From: an uncultured Pirellula sp.
GTDB taxonomy: Bacteria > Planctomycetota > Planctomycetia > Pirellulales > Pirellulaceae
Direction of reading: 5' to 3'
Assembly (NCBI GenBank): GCA_903892355.1
Contig: CAITIE010000150.1
Span: 1-64,000, forward strand
Length of the DNA: 64,000 nucleotides
The notes beneath the pieces were generated by a model, which had not been told where the DNA came from, made no database searches, and saw only the letters and a program-made list of their open reading frames with translations. This document shows positions 1 to 64,000 of this stretch, piece by piece. Numbering within the stretch: the stretch's first letter is position 1; every line of letters begins with the position of its first letter. Position numbers and translations under genes: made by a program.

Positions 1-1
1 C

Positions 2-1177
2 ATTCCTAACGGTTTTTCGCTGATGCAGCCAACCCGCATGGGAGCAATCCTGGCAACGCCCATCCTAAGCCTGCCCGCGCGACTACGAGTGCTCTCCGAG
101 GCTTTCGTCAAGCCAAAGACCGATAACGAGGACGAAAGCGTTGCATCGTTTGCCATTCGTAGGCTCGGAAAAGAGTGCTTCGAACGGCTCGTCGAACCCA
201 TCGTCGGTGGGATTTTCACAGCAAAGGCCGAGACGTTGAGTATGCAAGCTGCGATGCCTCAGTTTGTACGTATGGAGCAAGAATACGGCAGCTTGATCCG
301 GGCCGCCTTGGCAAAGCGGCGAAACGCATCCGCCGAAGGTCGATCCGCACGGGAAGCTTCCGGCGCACGCTACGACCAATTCGTCGCTCCGAAACGCGGA
401 ATGTCATGGTGGTTGGAGGAACTAGCCCGACCGCTGGGAGATCGTCTCCAGTTGCAGTTCACAGCAACATCGTTGCGTGAGTTGGCCTCCGGACAATGGG
501 AACTGACATGCCTCCATTCGGATCGTGGATGCGAACATATCGAAATCTACGATGCCGTTTGTTTAGCGATGCCCAGCTACCGTTCCGCAGAACTACTGTC
601 GCACCCCTACCCAAATGTTGCGATGCAACTCAATCGTATTCCATACGCCTCCTCCGCAATTGCAGTTTTGGCTCTAACGAGGGCAGAGGTCAAGCAAGAC
701 GCGTTTTGTTTTGGCTCGATATCCCCCTCCATCGAGCATCGAGATTGCTTGGCGATAAGTTTATCCAGCGAAAAGTATTCAGATCGCTGCCCAGACGATA
801 CCATCTTGGCGAGGGTGTTCATGGGGGGCGCCTTGCGACCAGACCTGTTGGAGCAGGATGACGAATCTTTGCTGAAGATCGCCAAACAAGAGGTGGCTGA
901 GCTTTTTGGTCCGCATTCGAAACCCAAATGGGAACGCGTGGTCCGTTGGGAACGCGCGATGCCTCAGTATTTGGTCGGGCATCTGAATCTAGTCCGAGAA
1001 ATACGCACTCAGGTCTCGCAGTTAGAAACGCTTGAGTTGACAAGCAATGCGTTTGATGGTGTGGGGATTCCTCAATGCGTACGAGGAGCCAAACAAGCCG
1101 CAGAACGATTGATCGACAAACTCCATCGTCGGTTGAAATTGAAACCTTTGAATTTGAATCCGAAAGTAGGCGATTAA
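2..1177 (+). CDS. hemG: protoporphyrinogen oxidase, C-terminal part (gene cut by window edge)
   Basis: FAD-dependent oxidation of protoporphyrinogen IX to protoporphyrin IX in heme synthesis (HemG/HemY family). The frame is open to the window edge, so the true start and the N-terminal FAD-binding GxGxxG lie outside; the ATG at 23 is internal. Visible signature: a stretch reading LVEPIVGGIFTAKAETLSM, followed by a 'P.F..ME.EYGSLIRA' segment, both typical of this family. Near the end 'MPQYLVGHL' and 'GVGIPQCVRGAKQAAERL' form the usual C-terminal FAD-contact region. The heme gene hemA lies about 28 kb away, so heme genes are scattered. The family assignment is firm; the symbol could equally be written hemY. 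Confidence 0.88.
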   Translation: MPNGFSLMQPTRMGAILATPILSLPARLRVLSEAFVKPKTDNEDESVASFAIRRLGKECFERLVEPIVGGIFTAKAETLSMQAAMPQFVRMEQEYGSLIRAALAKRRNASAEGRSAREASGARYDQFVAPKRGMSWWLEELARPLGDRLQLQFTATSLRELASGQWELTCLHSDRGCEHIEIYDAVCLAMPSYRSAELLSHPYPNVAMQLNRIPYASSAIAVLALTRAEVKQDAFCFGSISPSIEHRDCLAISLSSEKYSDRCPDDTILARVFMGGALRPDLLEQDDESLLKIAKQEVAELFGPHSKPKWERVVRWERAMPQYLVGHLNLVREIRTQVSQLETLELTSNAFDGVGIPQCVRGAKQAAERLIDKLHRRLKLKPLNLNPKVGD

Positions 1178-1204
1178 CCCAGATCGGTCGGTCACAACCT
1201 CACC

Positions 1205-1238
1205 AAATAAAACGAGCCTGCAGAAATCTGCAGGCTCG
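1205..1238 (-). terminator. intrinsic terminator of the DUF1559 gene
   Basis: Perfect 11-bp inverted repeat CGAGCCTGCAG (1213-1223) and CTGCAGGCTCG (1228-1238) with an AAAT loop. Read on the minus strand, the stem is followed by TTTTATTTGG, as in a rho-independent terminator. It lies about 60 bp past the stop of the minus-strand DUF1559 gene. The plus-strand hemG gene ends just before it, so it may work for both, but the T-run is on the minus side. Confidence 0.8.
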
Positions 1239-1299
1239 CCCATGTGGTTAGTGTTAGTCAGTTATCAGATCAGGTTAGTTTTGCGAAAATCAAACAGCT

Positions 1300-2466
<1,167 letters not shown>

Positions 2467-2916
2467 AAGAAACCCTTCGAAAAAAAATTTGAAAAGAACA
2501 CACGAACCACTACGTGGCGATGATTGCCTTTAACACTATCCGCCGGATGAATACCGAGCAATAGTGTGGCGTTATAACCGTTAAATTTTTCGGAAATTTT
2601 CCAAAGGGCGTGGTCCAATGGCACCCAAAACGCCCTTTTGAGGCAGGAAATCGTACCGTTAAACACATAGACCGGAATATTCCAGGCGGTATTTCACCCC
2701 GCAGGTTCGCCTTCCCCAAATGTCGGTCGCAACGGCTGGTGCGCCGAAGATTTTCTCCCTCTGGCTTCGCCGGTTTACCACTATTTTCCCCACACAGGGG
2801 ACCCCTATTGCTACTTGCTGCTGGCCGCTGCTGCCAAGCGAAGATGGGCCGAGCGAGCATGAGGGCCGAAAGTTGCCCAGTGCCGTGGCTGGCTGGCCGA
2901 TGCCATTTTCAAGCGA
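2467..2916. other. intergenic region, 450 bp
   Basis: It lies between two minus-strand genes and must carry the promoter of the DUF1559 gene. A TTATAA-like box is visible on the minus strand near 2573, but no well-spaced -35 box, so no promoter is called. Short AT-rich palindromic text (GGAAATTTTCC type) occurs near 2590-2600. Open frames here lack gene-like composition. Nothing else was recognised. Confidence 0.4.
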
Positions 2917-4596
2917 TCAAGGGGAGACGCGTTTCAAATCCAGTTCGTAAAACCACAAATCATCGTTCGGGACGTCGAGTTGGATTTGGTTAAACCTGCC
3001 TTGGGCGTCCGGCACAAAGTGTGCCGAACCTGTTTCGAACCAAGCGAACTGCTTTTGCCAGCGTATGGCAAAGGTGTCGTAGTGAAGATGCTCCAAATCG
3101 GCGACGAGCTCGGGATAAGGGAGTAATCGCAATCTCAGCTTGCCATCAACCACCTCGACTCGCGCATCACCGTACAAAGGGCATCGATAGTTCCCCGCGT
3201 AGCTTTCGAGCGGATGGCTGGGACGAGTATTCTCAGCAACCGGTGTCACCGATTTCTGAATCCGGGCTGCGAAATCGGCTCGGCCTTTCGCAAATACCCG
3301 AAATCCTTCCTCGCTCCAGTCGCGTGAGGTTCCCCCGAGAAACTGATCGACAGCATGGTAGGTTATCGAATTGCCTATGCTAGTCATGCTGTTGGTCAAT
3401 ACGACGACGCCTAAGTTCTTCTCGGGCACCATGAGCACTTCCGAGTACATTCCATCGTACCCACCGCTATGCCCAACCAACTTCACCCCACGGTAATCCG
3501 AAAGGGACCAACCAAGTCCATACGCACGGAAATGGGTACTGGGCATCCGAGCAGAACGTCCTTTGGAAATCGGGATGATGGTGTGAGGCTGCCACATTTC
3601 GTAGCTCACCCCTTCACTAAACAATGGCTTGCCTTCCTCAAGCTTCCCGTTTCGCAGTTGCATCCGCAACCATTGAGACATATCGGAGACGCTGGAGATT
3701 ACTCCTCCGGCGGCCGCCATCGAATCCCAGTTCATCCATTCGATTCCCTCCGAATGATCGATGTACGTCTTGTGAGGGGTCGCGACATTTTGCATTCCCA
3801 CCAGCGACGTTGTTGAAAGCCGAGTCCTCTCCATCTTTAATGGGTCTAAAATACGTTGCTGCACAAACTCAACCCAAGATTTTCCCGAAACCGTCGCGAT
3901 CACCTCCCCTGCAGCGAGATACATCAAGTTGGAATAACCGAATTGCGACCGAAATGGACTCTCTGGCTTCAGATGAACCGAACGTTCCAAAATCTCTCGC
4001 GGCGAATAGGGCGTCCCCCACCAAAGCAGGTCACCGCTAAACGTGCCCAATCCACTCCTGTGGCAGAGCAAATCCCGAACTCGCAAATCGTTGGAGGCCA
4101 GAGGATCCGAAAGTCGGAGCCACGGCAGTATTTTCTGCACTCGGTCATCCCACGTGAGCTTCCCTTCGTCCACCAGCATCGCCAGCGCCGCTGCCGTAAA
4201 CGCTTTGGAATTCGAGGCGATCGCAAACAGGGTGTCTTCATCTACTTTGTCGTCTCGACCTAGCTCCCGGACCCCAAAACCACGGCTCATCAGCACTTGA
4301 TCATCCTTGATAATCGCGACCGCCAAACCGGGAACCTCCCAGCTTTTTCTCGCATCCTCGATCCATGCCTCCAGCGTTTCGATGCTCGGTGGGGAATCTT
4401 TTTCCGTAGTGTTTTGCACGACGGTATCTTGCACGAGCGTTGCAACCGTCGACGCGTCCTGCCCCAAAACCACTTCGACCCTCGCCGAGCAACACAGCAT
4501 CAAAACCATGAATCCCCAAACGGCGAGACCCGCCAAGTTTCGCCGCATTACGACTGCGTTCTCCACCCATCTATGTGCCATCGTTGACCACCTCAT
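2917..4596 (-). CDS. secreted serine beta-lactamase-family hydrolase (class C / esterase type)
   Basis: Protein of about 559 residues in the beta-lactamase/transpeptidase-like fold. Catalytic motifs are in order: S-x-x-K (SNSK, Ser128, numbered from the ATG at 4596), Y-x-N (YSN, Tyr221), and HSGG (His376), which takes the place of KTG as in class C-like esterases and D-aminopeptidases. A C-terminal domain of about 110 residues follows. A hydrophobic leader, MRRNLAGLAVWGFMVLML, begins at an internal ATG at 4548; this may be the real start, since it gives a compact signal peptide ending near 'VVLGQ'. The frame is open up to 4704 but that extension is not protein-like. True beta-lactam hydrolysis is not implied; the substrate is unknown. 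Confidence 0.87.
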   Translation of the reverse strand: MRWSTMAHRWVENAVVMRRNLAGLAVWGFMVLMLCCSARVEVVLGQDASTVATLVQDTVVQNTTEKDSPPSIETLEAWIEDARKSWEVPGLAVAIIKDDQVLMSRGFGVRELGRDDKVDEDTLFAIASNSKAFTAAALAMLVDEGKLTWDDRVQKILPWLRLSDPLASNDLRVRDLLCHRSGLGTFSGDLLWWGTPYSPREILERSVHLKPESPFRSQFGYSNLMYLAAGEVIATVSGKSWVEFVQQRILDPLKMERTRLSTTSLVGMQNVATPHKTYIDHSEGIEWMNWDSMAAAGGVISSVSDMSQWLRMQLRNGKLEEGKPLFSEGVSYEMWQPHTIIPISKGRSARMPSTHFRAYGLGWSLSDYRGVKLVGHSGGYDGMYSEVLMVPEKNLGVVVLTNSMTSIGNSITYHAVDQFLGGTSRDWSEEGFRVFAKGRADFAARIQKSVTPVAENTRPSHPLESYAGNYRCPLYGDARVEVVDGKLRLRLLPYPELVADLEHLHYDTFAIRWQKQFAWFETGSAHFVPDAQGRFNQIQLDVPNDDLWFYELDLKRVSP

Positions 4597-4713
4597 CACG
4601 AATGATTTAAAGAATGATAATAATTCGACGCGTCCCCGACGAAGCACCACAAGATGGAGCTTGATCGCTCGGCAGAATCCCCAGCCTTCGCAATTTCGTT
4701 GCAAATTATTTCG

Positions 4714-5445
4714 CTAGTATCCTGAAGATGTCCCAGCGATCCGATTGGCCAACTCAATTCGGGGCAGACCCAGTTCGTCCCTTGCCGCGTCCATCATCTC
4801 ACTGGTACGGCTCGAACCGCACCGCGTCACCCCCAGCGATCGAACTTCCAAAAGCATCTTTAAATCGCGCACCCCTCCTGCCGCTTTAACTTGAACGTGA
4901 GGCGCAGCGTGTTGCCTCATCAGCTTCAGATCCTCGATCGTCGCACCCCCCTTGCCATATCCGGTGGAGGTTTTTACCCAATCCGCATTGAGCTCATTAC
5001 AAATCTGACAAAGCCGGATCTTGTGCTCGTCCTGCAAATAGCAGTTCTCAAAGATGACTTTTACCTTGCGTTTGGCAGCATGCGCGACTTCGATCACGGC
5101 GGAGATATCATCGCTCACATAAGCCCACTCACCGCTGAGTACTTGGCTGATGTTCACCACCATATCCAACTCTTCACAGCCATCCTCGATCGCCTGGACG
5201 GATTCCGCACGTTTGATGGTGGTGGTATGCCCGCCATGCGGAAAACCAATCGTTGTGGAGGGCTTCACCGCGGTGCCCGATAGAAGCTCTGCACATCGCT
5301 TCAAGTAGTAAGGCATGATGCAAACACTCGCGACATCATAAGCGATCGCTAGCCGTATCCCATCTTCGAGTTCTTTTGCGGTCATCGTCGGGATCAACAG
5401 CGAATGATCGATCATCTTTGCGACGTCGGTGTACGTGTAACTCAC
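4714..5445 (-). CDS. deoC: deoxyribose-phosphate aldolase
   Basis: Cleaves 2-deoxyribose-5-phosphate to acetaldehyde and glyceraldehyde-3-phosphate. The class I aldolase signature is clear: the Schiff-base Lys in DWVKTSTGYGKGG (Lys158), the second Lys in VKAAGGV (Lys187) and the ELDMVVN strand with Asp94. I prefer the GTG at 5445 because AAAGGG sits six bases upstream and the product begins just before the conserved 'YTYTDVAKMIDHSLL'; an ATG at 5520 would add 25 non-conserved residues. It is the last gene of the BMC operon, 148 bp after the dehydrogenase. Its acetaldehyde could feed the BMC aldehyde dehydrogenase. No encapsulation helix was seen. Confidence 0.92.
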   Translation of the reverse strand: MSYTYTDVAKMIDHSLLIPTMTAKELEDGIRLAIAYDVASVCIMPYYLKRCAELLSGTAVKPSTTIGFPHGGHTTTIKRAESVQAIEDGCEELDMVVNISQVLSGEWAYVSDDISAVIEVAHAAKRKVKVIFENCYLQDEHKIRLCQICNELNADWVKTSTGYGKGGATIEDLKLMRQHAAPHVQVKAAGGVRDLKMLLEVRSLGVTRCGSSRTSEMMDAARDELGLPRIELANRIAGTSSGY

Positions 5446-5593
5446 AGAAAGCCCTTTGCGATTAACAATCCAACTATCAGACCGCGGGCTACATCCACCG
5501 CGGCATTGCATGGGATTCATTGTGGCGATGGCTTGCGTGAATACAAGTCCATCGCCCCGTGCGCAAAAGATCTATTGCCTAGAGAGAAACGAA

Positions 5594-6532
5594 CTAGCCG
5601 ATTCGTTTGACAACCGTTTCGAGGGTCGGCTTGATGGCAGCAGCGCTCGCTTTAAGGCCTTGGATCTCGCGAGGCCAGAGGTCGATTTCGACCCTCCCGA
5701 CAGCCCCAGATCGCCCGACAACCGTCGGAACACTAATCGCAACATCGCGGATTCCATAACAGGCTCCATCCTGCACGGTGCTTACAGGCAGGATCCTGTT
5801 TTGGTCCAAGGCAATCGCGTGGATCACATCTCGAATGGCGATACCGACGGCAAAACCAGCTCCGCCCTTCTTCGAAATGCATTCCGCACCTGACCCCTTG
5901 GTTCGCGTAAAAATCTTCTCAGCGAGCTGGCTGTTCCATCCAGGGTACTTTTCGAGGGGCAGCGATCCGACCGTGGCACTCGACCACACAGGAACCATAC
6001 TGTCACCATGCTCACCGAGGATGATCGCTTTGGTTTGCGTCGGCGAAGTTTTCAAAGCATCAGAAATCAACGAACAGAAACGGATAGTATCAAGCTGTGT
6101 CCCCAGTCCGATGACTTGGGAAATGGGCAAGCCCAATTTCATCGCAGCAACCGAAGTCAAAATATCGACGGGGTTGGAAACCACCAAAACAATGGCGGAT
6201 TTTTTCAAACCCACTTTCTGCACTTCCGACAAAATCGAAACAAACAGGTCCGTGTTTCGGTTGATCAGATCGAGACGAGATTCGTCCGGTTTACGTCGAA
6301 GACCAGCGGTGATGCAAACGATGTCCGAGTCAGGTACATGCTCGTACCCACCCGAGGTCAACAATTGGTCTGCGATGCTGGGGGCTCCGTGCATCAAGTC
6401 CAAAGCGTGACCGGCTGCTAAGTTCGCATTCAGGTCGATCAGGGCGATCTCACGTACCAAACCTCCGCACTGGAGCGCGTACGCTGCACAGGATCCAACC
6501 AGACCACCACCGCCGATAATACTAACTTTCAT
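5594..6532 (-). CDS. lactate/malate dehydrogenase family, BMC-associated
   Basis: NAD-dependent 2-hydroxyacid dehydrogenase of 312 residues. A glycine-rich dinucleotide loop (GGGGLVGS, residues 7-14) and Asp33 begin the Rossmann fold. The catalytic set is complete: Arg86, Asn120, Asp148, Arg151 and His175 (in GEHGDSMVPVW). The substrate-specificity position before 'KP' in the mobile loop is Arg80, as in malate dehydrogenases, whereas lactate dehydrogenases have Gln; the name 'lactate dehydrogenase' is therefore doubtful. In this operon it may recycle NADH or act on a lactaldehyde-derived product. No encapsulation-type helix is visible, so it may lie outside the shell. It is 109 bp downstream of the aldolase gene. 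Confidence 0.9.
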   Translation of the reverse strand: MKVSIIGGGGLVGSCAAYALQCGGLVREIALIDLNANLAAGHALDLMHGAPSIADQLLTSGGYEHVPDSDIVCITAGLRRKPDESRLDLINRNTDLFVSILSEVQKVGLKKSAIVLVVSNPVDILTSVAAMKLGLPISQVIGLGTQLDTIRFCSLISDALKTSPTQTKAIILGEHGDSMVPVWSSATVGSLPLEKYPGWNSQLAEKIFTRTKGSGAECISKKGGAGFAVGIAIRDVIHAIALDQNRILPVSTVQDGACYGIRDVAISVPTVVGRSGAVGRVEIDLWPREIQGLKASAAAIKPTLETVVKRIG

Positions 6533-6601
6533 AAACTAAACTCGCTGTTTCAATGGATTCTTAAGAGATGAACTCTGTTGGTTCTTAACCTGCAACAATC
6601 C

Positions 6602-6618
6602 TGGCATTTCCGATGCCA
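6602..6618 (-). promoter_or_regulatory. intra-operon hairpin between aldolase and dehydrogenase genes
   Basis: TGGCAT (6602-6607) and ATGCCA (6613-6618) form a 6-bp stem with a 5-base loop, 23 bp past the aldolase stop. There is no T-run after it, so it is more likely an mRNA-stabilising or processing hairpin than a full terminator. It may tune dehydrogenase and deoC expression below that of the shell genes. Confidence 0.35.
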
Positions 6619-6641
6619 AGTTGATCAGGAGCACGAGAACA

Positions 6642-7592
6642 CTATTTCGATTGCAGCTCCCGCATAACCTGTGCGGTGATCAGCTTGACCAATTGCTCCA
6701 TGTCGACTCCGTCGGCGCTCGGTGCACTTCCCGAGGATGCAGCAACTGCCTGCTTCAGGACCGGTGGTGCTCCATTGGAGCCAGGGTTCTCGGAACCACC
6801 GCCGACCGTGGTTGCCGATGTCGTTGCCGCCGCTGGCATCGCAGGTGGGGCAGGGAACGCGCGCCGAGCCACTCCCGATTGCTTCCAGGAGTCTCTGAAA
6901 ATGTCGTTCGCGCAGATATCGCAATCCTTGTACTGCTCGGTATTGCGGGGGTCAGCCCATCCCCATTTTTGCTTGAGCGTCAACAGTTCCCGCTCTTGAT
7001 TTTCGTCGAAGTAGCTGACGTTCCCCAATTGCCGAGCCAGCATCAAGATTCGGCAATAGGCATCGAGAATCTCCGTCCACCAATACGCCTGCTCGACATC
7101 GACACCATAGCTGACCGTACCATGGTTCGCCAAAATGATCACATTCGACTTATCGACGAATGGCAACACCGTATCCGCGAACGCTTGACCGCCCGGGGTT
7201 TCATACCGAGTGATGGGCACATCCCCGAGGAAGACTTCGACTTCAGGAAGAACGCATTGGGGGATCGGTTCGCGAGCAACTGCAAAGGCGGTTGCATACG
7301 GCGGATGGCAGTGAACCACGCTCTTGATATCAGAGCGCTGCTTATAGATTTCCAAATGGAGCAACGCCTCGCTCGATCGCTTCTTGATCCCCGCAGTCTG
7401 CTTGCCCGTCATATCGATCGTGCAAATATCCTCCGGCTTTAGGAAGCCTTTGCTATGCATGGTCGGAGTGCAAAGCACTTCGTTCTCACCGATTCGGACA
7501 GTAATATTGCCATCGTTGGCAGCCGCGAAGCCTTTGTTGTAGAGCCTTCGGCCGATTTCACAGATGTCTTGCTTGATTTTATGCGCGTTCAT
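6642..7592 (-). CDS. class II aldolase (fuculose/rhamnulose-1-phosphate type) with C-terminal encapsulation peptide
   Basis: Zn-dependent aldolase of the AraD/FucA fold, 316 residues. Likely catalytic residues: Glu75 in SSEALLHLEIY, Zn ligands His94 and His96 in VVHCHPPYA, and His157 in LANHGTV. The expected reaction splits L-fuculose-1-P or L-rhamnulose-1-P into DHAP and L-lactaldehyde, as in planctomycetal BMCs. After the catalytic domain (to about residue 240) comes a low-complexity Pro/Ala/Ser/Gly linker and then an amphipathic helix, DMEQLVKLITAQVMREL (about 299-316), the mark of a BMC encapsulation peptide. Ten bases separate it from the upstream BMC-P gene. The exact sugar phosphate cannot be read from sequence. 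Confidence 0.92.
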   Translation of the reverse strand: MNAHKIKQDICEIGRRLYNKGFAAANDGNITVRIGENEVLCTPTMHSKGFLKPEDICTIDMTGKQTAGIKKRSSEALLHLEIYKQRSDIKSVVHCHPPYATAFAVAREPIPQCVLPEVEVFLGDVPITRYETPGGQAFADTVLPFVDKSNVIILANHGTVSYGVDVEQAYWWTEILDAYCRILMLARQLGNVSYFDENQERELLTLKQKWGWADPRNTEQYKDCDICANDIFRDSWKQSGVARRAFPAPPAMPAAATTSATTVGGGSENPGSNGAPPVLKQAVAASSGSAPSADGVDMEQLVKLITAQVMRELQSK

Positions 7593-7602
7593 GGAATCCT
7601 GA

Positions 7603-7902
7603 TTATCTGTCTTTCAAAAGTTCAGGGTGGATGTGAATTTCATCGATGATGGCCGAGTTGTAGGCATCGACCGGTTTTGCCGTGGGCCGGAACGGCTGAG
7701 CGGCCTCGGCTCCATCGCTCACCGCGATAAGAGATCCGACAGACGCTCCGAGATCGTCCCAGACGACCACAGAATCGGGTTCCGCGATCGACCCTCCCAC
7801 CAAGCTTTCGCCGATGGGTTCCGTCAATTTCAAAGTGCTACCCGTCATGCTCGGATGAGCACGATTCAAGGTAACTGTTCCGATGACTCGATATAGCTGC
7901 AT
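7603..7902 (-). CDS. BMC-P (EutN/CcmL) shell vertex protein, copy 1
   Basis: A 99-residue single-domain pentameric vertex protein that caps the corners of the compartment. It begins MQLYRVIGTVTLNRAHPSM and contains 'LVVW'-type strands and the 'GASVGSLIAVSDG' turn that replaces the usual GAGxGD..L...G. The start is the ATG at 7902: AGGA lies six bases upstream, and the frame further upstream overlaps the previous gene. Compared with the other two copies it has a longer C-terminal tail, 'DEIHIHPELLKDR'. It is one of three BMC-P genes in the operon; having three distinct copies is typical of the Planctomycetes/Verrucomicrobia BMC type. Confidence 0.92.
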   Translation of the reverse strand: MQLYRVIGTVTLNRAHPSMTGSTLKLTEPIGESLVGGSIAEPDSVVVWDDLGASVGSLIAVSDGAEAAQPFRPTAKPVDAYNSAIIDEIHIHPELLKDR

Positions 7903-7910
7903 GTTTTTTC

Positions 7911-8642
7911 CTACGACCTGGATCGCGAATGGTCCAGAAAGTGCCTGGCAATATTTGCAACTCCCGCGATATTCCAGCGTTTCGATGGAACGATCAGCAC
8001 ATTCGTCGGCACCTCGCGGAGTACATCCGGCAAATCGCTCCATTGACTCACGATGGCGGGTCGCAGCGCATCATCACGTGCAGCTTGCCATAACGCCGAA
8101 TGGGGCGCCGAGACGATCGCCATCGCGGTTGGATTGCCACTTCGAATCGCACGGGCTACGGATCGCATCGCCGCGGCATCATCCGCGTGCACAGCATCGA
8201 TCTGAGTCTGACGAGGGCATAGTTGTTTCTCGAGGCTCGCAATCCATGGCGAGGATCCTGCGATGAACAGGCGGCGCGGTTTGGAGGCTCCCTCTCCACC
8301 GTGACTGGCCAAAACAGCGCTGAGAGACTCCGACGTTGCCGCTTGAGGCTTATCGACATCTCTCGATGAAGTGCGAACGATTTCAATTCCCCGTTCGCGA
8401 CACCAATCGCGCGCCGATGGGGTTACGACCGATGACGAACGGATTTGTATTCTCTTTTCACTTGAGGGTAGCTTGAGTCGATGCAATGCGTCGACGCTAA
8501 CCACCGATGCGTCCAGCGTGATCGCAACATTTGCTGCGGGCACGGCGGTTCCGCTCGAAGAGAGTCCCGAAAGGTTTCGAAGCACCTCGCGGACGATCCG
8601 CTCAATCTCAGCAGGATTCACATTGGATGCGTTGAGGCTCAT
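7911..8642 (-). CDS. unrecognised BMC cargo-like protein; possible degenerate RpiB/LacAB-like domain
   Basis: A 243-residue protein of unknown function inside the BMC operon. Residues 9-24 (NPAEIERIVREVLRNL) match the encapsulation-type helix of PduL in the same operon almost position for position. Residues 74-88 read TPSARDWCRERGIEI, a short motif I associate with some Eut/Pdu proteins (uncertain). Residues 123-236 follow the strand-helix order of RpiB/LacAB isomerases, with 'AIVSAPHSALWQAARDDALRPAIV' and 'TNVLIVPSKRWNIAGVANIARHFL' resembling their C-terminal core, but the catalytic Cys loop is absent. The ATG at 8642 overlaps the stop of the upstream BMC-P gene (ATGA). An encapsulated isomerase-like or scaffold role is inference. 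Confidence 0.7.
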   Translation of the reverse strand: MSLNASNVNPAEIERIVREVLRNLSGLSSSGTAVPAANVAITLDASVVSVDALHRLKLPSSEKRIQIRSSSVVTPSARDWCRERGIEIVRTSSRDVDKPQAATSESLSAVLASHGGEGASKPRRLFIAGSSPWIASLEKQLCPRQTQIDAVHADDAAAMRSVARAIRSGNPTAMAIVSAPHSALWQAARDDALRPAIVSQWSDLPDVLREVPTNVLIVPSKRWNIAGVANIARHFLDHSRSRS

Positions 8643-8932
8643 GTGCGTCCTCCTCGACCGGGCTTTTCGGGTTCGTCGTCGATCAAGCCGAGCACCGCCC
8701 ATCGAATGGGGCTATTCTCCAAGCCATACAATTCCCGCACCGCACCACCGTCGCTGGTGATCATCACCATATCCCCCGCACCCGCACCGAGATGATCCAC
8801 CGCAAGCAACGGGGCGCCATCGCGAGAGCGTCGATCCGCAGCGAGCGGTTGGCACACGAGCAGCTTGAGATTATCCAAGCTGGGGTGCTTGACCGTCGAG
8901 ATCGCGTTACCGAGTACCAAGGCTGATTGCAT
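8639..8932 (-). CDS. BMC-P (EutN/CcmL) shell vertex protein, copy 2
   Basis: A 97-residue vertex protein. Family marks: the N-terminal strand 'ALVLGNAISTVKHPSLDNLKLLVCQPL', then 'LLAVDHLGAGAGDMVMITSDGGAVREL', the classical GAGxGD..L...G motif, and a final 'IRWAVLGLIDD' strand. The tail is short and basic. The ATG at 8932 is chosen over a TTG three codons upstream. Its stop overlaps the start of the next gene by 4 bp (ATGA), implying translational coupling to the RpiB-like protein. There is an 88-bp gap to the upstream aldehyde dehydrogenase. Confidence 0.93.
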   Translation of the reverse strand: MQSALVLGNAISTVKHPSLDNLKLLVCQPLAADRRSRDGAPLLAVDHLGAGAGDMVMITSDGGAVRELYGLENSPIRWAVLGLIDDEPEKPGRGGRT

Positions 8933-9029
8933 GAGGATCAATCGGTGAACAGGTTAAAACGGAGAATGGAACAAAGGATGCGGGTTAGATGCGAGAATAA
9001 CTATGGCGGGCAGAAGAACCCTGTTGGGC

Positions 9030-10496
9030 TCAGCGACCGAGGATGAACAAGTCGTCGATCAATGAGCAACGCCGTTCGCGTGTGAATGTCATCGGGGTCG
9101 TGACACCTTCGCCGGTAGGACCAGCTATCGAGAAGGATATGTAGCCTTCACCGCCTAATCCTAGCGACGCCATGCATGGTCCGTTTTTGACGAACAAGGT
9201 CGTGTCCATCGCACGGGCCATCACGGTCATGTTTCGAACGTTTCGGGAATGGATCATGCTGGTATGTCGGTAGCCATGCTCTGCTTGTTGGGCGCATTCC
9301 ACGGCAGCTTCAAAGCTCGGGCAGCGGACGAATGGCACAAACGGCATCATCTGCTCCGTTTGAACGAAGGGGTGATCTGCGGTCGTTTCCCCAAAAACCA
9401 GTTCGGTCCGAGGATCGACTTTGCGGCCTGCGGCCTCTGCCAGCTTGTAAGCATCCTGGCCCAAGAGTTCCTTGCGAGCTGCGAAGTGTTTGTCCGATCC
9501 TTCGCCGACCTCCTGCAACGCAGCGGATGTCAGTCGATCCACTTCTGGGCCACTCAAACGCACAGCTCCGGCCCGTTCCATCGCCGCCATCATCGCGTCG
9601 AAAACACTATTGACGACGAACACTTCTTTTTCAGCGATGCAGAGCAAATTGTTATCGTATGCAGCACCTTGAATGATGCATCGCGCTGCCAAATCGAGAT
9701 CGGCTGTTTCGTCGACGACAACCGGCGGATTGCCCGGACCGGCAACCACAGCACGCTTGCCACTGTTGAGTGCCGCTCTCGCAACCGCAGGTCCACCCGT
9801 CACGCAGATCAACGCAATCTTTCGGTGCTTGAACAATTGCTGAGCGGTTTCCAAGGTCGGTTCGCAGATCAAGCAGATCAGATTATCGATACCGATTTCC
9901 GCCGCGATCGCTCGATTGAATCGCTCCACACCGACAGCGGCGACTTTCTTTCCGCTCGGGTGAGGGTTGACGACAATCGTGTTTCCACCGGCGATCATGC
10001 TGATCGCGTTTCCAGTAATGGTCGGGAGCGAGTGCGTCACCGGTGTGATCGCTCCGATCACACCAAAGGGAGCGTGTTCGATCACAGCTAGGCCGTGGTC
10101 GCCGCTGAAGCACTCTGTCTTCAAAAACTCGACCCCTGGCGTTTTCTCACCGAGCGTTTTCAATTTCTCGATCTTGTGGACCAATCGACCAATCTTCGTT
10201 TCTTCCATTTCCATGGTGCCGAGTTCGACACACTGGCTTATGGAGATCCGCCGGATAATGTCGATGATCTTCCGTCGATCATCGATAGGTCGCTTTTGCA
10301 ACTCTTCGAACGCGGTTCGTGCAGCGGCAACGGCAGCGTCGACATTGTCGAACAATCCGTGCTTGCCCCGCGTCGCATTGGATACGGTCGAGGTGCTTGC
10401 AGAAGAAGCAGGCGCCCCAGTCGTCCCAGGTTGGTTTCGGACTTGGTTGATGACTTGCTCAACCACGCTTCGGATCAGTGTTTCATTGATTTGCAT
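9030..10496 (-). CDS. pduP: CoA-acylating aldehyde dehydrogenase (PduP/EutE type) with N-terminal encapsulation peptide
   Basis: Oxidises lactaldehyde, propionaldehyde or acetaldehyde to the acyl-CoA with NAD+, inside the microcompartment. The 488-residue protein has an amphipathic helix at its N-terminus (NETLIRSVVEQVINQVR, residues 4-20), a Ser/Thr/Ala-rich linker (about 21-45), then the ALDH fold. The catalytic thiol is Cys286 in DNNLLCIAEKEVF. The 'ITPVTHSLPTITGNAISMIAGGNT' segment is the cofactor-binding region of the EutE/PduP group. It lies six bases from the upstream BMC-P gene. The symbol is by functional analogy; which aldehyde is natural cannot be told, but the aldolase neighbour favours L-lactaldehyde. 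Confidence 0.95.
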   Translation of the reverse strand: MQINETLIRSVVEQVINQVRNQPGTTGAPASSASTSTVSNATRGKHGLFDNVDAAVAAARTAFEELQKRPIDDRRKIIDIIRRISISQCVELGTMEMEETKIGRLVHKIEKLKTLGEKTPGVEFLKTECFSGDHGLAVIEHAPFGVIGAITPVTHSLPTITGNAISMIAGGNTIVVNPHPSGKKVAAVGVERFNRAIAAEIGIDNLICLICEPTLETAQQLFKHRKIALICVTGGPAVARAALNSGKRAVVAGPGNPPVVVDETADLDLAARCIIQGAAYDNNLLCIAEKEVFVVNSVFDAMMAAMERAGAVRLSGPEVDRLTSAALQEVGEGSDKHFAARKELLGQDAYKLAEAAGRKVDPRTELVFGETTADHPFVQTEQMMPFVPFVRCPSFEAAVECAQQAEHGYRHTSMIHSRNVRNMTVMARAMDTTLFVKNGPCMASLGLGGEGYISFSIAGPTGEGVTTPMTFTRERRCSLIDDLFILGR

Positions 10497-10502
10497 GGAA
10501 CT

Positions 10503-10811
10503 TTACTGTCGTTTGTAAACGTTATTTTTTTCGATACTGACGGTGTCGACGATGCCGATAATGACACAATCGATGGGGAGCTTACCTGTTTCTGGAGTGA
10601 AACGGGCACTGCTCCCCTGGGTGATCAGCACCATATCTCCGACCCCGGCGCCGAGCGCATCGACGGCGATAAAGGTTCGTCCGGTAGTGATCAAAGACTG
10701 GCGGTCCTTAGTGTCCAAACGGTATGGTTCCACGACGAGCAATTTTTGCCCTATCATGGAATCGACCTTCTGAGTCGATACAACGGAACCGGTGACTTTA
10801 GCGACGAACAT
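10503..10811 (-). CDS. BMC-P (EutN/CcmL) shell vertex protein, copy 3
   Basis: A 102-residue pentameric vertex protein beginning MFVAKVTGSVVSTQKVDSM. It has the typical 'KLLVVEPY' strand, 'FIAVDALGAGVGDMVLITQGSSAR' (canonical GAGxGD..L...GS.AR) and 'IDCVIIGIVD'. It is the most canonical EutN/CcmL of the three. It lies between ackA (38 bp upstream) and the aldehyde dehydrogenase (6 bp downstream). Confidence 0.94.
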   Translation of the reverse strand: MFVAKVTGSVVSTQKVDSMIGQKLLVVEPYRLDTKDRQSLITTGRTFIAVDALGAGVGDMVLITQGSSARFTPETGKLPIDCVIIGIVDTVSIEKNNVYKRQ

Positions 10812-10849
10812 GGTTGGATCTCATTTGGATCGGAAGGACCACTGGTACT

Positions 10850-12097
10850 TTAGTTTTTTAAACGAAGCGCTTCGACGGTTTGCCGCGCCACGATCAGTTC
10901 TTCGTTGGTTGGGACAATCCAAATCTCGACATTGCCGCGCGTGTCAGCGATGCTCTGCGTTGTGCTTCCGTTCGAGGTTCCAGTTTGGTCGGCACCTGAA
11001 TCGATGCGACGCTCCTTGGCCCCGCCCTGATTTTTCTGTTCGCAAAGAGAGATCCCGAATTGGCTTAACCCTTTGCATACCTCGCGGCGAACCCATTGGG
11101 AGTTCTCACCGATTCCACCGGTGAACGCGATTGCGTCGACCCCTTCGAGTGCGACCATCAACGAACCGAGTTGCCGTCGAATTTCTGCGACGAAAACATC
11201 GAGCGCGAGCTTGGCTTTGGCGTGCCCATTCGAGGCAGCTTCTTCCAAATCCCGCACGTCCTCGGACAACCCACCCGACAACCCCAGCAATCCAGCTTGG
11301 GTCGACAGCATTTTCAACAACTCAGGCAAAGCCAATCCCGTATGCTCCATCATCAATGGAAGCGCGTAAGGATCGATATCTCCAACCCGATTGTTGTGAG
11401 GCAAGCCTGTTTGAGGGCTCATCCCCATCGTCGTCGCCACGCTTTCACCTCCGCGGATTGCGCACATGGAATTGCTGCCACCGAGGTGGAGCGAAATCAC
11501 ACGCGCATCGTTCCGACCGAGCAATTGGGCAGTACGCCATCCGATGAATCGGTGAGACGCTCCATGAAATCCCCACTTGCGAATCGGCAGTTTCTCAGCG
11601 ATCGAATCCGGAATGGCATACCGCTTCCAGGCATCGGGGATCGTTTGATGAAAGCCCGTTTCAAAGGCGGCGACCAAAGGTATCTTCGATGCCATATTCG
11701 CCAACTGCCGCATCGCGGCCATGTAAGGCGGATTGTGGGCTGGGGCGACCGAGTTCATTTCCTCCATCGCTTCCAGAACCGTGTCATCGATGATTTGAAC
11801 ACCCGAAATTCGCCCCCCATGGACTGCTTTGAATCCAATGGCGGAAATCTCCGAGGCATCTTTGAGGCAACCTCCATCGGGATTTGTCAGCTGCCGAATG
11901 CATGCATCGACCGCCACACCATGGTTGGGAACCGATTCATTGGTTTCCGCGCGGTGCTCACCGATCTCAACAAAGCAACGACTCACAGGCGAACCGATCC
12001 GCTCAACACCACCGCGAGCGAGTTGACGCTCATCAGCCATGTCGAAAAGACGGTACTTGAAACTGGTCGATCCCAAATTGGCAACGAGTACTTTCAC
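10850..12097 (-). CDS. ackA: acetate kinase family, BMC-associated
   Basis: ASKHA-fold kinase of about 415 residues that makes ATP from acetyl-phosphate (or here perhaps lactyl- or propionyl-phosphate). It starts VKVLVANLGSTSFKYRLF, the usual N-terminal 'N.GSSS.K' motif. 'WGFHGASHRF' and 'ISLHLGGSNSMCAI' follow in order; the latter differs from the usual HLGNGAS. The GTG at 12097 is preferred: AAGGA lies seven bases upstream in the 22-bp gap after the BMC-H gene, and the longer reading to 12247 runs through that BMC-H gene. Together with PduL it conserves the thioester energy. No encapsulation peptide is visible, so it may act in the cytosol. Confidence 0.93.
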   Translation of the reverse strand: MKVLVANLGSTSFKYRLFDMADERQLARGGVERIGSPVSRCFVEIGEHRAETNESVPNHGVAVDACIRQLTNPDGGCLKDASEISAIGFKAVHGGRISGVQIIDDTVLEAMEEMNSVAPAHNPPYMAAMRQLANMASKIPLVAAFETGFHQTIPDAWKRYAIPDSIAEKLPIRKWGFHGASHRFIGWRTAQLLGRNDARVISLHLGGSNSMCAIRGGESVATTMGMSPQTGLPHNNRVGDIDPYALPLMMEHTGLALPELLKMLSTQAGLLGLSGGLSEDVRDLEEAASNGHAKAKLALDVFVAEIRRQLGSLMVALEGVDAIAFTGGIGENSQWVRREVCKGLSQFGISLCEQKNQGGAKERRIDSGADQTGTSNGSTTQSIADTRGNVEIWIVPTNEELIVARQTVEALRLKN

Positions 12098-12119
12098 GTG
12101 TCGATCCTTGACTGAAAAA

Positions 12120-12389
12120 CTATTTGAAGAACGCGGAAGCCAACCCTTCGGAAGGACGAGGAATGATGTGGCTGCTAACCAATTCACCAACCTGTGCTGC
12201 CGCAGCTGCTCCGGCTTCGACCGCAGCGCGAACGCTCCCGACGTCACCGCTGACGACGGTCGTTACGTACGCACCACCGATATCGACTCGCTTCACGATT
12301 TCAACACTTGCAGCCTTTGCCATCGCATCGGTGGCTTCGATCAGAGCCAGCAAGCCTTTTGTTTCGATCAATCCAATTGCGCTTTGCAT
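12120..12389 (-). CDS. BMC-H hexameric shell protein 1 (CsoS1/EutM-like pore)
   Basis: A single-domain BMC shell tile of 89 residues. It begins MQSAIGLIETKGLLALIEA, the standard start of this family. The pore loop reads IGGAY (residues 37-41), close to the F/I-GGGY pore of carboxysomal and Eut hexamers, and unlike the second BMC-H here. The end 'HIIPRP' is the usual strand before the C-terminal helix. It lies 108 bp downstream of the other BMC-H gene and 22 bp upstream of ackA. The two hexamers probably tile the facets together with different permeability. Confidence 0.96.
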   Translation of the reverse strand: MQSAIGLIETKGLLALIEATDAMAKAASVEIVKRVDIGGAYVTTVVSGDVGSVRAAVEAGAAAAAQVGELVSSHIIPRPSEGLASAFFK

Positions 12390-12497
12390 GTTTGTAAACT
12401 TCTTTCTTGACGTTTTTATTAGTAAATAAAGCTAGTGTGACAGCATTCGGCGAAACAGGTTCGACGAGAGTCATTTGGGGAAATGTTGCTGTGACAG

Positions 12498-12800
12498 TTA
12501 CTCAGCGGAGGACGACGGAGCGGACACCTTGAGGACTTTGTTCAAGTCATCATGCGGGCGAGCGATCACTTGAACGCTCAATACTTGTCCGATTCGGCCA
12601 GCAGCCGCTGCACCTGCATCGGTCGCAGCCTTCACCGCTGCCACATCTCCACTCACGAATGCCGAGACCAAGCCGCTACCGACTTTGTCCCACCCGAGGA
12701 ACTTCACGTTCGCTGCTTTCATCATTGCGTCGACTGCTTCCACCAAGGCGATAAAGCCCTTGGTTTCGATCATGCCGAGAGCTTCGTTGTTCTTTGCCAT
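12498..12800 (-). CDS. BMC-H hexameric shell protein 2 (PduA-like pore)
   Basis: A 100-residue BMC shell tile. The core '[19 protein letters not shown]' and '[18 protein letters not shown]' are close to PduA. The pore loop is VGSGL (residues 40-44), as in the PduA pore with its Ser. The end '[15 protein letters not shown]' is also PduA-like, followed by a short Ser-rich tail. The start is supported by GGAG nine bases upstream of the ATG. It is the first shell gene after pduL in the operon. Confidence 0.96.
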
Positions 12801-12923
12801 CAGTTGCTACTCCAAGAAAGGGAAAAACGTAAACCTGTACGAAAACTAGTTAGGGAAACTTTAAAACGATTCTTCAAAAGGACTCTCCAAAGAGACATTG
12901 TCACCCGATCAATTGCCACCCGA

Positions 12924-13637
12924 TCAATGGTCATGGCATTTGCACGGAGCCTGACGCTTTAGTTCGATGGTGGTGGCATGATCCAAATCACAAGCATTGC
13001 CTTCGTCGGTGTCGATATGGACCTCCAGCTTGGCGTTCGCATCCTCGCGAACCAAGACATCTTCAAAGGTGACGCCGCATTGATGACTCTTTACCGACAA
13101 CGACATAAAGTCACCATTTTTGACTCCGTAATACGCACAGTCCCGAGGATTGATGTGAACGTGACGAGCAGCACGAATCACTCCTTCGCTGAGTTCGACG
13201 GCTCCCGCGGGCCCCACCAACACACAACCGGGCGTGCCCCGAATATCCCCGCTATGACGGACCGGTGCATCGATTCCGAGGGAAATCGTATCGGTAAATG
13301 CCAATTCCACTTGGCTCGCTTTTCGTGTCGGCCCGAGCACCCGCACGTTGGGAAGCATCCGTCGCCGGGGCCCAACGATCATCACGGTCTCAGCTGCCGC
13401 ATAAAATCCGTCTTGATACAGTTCTTTTTCCGGCGTCAGCGTTTTACCTTTGCCGAACAGCTTCTCGACATGCTCGTCGGTTAAGTGCACGTGCCTCGCG
13501 GAGATACTTACGACGAGCTTGGGAACATAGACGCCCCCCTCACTCGCTCCCGGCACCCCGGAAAGCGCCTTGGCAATCGCGTTGCGTACCAAGGATTCAA
13601 TGCGACTAGGATCCATCGTCTGTATTGATGCACTCAT
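12924..13637 (-). CDS. pduL: PduL-type phosphotransacylase with N-terminal encapsulation peptide
   Basis: Transfers the acyl group from CoA to phosphate, freeing CoA inside the compartment. The 237-residue protein has an encapsulation-type helix at residues 9-25 ([17 protein letters not shown]), then two beta-barrel domains. The Zn-binding His pairs are His49/His51 (RHVHLT) and His159/His161 (RHVHINP); '[10 protein letters not shown]' holds the expected phosphate-contact Arg105. The ATG at 13637 overlaps the deoR stop by 4 bp (ATGA), which fixes the start; an upstream reading enters the deoR repeat. The tail ends CKCHDH, an unusual Cys/His cluster, and the last codons lie in a 15-bp direct repeat (12902-12931). 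Confidence 0.94.
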
Positions 13638-14566
13638 GATGTTTGCAACCCATGATGGGATGAATTGTCGACACGAACACCCGCGCTCGGGCCATTCGTC
13701 TCGGTTGTTGATACTTCGGTTGAATTGCTGTCGGCTTGCTGGGTATCCGCTTGTTGGGTATCGGCTTGTTGGGTATTCGCAGTAGCCAGTAGGAGTTGTG
13801 TCTTCAGTTCTCCGACGTATTCCCTCCAACGCGGATCCAGTTCGTCGTCCACCACAAGGGTATCGACGTCACTCCATTCGCACATTCTCGCCAAGCTAGA
13901 GCGTCCAAACTTGGTACTGTCCGCGACGATCACCGTTTTGTCGGCCGCCCGCATCATGCATCGCTCCGTTTCCACCAGCAGCATGTTGCTGTTGAAGAAA
14001 CCCTTGGAGTTGATTCCAGCAACGCTCAAAAACGCTTTTTGCACATTGATCGTTTCCAGCATGTGATCGGTATACGGTCCGTGGGTGACTCCTGTGCGAT
14101 TGTGAATCGCACCCCCTAGCAGCACCAAATCGACCGAATCGCTCGCGGAAAACAAGTTCGCCACGGGCAAGGAATTGGTTACGATCTGCAGAGGACGTCC
14201 GACCAGTTGTCGAGCCAACTCGTACGTCGTACTTCCGCCATCGAGCAGGACCGTATCGTGGTCTTCCACCAGTCGAGCCGCGGCGACCGCAATGCGACGC
14301 TTCTTTTCCCAAGTCCCATCGCCGCCATCCCGCTTGGACTCGAACTGGCGAACCGTAGTGCTAGGCCCTGTGAAAAAGACGCCGCCGTGGGTCCGTTTCG
14401 CCTCGCCGCTCTCCTCGAGCGACTCCAGATCGCGGCGAATCGTCGACTCGCTCACTTCCATCGCATCCCGCAAATCTGGAATCGAAACGAACCCGTGCTG
14501 GCGAATCAATTCGCGCAACTTGGCCCGCCGGGCTAATGACCCATTGAGATGACTGGGAGGAATCAT
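13634..14566 (-). CDS. DeoR-family transcriptional regulator of the BMC operon
   Basis: A 310-residue regulator. The winged helix-turn-helix (about residues 13-68) has '[27 protein letters not shown]' and 'KRTHGGVF', the DeoR signature. It is followed by the DeoRC sugar-phosphate sensor domain with '[13 protein letters not shown]', 'IVTNSLPVA' and 'VLLGG'. After the sensor domain is a linker with three TQQAD repeats and a Ser/Thr/Asn-rich tail, longer than usual. It is first in the operon and overlaps pduL by 4 bp, so it controls its own transcription unit, probably as a repressor released by a sugar phosphate such as an aldolase substrate (inference). Confidence 0.93.
13731..13775 (-). repeat. 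15-bp in-frame minisatellite in the deoR gene
   Basis: Three tandem 15-bp units (TCSGCTTGYTGGGTA on the plus strand) encode TQQAD three times near the C-terminus of the DeoR regulator. Only single-base differences separate the units, so the array is recent or kept homogeneous by slippage. Copy change would lengthen or shorten the linker without a frameshift. Confidence 0.9.
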
Positions 14567-15131
14567 CCGAAACCTGAGAGATTTGCTTCACGTCCTGAAT
14601 GAAAACATCCAGGATAAAATTCTTTAATGGCAGTGGGTGCACAAAAACACTCACATTCTGAAAGAATACCCCACACTCGGGATAGTTTTCAATCACGCAG
14701 CCCTAATTTTTACCAGCTTTGCCCAATTTACTTCGTTTTTCCGCGGAATCGGCGGGAGAAACGGGCTCACGGAGGGGCGAGCCCGGATCAACGTGCCCGG
14801 AGAAACGGGCAACGGGCTAATGGCTGGCGAGGGTATTTGGGCCACTCTTCCGGCACAGCCTCCGATTGGCAGAGCAAGAAAACCGAGCCCTTGCCGCTCA
14901 GGATAATCCGGGAATCCTCGCATTGGAGGCAAATGGACCGACTCAGCAGAGGACTAGCTTTTGCCAGTGCCTCGGCAGTTTCCTGTCGAGACGCTGGATT
15001 TTCGCTAGGGGATGGAGGGTCGGTTTGCATTTTGGGCCGTATCCCTCCCGAGGGGTCGCGAATCTCCGCGTTTTGGATTTTGCACTGCGATACTACGTTC
15101 GACTTTGCAACTTCCGTGAGCGCCTTATGGA
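14567..15131. other. intergenic region between typA and the BMC operon, 565 bp
   Basis: It holds the promoter and leader of the minus-strand BMC operon and the 3' side of typA. Inverted repeats seen: 14593-14614 (own entry), ATTCT-GAA-AGAAT at 14655-14667, and a G/C-rich stem CGGGCTC (14762-14768) with GAGCCCG (14779-14785), which could be a weak typA terminator. A minus-strand TTGTGC near 14643 could be a -35 element, but no convincing -10 is paired with it. The rest has no gene-like frame. Confidence 0.5.
14593..14614 (-). promoter_or_regulatory. candidate DeoR operator or leader stem-loop upstream of deoR
   Basis: TCCTGAATG (14593-14601) and CATCCAGGA (14606-14614) form 9-bp arms with one mismatch around AAAA. 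The element ends 27 bp upstream of the deoR start codon, where an autoregulatory operator would be expected. It could instead act as an RNA hairpin in the leader. An additional inverted pair, ATTCTTT (14619-14625) and AAAGAAT (14661-14667), flanks the probable promoter. Confidence 0.45.
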
Positions 15132-16961
15132 CTATTTTTCCACAAGCTCGCTCGAGGACTTGCTAGAGCTTCGTCGGCGATCGCTTTCCTTGAGGTAGAC
15201 TTTGCGCAACCGTATGGAGTTCGGGGTGACTTCCACCAGCTCATCGTCTTCGACGTATTCGAGGGCTGCCTCCAGGAACAAATCCCGGGGTGGTTTCAGA
15301 ACAATGTTCTCATCGTTCCCTGCGGCTCGGATGTTGGTCAGTTTCTTTTCCTTTGTCGGATTGACGACGAGATCATTATCGCGGGCATTCTCCCCGACGA
15401 GCATCCCTTCGTAGACGTCATCGCCATGCGAGACGAAGAGTTCCGATCGTTCTTGGAGTGCGAACAAGGAATACGCGACTGCTTTGCCGGGAACCATCGA
15501 GATCAGCACGCCGTTGCTTCGACGAGGCATTTCCTGCCCGGCAGGCTGGTAGCCGGAGAAGCGATGGTGAATGATCGCTGTTCCCTGAGTGGCGTTGAGC
15601 ATCCGGGTACGGAGTCCGATGAGCCCTCGAGCGGGGATGGAAAAGCAGAGCAACGTATATTCTCCACGCGGCGTCATCGACTCGAGCAATCCGCGTCGAT
15701 TGCCGACCATTTCCATGACGGGGCCAACCCGATCGGTCGGCACTTCGATATTGAGAACTTCGAATGGCTCGTGCAATTCCCCATCGATCTTCTTAAGAAC
15801 GACGCGTGGTTTGCTGATGCTCATTTCGTAACCTTCGCGTCGCATGGTCTCGATCAGCACGGACAGGTGCAACACCCCCCGGCCTCGAACCGCAAACGCC
15901 TCGGAACCCTCGATCGGAGTCACACGCAACGCGACGTTGCGTTCGAGTTCTTTTTCCAGACGGGATCGCAATTGCCGAGTGGTTACGTACTTGCCATCGC
16001 GACCTGCAAGGGGTGACGAGTTGATGCTGAAAATCATTTCGAGCGTCGGCTCGTCCACCTTCAATCGCGGAAGCGGGTTGACTTGGCCGCGGTTGCAGAT
16101 CGTATCGCCGATATCGATGTCTTCGAGTCCGATGACTGCCACGATATCGCCGGCCGATGCGTTCTCGGTATCGACGCGCCCGAGTTTGTCAAAGAACTGC
16201 AAGTTGGCGACTTGGGCTGGAATTACCTTGCCATCTTTAGCGATGTCGAGTTGTTGCCCTTTGCGCATCGTTCCAGACTGAATCCGGCCGATCGCGATTC
16301 TTCCCACATAATCCGACCAATCGAGGTTGGTTACCAACAGCTGAAGCGGGGCTTCTGGCTCGACGTCTGGGCCGGGGATTTTCTCGAGCATCAAGTCCAG
16401 CAACGGAACCATGTTCTCGCCCGGAACTTTCCAATCGTGCGTTGCATATCCCGATCGACCCGAGGTGTAGATCACGTCAAAGTGATCCATGTAACGCTCG
16501 CCACCGAGATCGACCAATAGCATCAGCGCTTCTTCGACGACTTCATCGCAGCGAGCATCGGGACGATCGATCTTATTGACTACAACGATGGGCTTGACGC
16601 CCGACTCGAGCGCTTTGGAGAGCACAAATCGCGTCTGAGGCATGGTTCCTTCTGCGGCATCGATCAGCACCAAAGCACCATCGGCCATACGGACGACCCG
16701 CTCTACCTCACCACCAAAGTCCGCGTGACCCGGGGTATCGATCAAGTTGATCTTGATCCCCTTGTACTCCAACGCGATGTTCTTCGAGAGAATCGTGATC
16801 CCCCGTTCTCGTTCCAAGTCATTGCTATCGAGGATTCGTTCTCCCTGCAATTGGGAGTCTCGAAATTGGCCACTCTGCTTGAGCAAGCAATCGACCATGG
16901 TGGTCTTGCCGTGGTCAACGTGAGCGATGATGACTATGTTCCGGATGTCGTTTCGACGCAT
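15132..16961 (-). CDS. typA: ribosome-associated GTPase TypA/BipA
   Basis: A 609-residue translational GTPase that binds the ribosome and affects assembly and stress adaptation. G1 is AHVDHGKTT near residue 13-21, the switch II region is DTPGHADFGGEVERV, and G4 is NKIDRPDA. Domain II, then the EF-G-like domains with 'GRGVLHLSVLIETMRREGYE', and the TypA C-terminal domain ('RANDNDLVVNP'-type stretch) are all present. Length is normal for the family. A Ser/Arg-rich tail of about 15 residues follows. Probably co-transcribed with ndk, 53 bp upstream. Confidence 0.97.
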   Translation of the reverse strand: MRRNDIRNIVIIAHVDHGKTTMVDCLLKQSGQFRDSQLQGERILDSNDLERERGITILSKNIALEYKGIKINLIDTPGHADFGGEVERVVRMADGALVLIDAAEGTMPQTRFVLSKALESGVKPIVVVNKIDRPDARCDEVVEEALMLLVDLGGERYMDHFDVIYTSGRSGYATHDWKVPGENMVPLLDLMLEKIPGPDVEPEAPLQLLVTNLDWSDYVGRIAIGRIQSGTMRKGQQLDIAKDGKVIPAQVANLQFFDKLGRVDTENASAGDIVAVIGLEDIDIGDTICNRGQVNPLPRLKVDEPTLEMIFSINSSPLAGRDGKYVTTRQLRSRLEKELERNVALRVTPIEGSEAFAVRGRGVLHLSVLIETMRREGYEMSISKPRVVLKKIDGELHEPFEVLNIEVPTDRVGPVMEMVGNRRGLLESMTPRGEYTLLCFSIPARGLIGLRTRMLNATQGTAIIHHRFSGYQPAGQEMPRRSNGVLISMVPGKAVAYSLFALQERSELFVSHGDDVYEGMLVGENARDNDLVVNPTKEKKLTNIRAAGNDENIVLKPPRDLFLEAALEYVEDDELVEVTPNSIRLRKVYLKESDRRRSSSKSSSELVEK

Positions 16962-17014
16962 AAAAACGGGGATTACCTATGCAATAAGTTAAGGTGCGAG
17001 CGTGACGAAAGCGA

Positions 17015-17476
17015 TCAGCCTTCGTCGCTCGCACGGAAGCTACCGACCAAGGTCGGGGTGTATCGACAAATCTGGTCGCCTGGGAAATACAAAGCCAGTT
17101 CTCGCGCCGCCGACTCTGGGCTATCGGATGCGTGGACCAAATTCATTTGGCGAGAACTGCTGAAATCCCCTCGGATCGTTCCGGGAGCCGCCTTGAGTCC
17201 GTTGGTAGCCCCCAACATCTCGCGGACGACGCGGATCGCTTCCAAGCCTTCGACGGCCAGGGCCACAATCGGCGAAGAAGTGATGAACTCTTCAAGGTTC
17301 TTGTAAAACGGCTTGCTAACGTGCTCGGCGTAATGCTCGCGGGATAGTTCCGGCGTCACACGCAGCATCTTCATCGCGACAATGTTGAGGCCCTTGCGCT
17401 CAAATCGGCTGAGGATTTCGCCGATTAGCCGGCGTTGGACGCAGTCGGGTTTCAGCAATACAAGTGTCGTTTCCAT
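17015..17476 (-). CDS. ndk: nucleoside diphosphate kinase
   Basis: Moves the gamma-phosphate between nucleoside triphosphates and diphosphates through a phospho-His. The 153-residue protein begins METTLVLLKPD; the catalytic residue is His115 in MNLVHASDS, and 'GTIRGDF' is also present. The ATG at 17476 is preferred to a start five codons upstream because the family normally begins with 'TLVLLKPD'. It shares the strand with typA, 53 bp downstream. Confidence 0.97.
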   Translation of the reverse strand: METTLVLLKPDCVQRRLIGEILSRFERKGLNIVAMKMLRVTPELSREHYAEHVSKPFYKNLEEFITSSPIVALAVEGLEAIRVVREMLGATNGLKAAPGTIRGDFSSSRQMNLVHASDSPESAARELALYFPGDQICRYTPTLVGSFRASDEG

Positions 17477-17971
17477 GTTGCAAGTCACCAATAAAGGGAG
17501 GATAGGTGGGTACCAAAAGGGATAACAACGATACGATCCCTTCGAAACTCCCGAAAATTGTCGCGATTTCCATGGTTTCGGCTAGGGCAAAATCCCGTCC
17601 ATTGCCCTCGCATTGCAACTTGGATGAAACATGACTGGGCAACCCATGGGCACGGCTGCGGCTTCCGGAGAGCGACCGTTGGGGGTCGAGTTGTTGAGGT
17701 TTAGGGGATTTTGAGACTGGTTGCCGCTTTGCGATTCCATTCGCAAACGGTAACTTGACGGTTAGGGCGGCGGTCATGCATTGCTGTCGAATGTGAATGC
17801 CTCCGATGCACCCGACTACACGCTCCAACGATCAGACAAACGATCAAATGCCTGTCCGAACAGTGTCCCTGGGACCTACCGATCCATTTGCCGCGAAATT
17901 CGACAACAATCCTTCAACGACCGTTTCTATACGACTTCTCTTTGGCTTTAACTCTGCTGCATAAAGAATTT
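17477..17971. other. divergent intergenic region, 495 bp
   Basis: It lies between ndk (minus) and the decarboxylase (plus) and should hold both promoters. I see no well-formed promoter boxes, hairpins or repeats. The decarboxylase frame is open to 17888, but codons before 17972 do not resemble the family. Confidence 0.4.
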
Positions 17972-20290
17972 ATGAAATTTAAATTCCCGGTAGTCATCAT
18001 CGACGAGGACTTTCGTTCCGGTAACGCCTCGGGCCTAGGAATTCGCGCTTTGGCAGAAGCCATCGAGCGCGAGGGGATCGAAGTGGCTGGCGTCACGAAC
18101 TATGGGGACTTGTCCCAATTCGCACAGCAGCAAAGCCGAGCTTCGGCGTTTATTCTCTCGATCGACGATGATGAGTTCGCGTCGGACGCATCGATGAAAT
18201 CTGCCCTCGAGAACTTGCGCCAGTTCATTGCGGAGATTCGTTTTAAGAACGCCGACATTCCCATATTCCTTTACGGCGAGACTCGAACCTCTCGGCATAT
18301 CCCAAACGATATTCTCCGAGAACTGCACGGATTCATCCACATGTTCGAGGACACTCCCGAGTTCGTGGCTCGGCATATCCTGCGCGAGGCTAAATCCTAC
18401 GTCGAGGGACTGGCCCCGCCGTTTTTTAGGGCGATGATTCATTATGCCCAAGATGGCTCGTACTCGTGGCACTGCCCTGGTCACTCTGGAGGTGTTGCGT
18501 TCCTTAAAAGTCCTGTTGGACAGATGTTCCATCAGTTTTTTGGAGAGAACATGCTGCGGGCGGATGTTTGCAATGCCGTGGAAGAGCTCGGGCAATTGCT
18601 GGACCATACCGGACCGGTTGCCGCATCCGAGCGAAACTCGGCACGTATCTTCGGCGCGGACCATTGCTTCTTCGTGACCAATGGCACTTCGACCTCGAAC
18701 AAGATCGTTTGGCACTCCACGGTGGCCAATGAAGACATTGTGGTCGTCGACCGTAATTGCCATAAGTCGATCTTGCATTCGATCATCATGACGGGTGCTG
18801 TGCCGGTATTCCTGACACCGACTCGCAACAACCTTGGGATCATCGGTCCCATCCCCCGCAGTGAATTCTCTCCCGAGAGTATCCAGCGCAAGATCGATGC
18901 CAACCCGTTTGCGAAAGCTGCCCAAGCCAAGCACCCGGATCGCAAGCCGCGGATCTTGACCATTACCCAAAGCACCTACGATGGGATCCTCTACAACGTC
19001 GAGGAATTGCGACAAATGCTCGACGGTCGGATTGGAACGCTCCACTTCGATGAAGCGTGGTTGCCTCACGCTGCGTTTCACCACTTCTACAAGGACATGC
19101 ATGCGATCGGTCGGGATCGGCCGCAACCTTCCGAGTCGATGATCTTCGCCACCCATTCGACCCATAAGCTCTTAGCAGGGATCTCCCAAGCTTCCCAGAT
19201 TCTGGTCCGAGAACCTGCCAACAAAAAGTTGGATCGCCACATCTTCAACGAAGCCTACTTGATGCACTCATCGACATCCCCTCAGTATGCCATCATCGCT
19301 TCCTGCGACGTTGCCGCTGCGATGATGGAACCACCGGGGGGTACAGCGTTGGTCGAAGAATCCATCATGGAAGCCATCGATTTCCGCCGAGCGATGCGCA
19401 AGGTGGATGATGAGTGGGGCACCGATTGGTGGTTCAAAGTCTGGGGCCCGGATCGACTTGCGGAAGAAGGCATCGGTGAGCGAGACGATTGGGTTCTTCG
19501 CCCCAACGAGGATTGGCACGGATTCGGTGGTCTGGCCGACGGTTTCAACATGCTCGATCCCATCAAAGCCACCGTGGTCACACCGGGACTCGATGTTTCA
19601 GGCCGATTCGCCGAGACGGGCATCCCAGCCTCCATCGTGACTCGTTACTTGGCCGAGCACGGAGTTATCGTTGAAAAAACCGGCCTCTATTCGTTCTTCA
19701 TTATGTTCACGATCGGTATTACCAAGGGCCGTTGGAACACGCTGGTCAGTGCTTTGCAACAGTTCAAGGACGACTTTGACAAGAACCAGCCGATGTGGAA
19801 GATCTTGCCCGAGTTTGTCCAGCAGTATCCTCAGTACGAACGCGTCGGACTCAAGGACCTTTGCCAGCGAATCCATGATACCTACAAGGCACACGATGTC
19901 GCTCGCGTCACTACTGAGATGTACTTGTCCCCCATGCAACCGGAAATGAAACCTTCGGACGCGTTTGCGATGATGGCTCACGACGAAGTCGATCGCGTCG
20001 AAATCGACCAGCTTGAAGGTCGCGCGACGGCAGTCCTCCTAACCCCATACCCACCCGGGATTCCTCTCCTCATCCCAGGGGAACGATTCAACAAATCCAT
20101 CGTTGAATACCTTCGATTCGCCCGGATGTTCAACGAGAAGTTCCCCGGCTTCGATACCGACATTCATGGCTTGGTTGAAGAAATTGTCGATGGTAAGATC
20201 AAGTACTACGTCGATTGCGTCCGAGTGAAGGAGCCCCCAGCTCCTCTGATGGTAAATCGCCAAACTCGCGAACCTAGCGTGGTTTCTTGA
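17972..20290 (+). CDS. Orn/Lys/Arg decarboxylase (PLP-dependent, biodegradative type)
   Basis: A 772-residue fold-type I PLP decarboxylase giving a polyamine or diamine from a basic amino acid. An N-terminal receiver-like wing domain (about residues 1-130, starting MKFKFPVVIIDEDF) precedes the PLP domain, with 'SWHCPGHSGGVAF', 'TNGTSTSNKIV', 'FDEAWLPHAAFH' and the PLP-binding Lys in HSTHKLLAG. The C-terminal domain closes with 'LTPYPPGIPLLIPGE'. Length fits the AdiA/CadA/SpeF group. Substrate choice among arginine, lysine and ornithine cannot be decided by eye. The ATG at 17972 is preferred because upstream residues are not family-like. It is 32 bp from the next gene. Confidence 0.93.
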   Translation: MKFKFPVVIIDEDFRSGNASGLGIRALAEAIEREGIEVAGVTNYGDLSQFAQQQSRASAFILSIDDDEFASDASMKSALENLRQFIAEIRFKNADIPIFLYGETRTSRHIPNDILRELHGFIHMFEDTPEFVARHILREAKSYVEGLAPPFFRAMIHYAQDGSYSWHCPGHSGGVAFLKSPVGQMFHQFFGENMLRADVCNAVEELGQLLDHTGPVAASERNSARIFGADHCFFVTNGTSTSNKIVWHSTVANEDIVVVDRNCHKSILHSIIMTGAVPVFLTPTRNNLGIIGPIPRSEFSPESIQRKIDANPFAKAAQAKHPDRKPRILTITQSTYDGILYNVEELRQMLDGRIGTLHFDEAWLPHAAFHHFYKDMHAIGRDRPQPSESMIFATHSTHKLLAGISQASQILVREPANKKLDRHIFNEAYLMHSSTSPQYAIIASCDVAAAMMEPPGGTALVEESIMEAIDFRRAMRKVDDEWGTDWWFKVWGPDRLAEEGIGERDDWVLRPNEDWHGFGGLADGFNMLDPIKATVVTPGLDVSGRFAETGIPASIVTRYLAEHGVIVEKTGLYSFFIMFTIGITKGRWNTLVSALQQFKDDFDKNQPMWKILPEFVQQYPQYERVGLKDLCQRIHDTYKAHDVARVTTEMYLSPMQPEMKPSDAFAMMAHDEVDRVEIDQLEGRATAVLLTPYPPGIPLLIPGERFNKSIVEYLRFARMFNEKFPGFDTDIHGLVEEIVDGKIKYYVDCVRVKEPPAPLMVNRQTREPSVVS

Positions 20291-20322
20291 GCTTCGTTGC
20301 GACTTAGTCCGCCCTTTTCCTC

Positions 20323-22062
20323 ATGCCATCAACACCCACGTCTAATCGTTGGCGAGGTCGATCGATCTATCACGCGTTTTCGGAAAACGCAGCTCGTTTT
20401 CCGAACGCATCGGCGTGGTGGGAATACGCGTCGGCAGATTCACTCGCGGATTCTGCCTCGGACTTAATTGCGCACGCAGCCCACAAGGTACCCTCCTGCT
20501 CGCTGGGCGACGGCCCTTCTTCTCGCCCCCAAAGCTGCTGGAGACCTTCGACGTGGCAGGTCTTGGAGCAGCATGTTCATCGAACCGCCTACTGGTTACT
20601 TCAAACCGGCATTGGACCAGGGGATCGGATCGCTAATCTGGAACCCAACGGAGTCGATTGGGCGATCGTCGATCTCGCATGCGCGGCAATCGGTGCTATC
20701 CATGCCCCCTTGGATCGACGGCTTCCCAGTGCCACACTCTCGGAGACGATCCGTCGCTTGGAACCCAAATGGGTGTTTTCAACCCTCGACCAGAACCAGG
20801 AAGAAAGGGGGCGAACCGCCAACCCGTTTCTTCCACCAAGTGTTTGCGGGATCAGTCCGATTTCGCAGGTTCGAGCCCTTTCGGAGTCGCCGAGCGAGTC
20901 GATGGTCATCTCGTGGAGGCAAACACCTCGGGACGAGCAAACCGCTTGCATCCTATTCACGTCCGGAACGAGCGGACTTCCCAAAGGGGTGATGCTCTCC
21001 CATGCCAATCTCATGAGCAATGCGATGGCCAAACTAGACGCCATGCCACAGTCGCACGAGGACCTTCGACTAAACTTTCTTCCGTTCGCACATGCGTATG
21101 CGAGAACCTGCGAGCTAAGCGTATGGGCGATCGCGGGTGGCTCAATGGCATCGGTCCAGTCCATGGCAGAAGTCTTGAAACTTGCCCCAACCCTTCACCC
21201 GACCTTGATCAACGGAGTTCCGGCATTCTACGAGAGCTTGCTTCAACGATGGCAAGATCCAAGTCGCACACGCATTGCCTTGCAAGCGATGATTGGAAAC
21301 AGGATTAGGCGATTAGCGAGCGGTGGCGCTCCGCTCCAGGCCGCAACGCGCGAAGCCTTTGCAGCGGCAGGTCTACCGATTTTCCAAGGTTACGGCATGA
21401 CCGAAGCGTCTCCGGTTGTCTGCTCCAATCGGGAAGGAAAGGCAGGCGACTCGCCAACACTCGATGGCGTGGGCCCGCCGGTCCAACATGTTGAAATCCG
21501 AATCGACTCCGAAAGCCGACTTTGGGTTCGTGGGCCAGGTGTGATGCAAGGCTATTGGCGCGATGAGCCAGCAACTCAACAACGGCTCCTCGAGGGATGG
21601 CTCGATACCGGTGACTCTGCATCCCTGCTCGAGGCAGTCCCTGTCAGAGATCCTCATACGGAATCCGCCGTCAGCACGCACGCGGCATCCCTTCAGATTC
21701 ATGGCCGATTGGATGATGTCCAGATCCTCAGCAACGGATACAAGTTCTCGCCGGAACCTATCGAACGAACGCTGCGCGAGGCAGGAGTGTGCGACCGCTG
21801 CATCCTCGTCGGTAACGGAAAGCGTTACCCAACACTCATCGTGCAATGGGATCGTGACACTCGCGAATCCCAACCCGAAGCCTTGCTCCATGATGCAAGG
21901 TCCGCAGCCAAGCAGTTTCCTCAATACACCCAACCTCGCTCGCTGATCCTCACCACCGATCCATGGACCGTCGAAAATGGGCTACTCCACTGGAAGGGGG
22001 GGGTTCGCCGCACGGCAATCGAAAACCGGTACTACAACCACCCCCCCTCCGCATCCTGCTAA
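20323..22062 (+). CDS. AMP-binding long-chain acyl-CoA synthetase-like protein
   Basis: ANL-superfamily adenylating enzyme of 579 residues. Motifs in order: the P-loop-like TSGTSGLPKGVMLSH, 'FLPFAHAYARTCEL', 'GYGMTEASPVVC' (A5), 'GWLDTGDSA' (A7) and 'GRLDDVQILSNGYKFSPEPIE' (A8), which has Asn-Gly where many ligases have Lys-Gly. The C-terminal A10 Lys falls in the end region 'VENGLLHWKG'. It probably activates a fatty or other carboxylic acid; the substrate is unknown. It follows the decarboxylase by 32 bp on the same strand, but no functional link is evident. Confidence 0.9.
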   Translation: MPSTPTSNRWRGRSIYHAFSENAARFPNASAWWEYASADSLADSASDLIAHAAHKVPSCSLGDGPSSRPQSCWRPSTWQVLEQHVHRTAYWLLQTGIGPGDRIANLEPNGVDWAIVDLACAAIGAIHAPLDRRLPSATLSETIRRLEPKWVFSTLDQNQEERGRTANPFLPPSVCGISPISQVRALSESPSESMVISWRQTPRDEQTACILFTSGTSGLPKGVMLSHANLMSNAMAKLDAMPQSHEDLRLNFLPFAHAYARTCELSVWAIAGGSMASVQSMAEVLKLAPTLHPTLINGVPAFYESLLQRWQDPSRTRIALQAMIGNRIRRLASGGAPLQAATREAFAAAGLPIFQGYGMTEASPVVCSNREGKAGDSPTLDGVGPPVQHVEIRIDSESRLWVRGPGVMQGYWRDEPATQQRLLEGWLDTGDSASLLEAVPVRDPHTESAVSTHAASLQIHGRLDDVQILSNGYKFSPEPIERTLREAGVCDRCILVGNGKRYPTLIVQWDRDTRESQPEALLHDARSAAKQFPQYTQPRSLILTTDPWTVENGLLHWKGGVRRTAIENRYYNHPPSASC

Positions 22063-22134
22063 GGCACCGCTGCTTAAGTTAACCGGCGAGGAAGCGTTGT
22101 TACAACCCTACCATATGCCAAAACCCTCAAGGTA

Positions 22135-23829
22135 TTGAGTTCGGAGAAGCGTGTTCGGCTACTAGGTCGCAGAAACGGGGGTGCCATAACCGAAAAGGAT
22201 TGGGCTGCGATCGATTTCTATCTGGAGTCCGTGATGGCTCAATCCCCTACCAAACCCTACAAGCTACCGGTGTCCATGGAGACGACCCTGTCGATCCTGC
22301 GCCAACTTCGGTATCAAGCGAGTATCGACGTTCTCGCGCATGGACTAAAGAGCAAAGTCCCCGCGATCCGAGCAGCTTGCCTCCAAGGACTTTTAGAACG
22401 GGGTGGGCCGCTTGAGCAAGAAGTGGTGCTACAGCATGTCAGCGATTGCGATGTTGCAGATCTCGTGGTGGTGCGAGACCACATTCCTGAATTGCTGGAT
22501 GCGATCGATCAAGGCTTGATCAGTCCACAGCCGGAGCAACGCCAGAGTTCATTGATTGCGATCGGAAAATTCGAAATCGAATCGCGGTTTTCCTATCTCG
22601 TCGATGCCGTCTGCGACACCAAGGATCCACAGCAAATTGTCGCTATGGAGTTGCTCTCCCGGTTGGCGAGAAGTTTCGGGGACGATGCCCGCTGCGGTGA
22701 TTCGGTCAACCGCACGAAAAGGACTCAGTTGCTGATGGATTTGATGCGAGCCATTGAGTCCTATCCATCCCACCGGGTTGGCCTCGTCTTCGACTGGTGG
22801 GCTGCGGCGGCTCATTGGGAAGATCCATTTGTGATCGAGATTTTATCCAATGCGGAAACCGATGAATCGACCGCTCGTCTGAAATCGCACCTACTACGTT
22901 CTCCGCACAAAGAGGCGATGCAGTTGATTGCTGGCATCCTTTGGAGTCGTAGCGCAACGGACCAAGTATTAATTGCCATATCCCGCCGTACGGATAACAA
23001 TTTCCTACTCGCTATTTCAGAGCTCTTCAAGGAACTAGGCACAACAGCACAGCTAAAACGCAATTTAATGCGACCTATATCCTTCGTATTTCTATCAACC
23101 GAGGTGATTCGTGACCCACAACTGTCGCTGTTCACACGTTGTTGTTTGGTAGAGATGCTTACCTTGCGAGTTGCTCCGCCTGAGGAAGTATTGCCACCAA
23201 TAGGTGACTTGCTCAAAGAGCGAGACCCCGCCATCGTCGGAATCCTAGCCGACATTCTCGAGCAGCAAAAGCCCATCAATTCCGACATCGCAGTGATGGC
23301 CCTCAGCGACAGTTTGAGTGGCTCCGATATTGAATCTTCTACTCCTCCACCATGGAAGGAATCGATGCGAGACGCGCTGAACTCGCTGATCGAAAATCAC
23401 AATGCCCTCGGAAAGCGTATTTGTTCCGCCATTGTAAATATGCTGAAAGAGTTTAGGTGCGACAAGCTTCTCGAAAAAACGGCTGATTGGCCTCCAGGAC
23501 ATCTCGCAGCGTTCGCAAAGCTGACTCGAATAGCTCAACCGAGTTTCATCGATCTTATTATCACCGAACTAAACTCGCAAAATCCTCAACGACGCCAGAG
23601 AGGCTTATTGGCAGCCCGGGCCTTTGGTCTTGACCAAGCACTATGGGAGTTGGTCGCGTGCCGCGTCGATGATCCCGTGGAAGATGTTCGTATCGAGGCA
23701 ATCCGAGCCATGTCGGATAGTCGCAACCACCAGAACGCAATCGATCTGCTGCAACCCTTGATTTCGGAACAGAGTCCCGCGGTGGCTCAAGTCATCCACG
23801 AAACCCTGCAGAACTTGCGAGGCTCTTAA
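22135..23829 (+). CDS. HEAT-repeat protein of unknown function
   Basis: A 564-residue alpha-helical repeat protein without signal peptide or membrane segments. HEAT-like units recur, for example 'ASIDVLAHGLKSKVPAIRAACLQGLLERGG' near the N-terminus and 'DPVEDVRIEAIRAMSDSRN' near the end. It likely serves as a protein-binding scaffold. The start is a TTG with AAGG closely upstream; an internal ATG at 22234 is an alternative. Its stop overlaps the ATG of the next gene by one base (TAATG), so the two are likely translationally coupled. Confidence 0.75.
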   Translation: MSSEKRVRLLGRRNGGAITEKDWAAIDFYLESVMAQSPTKPYKLPVSMETTLSILRQLRYQASIDVLAHGLKSKVPAIRAACLQGLLERGGPLEQEVVLQHVSDCDVADLVVVRDHIPELLDAIDQGLISPQPEQRQSSLIAIGKFEIESRFSYLVDAVCDTKDPQQIVAMELLSRLARSFGDDARCGDSVNRTKRTQLLMDLMRAIESYPSHRVGLVFDWWAAAAHWEDPFVIEILSNAETDESTARLKSHLLRSPHKEAMQLIAGILWSRSATDQVLIAISRRTDNNFLLAISELFKELGTTAQLKRNLMRPISFVFLSTEVIRDPQLSLFTRCCLVEMLTLRVAPPEEVLPPIGDLLKERDPAIVGILADILEQQKPINSDIAVMALSDSLSGSDIESSTPPPWKESMRDALNSLIENHNALGKRICSAIVNMLKEFRCDKLLEKTADWPPGHLAAFAKLTRIAQPSFIDLIITELNSQNPQRRQRGLLAARAFGLDQALWELVACRVDDPVEDVRIEAIRAMSDSRNHQNAIDLLQPLISEQSPAVAQVIHETLQNLRGS

Positions 23830-24239
23830 TGTGGAGTGATTCTTGGACGGCATTGAGTTGCCTCGCGATCTTGCGATTGCAAGGATACGATAGGTTTTAC
23901 TGGCCATGGTGGACTGGTCCGATGGCGATCATGACCATCATCGGTATCTTCACGGTTTGGCGGCTTAGCTTGATGATTTATCGTTGGTGGAACCAGCCCA
24001 TCAAATCCCCCAATCGATTGTTTCAAGAGCTTTGCTCTCGGCATCGTTTGACCAACTCGGAGCGACTCATGCTTCAACAAATCGCCGCGGATGGGGCTTT
24101 CGATCCGAATTTTTTATTCATCGATCCAGAACTCTGGCCGCTCTCTTCGTCGGGCTCGAAAACCGAATCACAACGAGAACAACTCTTCGCAAAACTTTTC
24201 GGGGTGCAAGCTGGTTCCCCGAGTAGTTCCCCCGAGTAG
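23829..24239 (+). CDS. small membrane-anchored protein, unknown
   Basis: A 136-residue protein I do not recognise. One hydrophobic segment lies at about residues 27-50, rich in Trp, followed by a cytoplasmic-type domain with 'NRLFQELCSRHRLTNSERLMLQQIAADGAFDPNFLFIDPELW'. That part resembles the small helical domain seen after membrane anchors in several planctomycete genes, but no family name is claimed. It starts in the stop codon of the HEAT-repeat gene. Its last codons fall inside a 13-bp tandem repeat that also contains the stop. Confidence 0.7.
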   Translation: MWSDSWTALSCLAILRLQGYDRFYWPWWTGPMAIMTIIGIFTVWRLSLMIYRWWNQPIKSPNRLFQELCSRHRLTNSERLMLQQIAADGAFDPNFLFIDPELWPLSSSGSKTESQREQLFAKLFGVQAGSPSSSPE

Positions 24240-24290
24240 TTCCCCCGAGTCGTTTTTCTGAGTCGTTTTTCTGAGTCGTTTTTCCGTAGC
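24214..24290. repeat. 13-bp tandem repeat array across a gene end
   Basis: Six consecutive units of 12-13 bp: GTTCCCC-GAGTA, GTTCCCCCGAGTA, GTTCCCCCGAGTC, GTTTTTCTGAGTC twice, and GTTTTTCCGTAGC. The array begins in the last codons of the preceding gene, carries its TAG stop and runs about 50 bp beyond it. The change from C-rich to T-rich units midway suggests expansion from two variants. The remaining stretch to 24471 shows nothing clear. Confidence 0.9.
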
Positions 24291-24471
24291 GGCACAAAGC
24301 AATTGCGATCCCGCCACGAAATTTTCATGGGTAAAACCCTTTTTCAGATATCCCACCCGGTTTCCATCCTTGAGCCCGGGTGCGAAGCCTTGCTCAAGTT
24401 GGTAGAACAGTTCTTCTTCATTAGAACCGGATTCAGGAACGACTCACATCACGGCGGGTTCCCATAAGCAA

Positions 24472-25320
24472 ATGTCTTCCCCCCAGAATAAATTGAAGTA
24501 CTTGCTTTTCGACGTGGAAAGCATCGCCGATGGCGCTATGATTTCGAAAACGCGTTATCCGGGGAGCGGGTATAGCGATGCGCAGGCCATCGCCATGTTT
24601 CGACAAGAGTTGCTCGATGAGTCGGGACGCGATTTTATCCCGTTTACGTACCATTTGCCTATCGTTGTTGTCATTGCGAAACTGCGTGAAGACTTCAGCT
24701 TGATGGAAATCGTTTCGCTCGATGAGCCGCAGCATCGCCCGGAAATGATCGCTCGAAATTTCTGGTTGGGCTGGGAACGATACGGGTTCCCAACATGGGT
24801 CACGTTCAACGGGAGAACGTTCGATCTGCCTCTTATGGAACTTTCCGCGTTCCGATACGGAATCAGTGTCCCAGCGTGGTTCAACCTCCACGACCGCACT
24901 TATTCGCAGAACAGAAATCGATACAACTTGGAATCTCATATCGATTTGCACGAAGTTCTCACCAACTACGGTAGCACTTGGTTCCGTGGTGGATTAAATC
25001 TGGCAGCCGCTCTGGTCAATAAGCCAGGAAAAATCGACGTCCAAGGAGATATGGTTCTCGATCTATACCGCGCGGGTCGACTTAATGAAATCAGCGAATA
25101 CTGTCGCTGTGACGTGCTTGATACCTATTTCGTTTTCCTGCGAGTCCAGGTCTTGATGGGACGCATCACCCGAGAACGCGAAGAGGAATTGATCCAAGCA
25201 ACTCGGTTACTGCTCGAGCAGCAAGCCGATAAACATCTCGGATACGCACGCTATCTCGAGTCTTGGAACGCAATGAAACCGGTCGAACCAATCCCAGCAA
25301 GCGATTCTTCATCGACCTGA
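24472..25320 (+). CDS. predicted 3'-5' exonuclease related to DNA polymerase B proofreading domain
   Basis: A 282-residue RNase H-like fold exonuclease. The DEDDy active-site residues are visible: Asp14 and Glu16 (FDVES, Exo I), Asp118 (FNGRTFDLP, Exo II), and Tyr210 and Asp214 (EYCRCDVLDTY, Exo III). It lacks polymerase domains, as in the stand-alone PolB-like exonuclease family. The role is likely DNA or RNA processing. Its 3' end overlaps by 12 bp a convergent minus-strand small gene. Confidence 0.9.
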   Translation: MSSPQNKLKYLLFDVESIADGAMISKTRYPGSGYSDAQAIAMFRQELLDESGRDFIPFTYHLPIVVVIAKLREDFSLMEIVSLDEPQHRPEMIARNFWLGWERYGFPTWVTFNGRTFDLPLMELSAFRYGISVPAWFNLHDRTYSQNRNRYNLESHIDLHEVLTNYGSTWFRGGLNLAAALVNKPGKIDVQGDMVLDLYRAGRLNEISEYCRCDVLDTYFVFLRVQVLMGRITREREEELIQATRLLLEQQADKHLGYARYLESWNAMKPVEPIPASDSSST

Positions 25321-25566
25321 TCCGAGCAACTCTCGCATCTCGTCCGACCAAGGCGTCTCCGACCAATCCAATCGGGACAAAGAATCCCGCGCCTGCTCAA
25401 ACCGTTCCGCGACGGCTAACGATTCATCCACGAAAAGAATCGCCTCTTTGCCAATTCGAACCAAACCACCACGTATCCCACCCAACCACTCACTGCGCAC
25501 TGCAATCCCCTCGGACTCAGCGATTGCTAGCAATCGTTCCATGCATTCCAGTGACGATTTGTTCAT
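25309..25566 (-). CDS. small conserved-looking protein, unknown function
   Basis: An 85-residue protein beginning MNKSSLECMERLLAIAESEGI, with 'GGIRGGLVRIGKEAILFVDESLAVAERFEQA' in the middle and 'DWSETPWSDEMRELLGSGR' at the end. The pattern of alternating hydrophobic strands and helices, and the plausible composition, mark it as real rather than a shadow frame. It looks like a planctomycete-restricted cytoplasmic protein, which is inference. It overlaps the convergent exonuclease gene by 12 bp. Confidence 0.7.
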   Translation of the reverse strand: MNKSSLECMERLLAIAESEGIAVRSEWLGGIRGGLVRIGKEAILFVDESLAVAERFEQARDSLSRLDWSETPWSDEMRELLGSGR

Positions 25567-25618
25567 AGGGAAACAGCAGCAGTTGGTGAAGTAGTCCCGT
25601 GATTCGCCTTGATCTTTA

Positions 25619-25708
25619 GGCGAGCTTTTCCGATACCTCTTTAACGGTTTTCGGGTGCAAGGATCAAGCCAAAAATGGGGCGAGTTCCTCCGATACCATC
25701 AAAAACGG
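25619..25708. repeat. imperfect 60-bp-spaced direct repeat upstream of the histidine kinase gene
   Basis: GGCGAG-TT-TCCGATACC-type text occurs at 25619-25638 and again at 25679-25698, each followed within 10 bases by an ACGG motif. A hairpin ACGGGG (25705-25710) with CCCCGT (25716-25721) follows the second copy. Meaning unknown; it may be a regulatory leader of the kinase gene at 25765. Confidence 0.5.
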
Positions 25709-25764
25709 GGTGAACCCCCGTAAGTCAGTCCCCCCTTTAAACCGACACCGAGAAATAGACTCCG

Positions 25765-26568
25765 ATGCCTTCGTCCTCCCCAAAGTCTCGCATGCCATCC
25801 ATCCAAAATGCCGAACGGGAAGCGTGGATTGAACAGTTAGAGCAACGAATGGTCCAGTTGGAGCGATTGGCCAGTATCGGCGAACTAACGAGCACGACGA
25901 CTCACGAGTTCAACAATTTGCTGATGACCATCTTGAACTACGCGAAGATGGGACTGCGGCATAAAGATGAGGCGACACGAGACAAGGCGTTGACGCGAAT
26001 CCTCGATGCAGCAAATCGTGGAGCAAAGATCACGAGTACGATCCTTGGATTATCGCGAAACCGCGCTGGGCAGATGGAACCCATCAACTTGGTGACGCTC
26101 GTTGACGACTCACTGATGCTTCTCGAACGCGAAATGATGAAGTATCGGATCGATATCGAAAAAGAGTTTACGCCGAGCCCGAATATCTTGGCATCTCCCG
26201 GTCAAATCCAGCGCCTGCTTCTCAATTTGATCACTAATGCTAGGCAAGCGATCGGGGAGAACGGAACCATTCGTATTCGAATCGCTCCAGAGGAATCCAC
26301 ACAATCGGTGATGTTAACCATTCGGGATAATGGCAAAGGCATCTCGCCGGATATCCTACCCCGAATCTTTGAGCCTTTCTTCAGCACTAAGGATGGTCCG
26401 GATTCGAGCGGCAAAGGTGGCACAGGCCTTGGGCTCTCTGCCTGCAAAGAGATCGTCGAAGAGCACCAGGGACGAATTCGTGTCGACAGCACCGTTGGCA
26501 AAGGGACCGCATTCACGATCCGGTTTCCATGGATCGCTACGGCTCCGTCGCCCTCCCAGGGCAATTAG
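25765..26568 (+). CDS. cytoplasmic sensor histidine kinase
   Basis: A 267-residue kinase without membrane segments or an obvious sensor domain. A short coiled-coil (about 18-38) leads to the H-box STTTHEFNNLLM, with phospho-acceptor His47, then the HATPase domain with an N-box 'LLLNLITNARQAI', G1 'DNGKGIS', F-box 'IFEPFFSTK' and G2 'GKGGTGLGLS'. The TTHEFNNLL H-box type belongs to NtrB-like two-component kinases. No response regulator is adjacent, so the partner is elsewhere. Confidence 0.93.
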   Translation: MPSSSPKSRMPSIQNAEREAWIEQLEQRMVQLERLASIGELTSTTTHEFNNLLMTILNYAKMGLRHKDEATRDKALTRILDAANRGAKITSTILGLSRNRAGQMEPINLVTLVDDSLMLLEREMMKYRIDIEKEFTPSPNILASPGQIQRLLLNLITNARQAIGENGTIRIRIAPEESTQSVMLTIRDNGKGISPDILPRIFEPFFSTKDGPDSSGKGGTGLGLSACKEIVEEHQGRIRVDSTVGKGTAFTIRFPWIATAPSPSQGN

Positions 26569-26665
26569 TCCATCCGTATCCATCGATTGGTCGCGACACC
26601 GACCATCGGTAGCGTTACCGTAGTGGCCAAGTCATAGTAGCCAATTCGGATTTACTCAATCCAGG

Positions 26666-28315
26666 CTAGGTCTGCGTCGCAGATGAGATGAGGCCACGAA
26701 AACGTTTCGGCGGGGCGGTGTGGTTCAGGCGTTGCCTCAGGCTCGGATCGAGTAGACCAACATGGTTCCATGGCTGAATTGCCAATCGCATCGCATTGAC
26801 GAAGTCATTCTGTTTCGTCCGCGGAGCTTCCCCTACCTGATCAACGCCTACCTGACGATACTGATGTCGCGTCTTTGCAATTCTCCATAGATCGGACGCA
26901 ACATGCCGCATCGCTTGATGCCCGGCATTTAAAAAACCATGGGGCCAATGGCTTGGATCGGCCACCATCTGCTTTTCGAAATCGATCGCAGCGATGAAGT
27001 AGAGGGACGCGTAGGCTAGAAAATCGCGGTCGCTCGGCAACCCCAGATAACTGCCAGAAATGAGGGTGTCAAACCAATCGATTTCCGCTCGAATATCGTT
27101 GGCATAACTCTCCAGCAATCCTGCTCGATCGGAATCGGGCCCTAGCAAAGCCTCCGCAATGCGGGCGATGCCGCTGAGTGAGTGCGCAATTCCAAAGCTA
27201 TGCAATGGATCGACAAATCCATACGCAACCGGCAGCAAAATCCAGCCGTCCCCAACAGCATTCGATCGGCATCGGCTCATCCGCGAAACCCATTCAAGAC
27301 GCACACCGCTTGAAGAATCGCAGGGAGCGACCAACTGGGCGCGTTCTAGCATTTTCCCGACTGTCGGAGTTCGCTTAATCAACCAGTCCCACCGTTCTGC
27401 ACTGGATGCATGTTCGGGAATCGACGTTGTCGCGACATTGGCATCTACGAATCCAACGCTGCATCGATTCCCGAGAAAACGAAGCATCCAAAACCAGCCT
27501 CGATCGGAAATGTGATGCTGAGCTGCATCGTCCGCATCGAATATCTCCGGTTCATCTCGAATTGTTTGCTCGTACCATTTGGAAAAACTTTCTACTCCAT
27601 CAAAATGGCCAAAAATCGCTGACGAGCGGGTCCGCATCCAATCGGAATCGTTGGTGTGCCCACACCAAAGGGCGGTGGCATTCCCATTCCCCGAAGCATC
27701 GATGATCCAATTGGTTTCCAAAAGCTCTGTCGAACTCGTCGTTGTCTCAACGCGATCGACGGCACCCGTAGAAGAAGCAGCGTGAGAGTTGGCGGCGTGA
27801 TTGGTCCTCACGGTAACGAGCCATCGCTTAGTCCCGGGATCCCAGTTCGCTTGTTCGATCGACGACTGTTCGATCAATCTCGCTCCAGAATTGGACGCAC
27901 TTCGAGCGAGAAAATCATCGACATCCGACCTGTACCATTGGGTATCGCTCCAAGCATCCGATGCGCTTGCAGCAACCAGCATTGAGTGCGAGTGATCAGG
28001 GGTATCCTCATAGGGTTGGTTGGGAGAATGTCCGAAATAACTGAAGCCTCGCTTGAGTCCGCATCGAATCTCTGGATAAACGGCTTGCCAGGTCCCAAAC
28101 GCCGCGAGAGGGGCGAGTTCCGGTAGATTCCACCGATGCGCGAGGTAGTCCAGAAGAAAATCGGCGGTCGGTGTGGATGACTCTCCGATTGCGAACCGCG
28201 GGTGACGCCCTCGATCGATCACAACCACATCGCGGCCGGCTCGGCTGAGCACCCATGCCAAAATTGAACCTGCGAATCCGGACCCAACCACCAATGCGAA
28301 CACTCGCTGAGCCAT
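26666..28315 (-). CDS. FAD-dependent oxidoreductase, tryptophan-halogenase-like
   Basis: A 549-residue flavoprotein. The FAD-binding motif is 'VVGSGFAGSILAWVLSRAG' near residue 9, and 'RFAIGESSTPTADFLLDYLAHRWNLP' matches the GESTxP region of flavin-dependent halogenases and related monooxygenases. The halogenase WxWxIP motif is not intact; the nearest text is 'GWFWMLRF', so halogenation should not be assumed. A central insert is rich in Ser/Thr. It is the downstream neighbour of hemA on the same strand (42 bp), possibly in the same transcript. Confidence 0.82.
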   Translation of the reverse strand: MAQRVFALVVGSGFAGSILAWVLSRAGRDVVVIDRGRHPRFAIGESSTPTADFLLDYLAHRWNLPELAPLAAFGTWQAVYPEIRCGLKRGFSYFGHSPNQPYEDTPDHSHSMLVAASASDAWSDTQWYRSDVDDFLARSASNSGARLIEQSSIEQANWDPGTKRWLVTVRTNHAANSHAASSTGAVDRVETTTSSTELLETNWIIDASGNGNATALWCGHTNDSDWMRTRSSAIFGHFDGVESFSKWYEQTIRDEPEIFDADDAAQHHISDRGWFWMLRFLGNRCSVGFVDANVATTSIPEHASSAERWDWLIKRTPTVGKMLERAQLVAPCDSSSGVRLEWVSRMSRCRSNAVGDGWILLPVAYGFVDPLHSFGIAHSLSGIARIAEALLGPDSDRAGLLESYANDIRAEIDWFDTLISGSYLGLPSDRDFLAYASLYFIAAIDFEKQMVADPSHWPHGFLNAGHQAMRHVASDLWRIAKTRHQYRQVGVDQVGEAPRTKQNDFVNAMRLAIQPWNHVGLLDPSLRQRLNHTAPPKRFRGLISSATQT

Positions 28316-28357
28316 AACGATACGTCTCCGACGTTTCTTCAGTTTACCTCAATCGTT

Positions 28358-29635
28358 CTATCTCAACTGGAACAAACGGCGAATGGCGCTGACCAACGAC
28401 TCGCGTTGCTCTTCGTGCGGCGCTTCGCGAATCGACTGCAATGGCGAGTGAAGCAATTTGTTGATCACCCTTTCCATTGTCTGCGCGATCTCTTGCTGCA
28501 TCTCCGGAGTGGCTTGCTGCATCGCTTGTTTGCTGAGCAATCGTTGCATTTCAGCATCCCGAATCATACTCGCCTGGTCTCTCAGAGCGCGAATGGTATC
28601 CCCAGAGGATCGCAAGCTCCAATCCGCAAGCAAACGCTGAACTTCTTCGTCGATAATTCGCTTCGCTTTCGGAAGCTGTTGCCGACGGAACATCTCATTC
28701 CGCTGGCAAACTGATTGCAAATCATCCACCGTATAGAGGTAGACGCTCGGCAATCGAGCAACACTCGCTTCGAAGTCGCGAGGGACCGCTAAATCTAAGA
28801 TTAGCAGATTCCCCTTGCGCCGATGGCTGAGCACGTTCTTCATCTGCAACTCGGTGACCACAGGTTCTGTCGCTCCCGTGGTACTCACGACGAGATCAGC
28901 GCCTATCAGCAACGATTCGAGTCGATCCCACGGTTGCGCACGCACCGAAAAGCGGTTGGCCACAGTCGAAGCCCGCTCCATGGAACGATTGATCACATCG
29001 ATATTGGAAGCACCTGCGTCGATCAAATACTGGAGGGTCTCGACTCCCATCTCGCCACTCCCTATTACGACAATTCGCTTATCCTCGAATCGCTCGAAAA
29101 ATTCAGAGGCGATCTCGCTTACAGCCACGCTCGGAACACTGATTCGTCGTCGATGAATCTCGGTCTCGTTTGTCACGCGTTTGGCAACCATATTTGCATG
29201 CTGAAAAAGGGCATGCATAGTCGGACCGGCGAATCCCCCTTTCCGGGAACGCTCGTACGCATCACTGACCTGCGCGGCGATTTGCGACTCGCCAACAACT
29301 AACGAATCGATACTACTAACCACGCTGAATAGATGCTCCGCGGCATGCTTGTCTTCACGCGATTGAAAATGGGGCCGAAAGACGCGGGAATCGATTTGAT
29401 GAAAGTCAGCCAGGTATTCAACCAATTCGTCGCATGGAGGTAGACTCGTGCCTTCCTCATGCCCAACGTACAACTCCACCCTATTGCACGTATTAAGAAG
29501 GACCGATTCGCAATCGGGGAACTTATCCCGCAATCCCACTAAGGCGGGTTCGAGTTGCTCCGCTCCGAAAGCAACCTGCTCCCGTATCTCCAACGGCGTG
29601 CCGTGGTGGCTGCAGCCAATCATCCGCAGTTTCAT
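28358..29635 (-). CDS. hemA: glutamyl-tRNA reductase
   Basis: NADPH-dependent reduction of glutamyl-tRNA to glutamate-1-semialdehyde, the first committed step of C5 heme synthesis. The 425-residue protein begins MKLRMIGCSHHGTPLEIRE; the nucleophile is Cys50 in LLNTCNRVELY. 'VVGESQIAAQVSDAY' and the NADPH-binding 'VIGSGEMGVETLQYL' follow, with a C-terminal dimerisation helix. The ATG at 29635 overlaps the stop of the CcsA-like gene (ATGA), which supports the start and indicates coupling. Confidence 0.97.
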   Translation of the reverse strand: MKLRMIGCSHHGTPLEIREQVAFGAEQLEPALVGLRDKFPDCESVLLNTCNRVELYVGHEEGTSLPPCDELVEYLADFHQIDSRVFRPHFQSREDKHAAEHLFSVVSSIDSLVVGESQIAAQVSDAYERSRKGGFAGPTMHALFQHANMVAKRVTNETEIHRRRISVPSVAVSEIASEFFERFEDKRIVVIGSGEMGVETLQYLIDAGASNIDVINRSMERASTVANRFSVRAQPWDRLESLLIGADLVVSTTGATEPVVTELQMKNVLSHRRKGNLLILDLAVPRDFEASVARLPSVYLYTVDDLQSVCQRNEMFRRQQLPKAKRIIDEEVQRLLADWSLRSSGDTIRALRDQASMIRDAEMQRLLSKQAMQQATPEMQQEIAQTMERVINKLLHSPLQSIREAPHEEQRESLVSAIRRLFQLR

Positions 29636-30585
29636 GCAAGCCCCCTTGGTACGGTCCCAGCTTGGGCACAAACCGACGAAGCGACGTATTGCATCGGGTA
29701 GCGAATCTCCACCTGTTTGCCTTCAACGGCTGGGGTTGCAGGCGTTTGCTCACCCGCTCCGTGAGGTGCTGTGACCACCATCGCAAGTGCGATCACCACG
29801 ATGATGAACGACAGGATACTCATCATCGCAGTCCATTCACCTCGCCCGCGATTTGCCGAAACCCACTGGGCAATTGCTGCAATGCACAGCCAAACAAATA
29901 GACCGCCGGTGAAAATAATCCCTCGGTCCGTCCATGCGACTTGACCGTCCCGAGTCAAATTCATGATCGCACCGCTGACCACTCCAAAGCCAATCGCCGC
30001 AGCGCTACCGAGTATGCAATTCCGCCCCGTCGATTGGAGATACTCAAGCGACGGAAGGCGAATGGAGTTCCCGCCGGCAACGCGTTGCTTCAACCGTCGA
30101 GCTTGCACCAAATACATCGCTGCCACAGCAAATCCGATGGCCACAAGCACAGTACCGATAAGCATCGCCGCCGAATGCACCAATCTCCAAAACGATACGG
30201 TGCTGGCAACGCCAGTGATTGGCGAAGCAACGGGAACTGCAATCGCTAATCCCAGCAGAAGCAGAATCAAGGGGAGAACAAACAACCCTATCTGCTTGTC
30301 GCTTCGTCGCCACATCATGAACGCAAACGATAGCGATATACCCCAAGCGAGCAAAATAACCCAGTCGTGCCACGTCGCGAACGGCTTGAACCCATCACCC
30401 GATGCGGTTGAGGTTTGGACTCGATCCAACAAGTAGAGCGTGTGGGTGATCAGCGAAACAGCGAAAAGCCCAAGCGTAACGCGAGTCGCCCAGCGAGTGG
30501 AATGTTCACCTCGCGACGCGAAGCGAACCCACTCTGAAATCAATACCAATAAGTACCCAATTAAGAAACACGTTGCGTTTGGCAT
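29632..30585 (-). CDS. CcsA/HemX-family inner-membrane cytochrome c assembly protein
   Basis: A 317-residue membrane protein with about eight hydrophobic helices. Pattern 'FWRLVHSAAMLIGTVLVAIGFAVAAMYLVQARRLK' matches the CcsA/HemX core with a conserved His. This family works in heme handling for cytochrome c maturation or, as HemX, in control of HemA. Placement directly upstream of and overlapping hemA (4 bp) favours the HemX/CcsA reading. A soluble tail of about 45 residues follows the last helix. Confidence 0.87.
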   Translation of the reverse strand: MPNATCFLIGYLLVLISEWVRFASRGEHSTRWATRVTLGLFAVSLITHTLYLLDRVQTSTASGDGFKPFATWHDWVILLAWGISLSFAFMMWRRSDKQIGLFVLPLILLLLGLAIAVPVASPITGVASTVSFWRLVHSAAMLIGTVLVAIGFAVAAMYLVQARRLKQRVAGGNSIRLPSLEYLQSTGRNCILGSAAAIGFGVVSGAIMNLTRDGQVAWTDRGIIFTGGLFVWLCIAAIAQWVSANRGRGEWTAMMSILSFIIVVIALAMVVTAPHGAGEQTPATPAVEGKQVEIRYPMQYVASSVCAQAGTVPRGLA

Positions 30586-30630
30586 GCAAGCGTCACCTCG
30601 GTCTTGTGTTTCTAACGTTCTTCAACAAAA

Positions 30631-30659
30631 AACCCCGTGCGAGAGACCACACGGGGGTT
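30631..30659 (-). terminator. intrinsic terminator after the acidic protein gene
   Basis: AACCCCGTG (30631-30639) pairs with CACGGGGGTT (30650-30659, one bulged G) around a 10-base loop. On the minus strand it is followed by TTTTTTG. It sits between the minus-strand acidic-protein gene (stop at 30778) and the CcsA-like gene, separating the two transcripts. Confidence 0.8.
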
Positions 30660-30777
30660 CACAATCGATAAGCCAAAGTGTTGGTCAGCGAGACAACCGC
30701 TCCTTCACGCAAAACCAACCTGTGGAGTTCTCCGGTTGACAATAATCCACGGATCGAAATGGGGTTAGGCAGGACGA

Positions 30778-31191
30778 TCAATCCCAATCTTCGTCTTCGT
30801 CTTCATCTTCTTCGTCGTCATCATCCCAATCATCTTCCTCGTCGTCCCACTCTTCCTCTTCTTCCTCCTCCTCTTCCTCCTCTTCCTCCTCTTCGTCGTC
30901 GTCCTCGTCGACTTCTTCCCATTCGTCGTCTAGTTCTTCGTCGTCAAACTCTTCTTCCTCTTCGTCGTCAAACTCCTCTTCCTCTTCGTCGTCGAACTCC
31001 TCTTCCTCCTCATCGAACTCTTCATCTTCTTCGTCGTCGTACTCTTCTTCGTCCACATCGTCTTCATCCGACATGAACATAGGAGCAACGGCGGGCTCCA
31101 TCGACGAGGAGGAACTCGACCAATTACCCGACGCATTACCCGCGATCTCACTCAACGCATAGGCAGCGAACGTCATCTTCACGGTGGACAC
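30778..31191 (-). CDS. highly acidic low-complexity protein
   Basis: A 137-residue protein whose last ~95 residues are almost only Asp and Glu, with Trp, Phe and Tyr at intervals (EEFDDEEEE and EEWDDEEDDW units). The first 40 residues are ordinary ('STVKMTFAAYALSEIAGNASGNW'). The start is a GTG at 31191; an ATG at 31176 is possible. The opposite strand would read as a Leu/Pro/Arg repeat, which is less plausible. Possible roles are cation buffering, binding of basic proteins or a histone-chaperone-like function, but none can be shown. It has its own terminator. Confidence 0.72.
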   Translation of the reverse strand: MSTVKMTFAAYALSEIAGNASGNWSSSSSSMEPAVAPMFMSDEDDVDEEEYDDEEDEEFDEEEEEFDDEEEEEFDDEEEEEFDDEELDDEWEEVDEDDDEEEEEEEEEEEEEEEWDDEEDDWDDDDEEDEDEDEDWD

Positions 31192-31310
31192 CTTGCTTCT
31201 TTCGAGACAATTCCTGGAGACGAAAAACCGATTTGTAACCTGTTACCGACACTACTGTTCTAACGATTTCGGCGCGATGTGCTAGCGGTCAACTCAAGGT
31301 TCACGAAAAC

Positions 31311-31934
31311 CTAAGTTTTTTCCGAACTTCCAAACGGGCTTTGGGCACCGGACGCTGGGTCGCTTCGTCGATTGGCAATTTCGGCTTCCGCGGCCCGAAT
31401 CTTTTGGACTCGTGGGAGATTGTCGAGCGATTGAAGCCCAAATTGTTGCAAGAATTGACGGGTTGTCTCATAAAGATAGGGCCGGCCCAATTCTTCGTGA
31501 CGACCCGCAATTCTTACCAGCTCTCGTTGCATCAGTTGCCGCAGCACCTCATCCGAGTTTACGCCACGAATCGCCTCGATTTCTGCCCGGACAATCGGTT
31601 GCCGGTAAGCGATTATCGCCAGCGTTTCTAGCATTCCATGACTCAAAACTTGCTCTTGCGGAACCAGATCCAATCGCCGCAGCCAAGACGCAAACTGAGG
31701 CCGAGTAAGGAGTTGCAATCCGCCGGCGACTTCTTCGACCCGGTATGCTCGACCGCACGCGTCATACTTTGCATTGAGCAACTCGATCATCGAACGCGCG
31801 GCGGTGGGGTCGGGAAGCCCCGCTAACGCAGCAATTTTCCTTGCAGAGATTGGTTCGCGAGATAGAAAAAGGACGGCTTCTACCTCCCGAGTCTGCGACT
31901 CGGAGTAGGTCGCGTTTTTCTTCGATGGGGCCAT
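31311..31934 (-). CDS. scpB: segregation and condensation protein B
   Basis: Kleisin-associated subunit of the SMC condensin complex, 207 residues, with two winged-helix domains. 'REVEAVLFLSREPISARKIAALAGL' opens the first domain; 'HGMLETLAIIAYRQPIVRAEIEAIRGVNSDEVLRQLMQRELV' and 'GRPYLYETTRQFLQQFGL' are the strongest family marks. The ATG at 31934 is chosen because the upstream open frame to 32168 is not family-like. scpA is not adjacent. Confidence 0.95.
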   Translation of the reverse strand: MAPSKKNATYSESQTREVEAVLFLSREPISARKIAALAGLPDPTAARSMIELLNAKYDACGRAYRVEEVAGGLQLLTRPQFASWLRRLDLVPQEQVLSHGMLETLAIIAYRQPIVRAEIEAIRGVNSDEVLRQLMQRELVRIAGRHEELGRPYLYETTRQFLQQFGLQSLDNLPRVQKIRAAEAEIANRRSDPASGAQSPFGSSEKT

Positions 31935-32166
31935 TGGAAAACTCCACAGGGTCCGGCAAACGGCTTCCACCGCGACAAGTCGAGCGGAAGGCGGGATTGC
32001 TTCATCATGCCCATCGCGGGTCCGCGTGCAAGTCCCTGTTTGTCGCCGAGCGTTCAGAGAAGGCCGCCTCCAATCGCAAGGAAATGTTAAACTCTGGGCT
32101 AGTGCCGCAGAAAAATTGGAGCTGTGGACCGTTTGCCACCCGTTGCCTCCGCCGTTCAATGGCATC

Positions 32167-32877
32167 ATGAATCAGCATAAAAAGAAATCCGGAAACCCGT
32201 ATCTAATCCCGATACTATTGTTTCTGCTGCTGGTATTTTTCGGTGGACTCATGTTTTTATTCTCGACGGCCTTGATTCAAGGAACCGAGTTCAGCCCGAA
32301 CAATTTTCAAACTCGGACATTTTCTTACAGTCGAGTTCCTGGGACGAAAATCGTCCTTACCAAAACGGCCTTGGGACCCGCGGTTTCCATCACGAATACC
32401 GATGTCCTCAAGCACCTCAAGACGATATCCGGAGCACCGGTTTGGCACGTCAGCAGCATTTACAGTCGTTCCGAAACCCATCCATCGAACACCCTTGTTG
32501 AGGCACTCCAGCAAACCAATGCCGACAGAGCCGACTTTTGGGGAGCGTGGTCCAACGCCAACCCGAGTCTTGCCGCGGTTCTCTGGCCGTTTGTACAGCA
32601 ACTCGCTCTCCAGGAGTTCTACTTTCCTATTCCGGACATCCTAGAGGCTGCTGCAGAGAGTAAAAATCCAAACGATTTCGAGGAAAAGCTCTTTGAAATC
32701 ACCGTCCAAGCTTCTACCTCCCGATGCCTGGATTGGAAGAAAACCGGTGACGAAACCGCGATCAACGCACTCTTAACGTGGCTCGACCAGCTTCCGGTGG
32801 TGTCCCAACAACAAACGACCATCGAGCGAATTGGATCGCTCCGGTCCCGTCTGAGATCGACGCTAACGCCCCCATAA
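32167..32877 (+). CDS. membrane-anchored protein, unknown
   Basis: A 236-residue protein with a Lys-rich start (MNQHKKKSGN), one hydrophobic helix at about residues 13-36 ('IPILLFLLLVFFGGLMFLFS') and a soluble exported or periplasmic-facing domain with 'VPGTKIVLTKTALGPAVSITNTDVLKHLKTISG'. No family recognised. It is divergent from scpB and upstream of two VWA genes on the same strand; its 135-bp gap to the next gene shows no signals. The ATG at 32167 is the best start because it directly precedes the anchor. Confidence 0.72.
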   Translation: MNQHKKKSGNPYLIPILLFLLLVFFGGLMFLFSTALIQGTEFSPNNFQTRTFSYSRVPGTKIVLTKTALGPAVSITNTDVLKHLKTISGAPVWHVSSIYSRSETHPSNTLVEALQQTNADRADFWGAWSNANPSLAAVLWPFVQQLALQEFYFPIPDILEAAAESKNPNDFEEKLFEITVQASTSRCLDWKKTGDETAINALLTWLDQLPVVSQQQTTIERIGSLRSRLRSTLTPP

Positions 32878-33012
32878 GCCTCTACCCAATCACAGCATGC
32901 GGCTCCGATTTCTCCTTACTTTGCTGCTTGCTCTTTGGGCACGGATCCCCAAGAATTACGTGATTACCTGGGATGTCTGCCCCCAATCGTTCGTTGCGAA
33001 CTCTGAGTGCGA

Positions 33013-34554
33013 ATGGCTAACTCACCCATTAAGGATCCAATGCGAGAACTCGATCGAGGCCTCCTCGAACGGGGCCGACTCGCATTGGCAACCTTGCAAT
33101 ACCAAGAACAAGCGGCCAGGTACCGCGCCGCCTACGCAACGTTGCTCGAAGCAATCTCAGAAGCCGAACAAGGAAACGATTCGAGGCTACGGCAGTGGTT
33201 GGACCAACGTATCGCTCCTAGTACGACACCAAGCACGACACCAATCAACTCTTCCCTGCTCGAGCCCTCAACGCTAGATTCGCAAGGAAACGTCAGCAAT
33301 TTGATGGTTTCAACACCCGTCGAGTTGGCCTCCAGGCAGTCGGGATACGCCGAAACACCGTCCCTTCGAGCAGGCTTGTTCGGCACGGTCGAGGCCGCTG
33401 CTGGGTGCTGTTGGAAAACCTCAATCACATCGAGCCCATGGGCGGTGATGGAACTCGCAGCAAAAGAAAGGCTTCTCCACGGGACGCCTCCCGGTGCCAG
33501 TAGCCCTGACTCCAAATCAGATCGCGCATCGGATTCTGGACATCGGCCTAGCAAGACGCTCCATCGAGAGAGCCTTGCAAAGCCTGATCCGAAAACAAAG
33601 CGTCGCCGAATCGCATCACCAGATATCTGGGTCAGCATCTCGGTTCATGGTTTCTTACTGGTTCTGTTCAGCTTTTGGGTCATCGCGGTGGCACGCCCCA
33701 GCGCCGTGTTGTCCATCTCTGCGTCCAGCGTTGAAACCGACGAAGTTATCCTTGAAACGCCCCTGGAATCCCCGACGAGCCTCGATGCGATGGAGTCCTT
33801 TTCGATCCCAACGCCGGAATGGACCGCCCCCTCCGAAATTGTTCAAAACCCTCAAGTCGCATCGTCACTCGAAAACTTGGCGGTCGGCCCACCCCCGATG
33901 ACCTCTGAGACCTTGGCCAGTTCCATGTTTGGGCAATCTCAATCCGCCATGGCGACAGGAACAAAACTTTTGGAAGGAGCGGAGTTCTTCGGCTCCAAAG
34001 CAGTTGGAAACACATTCGTCTATGTCGTCGATAGCTCCCCCAGCATGCGACGCGACGGGGCTTTCGAAGCGGCCAAGGCTCAAATCATTCGTTCCCTCAG
34101 TTCCATGAAGCCCAAGCAACGGTTCCACATTTGTTTTTTTGGTGGTGAACTCGAATCGATAACTTTTCGGGGCCAGGCGGCCGAAACTCGCCCGATTCCG
34201 GCAAATCCAGAAAATCTTAGCAAAACGATGGAATGGCTTGGGCAAATTAGGATTCAAAAGGACGGACGCCCTCCTATCGATGCACTCCAGGCCGCAATCG
34301 CAATGCAACCCGATGGCATTTTCCTACTTTTCGACGGTGACACCAAAGTTGACGACTGGACGGCAAAGGTCCGCGAGATGAATCGATCGAAAGACTTTCT
34401 TTCCGACGGCGGCCCCAAGGTGCCTATTCATGTCCTCCATTTTTTTCGAGACGAGTTTGAAAAAAGCATGCGAACGCTCGCTTCAGAAAACGAGGGGACC
34501 TACCGCTTCATCCCGCGTCCCCAGAAGTCACCCTTCCAGAAACCTACTCCGTAA
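33013..34554 (+). CDS. membrane protein with C-terminal von Willebrand factor A domain (1)
   Basis: A 513-residue protein. An N-terminal helical region (to about 65) is followed by a long Ser/Thr/Pro-rich linker, a membrane segment near residues 207-226 ('SISVHGFLLVLFSFWVIAVA'), a second disordered stretch, and a VWA domain from about residue 325 with the MIDAS motif DSSPS and 'FLLFDGD'. The Thr usually expected in the third MIDAS loop is not clear ('DGRPPIDAL'), so metal binding may be weak. It is six bases from a second VWA gene, so the two probably form a unit. Function unknown; binding or scaffold role inferred. Confidence 0.85.
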   Translation: MANSPIKDPMRELDRGLLERGRLALATLQYQEQAARYRAAYATLLEAISEAEQGNDSRLRQWLDQRIAPSTTPSTTPINSSLLEPSTLDSQGNVSNLMVSTPVELASRQSGYAETPSLRAGLFGTVEAAAGCCWKTSITSSPWAVMELAAKERLLHGTPPGASSPDSKSDRASDSGHRPSKTLHRESLAKPDPKTKRRRIASPDIWVSISVHGFLLVLFSFWVIAVARPSAVLSISASSVETDEVILETPLESPTSLDAMESFSIPTPEWTAPSEIVQNPQVASSLENLAVGPPPMTSETLASSMFGQSQSAMATGTKLLEGAEFFGSKAVGNTFVYVVDSSPSMRRDGAFEAAKAQIIRSLSSMKPKQRFHICFFGGELESITFRGQAAETRPIPANPENLSKTMEWLGQIRIQKDGRPPIDALQAAIAMQPDGIFLLFDGDTKVDDWTAKVREMNRSKDFLSDGGPKVPIHVLHFFRDEFEKSMRTLASENEGTYRFIPRPQKSPFQKPTP

Positions 34555-34560
34555 CCTCCA

Positions 34561-35694
34561 ATGAACCACCTCATGCAAGTTACGGCGAAGAAGCAGGTTA
34601 CTGCGAACACTGGGTTGAAAGAATCCGCGATGAAAGAATCCGCGGCGAAAGAATCATCAAACGGTTCCCAATCGAGTTCCACGGCCGAGTCATCCCTACG
34701 CCATGGTCTATCTAGGAAAAGTGTTCAATCGATATCTGCCTTCACGGCGAGCCTCTGCGTTCACTTGGCAATTCTCGTCTCAATGTCCCTGATGATGCTG
34801 GTTGGGTCGGGAGGCAAGCTGTCGAACTTCTCCTTGAGCTTGTCCGACAGCGGAGATTCGGTTTCCGAGGAACTGGCCCAATTTGAAATCGCATCGAAAG
34901 CGGCCGCATCCGACGCTGGATCTCCCCCGCCTTCCACTCCATCGACGGAAGCATTGGAGATTGCTAATCCAAAGTCGCTCGTAACTGTCGCATCCGTGAA
35001 TGCCTCAAACAACCTTCCTTCCAATTTGCAAAGTAGTGCGTTTGCTGAAGCGGCTGAAGCGATCTTCGCGGATGGAGCGGCGAGTGGTGACGGAATCGAC
35101 GACGGTGCGTCCCAAGGACGCGGCAAAGTGGATTACGCAAAACCTGGTGCGTCCTTCTTTGGCACCTATGCAGCCGGGCATAGGTTTGTCTTCGTCATCG
35201 ACAGTTCGAAATCCATGCTTCAAGGAACACGCTGGCCCACGCTGAGACGGGAACTGATTCGCGCGATTCAGAGCCTGTCTCCCGACCAAGAGTTCTTCGT
35301 CATCAGCTTCGATTCGCAAGCCCATCCTATGTTCGGGAAACTTCCGCCAACCGGCAAATTCCTTCAGCCAACCAAGGACAACATCTACCGACTGAATCAG
35401 TGGGTCGGTTCCATCAATCACGGTAGCAATACGCTGCCCGCCTCATCGATCGGAATTGCGATGCAACTGAAACCAGACGCAATCTTCTTGCTGTCAGACG
35501 GTGAGATCCGTGACAACACTCTGAGTGAGCTTCAGATTTACAATCACGAAATTGACGACCAAGGAGAGAATCGGACCCTGATTCCTATCCATACGGTACT
35601 TCTTCATAGCAATGTTGGATTTATGACTCTCAAGCTAATCGCCGACGAGAATGATGGCGTTTTTACTCCGGTGACGATGACGACGCTGCCTTAG
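34561..35694 (+). CDS. membrane protein with C-terminal von Willebrand factor A domain (2)
   Basis: A 377-residue homologue of the upstream gene in layout: Ser/Lys-rich start with repeated 'KESA' units, a membrane helix at about 58-80 ('SISAFTASLCVHLAILVSMSLMML'), a linker rich in Ser/Ala/Pro, and a VWA domain from about 205. The MIDAS set is more complete here: DSSKS, 'NTLPASSIG' and 'FLLSDGE'. Six bases separate the two genes. Its last 32 bp overlap the convergent histone-deacetylase-family gene. Probable paralogues by duplication. Confidence 0.87.
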   Translation: MNHLMQVTAKKQVTANTGLKESAMKESAAKESSNGSQSSSTAESSLRHGLSRKSVQSISAFTASLCVHLAILVSMSLMMLVGSGGKLSNFSLSLSDSGDSVSEELAQFEIASKAAASDAGSPPPSTPSTEALEIANPKSLVTVASVNASNNLPSNLQSSAFAEAAEAIFADGAASGDGIDDGASQGRGKVDYAKPGASFFGTYAAGHRFVFVIDSSKSMLQGTRWPTLRRELIRAIQSLSPDQEFFVISFDSQAHPMFGKLPPTGKFLQPTKDNIYRLNQWVGSINHGSNTLPASSIGIAMQLKPDAIFLLSDGEIRDNTLSELQIYNHEIDDQGENRTLIPIHTVLLHSNVGFMTLKLIADENDGVFTPVTMTTLP

Positions 35695-36610
35695 TGATGC
35701 CAGCCAAGTGCGCATCGACGCACTCCGGCATCTTTTGCAAGTGGTATCCCCCCTCGAGCAAGGACACCAAGCGTCCGCCGCAATAGTCATTGGCCAATTG
35801 CGCGATCCACTGGCCCGCTTCTTCGTAGTGCTCCGACTCCAACGTCAGCCCACCCACAGGATCCGCGCGATGGGCGTCGAATCCCGCACTGAGAAAGAGA
35901 ATATCAGGCTTCAATGCCTTTGCGAGTCGCTCTGTCTCGTCCGCTAACATGGCCAAAAAATCTTTAGCAGGAGTCTCTGCGGGTACAGGAATATTGACTG
36001 TCGCTCCCAGCCCAGCCCCTGCGCCTCGCTCTTCCCTCGTCCCTGTCCCTGGATAAAACGGAAAGCGATGGATCGAGACAAACCCGACGTTAGGGTCATC
36101 CCAAAAGGAGTTCTGCGTACCATTCCCGTGATGCACATCCCAATCCACAATGAGTACGCGTTCAAACCCAAGCGATCGGGCATGTAGAGCCCCGATCGAT
36201 ACATTGTTCAAGACGCAGAAGCCCATGGGCGCGTCTTTGAGCGCATGATGCCCGGGAGGCCTAATCGCACAAAATGCTGTTTTGTCTTGCTTGGCCCACA
36301 ATCGATCGACGGCGTCGCAAACGGCGCCAGCCCCGACCATTGCGGCATCCCACGATCCCGTAGACACCACCGTATCGGATTCAACACGCCCCGCATTCTC
36401 GCGGCTCCACCGATGCAGTTGCTCCAAATACCCGCTGTCGTGATTTCGACGGCATTGCTCAAGACTCGCTGCCATCCAACTGGGTCGAACACATCGATCG
36501 TCCCAACCTTTTTCTTTGAGCATCGCATTCACGTTCTGAATGCGAGCCACGCATTCAGGGTGAGTACCCGTATCATGCTTCTCAAACAGATCACTGGAGT
36601 ATAGGAGCAC
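35663..36610 (-). CDS. histone deacetylase-family (AcuC/HDAC-like) amidohydrolase
   Basis: A 315-residue Zn deacetylase of the arginase/deacetylase fold. Active site visible: His121-His122 (RPPGHHA), Zn ligands Asp158 and His160 (VDWDVHHGNG), Asp245 (SAGFDAHRADP), and the late 'LLEGGY' with the catalytic Tyr. In bacteria such proteins remove acetyl groups from acetylpolyamines or acetyl-CoA synthetase. The start is a GTG at 36610, 'VLLYSSDLFEKHDTGTHPEC'; the latter is conserved, so the start is near-correct. The 3' end overlaps the VWA gene by 32 bp. Confidence 0.94.
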   Translation of the reverse strand: MLLYSSDLFEKHDTGTHPECVARIQNVNAMLKEKGWDDRCVRPSWMAASLEQCRRNHDSGYLEQLHRWSRENAGRVESDTVVSTGSWDAAMVGAGAVCDAVDRLWAKQDKTAFCAIRPPGHHALKDAPMGFCVLNNVSIGALHARSLGFERVLIVDWDVHHGNGTQNSFWDDPNVGFVSIHRFPFYPGTGTREERGAGAGLGATVNIPVPAETPAKDFLAMLADETERLAKALKPDILFLSAGFDAHRADPVGGLTLESEHYEEAGQWIAQLANDYCGGRLVSLLEGGYHLQKMPECVDAHLAGITKAASSSSPE

Positions 36611-36653
36611 CGTTCAGCCTCGCTCAACTTGTGAAATCGTTGCAACACGTCAA

Positions 36654-37949
36654 TCAGGATCGATTCTTAAATAACTGCAATCCAGTGGCAGATCGGCGGT
36701 AATCGCCATCGAGCGACTTTAAACTCGATGTCCCCAACCAATCTTCAATCACTGCGGCATACACTGCGCGAAAATCGATACCAAACTTGAGGTCACCATC
36801 GTCCAAATCGCTCAAGCTGGGATGATCTCCGACTAGCAAATTCGGAAGCTTTGGGCCTGCGAGAAACATCGGCGCCGCTGCGCCGTGGTCTGTTCCGAGA
36901 CTCGCATTTTCAGCCACTCGTCGACCGAATTCACTGAATGTCATTACCAGCACACGATCCTCGTGCCCTGCTTCTTTCATCCTGTCGGTAAATGCAGCGA
37001 CCGCTTCGGACCATTGTCGCAACAGCGCTTCGTGTGCAGCAGGTTGATTCGCGTGGGTGTCAAAACCATCCAGAGTTACGTAGTAAATCTGCGTGCTTAC
37101 ACCCGCCAATATCAATCGGGATATCACTTGCAGCTTTTCACTGAGACGGCTGGATGGAAAACCGGTAGGCGCCGCAGTTTGGGCCAACGTCATCTCAAGC
37201 CTTTCACTCGCCGCAATCGCTGCGCTGGTGCTCGTTTCCACAAAACCCAACAGTCCCAACTCGGCATCATCTCCTTCGGATGCACCTCGCTCGTCTCCCT
37301 TCATCAGTGAGGATGCGACGTCCCCACCAACGTCCGTGGAACCAACTTGCTCCACCTTGGCTTTCAGTCTCATTTGCTCCAGCGATGCAACCGATGGGAC
37401 TTGGACACCTCGCTCTAAAAATGCCATCGGTAACGACTCGGCCCCGACGTGAACACCGAGCGAATCCGGACGCTCGGACGCTTGATACTCCGAGATCCAG
37501 CGACCTATCCATCCCGATGGAGCGCGATCTTTTTTATGCCGGCAGGACTGCCAGATATCCATCGACTCGAAATGGGAACGATTGGGTGAATCGTACCCAA
37601 CCCCTTGAACGATACTCAAGCGACCATCCGATAGAACCCGATCTAAGGATTTCATGGACGGGTGAAGCCCCAAACCGTCTGCGATTTCAATCACATCGGT
37701 TGAGGAAACCCCCAATTTCGGACGGGCTTTACGGTACAACTCGTGTCGATGCGGAATCACGGTATTGAGCCCGTCGTTCCCTCCTGACAATTGAATCACG
37801 ACCACTACCCGATCGGATCGATAGGGCGAGGACGATTGCGCATGCAATTCAGACGCCAAGGTCCGCATCCACCGGCCTTGGCAGGTCGAATCGATTGCCA
37901 AGCCTGCAGCTGCAGAAATAGCTCCCGTTGCGAATGTTCTACGCTTCAT
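36654..37949 (-). CDS. DUF1501 domain protein with Tat-type leader
   Basis: A protein of about 431 residues. The N-terminus MKRRTFATGAISAAAGLA has a twin-arginine-like motif. The DUF1501 core is clear: 'VVVVIQLSGGNDGLNTVIPH', 'FESMDIWQS', 'LDGFDTHANQ', 'VLVMTFSEFGRRVAENASLGTDHGAAAPMF'. This family resembles alkaline-phosphatase-fold sulfatase-like proteins; the function in Planctomycetota is not settled. It is paired with a DUF1800 gene 69 bp upstream, the usual arrangement. An ATG four codons earlier (37961) is an alternative start. Confidence 0.93.
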   Translation of the reverse strand: MKRRTFATGAISAAAGLAIDSTCQGRWMRTLASELHAQSSSPYRSDRVVVVIQLSGGNDGLNTVIPHRHELYRKARPKLGVSSTDVIEIADGLGLHPSMKSLDRVLSDGRLSIVQGVGYDSPNRSHFESMDIWQSCRHKKDRAPSGWIGRWISEYQASERPDSLGVHVGAESLPMAFLERGVQVPSVASLEQMRLKAKVEQVGSTDVGGDVASSLMKGDERGASEGDDAELGLLGFVETSTSAAIAASERLEMTLAQTAAPTGFPSSRLSEKLQVISRLILAGVSTQIYYVTLDGFDTHANQPAAHEALLRQWSEAVAAFTDRMKEAGHEDRVLVMTFSEFGRRVAENASLGTDHGAAAPMFLAGPKLPNLLVGDHPSLSDLDDGDLKFGIDFRAVYAAVIEDWLGTSSLKSLDGDYRRSATGLQLFKNRS

Positions 37950-38018
37950 TGAACTCCTCATTGCTCCGCCGATTAAAGCTCCACCGAATCAAACTCTTCT
38001 AGCAATCAAATCGCAGCT

Positions 38019-39425
38019 TCACGAAAGCTGAAGTTTTGCGTTCCTGGAAAGGGTGATCAAGGCTGCTCGCCAGTGATTGGTATTGGTGCTCGACGAAATC
38101 TGCTCTTTCCATCGAAGCTGTTCATCAGGTTTTAAAGGTACCGCCAAAAGGGAATCGGATAACCACTCCATCCAGCCATCCAACGAGGAAATACGCTGTG
38201 ATTTCAACCATTCATCCAACGCACCTCCATGGAATCGTGTGTTGCCATCCCCTAAGAGATCAACAACAAAATTGGATCGCCCAATCAAGGTAGAGGAATT
38301 GATCCACGCCCGCCCGCCATCCCAGCCTTTGACATTTGGGGGAAAAAACAACGCTTGGCCCAAGGGCTTCAATGCCTTGGCCAAGCGATCGAGATTGGTG
38401 GTAGCATCAAGGCCCCGAATCAGGTTCACCGCCAGTTCCACCGGCGACCGAATCTTCTTTCCGACGGGCCATAACGATAGCATCAACTCACTCTCCAAAA
38501 TCTGGCGCACCACCGACTCCGTTTTATATCCCGACTCGATGAATCGATTCACCAAAGGCTGTAGCAGTGACCTGGAAGGCCGGGGCTCATCGCAGACTAA
38601 AAAGCGGAACAGCTTTTCTACGACAAAAAACGGCATCTCCGCATGCCTAAGTACGACGTCGATCGCTGCTTCGCCCGACTCGATGTCCTTGGTGCCGAGC
38701 AACGACTTCATACCGGAGTCATGCTGGTAAGGATTGAATCGGAACATCTTTCGACGGACCTCCCAGCCTGTAAAGCAACGGGCCAACTCCTGGACGTCAT
38801 GTTCGGAGTAATTCCCTTCCCCCAAGCAAAATAGCTCCATGAGTTCGCGAGCATAATTTTCATTGGGGTGCGCTTTCCGATTGCTCTCGCTATCGAGGTA
38901 AATCAGCATCGCGGCATCTTTAGAGATAGCGTGGACCAATTCTCGAAAGTCCCCCAACGCATGGGTTCGAAACAATTGATTCTGCGCGTACATCAACTCC
39001 GAATCGGTGACTTTATCGGCGCCAGTCGCGAAATGACCATGCCAAAACAGCGTCATTTTCTCAACCAAAGGGCTCGGTGAATGCAGCATCCGATGCAACC
39101 ACCACGCGCCCAACCGTTCCGCATCCCCACCGGCGCGAACCGACGACGCGATTTGGCTTGACTCCCGTTCGAACTCATCGTTCCTCTTGCCCACGAAATC
39201 CCCGAGCATCCGATCGACGACTTGGCTCGGCGAATGCTTGAGTGCGTACTCTAAATCTTCGGGACTCGCTCCAAAGCCTCCCCGGCGGAACAAGAGCCGT
39301 GCCCGTTCACCATTCCACGGACTCTCTGGAGACGGTTGCCATGCCTGCCAAGCGATCTCAGGATCGATTTCGGAAAGCTTATGTGAAACACGGGCATGCG
39401 TGTCATCGATTCGTTTTTCGCTCAT
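38019..39425 (-). CDS. DUF1800 family protein
   Basis: A 468-residue protein. Family marks: 'ERARLLFRRGGFGASPEDLEYAL', 'KMTLFWHGHFATGADKV', 'AMLIYLDSESNRKAHPNENYARELMELFCLGEGNYSEHDVQELARCFTGWEV' and 'FPPNVKGWDGGRAWINSSTL'. No clear signal peptide. DUF1800 genes normally sit next to DUF1501 genes, and here the two are consecutive on the same strand. A role in handling exported proteins or polymers is only suspected. Confidence 0.94.
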   Translation of the reverse strand: MSEKRIDDTHARVSHKLSEIDPEIAWQAWQPSPESPWNGERARLLFRRGGFGASPEDLEYALKHSPSQVVDRMLGDFVGKRNDEFERESSQIASSVRAGGDAERLGAWWLHRMLHSPSPLVEKMTLFWHGHFATGADKVTDSELMYAQNQLFRTHALGDFRELVHAISKDAAMLIYLDSESNRKAHPNENYARELMELFCLGEGNYSEHDVQELARCFTGWEVRRKMFRFNPYQHDSGMKSLLGTKDIESGEAAIDVVLRHAEMPFFVVEKLFRFLVCDEPRPSRSLLQPLVNRFIESGYKTESVVRQILESELMLSLWPVGKKIRSPVELAVNLIRGLDATTNLDRLAKALKPLGQALFFPPNVKGWDGGRAWINSSTLIGRSNFVVDLLGDGNTRFHGGALDEWLKSQRISSLDGWMEWLSDSLLAVPLKPDEQLRWKEQISSSTNTNHWRAALITLSRNAKLQLS

Positions 39426-39460
39426 CGTACTTTGACCAATTCAATCGCAGGTCATTGATG

Positions 39461-41314
39461 TCACTTGGACTCGATCATTGCGTCGACTCGCAATGATAGG
39501 GATGCTTTGTTTTGAAAGGACATTTCCACGGTACCACTTCTGAACAAACTCAGGATCCCCAGCAGCGTTTCGATCTCACGCTTGGCCTCCGCGCGACTAT
39601 GGCCTTTTTCAAGCATGTTCTGAGCGATCATCGCATTCTCGTTGGATTCGAGAACAGCTCTCAATGCCGTAGCATCCAGGCGTAACAACGTATGTACATC
39701 AGGGGGGCTTCCCTTTGCCTGCGAGGGTGAGAGAGATTCATCGAGCAGCTCGCGGGCCAGCGTGACGGAGCTCGCAAGGATCACTTGATCACCGAGGAAT
39801 GCGAGGGTTGGACTAAAGTTGAACTGAATCGGGAGTCCATTCTCATAAGGCCGATCCGCATCGCGGACGTATTCGGCGAAATAGACTGGGTTATCACCCA
39901 CGCGATCCATGCTTAATTCAAGCTGAGGCTGGGCTTCTTGCGCACCGGTAATGTTCAAGAACCCCACAAAGCTTTGGAAAATCCTCTTCAATTCGCGACG
40001 CATGACTTCTGGTTTTTTTAATTTTGCCACAAAGGCGAACGCGGGGAGTTGAACTGTTGGATGAAGCCCACCTTCGGGAAAAGATTGCTGCTTCGCGATC
40101 AATTGAAGCTCCGGCTCAATGGCCCCAAGAATATCGGTGCCGAAATCCTTGCCGGAGAACAACGTGGTCAGTGTATTGTCGGCTTGAGCAAGTTGATCAT
40201 TCACATTTTGGTTGAACAGATCGCCAGCACGCAGCCACATCTCCGAGAGATTTCGGTACGTCCCGAGCGTTGCGATGCTGTCGACGATCTTCGGGGCTGC
40301 GGGTGCTCGCCCGGATACCGATGGACCGACATAGTACTCGCGAGATTCGGCGAACCAAGGCTCCTCCGACGGCGCATTCACTTCGATCGAAATACCCGAT
40401 GCGTCCATGTCGAGGCTGCCCGCAACCACCGGTGCGTTCCGTAGAACGGAAAGCACTCCACCGAGAATCAATTCGGCCCCGAAATCCTTAGCCTGCTCGC
40501 TGAACAAATCATTTTGACCGATGACCGAACGCACCGTCGCCAAATCGACTTCAAAGTTCACCAAACGGCTCGCAGTCGCGGTACCTCGATCTTGATTTGT
40601 GCCCGAGGCGCCACGCACCCAAGTCGTATCCGTAATTGCAGTCCAACGAGCCTGCCTCAGTGTAGGCAATCCGGGGTCAACGGTACGATCAATAACCGCC
40701 TTTGCTAATTCACCTTGATTGGTGAACATGAGCCACGGCCCGATGGCAGCAAAGATGCCGTTTTGTAGTTTGTACCCTTCGATCCCTCGATACTGAGCCG
40801 ACTCGATCGGTTCAGGCTGGTTTTTCGATTTCGCATCCTTACGGACATAGTCGAGTGCTTTCTCAAGATACTTAGAGAGCCACTCCTCTCCCTTCGTTTT
40901 CGTCAATACCACGAGGCCTTTCGTCTCACGATCGATCGCGACGTAGACGCCACCTTCGGTGAGGTCTTTCAAAAGCCGGTCCAGCTTGTACCCGATCGCG
41001 AACTCGGCGACGGTGATCCCCCCTCGTACTTTCATGACTTCGGGGGAACGCCAGATCTTTTTGAAAGCTTCGGTTTCGACCAACCATTCTCGCAGTGGGT
41101 GTTCCATCCACTCGGAAACGGGAGCTATTTGGGCGTAGAGAACTGTCGAGTTCGGCAACCAATCTCGCGGATTTTCCGATTCAACATGGTTAGCAACTTC
41201 CACCGACGGCGATGGGGTTTCCTGCGGCCAAGCTCGAGTTGTAGGAAGTAGGCAGCTAACGCCAAGACTCAACACGCGGCAAAAAAACACTAGGCCCCGT
41301 TGGTACAGCACCAT
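39461..41314 (-). CDS. large secreted protein, planctomycete type, unknown function
   Basis: A 617-residue protein beginning with a signal peptide (MVLYQRGLVFFCRVLSLGVSCLLP). The mature part includes 'VLYAQIAPVSEWMEHPLREWL', 'GGITVAEFAIGYKLDRLLKDLTEGGVYVAIDRET', and 'QYRGIEGYKLQNGIFAAIGPWLMFTN', a style of a planctomycete family of periplasmic proteins of unknown function that resembles DUF3352-type repeats. No catalytic motif is visible. The ATG at 41314 is preferred to an upstream TTG. It lies between the kinase gene and DUF1800 on the same strand with short gaps. Confidence 0.72.
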   Translation of the reverse strand: MVLYQRGLVFFCRVLSLGVSCLLPTTRAWPQETPSPSVEVANHVESENPRDWLPNSTVLYAQIAPVSEWMEHPLREWLVETEAFKKIWRSPEVMKVRGGITVAEFAIGYKLDRLLKDLTEGGVYVAIDRETKGLVVLTKTKGEEWLSKYLEKALDYVRKDAKSKNQPEPIESAQYRGIEGYKLQNGIFAAIGPWLMFTNQGELAKAVIDRTVDPGLPTLRQARWTAITDTTWVRGASGTNQDRGTATASRLVNFEVDLATVRSVIGQNDLFSEQAKDFGAELILGGVLSVLRNAPVVAGSLDMDASGISIEVNAPSEEPWFAESREYYVGPSVSGRAPAAPKIVDSIATLGTYRNLSEMWLRAGDLFNQNVNDQLAQADNTLTTLFSGKDFGTDILGAIEPELQLIAKQQSFPEGGLHPTVQLPAFAFVAKLKKPEVMRRELKRIFQSFVGFLNITGAQEAQPQLELSMDRVGDNPVYFAEYVRDADRPYENGLPIQFNFSPTLAFLGDQVILASSVTLARELLDESLSPSQAKGSPPDVHTLLRLDATALRAVLESNENAMIAQNMLEKGHSRAEAKREIETLLGILSLFRSGTVEMSFQNKASLSLRVDAMIESK

Positions 41315-41352
41315 ACGGACGACTCCCGTCAAAAGAACGATCGAAGCGAGGA

Positions 41353-42849
41353 CTAGTTCGCGACGGAGTCAGCAGGCTTGTTGATCAACCGAACCAGCGT
41401 CTGTCTCAATTCACGAACCTTAAGCGGCATCGGCAACAGCACATGCTTGCTCGAGGTGCTCGCACCCCGGATGACGTGCTGCTGCTTTGGATCCACCAGC
41501 ATGATAACAGGTATATGCTTGGTATGCTCCTTTTCCGCAAGGAAATTAAAGGCGTCGAGAGCCTCATGCCCTAAATCGACAGCGCATAGGATAACGCAAT
41601 CGATCGCGGTCGCTTCATCGGGAGAAAACTTTGCGGTTGCCCGCTCGGGATCACCAAAAACCAAAACTCGGTATCCCCGCTTCTTTAACTTTTCACGCAA
41701 CAAATCCTGCAATTCGGCTTTGCTCTCGACGACCATTACCGTCTTGCCCATCCCCTCCTTGATTTCTTCCGCATCGTAGGTTTCCATCGAGGCCCCTCGT
41801 CCAGCTCCCTCAACACGGTTTTCGTCCGGATTTTGAAGTTGCTTCATGGCTTTTTCGATATCGATCAACATCTGGCTTGGGGATTGATACCGTTTGTCCG
41901 GGGCGAACTCCATCGCCTTGGAACAGATCAGCAAGAGACTTTCCGGCATTCCCGGTGCGACTTCACCAAGGGGTGGGATGTCGATAAAACGAGTGACATT
42001 CAATCGCATCAAGCGGTCTCGGGTTTCCGTCAACGGGGTCTTGCCAGAGAGGATGTTGTAGAACATGCAACCGACGAAATAGATATCGCTGCGAGGATCC
42101 CCTTTTCGCACGGCTGTTCCCCGTTCGAGAGCCGCATAATCGATCGCTCGCGCGCTCGGGCAATCCGCGATCGCTTCCGGAGACGAAGTATCCGCAAGCG
42201 CTGCCAAACCAAAGTCCACCAGCTTGCAGCGGCCGCTCGAATGAACCAATACGTTGGACAGTTTCAAGTCCCGGTGCGTGATCCCTTTCTGGAACGCGAA
42301 ATCCAACCCCGAGACAATGTCATGCAATATCTTCAATCCTTCCTGCGGATCGAATTTGCCGCGAATCTTGAGGATCTCGCGGAGCGTTTCTCCTTCGACA
42401 AACTCCATCACCAAATAGGGAGCTCGAGGATCGTTGACGATTTCATAGATCGTCACGATGTTGGGATGGCGTAACTCGAGCCCCATGCGGCCTTCGCGCA
42501 GGAACTGCTCGATCTGGGCCACTTGGTCCCGGTGCCGCCGCCGCAACACTTTAATGGCCACGACTTTTCCCGAATCGCGGTGAACCGCGCGAAAAACGCG
42601 AGCGAAGGTACCGGCACCGATCATGTACAGGACTTTGTAAGGTCCGTAGTAATAACCAAGTCTCTCACCAGTCAACATCCGATCCAACTGGAAATTGGTA
42701 AGGATGCCCTTCCGTAGCAAAAGCCCCTTCGCATCCTCCAGGGATATCTGATTGGTGCGCAGATCCGCCCACAAGCGATCGATTTGAGCGGGCGTCGCCA
42801 GCTCCAAATCGATGCAGCGCTGCATTAACGATTGTGGCGTGAACTCCAT
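41353..42849 (-). CDS. serine/threonine protein kinase with C-terminal pseudo-receiver domain
   Basis: A 498-residue protein. An N-terminal helical domain (1-65, 'ATPAQIDRLWADLRTNQISLEDAKGLLLRKGILTNFQLDRML' style) precedes a PknB-type kinase domain: Gly-loop GAGTFARV (78-85), Lys100, catalytic HRDLKLSN (His192-Arg193-Asp194) and DFG (212-214). Residues 369-490 have the receiver fold pattern, but the key positions are changed: the phospho-acceptor Asp is Cys422, the N-terminal acidic pair is Glu-Ser, and the conserved Lys is absent. No membrane segment. It probably senses an internal signal; the pseudo-receiver may bind a partner. Confidence 0.9.
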   Translation of the reverse strand: MEFTPQSLMQRCIDLELATPAQIDRLWADLRTNQISLEDAKGLLLRKGILTNFQLDRMLTGERLGYYYGPYKVLYMIGAGTFARVFRAVHRDSGKVVAIKVLRRRHRDQVAQIEQFLREGRMGLELRHPNIVTIYEIVNDPRAPYLVMEFVEGETLREILKIRGKFDPQEGLKILHDIVSGLDFAFQKGITHRDLKLSNVLVHSSGRCKLVDFGLAALADTSSPEAIADCPSARAIDYAALERGTAVRKGDPRSDIYFVGCMFYNILSGKTPLTETRDRLMRLNVTRFIDIPPLGEVAPGMPESLLLICSKAMEFAPDKRYQSPSQMLIDIEKAMKQLQNPDENRVEGAGRGASMETYDAEEIKEGMGKTVMVVESKAELQDLLREKLKKRGYRVLVFGDPERATAKFSPDEATAIDCVILCAVDLGHEALDAFNFLAEKEHTKHIPVIMLVDPKQQHVIRGASTSSKHVLLPMPLKVRELRQTLVRLINKPADSVAN

Positions 42850-43310
42850 GGTGGCTATCAGCGTGGTGGGTGTGTGGGTTCGGTGGCCTCCCGCTCAGTT
42901 GTATGGGCAAGAGGTGCGATTTGCGGGAATCAGCGAGTGTAAATCCAGGCCAGTAAGCCTACCCTCGTAAACCTTCTCTATGGTGATCGAGAATGCTCGC
43001 AACCTCAAGGTATCGTAAGGGAAACCTTGAAAAGAGTCTGCCAAAAACAGGCTTGAATCAAACCAAAAGAGCCGGCTCAGGCGGAGGTTCCGAGCCGGCT
43101 CTTTGGTGCAATTCAACTGGAAAGTGCGACGTTCTTTGGATGCTCTCGCCACGATTTTTGATCGCGTCAAGGACAAGTTCGAGGGGGGAACTCGGGCTTC
43201 AGAGCTGGCGAACTCGTGAAACCTTAATGCAATTCGGAACGTCTTGGCACGGTGCGAGCCCAAGTGGAAAGGGCTCGTTTTCCCAGTCTACTGAGATTTG
43301 TCTGCAGGAA
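42850..43310. other. intergenic region, 461 bp, with one strong hairpin
   Basis: It lies between two minus-strand genes. It contains the terminator at 43066-43104 (own entry). A second, weaker stem is suggested near 43035-43055 (AGTCTG...CAGGCT type). No credible coding frame is present: the minus-strand open frame covering most of it lacks gene-like composition. Nothing recognisable as a structured RNA. Confidence 0.45.
43066..43104 (-). terminator. strong hairpin terminator, probably bidirectional
   Basis: AAAGAGCCGGCTC (43066-43078) pairs perfectly with GAGCCGGCTCTTT (43092-43104) around 13 bases. The minus-strand continuation is TTTTGGTTTGATT, a fair T-tract. It lies about 210 bp past the stop of the minus-strand coiled-coil gene. 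The symmetric A/T ends would also allow use from the plus strand. Confidence 0.7.
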
Positions 43311-43646
43311 TTATTGGTCGTTGTCGTTCGACGGGTTTCCTTCGTCGCCTTCAGCTCCTTCACCCATCAAATCGATGATTTGCTTCTGAAAAGAATCTCG
43401 TTCGCGTCGGGTAGCTTCCAAGTCGAAGACCAAGTACTTCATGTCCAAACGGAGTTGGCCGATCGATTCTTGAACCAATTGAAGGATCTTGCGGCGACGA
43501 TTGGTGCTCTCCACCACACGTTGGAACACTGGCTGAACCAAGAGGCGTTGATCGACGGGAAGTGTATCGATCACCTTTTGGAGATCTACCAACTCGCTTG
43601 GAAGGTCATTGACAAGGTTGTCGGTCGATTGTGCGGCTTGGCTCAT
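43311..43646 (-). CDS. small coiled-coil protein, unknown
   Basis: A 111-residue protein starting MSQAAQSTDNLVNDLPSELVDLQKVIDTLP. The centre 'LVQPVFQRVVESTNRRRKILQLVQESIGQLRLDMKYLVFDLEATRRERDSFQKQI' is a long amphipathic helix with heptad spacing, and the tail is acidic. No signal peptide. It has natural codon bias and appears to be a planctomycete-specific gene. Family not recognised; coiled-coil interaction is likely. The ATG at 43646 is preferred to a TTG at 43664. Confidence 0.75.
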   Translation of the reverse strand: MSQAAQSTDNLVNDLPSELVDLQKVIDTLPVDQRLLVQPVFQRVVESTNRRRKILQLVQESIGQLRLDMKYLVFDLEATRRERDSFQKQIIDLMGEGAEGDEGNPSNDNDQ

Positions 43647-43923
43647 GTTGTCTCCTGGGCTCAATTGCGAAGGACTGTGCGGGTTAGGACTTGCCTCGAA
43701 CTGAAATTAAAGAATTGCAGTTTCGGTGCCGAAGCACACCCGTGATGTCCTAACATGCTTGGTAAATCTATGCCAGTCAAGGACTTAGGAAAATCGGCAC
43801 GATTGACAGCTTTTTTCTAGCCGTCACAGCTTGTTGCCAGAACGCAACGCGAACCGACCTGGAAACGAGTCGCAAGTCTTGATACAAGAAAGACTTGCGT
43901 CACCTTTTGCAAGGATGCGAGGG

Positions 43924-46731
43924 ATGTTGCTTCATCTCCACATACTTTTTCATTTTTGTTGCACAAACTCGACACGTTGTCCACTTGGTACGACTGCAGA
44001 AGAGTTTCCGCTCGTGCACGTCCCTAGGGAAGACTCCAACGGGGAGCGGAAACGCCCCGCGGTAGCAGGTTTGCGCGACCTCTGGAAAACCGTTCTATGT
44101 GCGATCTTCCTTCAGGTCGCCCTCCTTTCGGCTACTTGCCAATCCCAGCACATCGACGCGTTCGACGGCGGAGAACCCCGTTTTCGATTGTGGAAGGATG
44201 ACGCCCAAGCGGTTTTTGGGAAACCGCAGCGAGGCGAGCCTGGCGTGGAAACCGTTGAATTGGCTCATGGAAACGGTTCGTTTGTTTACCTCGTTTACCC
44301 GATCGAACCATGCGCGATTATTCCGGAACTCAACGCAACCATTCGGATCCGCAGCGCGCAAAGCGGCATGCGGATTGGCTTCAGGATCATTTTTCCACAC
44401 GCTCGGCACCCCGCCACGCACGCTCCGCTAACTGAAGTCATTCTCGGGACCGCGCATGATGGGGCCGGGCGCTGGTCCACCTCGTCCATCTCCAACATCA
44501 TTCCGATGGTTGAGGATCGGCAACGGTTTTTGAGGCGTCGATTCGGTCCCGAAGTCGATCTTCGCGAACCGTATGTCGATGGCGTCATCCTCAACGTGTT
44601 TGGCTTGCCAGGGACCACCAAACTCCAAGTTGACGATTTGGTGGTCGATGGCATGATCGCGCCGGGTGTCATGGCTGAAGCTATCGACGAGGGGGGGAGA
44701 CTGCGGGCCACCGAGACCCCCACCGCGGAACAACTTCGCACGATTCAAACCGGCGTTCCCCGTTGGATCCAACACCAAGGCGAAAGTTTAGCGTACCTGC
44801 AATCGCTCGGCTTCAATGGTGTCCTAACATCCCAGAACATTGATCCCCTTGTCATCGAGCAAGCCTCTGAGACGGGGATGGGACTGATCATGCCTCCGCC
44901 AAACTTGGTACCCACAGAAGCTCAAGCCGGCCAGTACAAAAACGTCAATGCATGGCTCTTAGGATTAGCGCTGAATGAATCGCAATTGGACAGCGCGCGG
45001 GATCGGGTAGCGTTGATGTCTCGCTACCCTCGCACCATGGCGAGGCCTCTGATCGGAGAAGCGTGGGAAATGTATGGTGCCTATAGCCGCTTGAGCGACT
45101 GGATTTCGGTTCCGATCCCACTCGCAACCACCGTTCGATCGAGCCAGGAGTCCTCGCAGATCCTCGCGTCCGACCTAAGGCCTATCGCAGGACGGGGTGC
45201 ACCACTGACTTCGATCTGGACTCAACTATCAAGCGAATGGGTTGCACAGCGCGCGATGACTTCGCGACTCCTTGGGTATGATCAATGGCAGTTGCCCGAC
45301 CATGATCGCCTCCAAGCTCGCCTTCAACTCATCCGTAGTATTATGCATGGAGCTCGGGGGTGGATCTATCGCTCCCCAGCCCCCCTAGACGCTGGTGATG
45401 AAACCGCGGTCGCGCGAGCTGACTCCTACACGCACCTCAACCGTGAGGTCGAGCTATTGATGCCGTGGATCCAAGCGGGGGAATCGCAATGGCGTTCCAT
45501 CCAAGTCAACTCGCCCGATCATGCCGCCTCCATTCTTGACACTCCCAACAGCCAATTGGTCTTGATCGTGGCAGCCGGTCCCTCCGATCAAATCTGCAGT
45601 CCGGCTCCCACGCCAGAACGGATTTCGATCACACTTCCTGTCTCCGGTCAACCGCGTCAAGTCTATCGAATCACCCATTGCGACTTGCAACGCTGTGCCA
45701 CCCAAGCGACTCCTGGTGGCATGGTGGTGACGATCGATCGTCCTGGGTTGGTGGAGCAAATTGTCTCCGTGGTCGACAACGGACCGATCACGTATTTGCG
45801 AAATACTTTTTCCAGACTGGGGCCAGCCATTGTCGAAGGTCGAATCGACACCGCATCTCAGATCTTGCAAATCGCCCAAATGACTCTAGTCGCGAGGCAA
45901 CTTCCCGCCACGGATCCCGCGTGGGAGCAAATCCGACAAGCACAATCCGCCCAGCGCGCGGCAGGCAATTTCCTATCCCGCTCCGAATTGGCTCGCGCCT
46001 GTGAAGCTGCGGAACTTGCGAGTTTGTCGGCCCAAGGGGTGATTCGTTCTTCGTGGCAAACCGCATCTGGACAGTTCGAAAGCAGCTCCTCAAGCCCGCT
46101 CATCGCCTCCCCCCTTTCGCTCCCCCTGCATTGGGAACTCGACCGCGTGCTTCAGGGGAGAACGTGGCAGCGCACGGATCTACCTGGAGTTCCTTTTTCC
46201 AACTTGGATAACTGGAATACTGCAGGCTGGCGCAGCGACCACCGCCTTGCAGAACTTGTCGACAGCCAAGTCAAGATAACTCCCGAAGTTGGCCCGGGAG
46301 GCTTTCCGACAATGCTTCTTTCGGCATCGAGCCGAACCGGTCAACCGATTCCGAGTGGCTATGCCGGCGCGTCCATGCGCGTAACGAGTCCTCGCATGCG
46401 GTTTCCAGCGGGCTCATTGGTCCATATCGAAGGTCTCGTGCAAATATCCTCGCCCGCCGATCAATCCCAAAGCGGTCTGCTCATTTGCGACAACTGCGGT
46501 GGTGAATCCTTGGGACAATTGATCTCAAGCTACGATCGATCGGAGAGCACATGGCGCCGAATCAGTTTGTTCCGAATGGTCACCCGCGACGATGGACTGG
46601 AACTCTATTTCGAGACGCGAGGCTCCGTTCAAGCTGCCATCACCGATTTGACCATCGAACGAATCATGCCCACCCAAAACCGCGATCTGCCGATCAGCAC
46701 CAGCACCGCACCAATCGATACTCCTGAATAA
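43924..46731 (+). CDS. very large exported protein of unknown function, glycosidase-like central region
   Basis: About 935 residues. A hydrophobic segment ('VLCAIFLQVALLSATCQSQ') sits about 55-75 residues from the start and likely anchors or exports the protein. The following ~170 residues have jelly-roll-like carbohydrate-binding composition. A central part ('LAYLQSLGFNGVLTSQNIDPLVIEQASETGMGLIMPPP') is reminiscent of TIM-barrel glycosyl hydrolase frames, though no catalytic acid is assigned. The C-terminal part adds further beta-rich text. AAGGA is eight bases upstream of the ATG at 43924, which decides the start; the frame is open from 43831. Confidence 0.62.
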   Translation: MLLHLHILFHFCCTNSTRCPLGTTAEEFPLVHVPREDSNGERKRPAVAGLRDLWKTVLCAIFLQVALLSATCQSQHIDAFDGGEPRFRLWKDDAQAVFGKPQRGEPGVETVELAHGNGSFVYLVYPIEPCAIIPELNATIRIRSAQSGMRIGFRIIFPHARHPATHAPLTEVILGTAHDGAGRWSTSSISNIIPMVEDRQRFLRRRFGPEVDLREPYVDGVILNVFGLPGTTKLQVDDLVVDGMIAPGVMAEAIDEGGRLRATETPTAEQLRTIQTGVPRWIQHQGESLAYLQSLGFNGVLTSQNIDPLVIEQASETGMGLIMPPPNLVPTEAQAGQYKNVNAWLLGLALNESQLDSARDRVALMSRYPRTMARPLIGEAWEMYGAYSRLSDWISVPIPLATTVRSSQESSQILASDLRPIAGRGAPLTSIWTQLSSEWVAQRAMTSRLLGYDQWQLPDHDRLQARLQLIRSIMHGARGWIYRSPAPLDAGDETAVARADSYTHLNREVELLMPWIQAGESQWRSIQVNSPDHAASILDTPNSQLVLIVAAGPSDQICSPAPTPERISITLPVSGQPRQVYRITHCDLQRCATQATPGGMVVTIDRPGLVEQIVSVVDNGPITYLRNTFSRLGPAIVEGRIDTASQILQIAQMTLVARQLPATDPAWEQIRQAQSAQRAAGNFLSRSELARACEAAELASLSAQGVIRSSWQTASGQFESSSSSPLIASPLSLPLHWELDRVLQGRTWQRTDLPGVPFSNLDNWNTAGWRSDHRLAELVDSQVKITPEVGPGGFPTMLLSASSRTGQPIPSGYAGASMRVTSPRMRFPAGSLVHIEGLVQISSPADQSQSGLLICDNCGGESLGQLISSYDRSESTWRRISLFRMVTRDDGLELYFETRGSVQAAITDLTIERIMPTQNRDLPISTSTAPIDTPE

Positions 46732-46754
46732 CCAGCGTTTCCCCGAGAAGCCCC

Positions 46755-47717
46755 TTATTTGGAGCCGATCCCGGGATGCTTGACTTCGATTGTGTATACC
46801 GAGTCTGAGGCGGTGATGAAAAGGGACTTGCGATCCTTACCGCCAAGACAAACATTGGCCGTCCAAGGCTTAGGTACATGGATGGTTTGGATCAACACCC
46901 CGGTATCGTTGTAAACGTAGACACCTGCCGATCCCGTCAAATAGACATTGCCTTCCGCATCGATCGTCATTCCATCGGAACCTTGCTTACAGAATACGGT
47001 TCGGTCGAGCAAGCTACCATCGGCTGCGATGTTGTAACGGTACGTGCGTTGATCGCGGATATCCGCAACATAGAGAATACGTTTTTTCGAGTCTCCGATA
47101 ATGCCGTTGGGCTGGACCAACGCGTCGTCGACGCAAACAATATTCGATCCATCGCGATCCACTTTATAAACCGATTGTTTGGCTTGCGGCGGCTTCTGGT
47201 GGCTCCACCACGGTCGTTGGTAGTAGGGATCCGTGAAGTACATCGAACCGTTGGCATCGATCCAAACGTCATTGGGGCCATTTAGATTCCTTCCTTCAAA
47301 ACCTTCAAACAATACCCGGTGCTTTCCATCGCTTGAGATCTCCCACATTTGATTGGCTTCATCCGCACAAGCGATCAACAAACCATTGGGGGCAAAGTAC
47401 ATTCCATTGCTTCTCCCCGCAGGCTTCAGAAAATCAGCAACCTTCCCATCCGTTCCCCACTTCACGATCCGATCGTTGGGCTGATCGGTGAAGAAAACCT
47501 CTCCATCCGAATTGACCGTAGGCCCCTCTGTAAACTTGAATCCATCGGCGACCAAGGTTACCTTGGCAGCTTCGTTCAACGTCACCCATGCAGCTTTTTT
47601 TTCCTGGGCATACGAGCGATGCTCGCTCCCGAGGTTTGCCAACAAAACAGTTGTTACAATCGCCAGCACGGTGCGCTGAAGCCAAACTCTAGTGATAGCC
47701 ATTTGCAAATCAATCAT
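46755..47717 (-). CDS. SMP-30/gluconolactonase-family protein, exported
   Basis: A protein of about 320 residues with a signal peptide ('ITRVWLQRTVLAIVTTVLLANLGSEHRSYAQ' contains the hydrophobic core) and a six-bladed beta-propeller. Metal-binding positions follow the family: Glu in 'FTEGPTVNSDG', Asn-Asp in 'GPNDVWIDANGSMYFTDP', and Asp in 'GSDGMTIDAEGNVYLT'. It likely hydrolyses a sugar lactone. Two ATGs (47717 and 47702) fit; the longer is shown. The divergent gene starts 33 bp away, so promoters overlap the coding ends. Confidence 0.9.
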   Translation of the reverse strand: MIDLQMAITRVWLQRTVLAIVTTVLLANLGSEHRSYAQEKKAAWVTLNEAAKVTLVADGFKFTEGPTVNSDGEVFFTDQPNDRIVKWGTDGKVADFLKPAGRSNGMYFAPNGLLIACADEANQMWEISSDGKHRVLFEGFEGRNLNGPNDVWIDANGSMYFTDPYYQRPWWSHQKPPQAKQSVYKVDRDGSNIVCVDDALVQPNGIIGDSKKRILYVADIRDQRTYRYNIAADGSLLDRTVFCKQGSDGMTIDAEGNVYLTGSAGVYVYNDTGVLIQTIHVPKPWTANVCLGGKDRKSLFITASDSVYTIEVKHPGIGSK

Positions 47718-47750
47718 CGAAACAATCCATAGAAACGCAGAACTCACCCG

Positions 47751-49199
47751 ATGAGACCAATATACATGCCAGCTCTGAGACTTGGGACACAACCTTCGAC
47801 GACTCGATGTGAAAAGCCCACCTTCAATGCATCCTTTGCTGTTTCTCGGGCTGCTCAGCGAGCATCGCGAGAAACGTCGCGAAATTGTCTCCCGCTCCGA
47901 GCGAGGAATCACAACTGGAAGACCATTGTTCTTGCAATCGTCTCGATAGGAGGCTTCTCACTAGGTACCGGGGCTTCGAGTTCTCGTTGCCATGGGGATT
48001 GGCCCGAATTTCGAGGGCCTTCACAAAACGGCATGGTGGCAAATCCTGGACTCCCTATTGCATGGTCCGCCGAACCTGGCCAAGAAAAGAACATCGTTTG
48101 GTTCGCCCCCGTCCGAGGGCTGGGATGGTCATCCCCGGTGATCGTGGGTGATCGCATCTTCTTGACCTCAGCATGCGACGATGACTCGGCAGGGAATAAC
48201 TCCGATAACTCGAAGTCGTTGGCGTTGATATGCATCGATGGCAAGTCCGGAAAAACTCAGTTCGAGAAGACGATTTTTGAGCAGGACGCGAAAGCGCCGA
48301 GCATTCACAATAAAAACTCACATGCCAGCCCAACACCGGTCGTGCAGGGCAATAGGTTGTTCCTGCACTTTGGGCACCAAGGCACCGCATGCACCGACCT
48401 CGACGGAGCGGTGATCTGGAAAAACCGAGATCATGTTTACTCGCCAGTGCATGGAAATGGAGGTTCCCCCATTCTCGCTGAGGAACTGGTAGTCTTCACT
48501 TGCGATGGGGCCGATGCATCGTACACGGTCGCCCTCGACCAAAAAACGGGTCGCGAAGTCTGGAGAACGCCGCGGGGCATCCAATGCGAGCGGCCTTTTT
48601 CATTCGCAACTCCACAACTCATCGAAGCGAACGGGAAATCGCAAATCATCTCTCCAGGCTCCGACATCGTGCAGTCGCTCGATCCAGATACGGGGAACGT
48701 CCTGTGGTCAGTTCGCTATGAGGGGTTCTCGCTCATTCCTCGTCCACTCTTCCACCAAGGCCTGGTCTACTTGAGTACGGGCTACATGGCCCCAAAACTC
48801 CTAGCCATCGATCCGACAGGGACAGGTGACGTTACCGATTCGCATGTGCGATGGACCCTTTCGGGAGGAATCCCAAACACTCCGTCTTTTGCACCGGTCG
48901 GAGATCAACTGGTGATGGTGAGCGATGGGGGGATCGCGACGGGCGTTCGCGCGACGGACGGGAAAAAGCTCTGGCAGAAACGCATCGGGGGTAATTACTC
49001 CGCATCGCCGACGATCAATGGGAACTTGGTTTTTCTTCAAAGCGAAAATGGCGAAGCGATCGTGTTGAAGATCGATGAGCAACCGGAAGAACTGAGCCGA
49101 AATCAACTTCCAGGCCGGGTGTTCGCCTCCTATGCGACTATCGACAACGACTGGGTTATTCGGACGGAAGGTGGTCTCTATCGAATCGGTTCTCGATGA
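47751..49199 (+). CDS. PQQ-like beta-propeller (outer membrane assembly/dehydrogenase-type) protein, exported
   Basis: A 482-residue protein. A hydrophobic stretch at about 57-75 ('TIVLAIVSIGGFSLGTGAS') precedes 'DWPEFRGPSQNGMVANPGLPIAWS', the start of the planctomycete PQQ-propeller proteins. Propeller blades 'GRIFLTSACDDD' and 'ALDQKTGREVWRTPRG', 'LDPDTGNVLWSVRYEG' and 'ATDGKKLWQKRIGGNYSASPTING' are typical. No quinone ligand can be assigned. The first ~55 residues lack homology-like text, so the start is uncertain. The stop codon overlaps the next gene's start (ATGA). Confidence 0.85.
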   Translation: MRPIYMPALRLGTQPSTTRCEKPTFNASFAVSRAAQRASRETSRNCLPLRARNHNWKTIVLAIVSIGGFSLGTGASSSRCHGDWPEFRGPSQNGMVANPGLPIAWSAEPGQEKNIVWFAPVRGLGWSSPVIVGDRIFLTSACDDDSAGNNSDNSKSLALICIDGKSGKTQFEKTIFEQDAKAPSIHNKNSHASPTPVVQGNRLFLHFGHQGTACTDLDGAVIWKNRDHVYSPVHGNGGSPILAEELVVFTCDGADASYTVALDQKTGREVWRTPRGIQCERPFSFATPQLIEANGKSQIISPGSDIVQSLDPDTGNVLWSVRYEGFSLIPRPLFHQGLVYLSTGYMAPKLLAIDPTGTGDVTDSHVRWTLSGGIPNTPSFAPVGDQLVMVSDGGIATGVRATDGKKLWQKRIGGNYSASPTINGNLVFLQSENGEAIVLKIDEQPEELSRNQLPGRVFASYATIDNDWVIRTEGGLYRIGSR

Positions 49200-50533
49200 T
49201 GCCCCCACCGCCAGTCCGATCAAGTCGATGGTTCATTTATACGTCCACCGGACTGCTGGTCTTTCTATGCTTGGCCGTCACCCTCGCCGGGCTAATGCTC
49301 TTACGCAAAGCATCTGGACCGTTGCTGGCAGAGATAGCGGGCAGTTCGATGGAACCGACCCTATTGGGGCCGCGAATCGTTATCGATTGCCCCGAATGTA
49401 AGTTCTCCAATCGTTGGGCGGTCGATAGCTGGAACCCTCGTTTCGAAGTCCGGTGCATGTGCTGCAACCGAAAACTAGAACCACCAGACCCACCTATCAT
49501 CGCATCCGGTCAACGTATTGCCTACCGCACACTTCGGTTGAACCGTTCGCCCATCCAACGATTTGATACCGTGATCATCAACACTGCAAACGATCAACCT
49601 CGCGAGGTGAAAAGGGTGGTAGGGCTTCCACACGAAGACGTTGCAATCCGTGATGGACAACTATGGGTCAACGACAAACTCACCCCACCGACACCGGATC
49701 AGTTCTTGCGACAAGCAGTTCTCATGGGACACTGGTCGTTCGGCAACCAATCCGCCTCGCTCGATCAATTCCTAAAATCGGTACACGCTCCGCTTCAAAA
49801 CAATCTTCCTATCAATGCTCATGATAGCCATGCATATGTCGTGGCGCATAACTACGGAGTCTCATTTCGACTCGGAGCAATCGATGGCAAGTGGAAATTG
49901 AGGCTTCGATGGATCCAATCCGGAGTCGCCTTAGCACCCGAGAGTCGTCGATGTTTTTGCGACTTAGAAATCGCATCCGGCGAATCTACCGAGCTTTGGG
50001 TGAACGGAACCTCATTGGCACCGAACCCACACCATCGTGGTTGGAGTTCGCAATGGCTGACAATCCTCTCCATCGGCGGCACCCTACACGTCGGTGATCA
50101 TTATGCGATGCCTTGGGCTACCATCGGGCGTGTATTCGGAAGTACCAAACTGGAAACCGCGGCTGAAAATGGGGATGAATATTCCGAGGCGGCAACAATC
50201 TCGGTGGATCCCAACTCCCCGGAGGTCGTTCCTCTTTTTTCCTTAGAAATCCTGCAGGGCGATCCTGCCATCGATCGTTGCATGGTGTACCGCGGGATCG
50301 TCTATCGCGGCTATCGAGACGCCGATACCCAACGCTTCCTACCCGCGGATGGCTTTGTGGTGCTCGGCGATAACGTCTCCATCTCAGAGGATTCGCGAGG
50401 CGCTAGGGATGCCTCCACGAGGATCGAGGCTCAGCAAATGCGAGGCATTGTCGTTCCTGAACGGAATGATTTGGATAGCCTTCTTAGGCAAACGGAATCG
50501 CTTCCGTCAGGAATCTTTTTAAATGTCGATTAG
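49196..50533 (+). CDS. lepB: signal peptidase I with zinc-ribbon-like insert
   Basis: A 445-residue membrane serine protease of the S26 family. One membrane helix (13-36) is followed by the catalytic Ser51 in GSSMEPTL, then Lys139 in REVKRVVGLP, then 'GDNVSISEDSR' (box E). Directly after the Ser box, residues 65-90 carry Cys-x-x-Cys (CPEC, 65 and 68) and Cys-x-x-Cys (87 and 90), so a zinc ribbon-like module is inserted between the Ser and Lys boxes. Residues 160-350 are an additional beta-rich insert. The protein is longer than the usual ~320. It starts in the stop of the PQQ gene. Confidence 0.9.
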   Translation: MMPPPPVRSSRWFIYTSTGLLVFLCLAVTLAGLMLLRKASGPLLAEIAGSSMEPTLLGPRIVIDCPECKFSNRWAVDSWNPRFEVRCMCCNRKLEPPDPPIIASGQRIAYRTLRLNRSPIQRFDTVIINTANDQPREVKRVVGLPHEDVAIRDGQLWVNDKLTPPTPDQFLRQAVLMGHWSFGNQSASLDQFLKSVHAPLQNNLPINAHDSHAYVVAHNYGVSFRLGAIDGKWKLRLRWIQSGVALAPESRRCFCDLEIASGESTELWVNGTSLAPNPHHRGWSSQWLTILSIGGTLHVGDHYAMPWATIGRVFGSTKLETAAENGDEYSEAATISVDPNSPEVVPLFSLEILQGDPAIDRCMVYRGIVYRGYRDADTQRFLPADGFVVLGDNVSISEDSRGARDASTRIEAQQMRGIVVPERNDLDSLLRQTESLPSGIFLNVD

Positions 50534-50576
50534 GATCGCGATCGAATCCTCACAAGCAACTTAGACCACAAGCAAC

Positions 50577-51005
50577 CTAGACTTGGGGTGTTGGTAAATC
50601 CGAATCGTTTCGAAGTGGCTCCGCCAAGCAAATGGCATAGCCGTCCAAATCCACAATCTCGAACTCGCATAAGCCGTAAAACATGCGTTCAAGCCTTCGT
50701 TGGATGCGTCCTCCTTCGACGATCACCAATTCCGAGAGCTCTTCATAGAGCTTTCGGATCCTTCCTCCTTCAAGCCTAAGATAGATATCCCAACGGTAGG
50801 GGGCAGGGATTCTCGAGGCAGGTTTTTCGGCTCGCTGGAGCATCAATTCCGTATCCCCATGGCGAAGAATAGCGAACTGATAAGGCGGCTTGGCAGGAAA
50901 TGGATCCGCATCGAAAGAGAGCGTATTCCGGTACCACTTCGCACTTGCAGCCACATCGGCCACCTGCAAGACAGGAACGGCCTGGAAAATGCGAGTTGAT
51001 CCCAT
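50577..51005 (-). CDS. VOC-fold (glyoxalase/bleomycin-resistance) protein
   Basis: A 142-residue protein with 'AVPVLQVADVAASAKWYRNTLSF', the classic VOC first strand and helix, then 'YQFAILRHGDTELMLQRA', and 'GLCEFEIVDLDGYAICLAEP' at the end. One intact metal-ligand Glu in the last strand is visible, while the His ligand in the first strand is absent, so enzymatic activity is uncertain. It lies 66 bp downstream of leuD on the same strand but is probably not part of leucine synthesis. Confidence 0.85.
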   Translation of the reverse strand: MGSTRIFQAVPVLQVADVAASAKWYRNTLSFDADPFPAKPPYQFAILRHGDTELMLQRAEKPASRIPAPYRWDIYLRLEGGRIRKLYEELSELVIVEGGRIQRRLERMFYGLCEFEIVDLDGYAICLAEPLRNDSDLPTPQV

Positions 51006-51071
51006 AGCACTCCTCCCGCTACTGCATCCGCGGCGAACAATAGGTATCGGTTTCTTTCGAGTTCTGCATAC

Positions 51072-51668
51072 CTATTTCAAAATCGGGTGACTCTCTTCGA
51101 AGGCCGTGATCTTAGCTTCGTGCTCGAGCGTCATGCCGATATCATCGAGTCCATGGAGCAAGCAGTGCCTGCGAAACGGTTCTACTTCAAACGAAGCCAC
51201 GAATCCTTTGCCATCCGAGATCGTGCAGTTCTCAAGATCGACAGTTAGTTCGTAACGATTATCGTTTGCGTGGCGTTGAAACAATTCCTCGACTTGCTGT
51301 TCGCTAAGCGTGATTGGCAACACACCGTTTTTAAAGCAGTTGTTGTAAAAAATATCGGCGAACGAAGGTGCGATGATCGAACGGATGCCATAATCTTCGA
51401 TCGCCCAAACGGCGTGCTCGCGGGACGATCCGCTACCAAAGTTCCTGCGTGCGATCAATATCGTAGCGCCGGCGTTCCGGGTCAGATTGAGTTCGAATCC
51501 TTGGTTCGCCGCGCCATTCTCATGGAACCGCCAATCGAAGAACAGGTATTGGCCGAACCCAGAGCGCTCGATCCGCTTTAGGAATTGCTTGGGGATGATT
51601 TGATCGGTGTCTACGTTAGCCCGATCCATTGCGGCGACAGTACCGGTGAGTTTAGTGAATGGTTTCAT
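51072..51668 (-). CDS. leuD: 3-isopropylmalate dehydratase small subunit
   Basis: A 198-residue swivel subunit of isopropylmalate isomerase in leucine synthesis. Family marks: 'MKPFTKLTGTVAAMDRANVDTDQIIPKQFLKRI', 'TILIARRNFGSGSSREHAVWAIEDYGIRSIIAPSFADIFYNNCFKNGVLPI'. Length is normal. It follows leuC by 121 bp on the same strand. Confidence 0.97.
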   Translation of the reverse strand: MKPFTKLTGTVAAMDRANVDTDQIIPKQFLKRIERSGFGQYLFFDWRFHENGAANQGFELNLTRNAGATILIARRNFGSGSSREHAVWAIEDYGIRSIIAPSFADIFYNNCFKNGVLPITLSEQQVEELFQRHANDNRYELTVDLENCTISDGKGFVASFEVEPFRRHCLLHGLDDIGMTLEHEAKITAFEESHPILK

Positions 51669-51789
51669 GGACTTTTAGAATTGGTTTTCGCAATTTCTCG
51701 TTATGCAGGATGTTGGTTTTGGCTTGGTTCAAGAAGACTCGCTCGGACGCTCTATGTTTAAGCTCGATGCTGAAGCTGGTTCGTCCCGT

Positions 51790-53211
51790 TTAAGCGCGGT
51801 AGTCCCACTGCCGGATATCGGTGAATCGACCGGAGATGGCGGCGGCGGCGGCCATCGCGGGGGATACCAAGTGGGTGCGTCCACCTTTGCCTTGGCGGCC
51901 TTCGAAGTTTCTATTGGATGTCGACGCGCAACGTTCGCCTGGCTCCAGGCGATCTGGGTTCATGGCCAAACACATACTGCAACCAGCCTCGCGCCAATCG
52001 AATCCCGCTTCGCGGAAAATTCGGTCCAAGCCCTCTGACTCTGCTTGCCGTTTGACTTGCCCACTCCCCGGGACCACCATGGCATTGACGGCACCACTTA
52101 CCCGGTGCCCCTTTACCACCTTTGCCGCAGCTCGTAGGTCTTCGATTCGGGCGTTGGTGCACGAGCCGATGAATACGCGCTGGATAGCAACTTCCGTCAA
52201 AGGCACACCGGCCTTGAGCCCCATGTATTCCAAGGCGCTCGCGGTCGATTTCCGCTCCGTCTCATCCGCGAAATCCTCCGGACGAGGAACCGATTGGTTG
52301 ACCGAGATGACTTGTCCAGGATTCGTTCCCCAAGAGATCTGCGGCTCGATATCTCGGCCTTGATAGAGATCGACACGATCGTACGTAGCTCCAGGATCGG
52401 AGGGGAGATTCCGCCAAATTTCGACAGCTCGATCAAAATCTTTCGGAGCAAACGGACGGCCACGAAGATAGTCGAAGGTGGTTTGGTCGGGCGCGATCAT
52501 GCCAGCTCGAGCCCCCGCTTCGATCGACATGTTGCAAACGGTCATCCGCTCCTCCATGCTCAGTTTGCGGATCACCTCGCCGGTGTACTCCAGAACATAC
52601 CCCGTTCCTCCGGAAGTAGTCAGTTTGCCGATCAAGTACAAAATCAAATCCTTGGCCGTGACACCAGGCCCTAGTTCTCCATCGATGCGCAATTCATAGG
52701 TTTTCGGCGTGTACTGCAAGAGCGTCTGTGTCGCCAACACATGCTCGACTTCGCTCGTTCCAATTCCAAACGCTAATGCACCAAAAGCACCATGTGTCGC
52801 GGTGTGGGAGTCACCACAAACGATCGTCATCCCGGGTTGGGTGTACCCAAGTTCCGGTCCGATGATGTGAACAATTCCTTGATGGGTATCATTCAAATCG
52901 TAAAGTCGAACGCCAAACTCCTTGCAGTTCTGCCGAAGAGTATCGACTTGCTGCCGAGCGATGGGGTCGGCAATCGGGAGGGACCGATCCGTGGTTGGCA
53001 CATTGTGGTCAGGTGTCGCGATCGTCTTCTCAGGTCTTCGCACCCGGCGTCCCGCCAAACGCAGTCCCTCGAACGCTTGAGCACTGGTTACCTCGTGTAC
53101 CAAATGCAAATCGATGTACAGAATCGCTTGTTTGCCAGATTCGTGGTGAACCACATGGTTGTCCCAGATTTTCTGGAACATTGTCCGGGGCTTGGCCGGT
53201 GCAGTTGTCAT
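51790..53211 (-). CDS. leuC: 3-isopropylmalate dehydratase large subunit
   Basis: A 473-residue [4Fe-4S] aconitase-family subunit. '[24 protein letters not shown]', '[34 protein letters not shown]' and the cluster Cys residues in '[12 protein letters not shown]' and '[12 protein letters not shown]' are present. Length and motifs are full. Its start ATG at 53211 is conserved ([17 protein letters not shown]). It is first in the leuCD pair; no leuA or leuB in the window. Confidence 0.97.
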
Positions 53212-53222
53212 TTTTTCAGTCG

Positions 53223-53273
53223 CAGTGTTAGGGATTCAGCAGTGTTAGGGATTCAACAGTGTTAGGGATTCAA
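53223..53273. repeat. 17-bp tandem repeat, three copies
   Basis: CAGTGTTAGGGATTCAR occurs three times head-to-tail at 53223-53239, 53240-53256 and 53257-53273; only the last base of the first unit differs. The array begins 12 bp before the leuC start codon (minus strand), so it is in the leuC leader. Confidence 0.93.
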
Positions 53274-53281
53274 CGGCGAGG

Positions 53282-53351
53282 GTTTTGCAGGGAGGGTTTT
53301 ACAGGGAGGCTTTTACAGGGAGGCTTTTCCAGGGAGGCTTTTCCAGGGAGG
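53282..53351. repeat. 14-bp tandem repeat, five copies
   Basis: STTTTNCAGGGAGG occurs five times without a gap (53282-53351), with changes at base 1 and base 6 (G, A, A, C, C). It follows the 17-bp array by eight bases. On the minus strand it reads CCTCCCTG-, so it is in the leuC leader and could influence transcription or RNA structure. Confidence 0.93.
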
Positions 53352-53744
53352 CTCCCGAAAAATTCTGGCGATCGATAATTCCTGGTTGGCCAGGTAGGCC
53401 ATTGCAGTCGGAGGTGTTGGTTTCCGAAAAAGGCCCAGTACGAACAAAGCCAGTTCGATTCCAGGTTCTTTTTCGACGTTCTTCCAACCGTTTCAGCCTT
53501 CCAACCGATTCAGCCGGTGTACCGTGTGCCGAGCTCCATGGGTGGATCGGTGGTCGCCAAGCTTTTCCTTGATCCTCGCACCGGAACCAGAATTAGAACA
53601 TGAATTCTCAGGTTGCGTAATCCTTCTGAGTCGTATGTCCGCTAGTTACCGCCGCGGTTTGGAGTGTATATTACTGCCGTTACTATTTCCGCGTGGACTA
53701 CCCCACGCACACCACCCGGCCGAATTAAAGGAATTGATGCTGCT

Positions 53745-54314
53745 ATGCCTGACTCCGATGCACTCCAGAACCGAGGTCGATCCCTGGAAAATGCATTCTT
53801 CTCCAATTTGGATTCCAAGCTCATCGATGGGCTCAAGCAAAAGCTAGGTGAAGAAAGTGCGATCTCGAAGATCCGAGAGGCAACTGGCATCCACGACACC
53901 AAAGTGTTGGAGTCCCTTTTGAAGCTCGGGGTTACGCCAGCATCCTTGGCGGCGATGCGTGTTTTCCCATTGATCGCAGTAGCATGGGCTGACGGCAAAG
54001 CCGACACCGGAGAAATTACGGCGGTCCGAGCAATCGCGTCGAAGTACATCCAACGGGGTTCTGCGGCAGATGAACTCCTCGAGACTTGGCTCACCAAAAA
54101 ACCAACCGACGAAATGTTCTCCGCGTGGGAAACCTACGCCGATACAATGTTCGGTGCGTTGCAGAGCAGCGAAGGGCAATCCCTCAAGCAAACGCTGATG
54201 GCGGAAATTCATGAAATCGCAGAGGCGAGCGGCGGTCTGCTCGGGTGGGGCGCGGTCTCAAAACCCGAACAAGAAGCCTTGGTGCGGATCCGAACCGCAC
54301 TGCACGTCGAATAG
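53745..54314 (+). CDS. TerB-like helical protein
   Basis: A 189-residue soluble protein. The central 'AAMRVFPLIAVAWADGKADTGEITAVRAIASKYI' has the pattern of TerB/DjlA-type tellurite-resistance domains, with acidic residues near 'WADG'. The N-terminus starts MPDSDALQNRGRSLENAFFSNLDSKLIDGLKQ. The frame is open from 53664, but the ATG at 53745 gives a sensible start. Function unknown; the family is often linked to metal sensing or membrane stress. Confidence 0.75.
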   Translation: MPDSDALQNRGRSLENAFFSNLDSKLIDGLKQKLGEESAISKIREATGIHDTKVLESLLKLGVTPASLAAMRVFPLIAVAWADGKADTGEITAVRAIASKYIQRGSAADELLETWLTKKPTDEMFSAWETYADTMFGALQSSEGQSLKQTLMAEIHEIAEASGGLLGWGAVSKPEQEALVRIRTALHVE

Positions 54315-54472
54315 CTCGAGATTGGCTATGATCGAGTCAGGGAACGGACTCGCCCGCTACGAAGTGGTCAGGTCCTGTTCCGGTCGGTTGCCAACTATTC
54401 CCTCGTAGCCTCGCACAACTGGTTCCATTGAACAAACCCGAATGGCTACACTCCTTATGGCTGCGCGATGAT

Positions 54473-55153
54473 ATGACAACGGATCCCAAAGTCGTCTGGC
54501 ACCAAGCCTCGGTATCCAGCCAACAGCGCGCCGAAAAACTGGGCCAACGCGGGTGTGTCATTTGGTTCACCGGCTTGAGTGGATCCGGAAAAAGCACCAT
54601 CGCAAACGCGGTTGATCAACTTCTCGTCGCGCGCGGTGCTCATTCTTACCTACTCGACGGTGACAACATCAGGCACGGCCTGTGCGCTACACCACAAATG
54701 TTATCCCCGATTCATGGCGAGGCATTCGCCCATCGCTTTGGGCTCGGATTCTCGTCAGAGGATCGCGAAGAAAACATTCGTCGAGTAGGAGCGGTAACAC
54801 AATTACTGGCCTCCGCAGGATTGATTTGCTTGACCGCTTTCGTCAGCCCTTACCGCAGGGACCGGGATCGCGTTCGAAATTGGGTCACAAAACAGGATCA
54901 AAGCCAAGAATCGACACCCTTCTTCGAAGTCTTTGTAAACACCTCGTTGGAGGTGTGTATGCAACGAGACCCGAAGGGGCTCTACCAGCAGGCATTGGCT
55001 GGAAAAATCCCCAACTTCACAGGTATTTCTGATCCCTACGAAGCCCCATTGGCTCCTGAACTCGAATTGCAAGGGGGCACAGCCACTCCGATCGAACTCG
55101 CGGAACAAGTATTAAAGATGCTCCAAAAGCACGGGATCGTATCCGGCCCTTGA
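54473..55153 (+). CDS. cysC: adenylyl-sulfate kinase
   Basis: Phosphorylates adenylyl-sulfate (APS) to PAPS. The 226-residue protein has the Walker A motif GLSGSGKST (34-42), 'LLDGDNIRHGL', 'FSSEDREENIRRVGAVTQLL' (the DREENIRR helix) and 'CLTAFVSPYRRDRDRVR', all typical of CysC. It is a stand-alone kinase, not fused to CysN. The ATG at 54473 is preferred to a TTG at 54428. Sulfation of polysaccharides is common in Planctomycetota, which may explain the gene, but no sulfotransferase is nearby. Confidence 0.96.
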   Translation: MTTDPKVVWHQASVSSQQRAEKLGQRGCVIWFTGLSGSGKSTIANAVDQLLVARGAHSYLLDGDNIRHGLCATPQMLSPIHGEAFAHRFGLGFSSEDREENIRRVGAVTQLLASAGLICLTAFVSPYRRDRDRVRNWVTKQDQSQESTPFFEVFVNTSLEVCMQRDPKGLYQQALAGKIPNFTGISDPYEAPLAPELELQGGTATPIELAEQVLKMLQKHGIVSGP

Positions 55154-55233
55154 GTGCCTACCAGTCCGGGTGACCACTTTCCCAACAAAAATGTCTAATC
55201 GCAACAACTCTTATCGCGAAAACAGGTGAGCGT

Positions 55234-55833
55234 ATGTCGAATACCAACAACCCTAACGATGCCTTCTCCATGGCGAACAATCCCTACCGAGCGAGCACAC
55301 CCGGTTACAACGTGGCAGAAACACAGGGTGAAGGTAAGGTCCTACGGCTCGCCAGCGTTGGCAAGCGATTCCTCGGCTGGCTCATCGACACATTGGTACC
55401 ATTGCTATTTGTGGTTCCAGCGATCATTCCGATGATTATTGCCGTGGTCAATGTAGCTGAGCAGTCCGCAGCAGCAGGAGGCGCCGAGGTCGAGATGGAT
55501 CCAGCATCCGCCTCCCTCTTGGTGGCGGGATGGGCGATCTTAATCCTGGGCAGCTTGGCTCTTTTTATCCTCCAAGTCGTGCTCCTCGTGACTCGCAGCC
55601 AGACGCTTGGTAAGTACTTCGTCAACACTCAGGTCGTCGATTTTGAAACGGGAACGCCAGCGGGCTTCCTCAGTTGCGGAGTCCTCCGAGTTTTCGTCAA
55701 CGGGCTGATCGCCGGTCTGCCTTGCATCGGCTTGATCTATTTTATCGTCGATAGCTTCTACGTCCTCCGAGAGGACCGTCGCTGCATCCACGACCTGATC
55801 GCCAACACCCCGGTCATCGACTTGACCCCATAA
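55234..55833 (+). CDS. RDD-family membrane protein
   Basis: A 199-residue protein with an N-terminal polar tail, then 'ASVGKRFLGWLIDTLVPLLFVVPAIIPMIIAVV' (the RDD motif form R...D, 'KRFLGWLIDTLV'), a second helix 'ASLLVAGWAILILGSLALFILQVVLLV', 'SQTLGKYFVNTQVVDFETG' and a last helix 'FVNGLIAGLPCIGLIYFIVDS'. It ends 'REDRRCIHDLIANTPVI', the RDD signature tail. Transport or ion-exchange roles are known for a few relatives; none is assigned here. Confidence 0.93.
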   Translation: MSNTNNPNDAFSMANNPYRASTPGYNVAETQGEGKVLRLASVGKRFLGWLIDTLVPLLFVVPAIIPMIIAVVNVAEQSAAAGGAEVEMDPASASLLVAGWAILILGSLALFILQVVLLVTRSQTLGKYFVNTQVVDFETGTPAGFLSCGVLRVFVNGLIAGLPCIGLIYFIVDSFYVLREDRRCIHDLIANTPVIDLTP

Positions 55834-55934
55834 CCGCTCTCTCGATACCCGTCGACGAAGATTGCGGGTAAGATTACCCGGGTAAGTTTTTCGGGTCGAC
55901 TCCCTCTCTCCCTCCTTTTTTCAAAATCCTCTCC

Positions 55935-56750
55935 ATGTCGCGTTATGTTGTTCGCTGCGGTATCAATCGCTCGCTGTACGCGATGAATGCACGCGCGGAG
56001 CACAAACGCGGGGACATCGTTATCGCCCGAACCAACCGCGGTTTGGAACGGGGGGAAGTCCTGATCGAAATTACGGATGCGAATGCGGCCGCCTCGGCGA
56101 ATCTCTCCAGTGGCTCGATCCAACGCCTCGCTTCCGAGGAAGATCAAAAGGAGTGCTTGCGGCTCCAAAATGCGATCCCCAAGGACTTTGACGATTGCAA
56201 GGCAATCATCGAAGGCATGGGGATGAAGATGGACTTGGTCGATGTCGAACGGATATTCGGTGGCGAGCAGTTGACGCTCTACTACACCGCGGACGATCGC
56301 ATCGACTTTCGCGAATTGGTGAAGAAACTCGCCGCGAAATACCACACGCGGATTGAGATGCGGCAAGTCGGCGCTCGAGATGAAGCCAAACTCCTCGGGG
56401 ATTACGGGGATTGCGGCAAGCCTCTTTGCTGCAACACGCATCTCTCCGAAATGCCGCCGGTCTCGATGCGCATGGCAAAACTCCAAAAAGCAACCTTGGA
56501 CCCGAATAAAATTTCCGGTCGATGCGGGCGATTGAAGTGCTGCCTCCGGTACGAGCACGATCACTACGAGGAGCTCGTCAAGAAGCTCCCCCCCGCGGGA
56601 AGCGACATTGTGACGAAAGAAGGACGTGCTAAAGTAATTGCCGTAGAGTTGCTAGCTCATCAACTGCTGGTCTCCACCGAAGACAATCGCCGAATCTTGA
56701 TTTCCGCCGATGACTGTCTCTCGGTGATCAAACGTGGAGTCGAACCCTGA
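55935..56750 (+). CDS. ricT: PSP1/RicT-family protein
   Basis: A 271-residue protein of the YaaT/RicT (PSP1) family that in Bacillus joins the RNase Y specificity complex. 'YVVRCGINRSLYAMNARAEHKRGDIVIARTNRGLERGEVL' opens the PSP1 fold. Two Cys clusters, 'GDCGKPLCC' and 'GRCGRLKCCLRYE', correspond to Fe-S-binding cysteines in Ric proteins. It overlaps the next gene by one base (TGATG). The symbol is by family; whether it serves RNA turnover here is inference. Confidence 0.9.
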   Translation: MSRYVVRCGINRSLYAMNARAEHKRGDIVIARTNRGLERGEVLIEITDANAAASANLSSGSIQRLASEEDQKECLRLQNAIPKDFDDCKAIIEGMGMKMDLVDVERIFGGEQLTLYYTADDRIDFRELVKKLAAKYHTRIEMRQVGARDEAKLLGDYGDCGKPLCCNTHLSEMPPVSMRMAKLQKATLDPNKISGRCGRLKCCLRYEHDHYEELVKKLPPAGSDIVTKEGRAKVIAVELLAHQLLVSTEDNRRILISADDCLSVIKRGVEP

Positions 56751-57166
56751 TGAATGAACATGTGATGGCGATGGTCGAATTGCTGAAACAAGACCAACGA
56801 TACCAGCTCGAAGCGTACCAGTTCGTCCGCGAAAGCCTCGCCTACGCTCAGCGGATCATGAAAATGCCGCCTCAAGCAACCGAAGGTGAAGAAGGCAAAG
56901 CCGACCACCATTTAACAGGTCAGCAACTTTGCCAAGCCATTCGCGAATATGCGTTGGAACAATACGGCTACATGGCGAAAACCGTACTCAACAGTTGGGG
57001 TATCCACAACACTGGGGATTTCGGCGAGATTGTTTACAACCTAATCCGGATCAAAGAGATGCGGAAAAGCAAATCAGATCGTCGAGAGGACTTCGACGAC
57101 CAATACGATTTCGATTCCGCATTCATGCCTCGATTTGAGCTCGCCAGTGATGCCAGCTCCGAGTGA
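56750..57166 (+). CDS. Minf_1886 family protein
   Basis: A 138-residue protein of a family found in Planctomycetota, Verrucomicrobiota and related phyla. 'AYQFVRESLAYAQRIM', 'HLTGQQLCQAIREYALEQYGYMAKTVLNSWGIHNTGDFGEIVYNLIRIKEM' is the strong family block. The start overlaps the RicT stop by one base. Function unknown; cytoplasmic. Its partnership with RicT suggests shared expression. Confidence 0.93.
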   Translation: MNEHVMAMVELLKQDQRYQLEAYQFVRESLAYAQRIMKMPPQATEGEEGKADHHLTGQQLCQAIREYALEQYGYMAKTVLNSWGIHNTGDFGEIVYNLIRIKEMRKSKSDRREDFDDQYDFDSAFMPRFELASDASSE

Positions 57167-57257
57167 TCGCGCCCGGTTCATCGCAGCCTCTATCGCCCTC
57201 GCGATTTGGGGCTGCTTCATGGTTTGGATCTGTGCGAAAATCCTCACAAGCGGATGA
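57150..57257 (+). CDS. possible 35-residue single-helix membrane protein
   Basis: Short frame, ATG at 57150, overlapping the end of the Minf_1886 gene by 17 bp. It reads MPAPSDRARF, then a hydrophobic helix (IAASIALAIWGCFMVWICAKIL), then a two- or three-residue end. It has a charged-then-hydrophobic layout typical of small membrane proteins. Only composition supports it; there is no RBS evidence. Could be chance. Confidence 0.35.
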   Translation: MPAPSDRARFIAASIALAIWGCFMVWICAKILTSG

Positions 57258-57311
57258 TTTCCCAAATGGAACTCAGCTAGCAAGTTCCTGTGAGCCGCCA
57301 CAAACCGTCGG

Positions 57312-59138
57312 TTACTTCACAAGCTCCGGCAGGTACTTTACCGGAATCGTTCCACAGTTGAGCACTTGTTCGTGGAACGGACCGAGTTCAAACCCATCGC
57401 CGCGAGCTCGCTGTACATTCTGCCGCAATCGGTAAAACGCCGTTCGTCCCACGAAATAGGTCGATAGCTGACACGAACTCTGCTTGGCCCGCTGCACCTT
57501 GCCAAACGCTTCCCCCTCGGTTTGGTAACCGCGTCCCACCAACAACTGCATGGCTTGATCGTCGGTCATGTCGGTGCAATGCATCGAATGATCCAGAATC
57601 GCATTGAGAACAGCCCTGAGGTAGAACTTGAGCTGGTGCAAACGCAACGCCAAGTCCCCATTGCCATATCCCTGATCGAGCATCATCTGTTCGGTATAAA
57701 CCGCCCAGCCTTCGGCAAACACTCCCGATGAAAGAATCTTTCGGATCGGCGAAGGACTTCTGTTGGAGTAGTCCAATTGGACATAATGGCCAGGATAGGC
57801 TTCGTGGATGGTGAGGACTTGAAGCATGTACTTATTGTACTCTTTGAAGAAGGCCTCTTGACGCTCCGTAGGCCAATCGGACGGAGGGGGCGAGATGGCA
57901 TACAAGCTTTTCGCATTGGGATCGAGTGCCGGCGCCGGGTTTAAATACGCCGCAGAAAATCCTCGTTGGAACTCGGGCATTTCGATGATGTCGCACTGAT
58001 CGGGCTCGGGCAACGTCAAGATCTTTTTCTGCGAGATCATCTCTTTGATGGCAGCAACGGTTTGCTTCGCATCCCGAACCAACGTATCCGACTGTCCGTG
58101 CTCCTTACCCAACTCGCTCAATACTTGGCGGACCGCGTCGCGCCGTCCAGCTTCATCATCTGGGGGCAACGTGACTCCAGGGAAAACCGAATACCAAAGT
58201 TGCTTGGCCACGTAATACATCTCACGCTCAACCCGATCCGCTTCGGAATTGGCCGCGGCGATAACCTCGTCCGCGGTAAGCCCTGCGTCGAGTTCAAGTT
58301 CCAGTTTCTTAGCAAACTTTTCCTTGCCGATTCTCCAACTCCCCTTCGACCGAGGCAGGACCTCTTGCTCGAGGAATCGTTTGTATTCTTTCAAACTCGC
58401 CACCGCGCTGCGGCATGGTCCCTGCAGTTTACTCAACTGAGGAGCTTCGCCTGCCAGCGTGAAAATATCGCTCTCATAAAAAGAGATCGCGCCATCGGTT
58501 CGTTTGATGGCGATCTCAGTAAGGATTTGCGGTGGCTCGCCGATCGAAAGTTTTGCCGCCTCGATGATGGCAGGAATTTTTCCGATCCGCGATGCCGCAT
58601 TTTCCACGTTGCGATGTTGCGGCAACGTCGATTGGGTGAGCAATGTGAATACACTGTCGGACGCATAGGTCAAATACACCCGTGGATCATTGGAGTAGTC
58701 ATTCGAATTCGCTGATTGCCAGACGCGGTACTCGAGGAAGTGCTTCCAGATCTCCAGATCGATTTGAGCGTTCCTCGAGAGACTCGCAAGATCGAAGTCC
58801 TGCTCAAGCCGTTTCAGTACGGCTTTGTCGTTCGCAACATCCTCCTCACGAGCCTTCGGGGAGAGGTCATCGAGCAAATGATCGTAATCGTGGTTCCCCA
58901 AATAAGTCGCAAACATGGGATGACGAACGCATTGATCATCAAGCCATTCTTGAAATCGCTCAGCGACCCGTGCGTCCTGGCGCGCCGTATCCTGCGCCAT
59001 GACCACCCCTGCTCCCATCCATACCCCTGCCGGCAAGCCCCCAATCAACAGGCCCCCGACAAAAAGACGTCCGATAAAAAGACGCCCGACTACCCCGACC
59101 GCAGTCGCCACCGAAGAAAAACCAAACGATCTAGTCAT
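57312..59138 (-). CDS. DUF885 metallohydrolase-like protein, exported
   Basis: A 608-residue protein of the DUF885 family, related to zinc metallopeptidases/carboxypeptidases. The HExxH-like motif is HEAYPGH in 'VLTIHEAYPGHYVQLDY', characteristic of the family. Its signal peptide (2-48) contains four pentapeptide units (GRLFI, GRLFV, GGLLI, GGLPA, residues 18-37) from a 15-bp DNA repeat, and ends 'VVMAQ'. The ATG at 59138 follows the hisB stop directly (TAA-ATG), so the genes are probably co-transcribed. A peptidase role is inferred. Confidence 0.92.
   Translation of the reverse strand: MTRSFGFSSVATAVGVVGRLFIGRLFVGGLLIGGLPAGVWMGAGVVMAQDTARQDARVAERFQEWLDDQCVRHPMFATYLGNHDYDHLLDDLSPKAREEDVANDKAVLKRLEQDFDLASLSRNAQIDLEIWKHFLEYRVWQSANSNDYSNDPRVYLTYASDSVFTLLTQSTLPQHRNVENAASRIGKIPAIIEAAKLSIGEPPQILTEIAIKRTDGAISFYESDIFTLAGEAPQLSKLQGPCRSAVASLKEYKRFLEQEVLPRSKGSWRIGKEKFAKKLELELDAGLTADEVIAAANSEADRVEREMYYVAKQLWYSVFPGVTLPPDDEAGRRDAVRQVLSELGKEHGQSDTLVRDAKQTVAAIKEMISQKKILTLPEPDQCDIIEMPEFQRGFSAAYLNPAPALDPNAKSLYAISPPPSDWPTERQEAFFKEYNKYMLQVLTIHEAYPGHYVQLDYSNRSPSPIRKILSSGVFAEGWAVYTEQMMLDQGYGNGDLALRLHQLKFYLRAVLNAILDHSMHCTDMTDDQAMQLLVGRGYQTEGEAFGKVQRAKQSSCQLSTYFVGRTAFYRLRQNVQRARGDGFELGPFHEQVLNCGTIPVKYLPELVK
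59028..59087 (-). repeat. 15-bp coding repeat in the DUF885 signal peptide
   Basis: Four imperfect 15-bp units encode GRLFI-GRLFV-GGLLI-GGLPA. The two units nearest the start (AAAAAGACGYCCGAY on the plus strand, 59061-59090) are nearly identical; the others have diverged. Slippage here would change the length of the hydrophobic core of the leader without altering frame. Confidence 0.8.
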
Positions 59139-59732
59139 TTACAAAACTCCTTTGGAACTCGGGATGCCGGTTTGACGGGGGTCGATCTCTGATGCGATGC
59201 GTAAAGCGCGCGCCGTAGCCTTGAAAATACTCTCAGCGATGTGGTGGGTGTTTCGGCCGTAATGAAGCAAAATGTGCAAATTGCACTGCGCGTTCGACGC
59301 GAACGCCTGCCAAAAATCCTCGATCAACTCGCTATCGAAGTCTCCGATCTTCGGAGAGGGCATAGGGGCTTGGAATACCAAGTAGGATCTCCCACTGAAG
59401 TCGATGGCTGAGGTTACCAAGGTCTCTTCCATGGGTAGAACCATATGCCCGTAACGGCGGATACCAGCCTTGTCACCCAAGCATTCGCGGACCGCTTGTC
59501 CCAAGCAAATGCCGACGTCTTCGGTCGTATGGTGCGCGTCGACTTCGAGGTCACCATTGGCATGCACTTCTAAATCCACAAGGGCATGCCTCGCGAATAG
59601 AACCAGCATATGGTCGAGAAATCCAACTCCGGTTCGGATGGAGTTTTTGCCAGTTCCGTCGAGATTCAAACGCAATTCAATTTGCGTTTCAGCGGTTTTT
59701 CGCTCGAGCTGGCTGGTGCGAGATGGTGTCAT
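59139..59732 (-). CDS. hisB: imidazoleglycerol-phosphate dehydratase
   Basis: A 197-residue enzyme of histidine synthesis (dehydration of imidazoleglycerol phosphate). '[67 protein letters not shown]' is the family core with Mn ligands in 'FLDHM', '[10 protein letters not shown]' and, later, '[26 protein letters not shown]'. Single-domain form without phosphatase. No other his genes in the window. Confidence 0.97.
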
Positions 59733-59966
59733 TGGTACTTTTGGGATAATGGTGATTCGATAGCCATGGGTGTCCAGGTTTTAGGCACGATGGATGTCCC
59801 TGTAGTGTACACGCGCCCATTCGACCGGGTCATCCAGGAGACCTGAATCGCCCCCTCGGATGCCGCGTTCGAAGCAGTATTTGGCTCTCAGGAGGTTTGT
59901 AAGGTGCCGATAATAACGAAAAATCGGTTGGGCGATCCAATCGTTGGCCTTACCCCCGGCGAGTGC

Positions 59967-60011
59967 GGGTCCACGTACATTGGGTCCACTTACATCGGGC
60001 CTACTACTCAA
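59967..60011. repeat. 15-bp tandem repeat, two to three copies, in the gap upstream of hisB
   Basis: GGGTCCACGTACATT and GGGTCCACTTACATC stand head to tail (59967-59996), followed by a decayed third copy beginning GGGCCTAC. The last copy runs into the stop of the Gfo/Idh/MocA gene at 60008. The rest of the gap 59733-60007 shows nothing clear. Confidence 0.85.
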
Positions 60012-61366
60012 ACCGAGTCTACTTCAGGATGCGTCCAAGGAGCTCGGTACGGACGTCGGAGCATCGAGGTGGCTTGTTCATCACCCATGACGATACTCTT
60101 GGCAGGATCATAGCGCAACGATCGTCCTAATTGCATCGACATATTGGCAAGGATGCACGCAGCTGTCGAAATATGACCTTGTTCGATATCCGCCACCGGT
60201 TTGCCTCGCTCGGTGATCGCCTTTAAGAAATCGAGCATATGGACTCGGATGGCCGGGGCGACGTGCTTTTCAAGGTCCTTCTCGGTTTTGTCCTCAGGAT
60301 ACTGATCCAACTCATAAGCCACATCCTTGTGGATGGGCTTTGCATCGCCACCTCGAGGAATAAAGTCATAACTCATCACACTCATTTTGAGCGTTCCACG
60401 TTCACCATAAAGTGTCGCGCCCCACGGATAAGCGGGATCGGGTGCATCTCCCCAGGTGCGATGCGTCCAGACGACGTTTAGCTCGGGAAACTGAAACGTG
60501 GCCGTTTGAGTATCGGATATGTTCGCCTTGGAGTTTTTGTCGACATAGATGCCGCCGTTGGAATTGACTTCTGTGGGCCAGCCGAGATCGAGCATCCATC
60601 GGACCGTATCGAGCATATGGATACACATATCGCCGAGAATTCCGTTCCCATACTCATTGAAAGCCCGCCACGAACGGGGGTGTACGAGTTTGTTGTAGGG
60701 ACGCATCGGAGCAGGACCGGTCCACATCTCGTAATCGAGATTCTCCGGTGGTGCTTGATCGGGTGGGTTTTCCCTCGCCCGCATGTGGTAGTAGCAATAG
60801 ATCTCTGCGTGTGAAATCTTTCCCAGCAGTCCAGCATCGATAATGTTCTTCTTCGCCTCAATCAAATGCGGCGTACTGCGGCGTTGGGTTCCCACTTGAA
60901 CAACCCGCTTGTACTTGCGTGCCGCAGCCAGCATGGCTTGACCTTCGACGACATCCACACTGATCGGTTTCTGCACGTAAATGTCGGCGCCGGCTTTCAC
61001 CGCCTCGATCATCGGCAACGCATGCCAATGATCCGGGGTCGCGATCAATACGATGTCGAGATCTTTCTCGGCAAGCATCTTGCGATAGTCCCCGTAGGTG
61101 CGAGGCCGTTTGCCGGACTTCTGGCGATCTTTCACCATATCCGCAGCCTCGGTGACCATCTTGCTATCGACATCACAAAGTGACACCACTTCCACCGGCG
61201 CGACCTGCAGCAGTCGAAACAGATCCGCTTTGCCATACCAACCGGTACCGATCAAGCCAACTCGCTTGGTGGGTGCGTCTTGCAATGCAGCCAGGGTATT
61301 TCGATACGTTGCGAGAAGAGCACCGCTTGCCGCAAGGCTAGACCCCAAAAAATGCCGTCGTTCCAT
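60008..61366 (-). CDS. Gfo/Idh/MocA-family oxidoreductase, exported by a Tat-like leader
   Basis: A 452-residue NAD(P)-dependent sugar-type dehydrogenase. The N-terminus MERRHFLGSSLAASGALLA is Tat-like. The Rossmann motif is 'RVGLIGTGWYGKADLFRLL', and 'YVQKPISVDVVEGQAML' is the family's EKP region with Gln in place of Glu. 'ELDQYPEDK' and 'HMLDFLKAI' follow toward the end. Substrate is unknown. Many such genes occur in planctomycetes; here it may handle an exported sugar derivative. Confidence 0.92.
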   Translation of the reverse strand: MERRHFLGSSLAASGALLATYRNTLAALQDAPTKRVGLIGTGWYGKADLFRLLQVAPVEVVSLCDVDSKMVTEAADMVKDRQKSGKRPRTYGDYRKMLAEKDLDIVLIATPDHWHALPMIEAVKAGADIYVQKPISVDVVEGQAMLAAARKYKRVVQVGTQRRSTPHLIEAKKNIIDAGLLGKISHAEIYCYYHMRARENPPDQAPPENLDYEMWTGPAPMRPYNKLVHPRSWRAFNEYGNGILGDMCIHMLDTVRWMLDLGWPTEVNSNGGIYVDKNSKANISDTQTATFQFPELNVVWTHRTWGDAPDPAYPWGATLYGERGTLKMSVMSYDFIPRGGDAKPIHKDVAYELDQYPEDKTEKDLEKHVAPAIRVHMLDFLKAITERGKPVADIEQGHISTAACILANMSMQLGRSLRYDPAKSIVMGDEQATSMLRRPYRAPWTHPEVDSV

Positions 61367-61635
61367 GGTGAGTTTCGTTCGTCGTTTGCCAAAGTGAAAG
61401 GTGATGGAAGCCTTGGTCGCTACTTCAAGGATATGTCGAACGTGACATTATAGCCAAGCCATTCTCTGTGTGCATGCAAAGTCCGATCACGTTTTGGCAC
61501 CTTCCATATTCGAACCTAACGCTTCGAAAATCCCAAAAGTGCCTTCGATCTTCTGTCCAACTCAAGTTAAACTTGGGGGCTGATGCAGGCGGCGAATCCA
61601 CTTACTCGGCGAACCAATCGACGAAGCGATACAAA

Positions 61636-62904
61636 ATGAGAACACGATGGGACGCGATCGTCGTCGGAGGTGGCGCTGCGGGATTGTGGGCAGCAGGTAC
61701 CGCAGCAGAACGCAACAAACACGTTTTGGTGCTGGAAAAAAACAATAAGGCAGGGGTCAAGATTCTGATGTCGGGTGGGACCCGATGCAACATTACCCAT
61801 AACTGCGACAATCGAAAAATCGCCGAAGCCTTCGGGAAACAAGGACGCGTCCTCCTTTCCGTACTCAGCCGATTATCCCCGCAAGATGTCGTGCGCGAGT
61901 TTGAAGCCGAAGGAGTCGCTACCAAAGTCGAAGAAACGGGCAAGGTCTTTCCCGTTAGCGATCACGCGATCGATGTTCGCGATGCCGTTGTTCGCCGATT
62001 GGCTAGGCACGGTGCCGAGTTGATCACCGGTTGTGCGGTGGATTCGGTGCGCCCTTCTAGCTCGGGTGAGGGATTTGACGTCACGGCACACACCATGAGT
62101 TCCTCGTTTGAGCTATGGACCAAAACGGTATTGATTACGACAGGAGGGCTTAGCTATCGCGAATGCGGGACCACTGGAGATGGGTACGCATGGGCGGAAG
62201 CCATGGGACACTCGATCATCCCCCTCCGTCCAGCGCTGACCCCTTTGGTTTCCAACGCAACATGGGTCCATGAGCTGAGCGGCCTGACCTTGGACGATGC
62301 CTTGGTCACGGCGCACCTCGCCTCCGAAAATGGAGCGGTCGTCAAAGTCGAACGCCATACGTCGCGAGGCGGATTCCTTTGGACACATACCGGCTGCAGC
62401 GGCCCAACCGCGATGAATGTATCAAGATGCTTTTCCGATCGGGCTGCGCAAGACCAATTATCCCTCCGGATCGATCTCCTTCCTGATCAGTCTCTCGCCC
62501 AATGCGAGCAGTGGCTTCTCGAAGAAGCGCAGAAGAGCAACCGAGCGATCTCGACCGTTTTGAGTCAAAAGATCCCAAAACGATTAGCCGTATCCATCCT
62601 CGGTCAACTCGGCGCGGTGCACGATCCACATATGGCGGAGCTACCTCGCAAACTCAGGACTCAAATCCTCGAGACGATCAAAGGCTGCTCAGTGCCGATC
62701 CAGGGAACACGCGGGTATCCAAAAGCCGAAGTGACCGCGGGTGGCGTGGCACTTGGAGAAGTGAACTTTCAAGACATGCAAAGCCGCAAGCATCCGGGAC
62801 TGTACTTTGCTGGCGAAATCCTCGACCTCGACGGCCCAATCGGTGGTTTCAATTTCCAAGCCGCCTGGAGCACCGGGCATACCGCCGGGCTTCATCTCGG
62901 CTGA
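61636..62904 (+). CDS. BaiN/YhiN-family NAD(P)/FAD-dependent oxidoreductase
   Basis: A 422-residue flavoprotein of the HI0933 family. 'DAIVVGGGAAGLWAAGTAAERNKHVLVLEKNNKAGVKILMSGGTRCNITH' opens it with the GxGxxG loop and the conserved 'SGxGRCN'-type block. 'TGGLSYRECGTTGDGYAWAEAMGH' and 'EVTAGGVALGEVN...GLYFAGEILDLDGPIGGFNFQAAWSTG' follow. The ATG at 61636 directly precedes the FAD loop; the frame from 61468 has no family-like residues. Its 3' end overlaps the convergent gene by 13 bp. Substrate unknown. Confidence 0.94.
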   Translation: MRTRWDAIVVGGGAAGLWAAGTAAERNKHVLVLEKNNKAGVKILMSGGTRCNITHNCDNRKIAEAFGKQGRVLLSVLSRLSPQDVVREFEAEGVATKVEETGKVFPVSDHAIDVRDAVVRRLARHGAELITGCAVDSVRPSSSGEGFDVTAHTMSSSFELWTKTVLITTGGLSYRECGTTGDGYAWAEAMGHSIIPLRPALTPLVSNATWVHELSGLTLDDALVTAHLASENGAVVKVERHTSRGGFLWTHTGCSGPTAMNVSRCFSDRAAQDQLSLRIDLLPDQSLAQCEQWLLEEAQKSNRAISTVLSQKIPKRLAVSILGQLGAVHDPHMAELPRKLRTQILETIKGCSVPIQGTRGYPKAEVTAGGVALGEVNFQDMQSRKHPGLYFAGEILDLDGPIGGFNFQAAWSTGHTAGLHLG

Positions 62905-64000
62905 TGCAACACGGAATCTGTGGCCGCTAAACCGCTTCGAATCGCACCTTCGATGCTCCCCGCGTATCCGACTCCCGTGACATCGCAATAATCACCGCAA
63001 CGATAAAGTCCCTCACCGATCACAGGATTAGACTTCTGGGGGGACACTGACGAAGAAATCGATTCACCATTTGGGCGTGGGAGCGCAAACGGCACCGAGT
63101 ACGTTTGCTCGTGCCGCCAAAGTTCAGCCTCCCAGCCGAACCATTCGACCAGTTCCCTTTGAACAGCCGCCAATAGTTCGTCAGAGACCAAATCCTGCTC
63201 TCCCACAAGATTCACGCTCAGCAACGCTTTTCCGGACGGAGCGTAACTGGTTTGCGCATCGCTCGGGAAAGCCACATGATGGATGCGACCGTAAGGGTTC
63301 CCGTTGAGCATCAACACCGGCTCATGCTTTGCCATGCGATCGATGGAAAAGTAGAAGCAGGTCGTCGAAGCAACAGGCAGTCCATTTATTCGACTTGATT
63401 TCATCCCCAATAATCTCATCGCTGTGGGCTCTTCGGTCGCGATCACAATCGATGGGGCATTCCATTGGGTACCGTCCGCCAAAACTACCTTCCCCGGCTG
63501 GACCTTGGCAACGGTCGATCGCAAACGGAGGGATGCGTTGGGAATCTCTTCGGCAACCTGCTTGGGAATGGCCTGCATCCCCTCTGCAGGCAATGCCGCG
63601 TAGCCTTTGCTGAAGGTCCTGAAAATAAACTCCATCCTCGATGAAGGAATGCCAAGTGAACGGTCTAAAAAGATCCCTCCAAAAAACGGGCGGAAGAATT
63701 GCTCGATGATCGCGTTCGAAAACCCGATCTCTCGCAACCGATCGATGCTCGGTATGTCGCGAGTCGCCATCACCTCATCGACATGTTTCTTCATCAGTCC
63801 ATTCCGAAACCCCAACAGTTTCCACTTGTCGGAAATCGTAGCGACCGTCGAAATCGATGTTTGGACTGCATCCGACAGAAATTTCGACGGAGAGGAGCGA
63901 CTGGGGTCGGTAACTAGCGACCAACTTCGGCCCACGCGAACTCTCGCACCCGCTGAAAATTGCTTTAGACGCAATCGACTTATATCCAATTCGCGCGCGG
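62892..64000 (-). CDS. FAD-dependent amine oxidase / desaturase-like protein (N-terminus outside window)
   Basis: At least 369 residues; the frame is open to the window edge, so the FAD-binding N-terminus is missing. It is related to the phytoene-desaturase/protoporphyrinogen-oxidase superfamily: 'FFRPFFGGIFLDRSLGIPSSRMEFIFRTFSKGYAALPAEGMQAIPKQVAEEIP' and the C-terminal FAD-contact 'GLYRCGDYCDVTGVGYAGSIEGAIRSGLAAT'. It differs from the hemG gene at the left edge, which has the EYGSLIRA block. Substrate is unknown. It converges with the BaiN-type gene. Confidence 0.87.
   Translation of the reverse strand, partial: ARELDISRLRLKQFSAGARVRVGRSWSLVTDPSRSSPSKFLSDAVQTSISTVATISDKWKLLGFRNGLMKKHVDEVMATRDIPSIDRLREIGFSNAIIEQFFRPFFGGIFLDRSLGIPSSRMEFIFRTFSKGYAALPAEGMQAIPKQVAEEIPNASLRLRSTVAKVQPGKVVLADGTQWNAPSIVIATEEPTAMRLLGMKSSRINGLPVASTTCFYFSIDRMAKHEPVLMLNGNPYGRIHHVAFPSDAQTSYAPSGKALLSVNLVGEQDLVSDELLAAVQRELVEWFGWEAELWRHEQTYSVPFALPRPNGESISSSVSPQKSNPVIGEGLYRCGDYCDVTGVGYAGSIEGAIRSGLAATDSVLHQPR

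Follow-up and report, generated by a model that had tools for sequence, protein, structure and literature searches.

A candidate core–shell linker of planctomycete PVM microcompartments, built from a cargo-like helix, a small domain related to parts of PduM, EutQ and EutT, and an RpiB-like fold lacking catalytic residues

A gene lodged between two BMC-P shell genes of a planctomycete microcompartment locus encodes a three-part protein that is probably a core–shell linker of the PVM (Planctomycetes–Verrucomicrobia) compartment. The protein comprises an N-terminal helix of the encapsulation-peptide (EP) type, a small α/β domain and a C-terminal domain with the RpiB/LacAB fold but without the catalytic residues of those isomerases, and it is this EutQ-like composition that suggests the linker role. 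The original prediction, made from the letters of the window (the whole stretch of 64,000 nucleotides analyzed here), had proposed a scaffold, a regulator or a new activity. We favor the scaffold, but mainly through the small domain, which had been overlooked, and not through the RpiB-like half, because this second domain is common to PduM, EutQ, EutT and TIGR02536. Only in very few systems is it understood in detail how metabolosomes join core and shell.

A conserved gene in a fixed slot of PVM loci

The window locus has the gene content described for the PVM compartment of fucose and rhamnose breakdown in the portion of PMC4207490 consulted: a class II aldolase, an aldehyde dehydrogenase, PduL, an acetate kinase, a lactate/malate dehydrogenase, and BMC-H and BMC-P shell genes (Table 1). 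In an aldolase comparison and tree, its closest named relatives are Pirellula-type planctomycetes. A further gene at 13634–14566 presumably encodes a DeoR-type regulator, and a DeoC/LacD-family aldolase gene (PF01791, 4714–5520), possibly a second aldehyde-producing aldolase, adjoins the PVM genes. A 2014 AEM paper on the compartment reportedly named its genes PvmA to PvmO and left PvmL without an assigned function; our literature search found no PVM linker protein by name. The target frame has an alternative, longer ATG at 8702, but the start at 8642, and with it the originally predicted coordinates, are retained because this ATG is preceded by a GAGGAGG ribosome site and shares the four bases ATGA with the end of the upstream BMC-P gene.

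Table 1. Positions in the window of the target gene, its parts and its neighbors
Feature	Position	Strand	Evidence
Target gene, 243-residue protein with EP, small domain and RpiB-like domain	7911..8642 (stop codon included)	minus	ORF
Amphipathic, EP-like helix, residues 9–25	8568..8618	minus	AlphaFold2; PduL likeness; family pattern
Small α/β domain, residues ~41–93; proposed shell-docking module	8364..8522	minus	AlphaFold2 model; profile comparisons
RpiB/LacAB-like domain without catalytic residues, residues 121–243	7914..8282	minus	AlphaFold2 model; fold comparison; alignment
Residues V177–H181, replacing the RpiB C66-G-T-G-V catalytic loop	8100..8114	minus	alignment
Lactate/malate dehydrogenase	5594..6532	minus	PF00056/PF02866
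Class II aldolase, PVM type, EP-like C-terminus	6642..7592	minus	PF00596
BMC-P (EutN/CcmL) shell gene, downstream of target	7603..7902	minus	PF03319
BMC-P (EutN/CcmL) shell gene, upstream of target, 4-base overlap	8639..8941	minus	PF03319
Aldehyde dehydrogenase, EP-like N-terminus	9030..10496	minus	PF00171, PRK15398
Third BMC-P gene	10503..10811	minus	
Acetate kinase, ORF as listed; real start probably further in	10850..12247	minus	
BMC-H shell gene	12120..12389	minus	
BMC-H shell gene	12498..12800	minus	
PduL-type phosphotransacylase, its EP the comparison sequence for the target helix	12924..13640	minus	PF06130

Of the 146 genomes of the order, 53 gave relatives in a search with one sequence, and 118 were matched by a profile of 30 relatives (A1). 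Removing five genomes whose match is plain-RpiB-like by profile position or E-value (G075, G100, G112, G120 and G143, the last dropped though the position of its match is not shown) leaves 113, and in 108 of these the gene precedes the PVM aldolase in the same orientation at a distance of 223–945 bases, space for one BMC-P gene. The PVM aldolase itself occurs in 134 of the 146 genomes (E ≤ 1e-30), and 24 genomes have the aldolase but not the family. Among these 24, 14 show none of the PVM shell genes over the ~4.6 kb that precede the aldolase on its own strand, five have intact PVM loci in which both BMC-P genes are adjacent, and G030 has a 116-residue remnant; G061 and G143 end at a contig edge, and the loci of G112 and G145 were not included. 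When the search is widened to the phylum, matches at E ≤ 1e-8 occur in 54 of 294 genomes, of which 33 belong to other classes. No relative of the protein was found in viral contigs.

A survey of other loci of this compartment type, one of the checks that the original prediction had named, was made with 80 loci fetched by their aldolase and not by the target gene; wherever title or taxonomy states the group, these are planctomycetes, and the set does not reach Verrucomicrobia. The gene is present in 76 of the 80, so that its absence from such loci, which would have counted against the first reading, was not observed. Where more than 2 kb of upstream sequence is available, 71 of 72 loci carry it just upstream of the BMC-P gene that adjoins the aldolase; the sole miss is L179, and the other three misses of the set have less than 600 bases upstream. 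The PVM loci that are intact without the gene, their BMC-P genes being neighbors, are thus L179 and the five from the order (L056–L059 and L061, from G004, G008, G022, G026 and G033), and a search of those five genomes for the small domain at E < 0.1 found no copy outside the locus.

A three-part protein with a cargo-like helix

An AlphaFold2 model from 46 sequences (mean pLDDT 86, pTM 0.57) consists of a helix at residues 10–25 and compact domains at about 41–91 and at 121–243, joined by low-confidence linkers. The predicted model of a more central family member, L168, has the same layout (pLDDT 86.9).

Several observations indicate that the N-terminal helix is cargo-like and predict a targeting function for it, in keeping with the first reading of the protein as a likely cargo. 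The match of residues 9–24 to the targeting helix of the window PduL at identical positions amounts to 5 of 16 identities, a level that 200 of 100,000 shuffled PduL N-termini reach. The short terminal amphipathic helix plus linker of a BMC cargo encapsulation peptide is present, and 110 of 125 family proteins have an EP-like pattern no later than residue 45, against 1.8% in shuffles; this set omits L100, whose contig starts inside the gene, and the C-terminal-only half of L131. For several of the 15 proteins lacking the pattern, the cause is the start codon chosen. In one locus (L160, 8941–9642) the open frame starts just before the small domain and has no targeting helix, and a relative (L164, 2849–3478) may likewise be helix-free. 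Comparisons with PDB entries gave weak matches to the first ~22–27 residues of a flavodoxin (5veg_A, E 1.4–1.5) and to diol dehydratase gamma (1dio_G, E 0.44), the only non-isomerase matches that fit a targeting helix.

A small domain related to parts of PduM, EutQ, EutT and TIGR02536

The small domain, modeled at pLDDT of about 88–97 over most of its length, holds the most constant motif of the family, VVTPAARD, whose T and P are invariant in a 68-row alignment (A6). Profile comparisons support its homology to parts of PduM, EutQ, EutT and TIGR02536. When the domain alone was scanned against NCBIfam (18,950 models), 54 of the 68 members matched the C-terminus of TIGR02536, which we take to be a hypothetical protein of Gram-positive eut loci; two PduM models were matched at their C-termini by 27 and 20 members, EutT by four and EutQ by two, and the other ten of the 15 listed families by one member each. 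The PduM models were matched over their C-terminal ~42 positions only, and a whole-length PduM match was not obtained (best listed, 18.3 bits against 50 for TIGR04493 and 19.4 against 179 for PRK15428). By hhalign, the domain scored 31.7 against EutT (probability 78%; maximum 19.8 in 200 column shuffles), 27.2 against PduM (59%; maximum 15.4 in 200) and 24.6 against EutQ (33%; maximum 15.5 in 200). Single-match E-values are weak and hhalign probabilities middling, but each of the three hhalign scores lies above all of its shuffles.

A six-frame scan of the 5.37-Mb Klebsiella record CP125156 returned, as the best two of four matches, EutT residues 5–45 (E 0.0086) and EutQ residues 2–42 (E 0.086). 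The PduM of that record was not returned, and a scan of the PduM-bearing plasmid NZ_CP018017 gave no match, so the homology to PduM is argued from the NCBIfam and hhalign results. PLSDB lists CP125156.1 (L184, L189) among Klebsiella plasmids, but this record, with both eut and pdu operons, is evidently a chromosome. In the source genome, the target gene is the only strong copy of the domain (4.5e-16; next, 0.05). A literature search without most subscription journals and preprints did not find the shared domain in print.

An isomerase fold without its active site

The C-terminal half has the RpiB/LacAB fold in the AlphaFold2 model and in a fold comparison (VIA-align, residues 120–243), as had been predicted, and the outcome that would have counted against that assignment, a fold unrelated to RpiB, was not observed. 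The window protein does not match PF02502 at E ≤ 1, and 16 of 30 family members do (best, 7.8e-7), L004 exceeding the gathering score. In the reverse direction, a check of ten weak second matches that A1 gave in other genomes showed all ten to be PF02502 proteins.

In an alignment reliable for residues 153–241, the C66-G-T-G-V loop of Escherichia coli RpiB faces V177-S-A-P-H, so that the predicted replacement of the catalytic Cys loop by SAPHS holds up to one residue of register. The loss extends throughout the family. No Cys occupies the C66 position in 30 sequences of A1 or 46 of A4, no Gly the G69 position, and no His or Asn the ring-opening His99 and Asn100 positions; A1, A4 and the 125-protein set overlap, the same genomes having been reached by two routes. 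Other positions are retained: Arg stands at the K78 position in 30/30 (A1) and 34/46 (A4), and N103 is kept in 30/30 and 39/46. The domain is best explained, from alignment and model, as a pseudoenzyme with an isomerase fold and no active site.

Recurrent loss of the C-terminal domain

In 12 of the 76 aldolase-fetched loci with the gene, the protein consists of helix and small domain only and ends right after the domain, at 81–116 residues with the start chosen, and the BMC-P gene follows; a gene cut by its contig end (L038) is not counted. On the aldolase tree these short forms need six changes, at least three of them forced by starred branches, and the same form occurs within the order in seven genomes of family f7 and in G070. 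In 12 further loci the protein is long but the C-domain profile finds nothing at E ≤ 0.1. By contrast with this repeated loss, the helix-plus-domain part is detected in 75 of the 76 loci, the exception being L100, truncated by the start of its contig. The RpiB-like half is dispensable, because natural forms have only the helix and small domain; the idea that it is the conserved business end of the protein is rejected, since it is the part repeatedly lost.

Two loci have unusual forms. In L131 (7561–8220), one stop codon in the linker cuts off the helix-plus-domain part from a C-domain that is otherwise intact and still in frame; this may be an early stage of the C-domain loss found in other loci, or a sequencing error. 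In L102 (4805–5857), the target frame continues into BMC-P1-like sequence, and a separate BMC-P1 ORF was not found there; either the protein is naturally fused to a shell pentamer or the assembly is wrong at this point, the case being confined to one MAG.

Discussion

We propose that the N-terminal helix would attach to the enzyme core by pairing, helix to helix, with the encapsulation peptides that the aldolase, aldehyde dehydrogenase and PduL carry, and that the small domain would dock on the shell, the role that its homologue at the N-terminus of EutQ appears to have in Eut compartments. The RpiB-like domain probably dimerizes, which would make the linker bivalent, comparable to the dimeric C-terminal domain of EutQ. 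If this is right, the window protein is also a pseudoenzyme retained as a scaffold part. Several observations temper the linker reading. The PVM loci that have shell genes in place but no target gene imply that the compartment either does without the protein or uses another linker, and the L160 form, lacking a targeting helix, speaks against the reading. In a strain without PduB residues 1–37, PduM is reported to have remained with the cargo and not the shell (PMC9132943, in part); the partner of the domain in PduM may therefore be PduB and not the shell tiles.

Among the alternatives, the foremost is that the small domain serves as an additional targeting tag, bringing in a cargo protein whose work, a new enzyme activity, is done by the C-domain. 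EutT, which has the small domain at its N-terminus, is an enzyme, and the domain may therefore do no more than target; the C-domain, moreover, retains some conserved residues, including the Arg at the K78 position and N103. We nevertheless regard a new enzyme as unlikely: the Cys, His99 and Asn100 positions are substituted throughout A1 and A4, and the C-domain, being absent or unmatched in the two groups of 12 loci, is too changeable for an essential enzyme. Harder still to credit is a sensor in which the RpiB-like domain would bind, but not convert, a sugar phosphate or a nucleotide and so signal the state of the lumen; its Rossmann-like fold and several remaining conserved polar residues would suit such a role, but the glycine loop has been replaced and the domain is repeatedly lost.

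Two further candidates can be set aside as very improbable. If the small domain were an E3-binding (PSBD) domain of 2-oxoacid dehydrogenase E2 chains instead of a BMC domain, one could account for the PF02817 matches of 4 of 30 family members at E ≤ 1 (best, 0.0031) and for weak PDB matches to the E2 domains 1w4i (E 0.2) and 3rnm (E 1.5); this similarity is weak and confined to a short TPAARxLxxxxGI stretch, and BMC families dominate the matches. Least credible of all is a working RpiB/LacAB isomerase with another catalytic base, like the Glu75 reported for Mycobacterium tuberculosis RpiB (PMC4783025, in part), which despite the clear RpiB fold we reject on the lost catalytic positions: the M. 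tuberculosis Glu position is Ala in 32/46 and 26/30 sequences and Glu in 3/46 and 0/30, the ring-opening His and Asn positions are lost, and the source genome has two ordinary RpiB genes elsewhere.

Beyond the linker reading of the window protein, a broader one, to which we lean slightly less than to its negation, is that a single shell-docking domain could be common to connectors of unrelated metabolosomes, namely PduM (Pdu), EutQ and EutT (Eut), TIGR02536 (other Eut loci) and the window protein (PVM). The core–shell joint would then consist of an EP-like helix plus this domain, mounted on a cupin, on an adenosyltransferase, on a dead isomerase or on no carrier at all, the ~85-residue forms being would-be minimal linkers. 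Were the shared domain real, PduM would gain relatives and a conserved unknown of PVM loci would be explained; the shell-side part of PduM, EutT and TIGR02536 proteins would be predicted; and compartment engineering would have natural adaptors of ~85 residues.

Comparison with known systems

Known systems share parts of this architecture to different degrees. The RpiB/LacAB isomerases (PF02502) have the fold of the C-domain, but their catalytic Cys, His and Asn positions are lost in the family. TIGR02536 matches the small domain over its C-terminal ~44 positions and nothing beyond that stretch. CcmN of β-carboxysomes, named in part of PMC12487888 as a linker that binds shell and cargo, resembles the window protein in linker role, by description alone.

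PduM is described as a low-abundance structural protein for core–shell connection (PMC12108088, PMC9132943), with a signal sequence at residues 1–23, and loss of PduM partly separates core and shell (PMC12108088); the sections of the latter report consulted state that PduM has no known homologue outside Pdu. Like the window protein, it combines an N-terminal signal sequence with the small domain, here at the C-terminus (113–153 and about 120–160 in the two models), and the pduM gene likewise adjoins a BMC-P gene. By contrast, the middle of PduM is unmatched, and PduM has no RpiB-like domain.

EutQ offers the fullest parallel. In Salmonella Eut, according to portions of one report, EutQ is required for linking cargo to shell, the shell contact is placed by deletion analysis in residues 9–41 (H1/H2) and that with cargo encapsulation peptides in 62–99, and assembly proceeds without the dimeric C-terminus (PMC12487888); EutQ is also reported to bind EutM in vitro (PMC4827028, in part). 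The H1/H2 stretch is the region homologous to the small domain, within the N-terminal ~45 residues of EutQ, and EutQ has cargo-binding helices as well. The two proteins differ in their C-domains, a cupin with acetate-kinase activity in EutQ and an RpiB fold in the window protein, and in their order, which is domain, helices and C-domain in EutQ but helix, domain and RpiB-like C-domain in the window protein. The EutQ composition of a core helix, a shell domain and a dispensable probable dimer thus appears to be repeated in another order and on another carrier.
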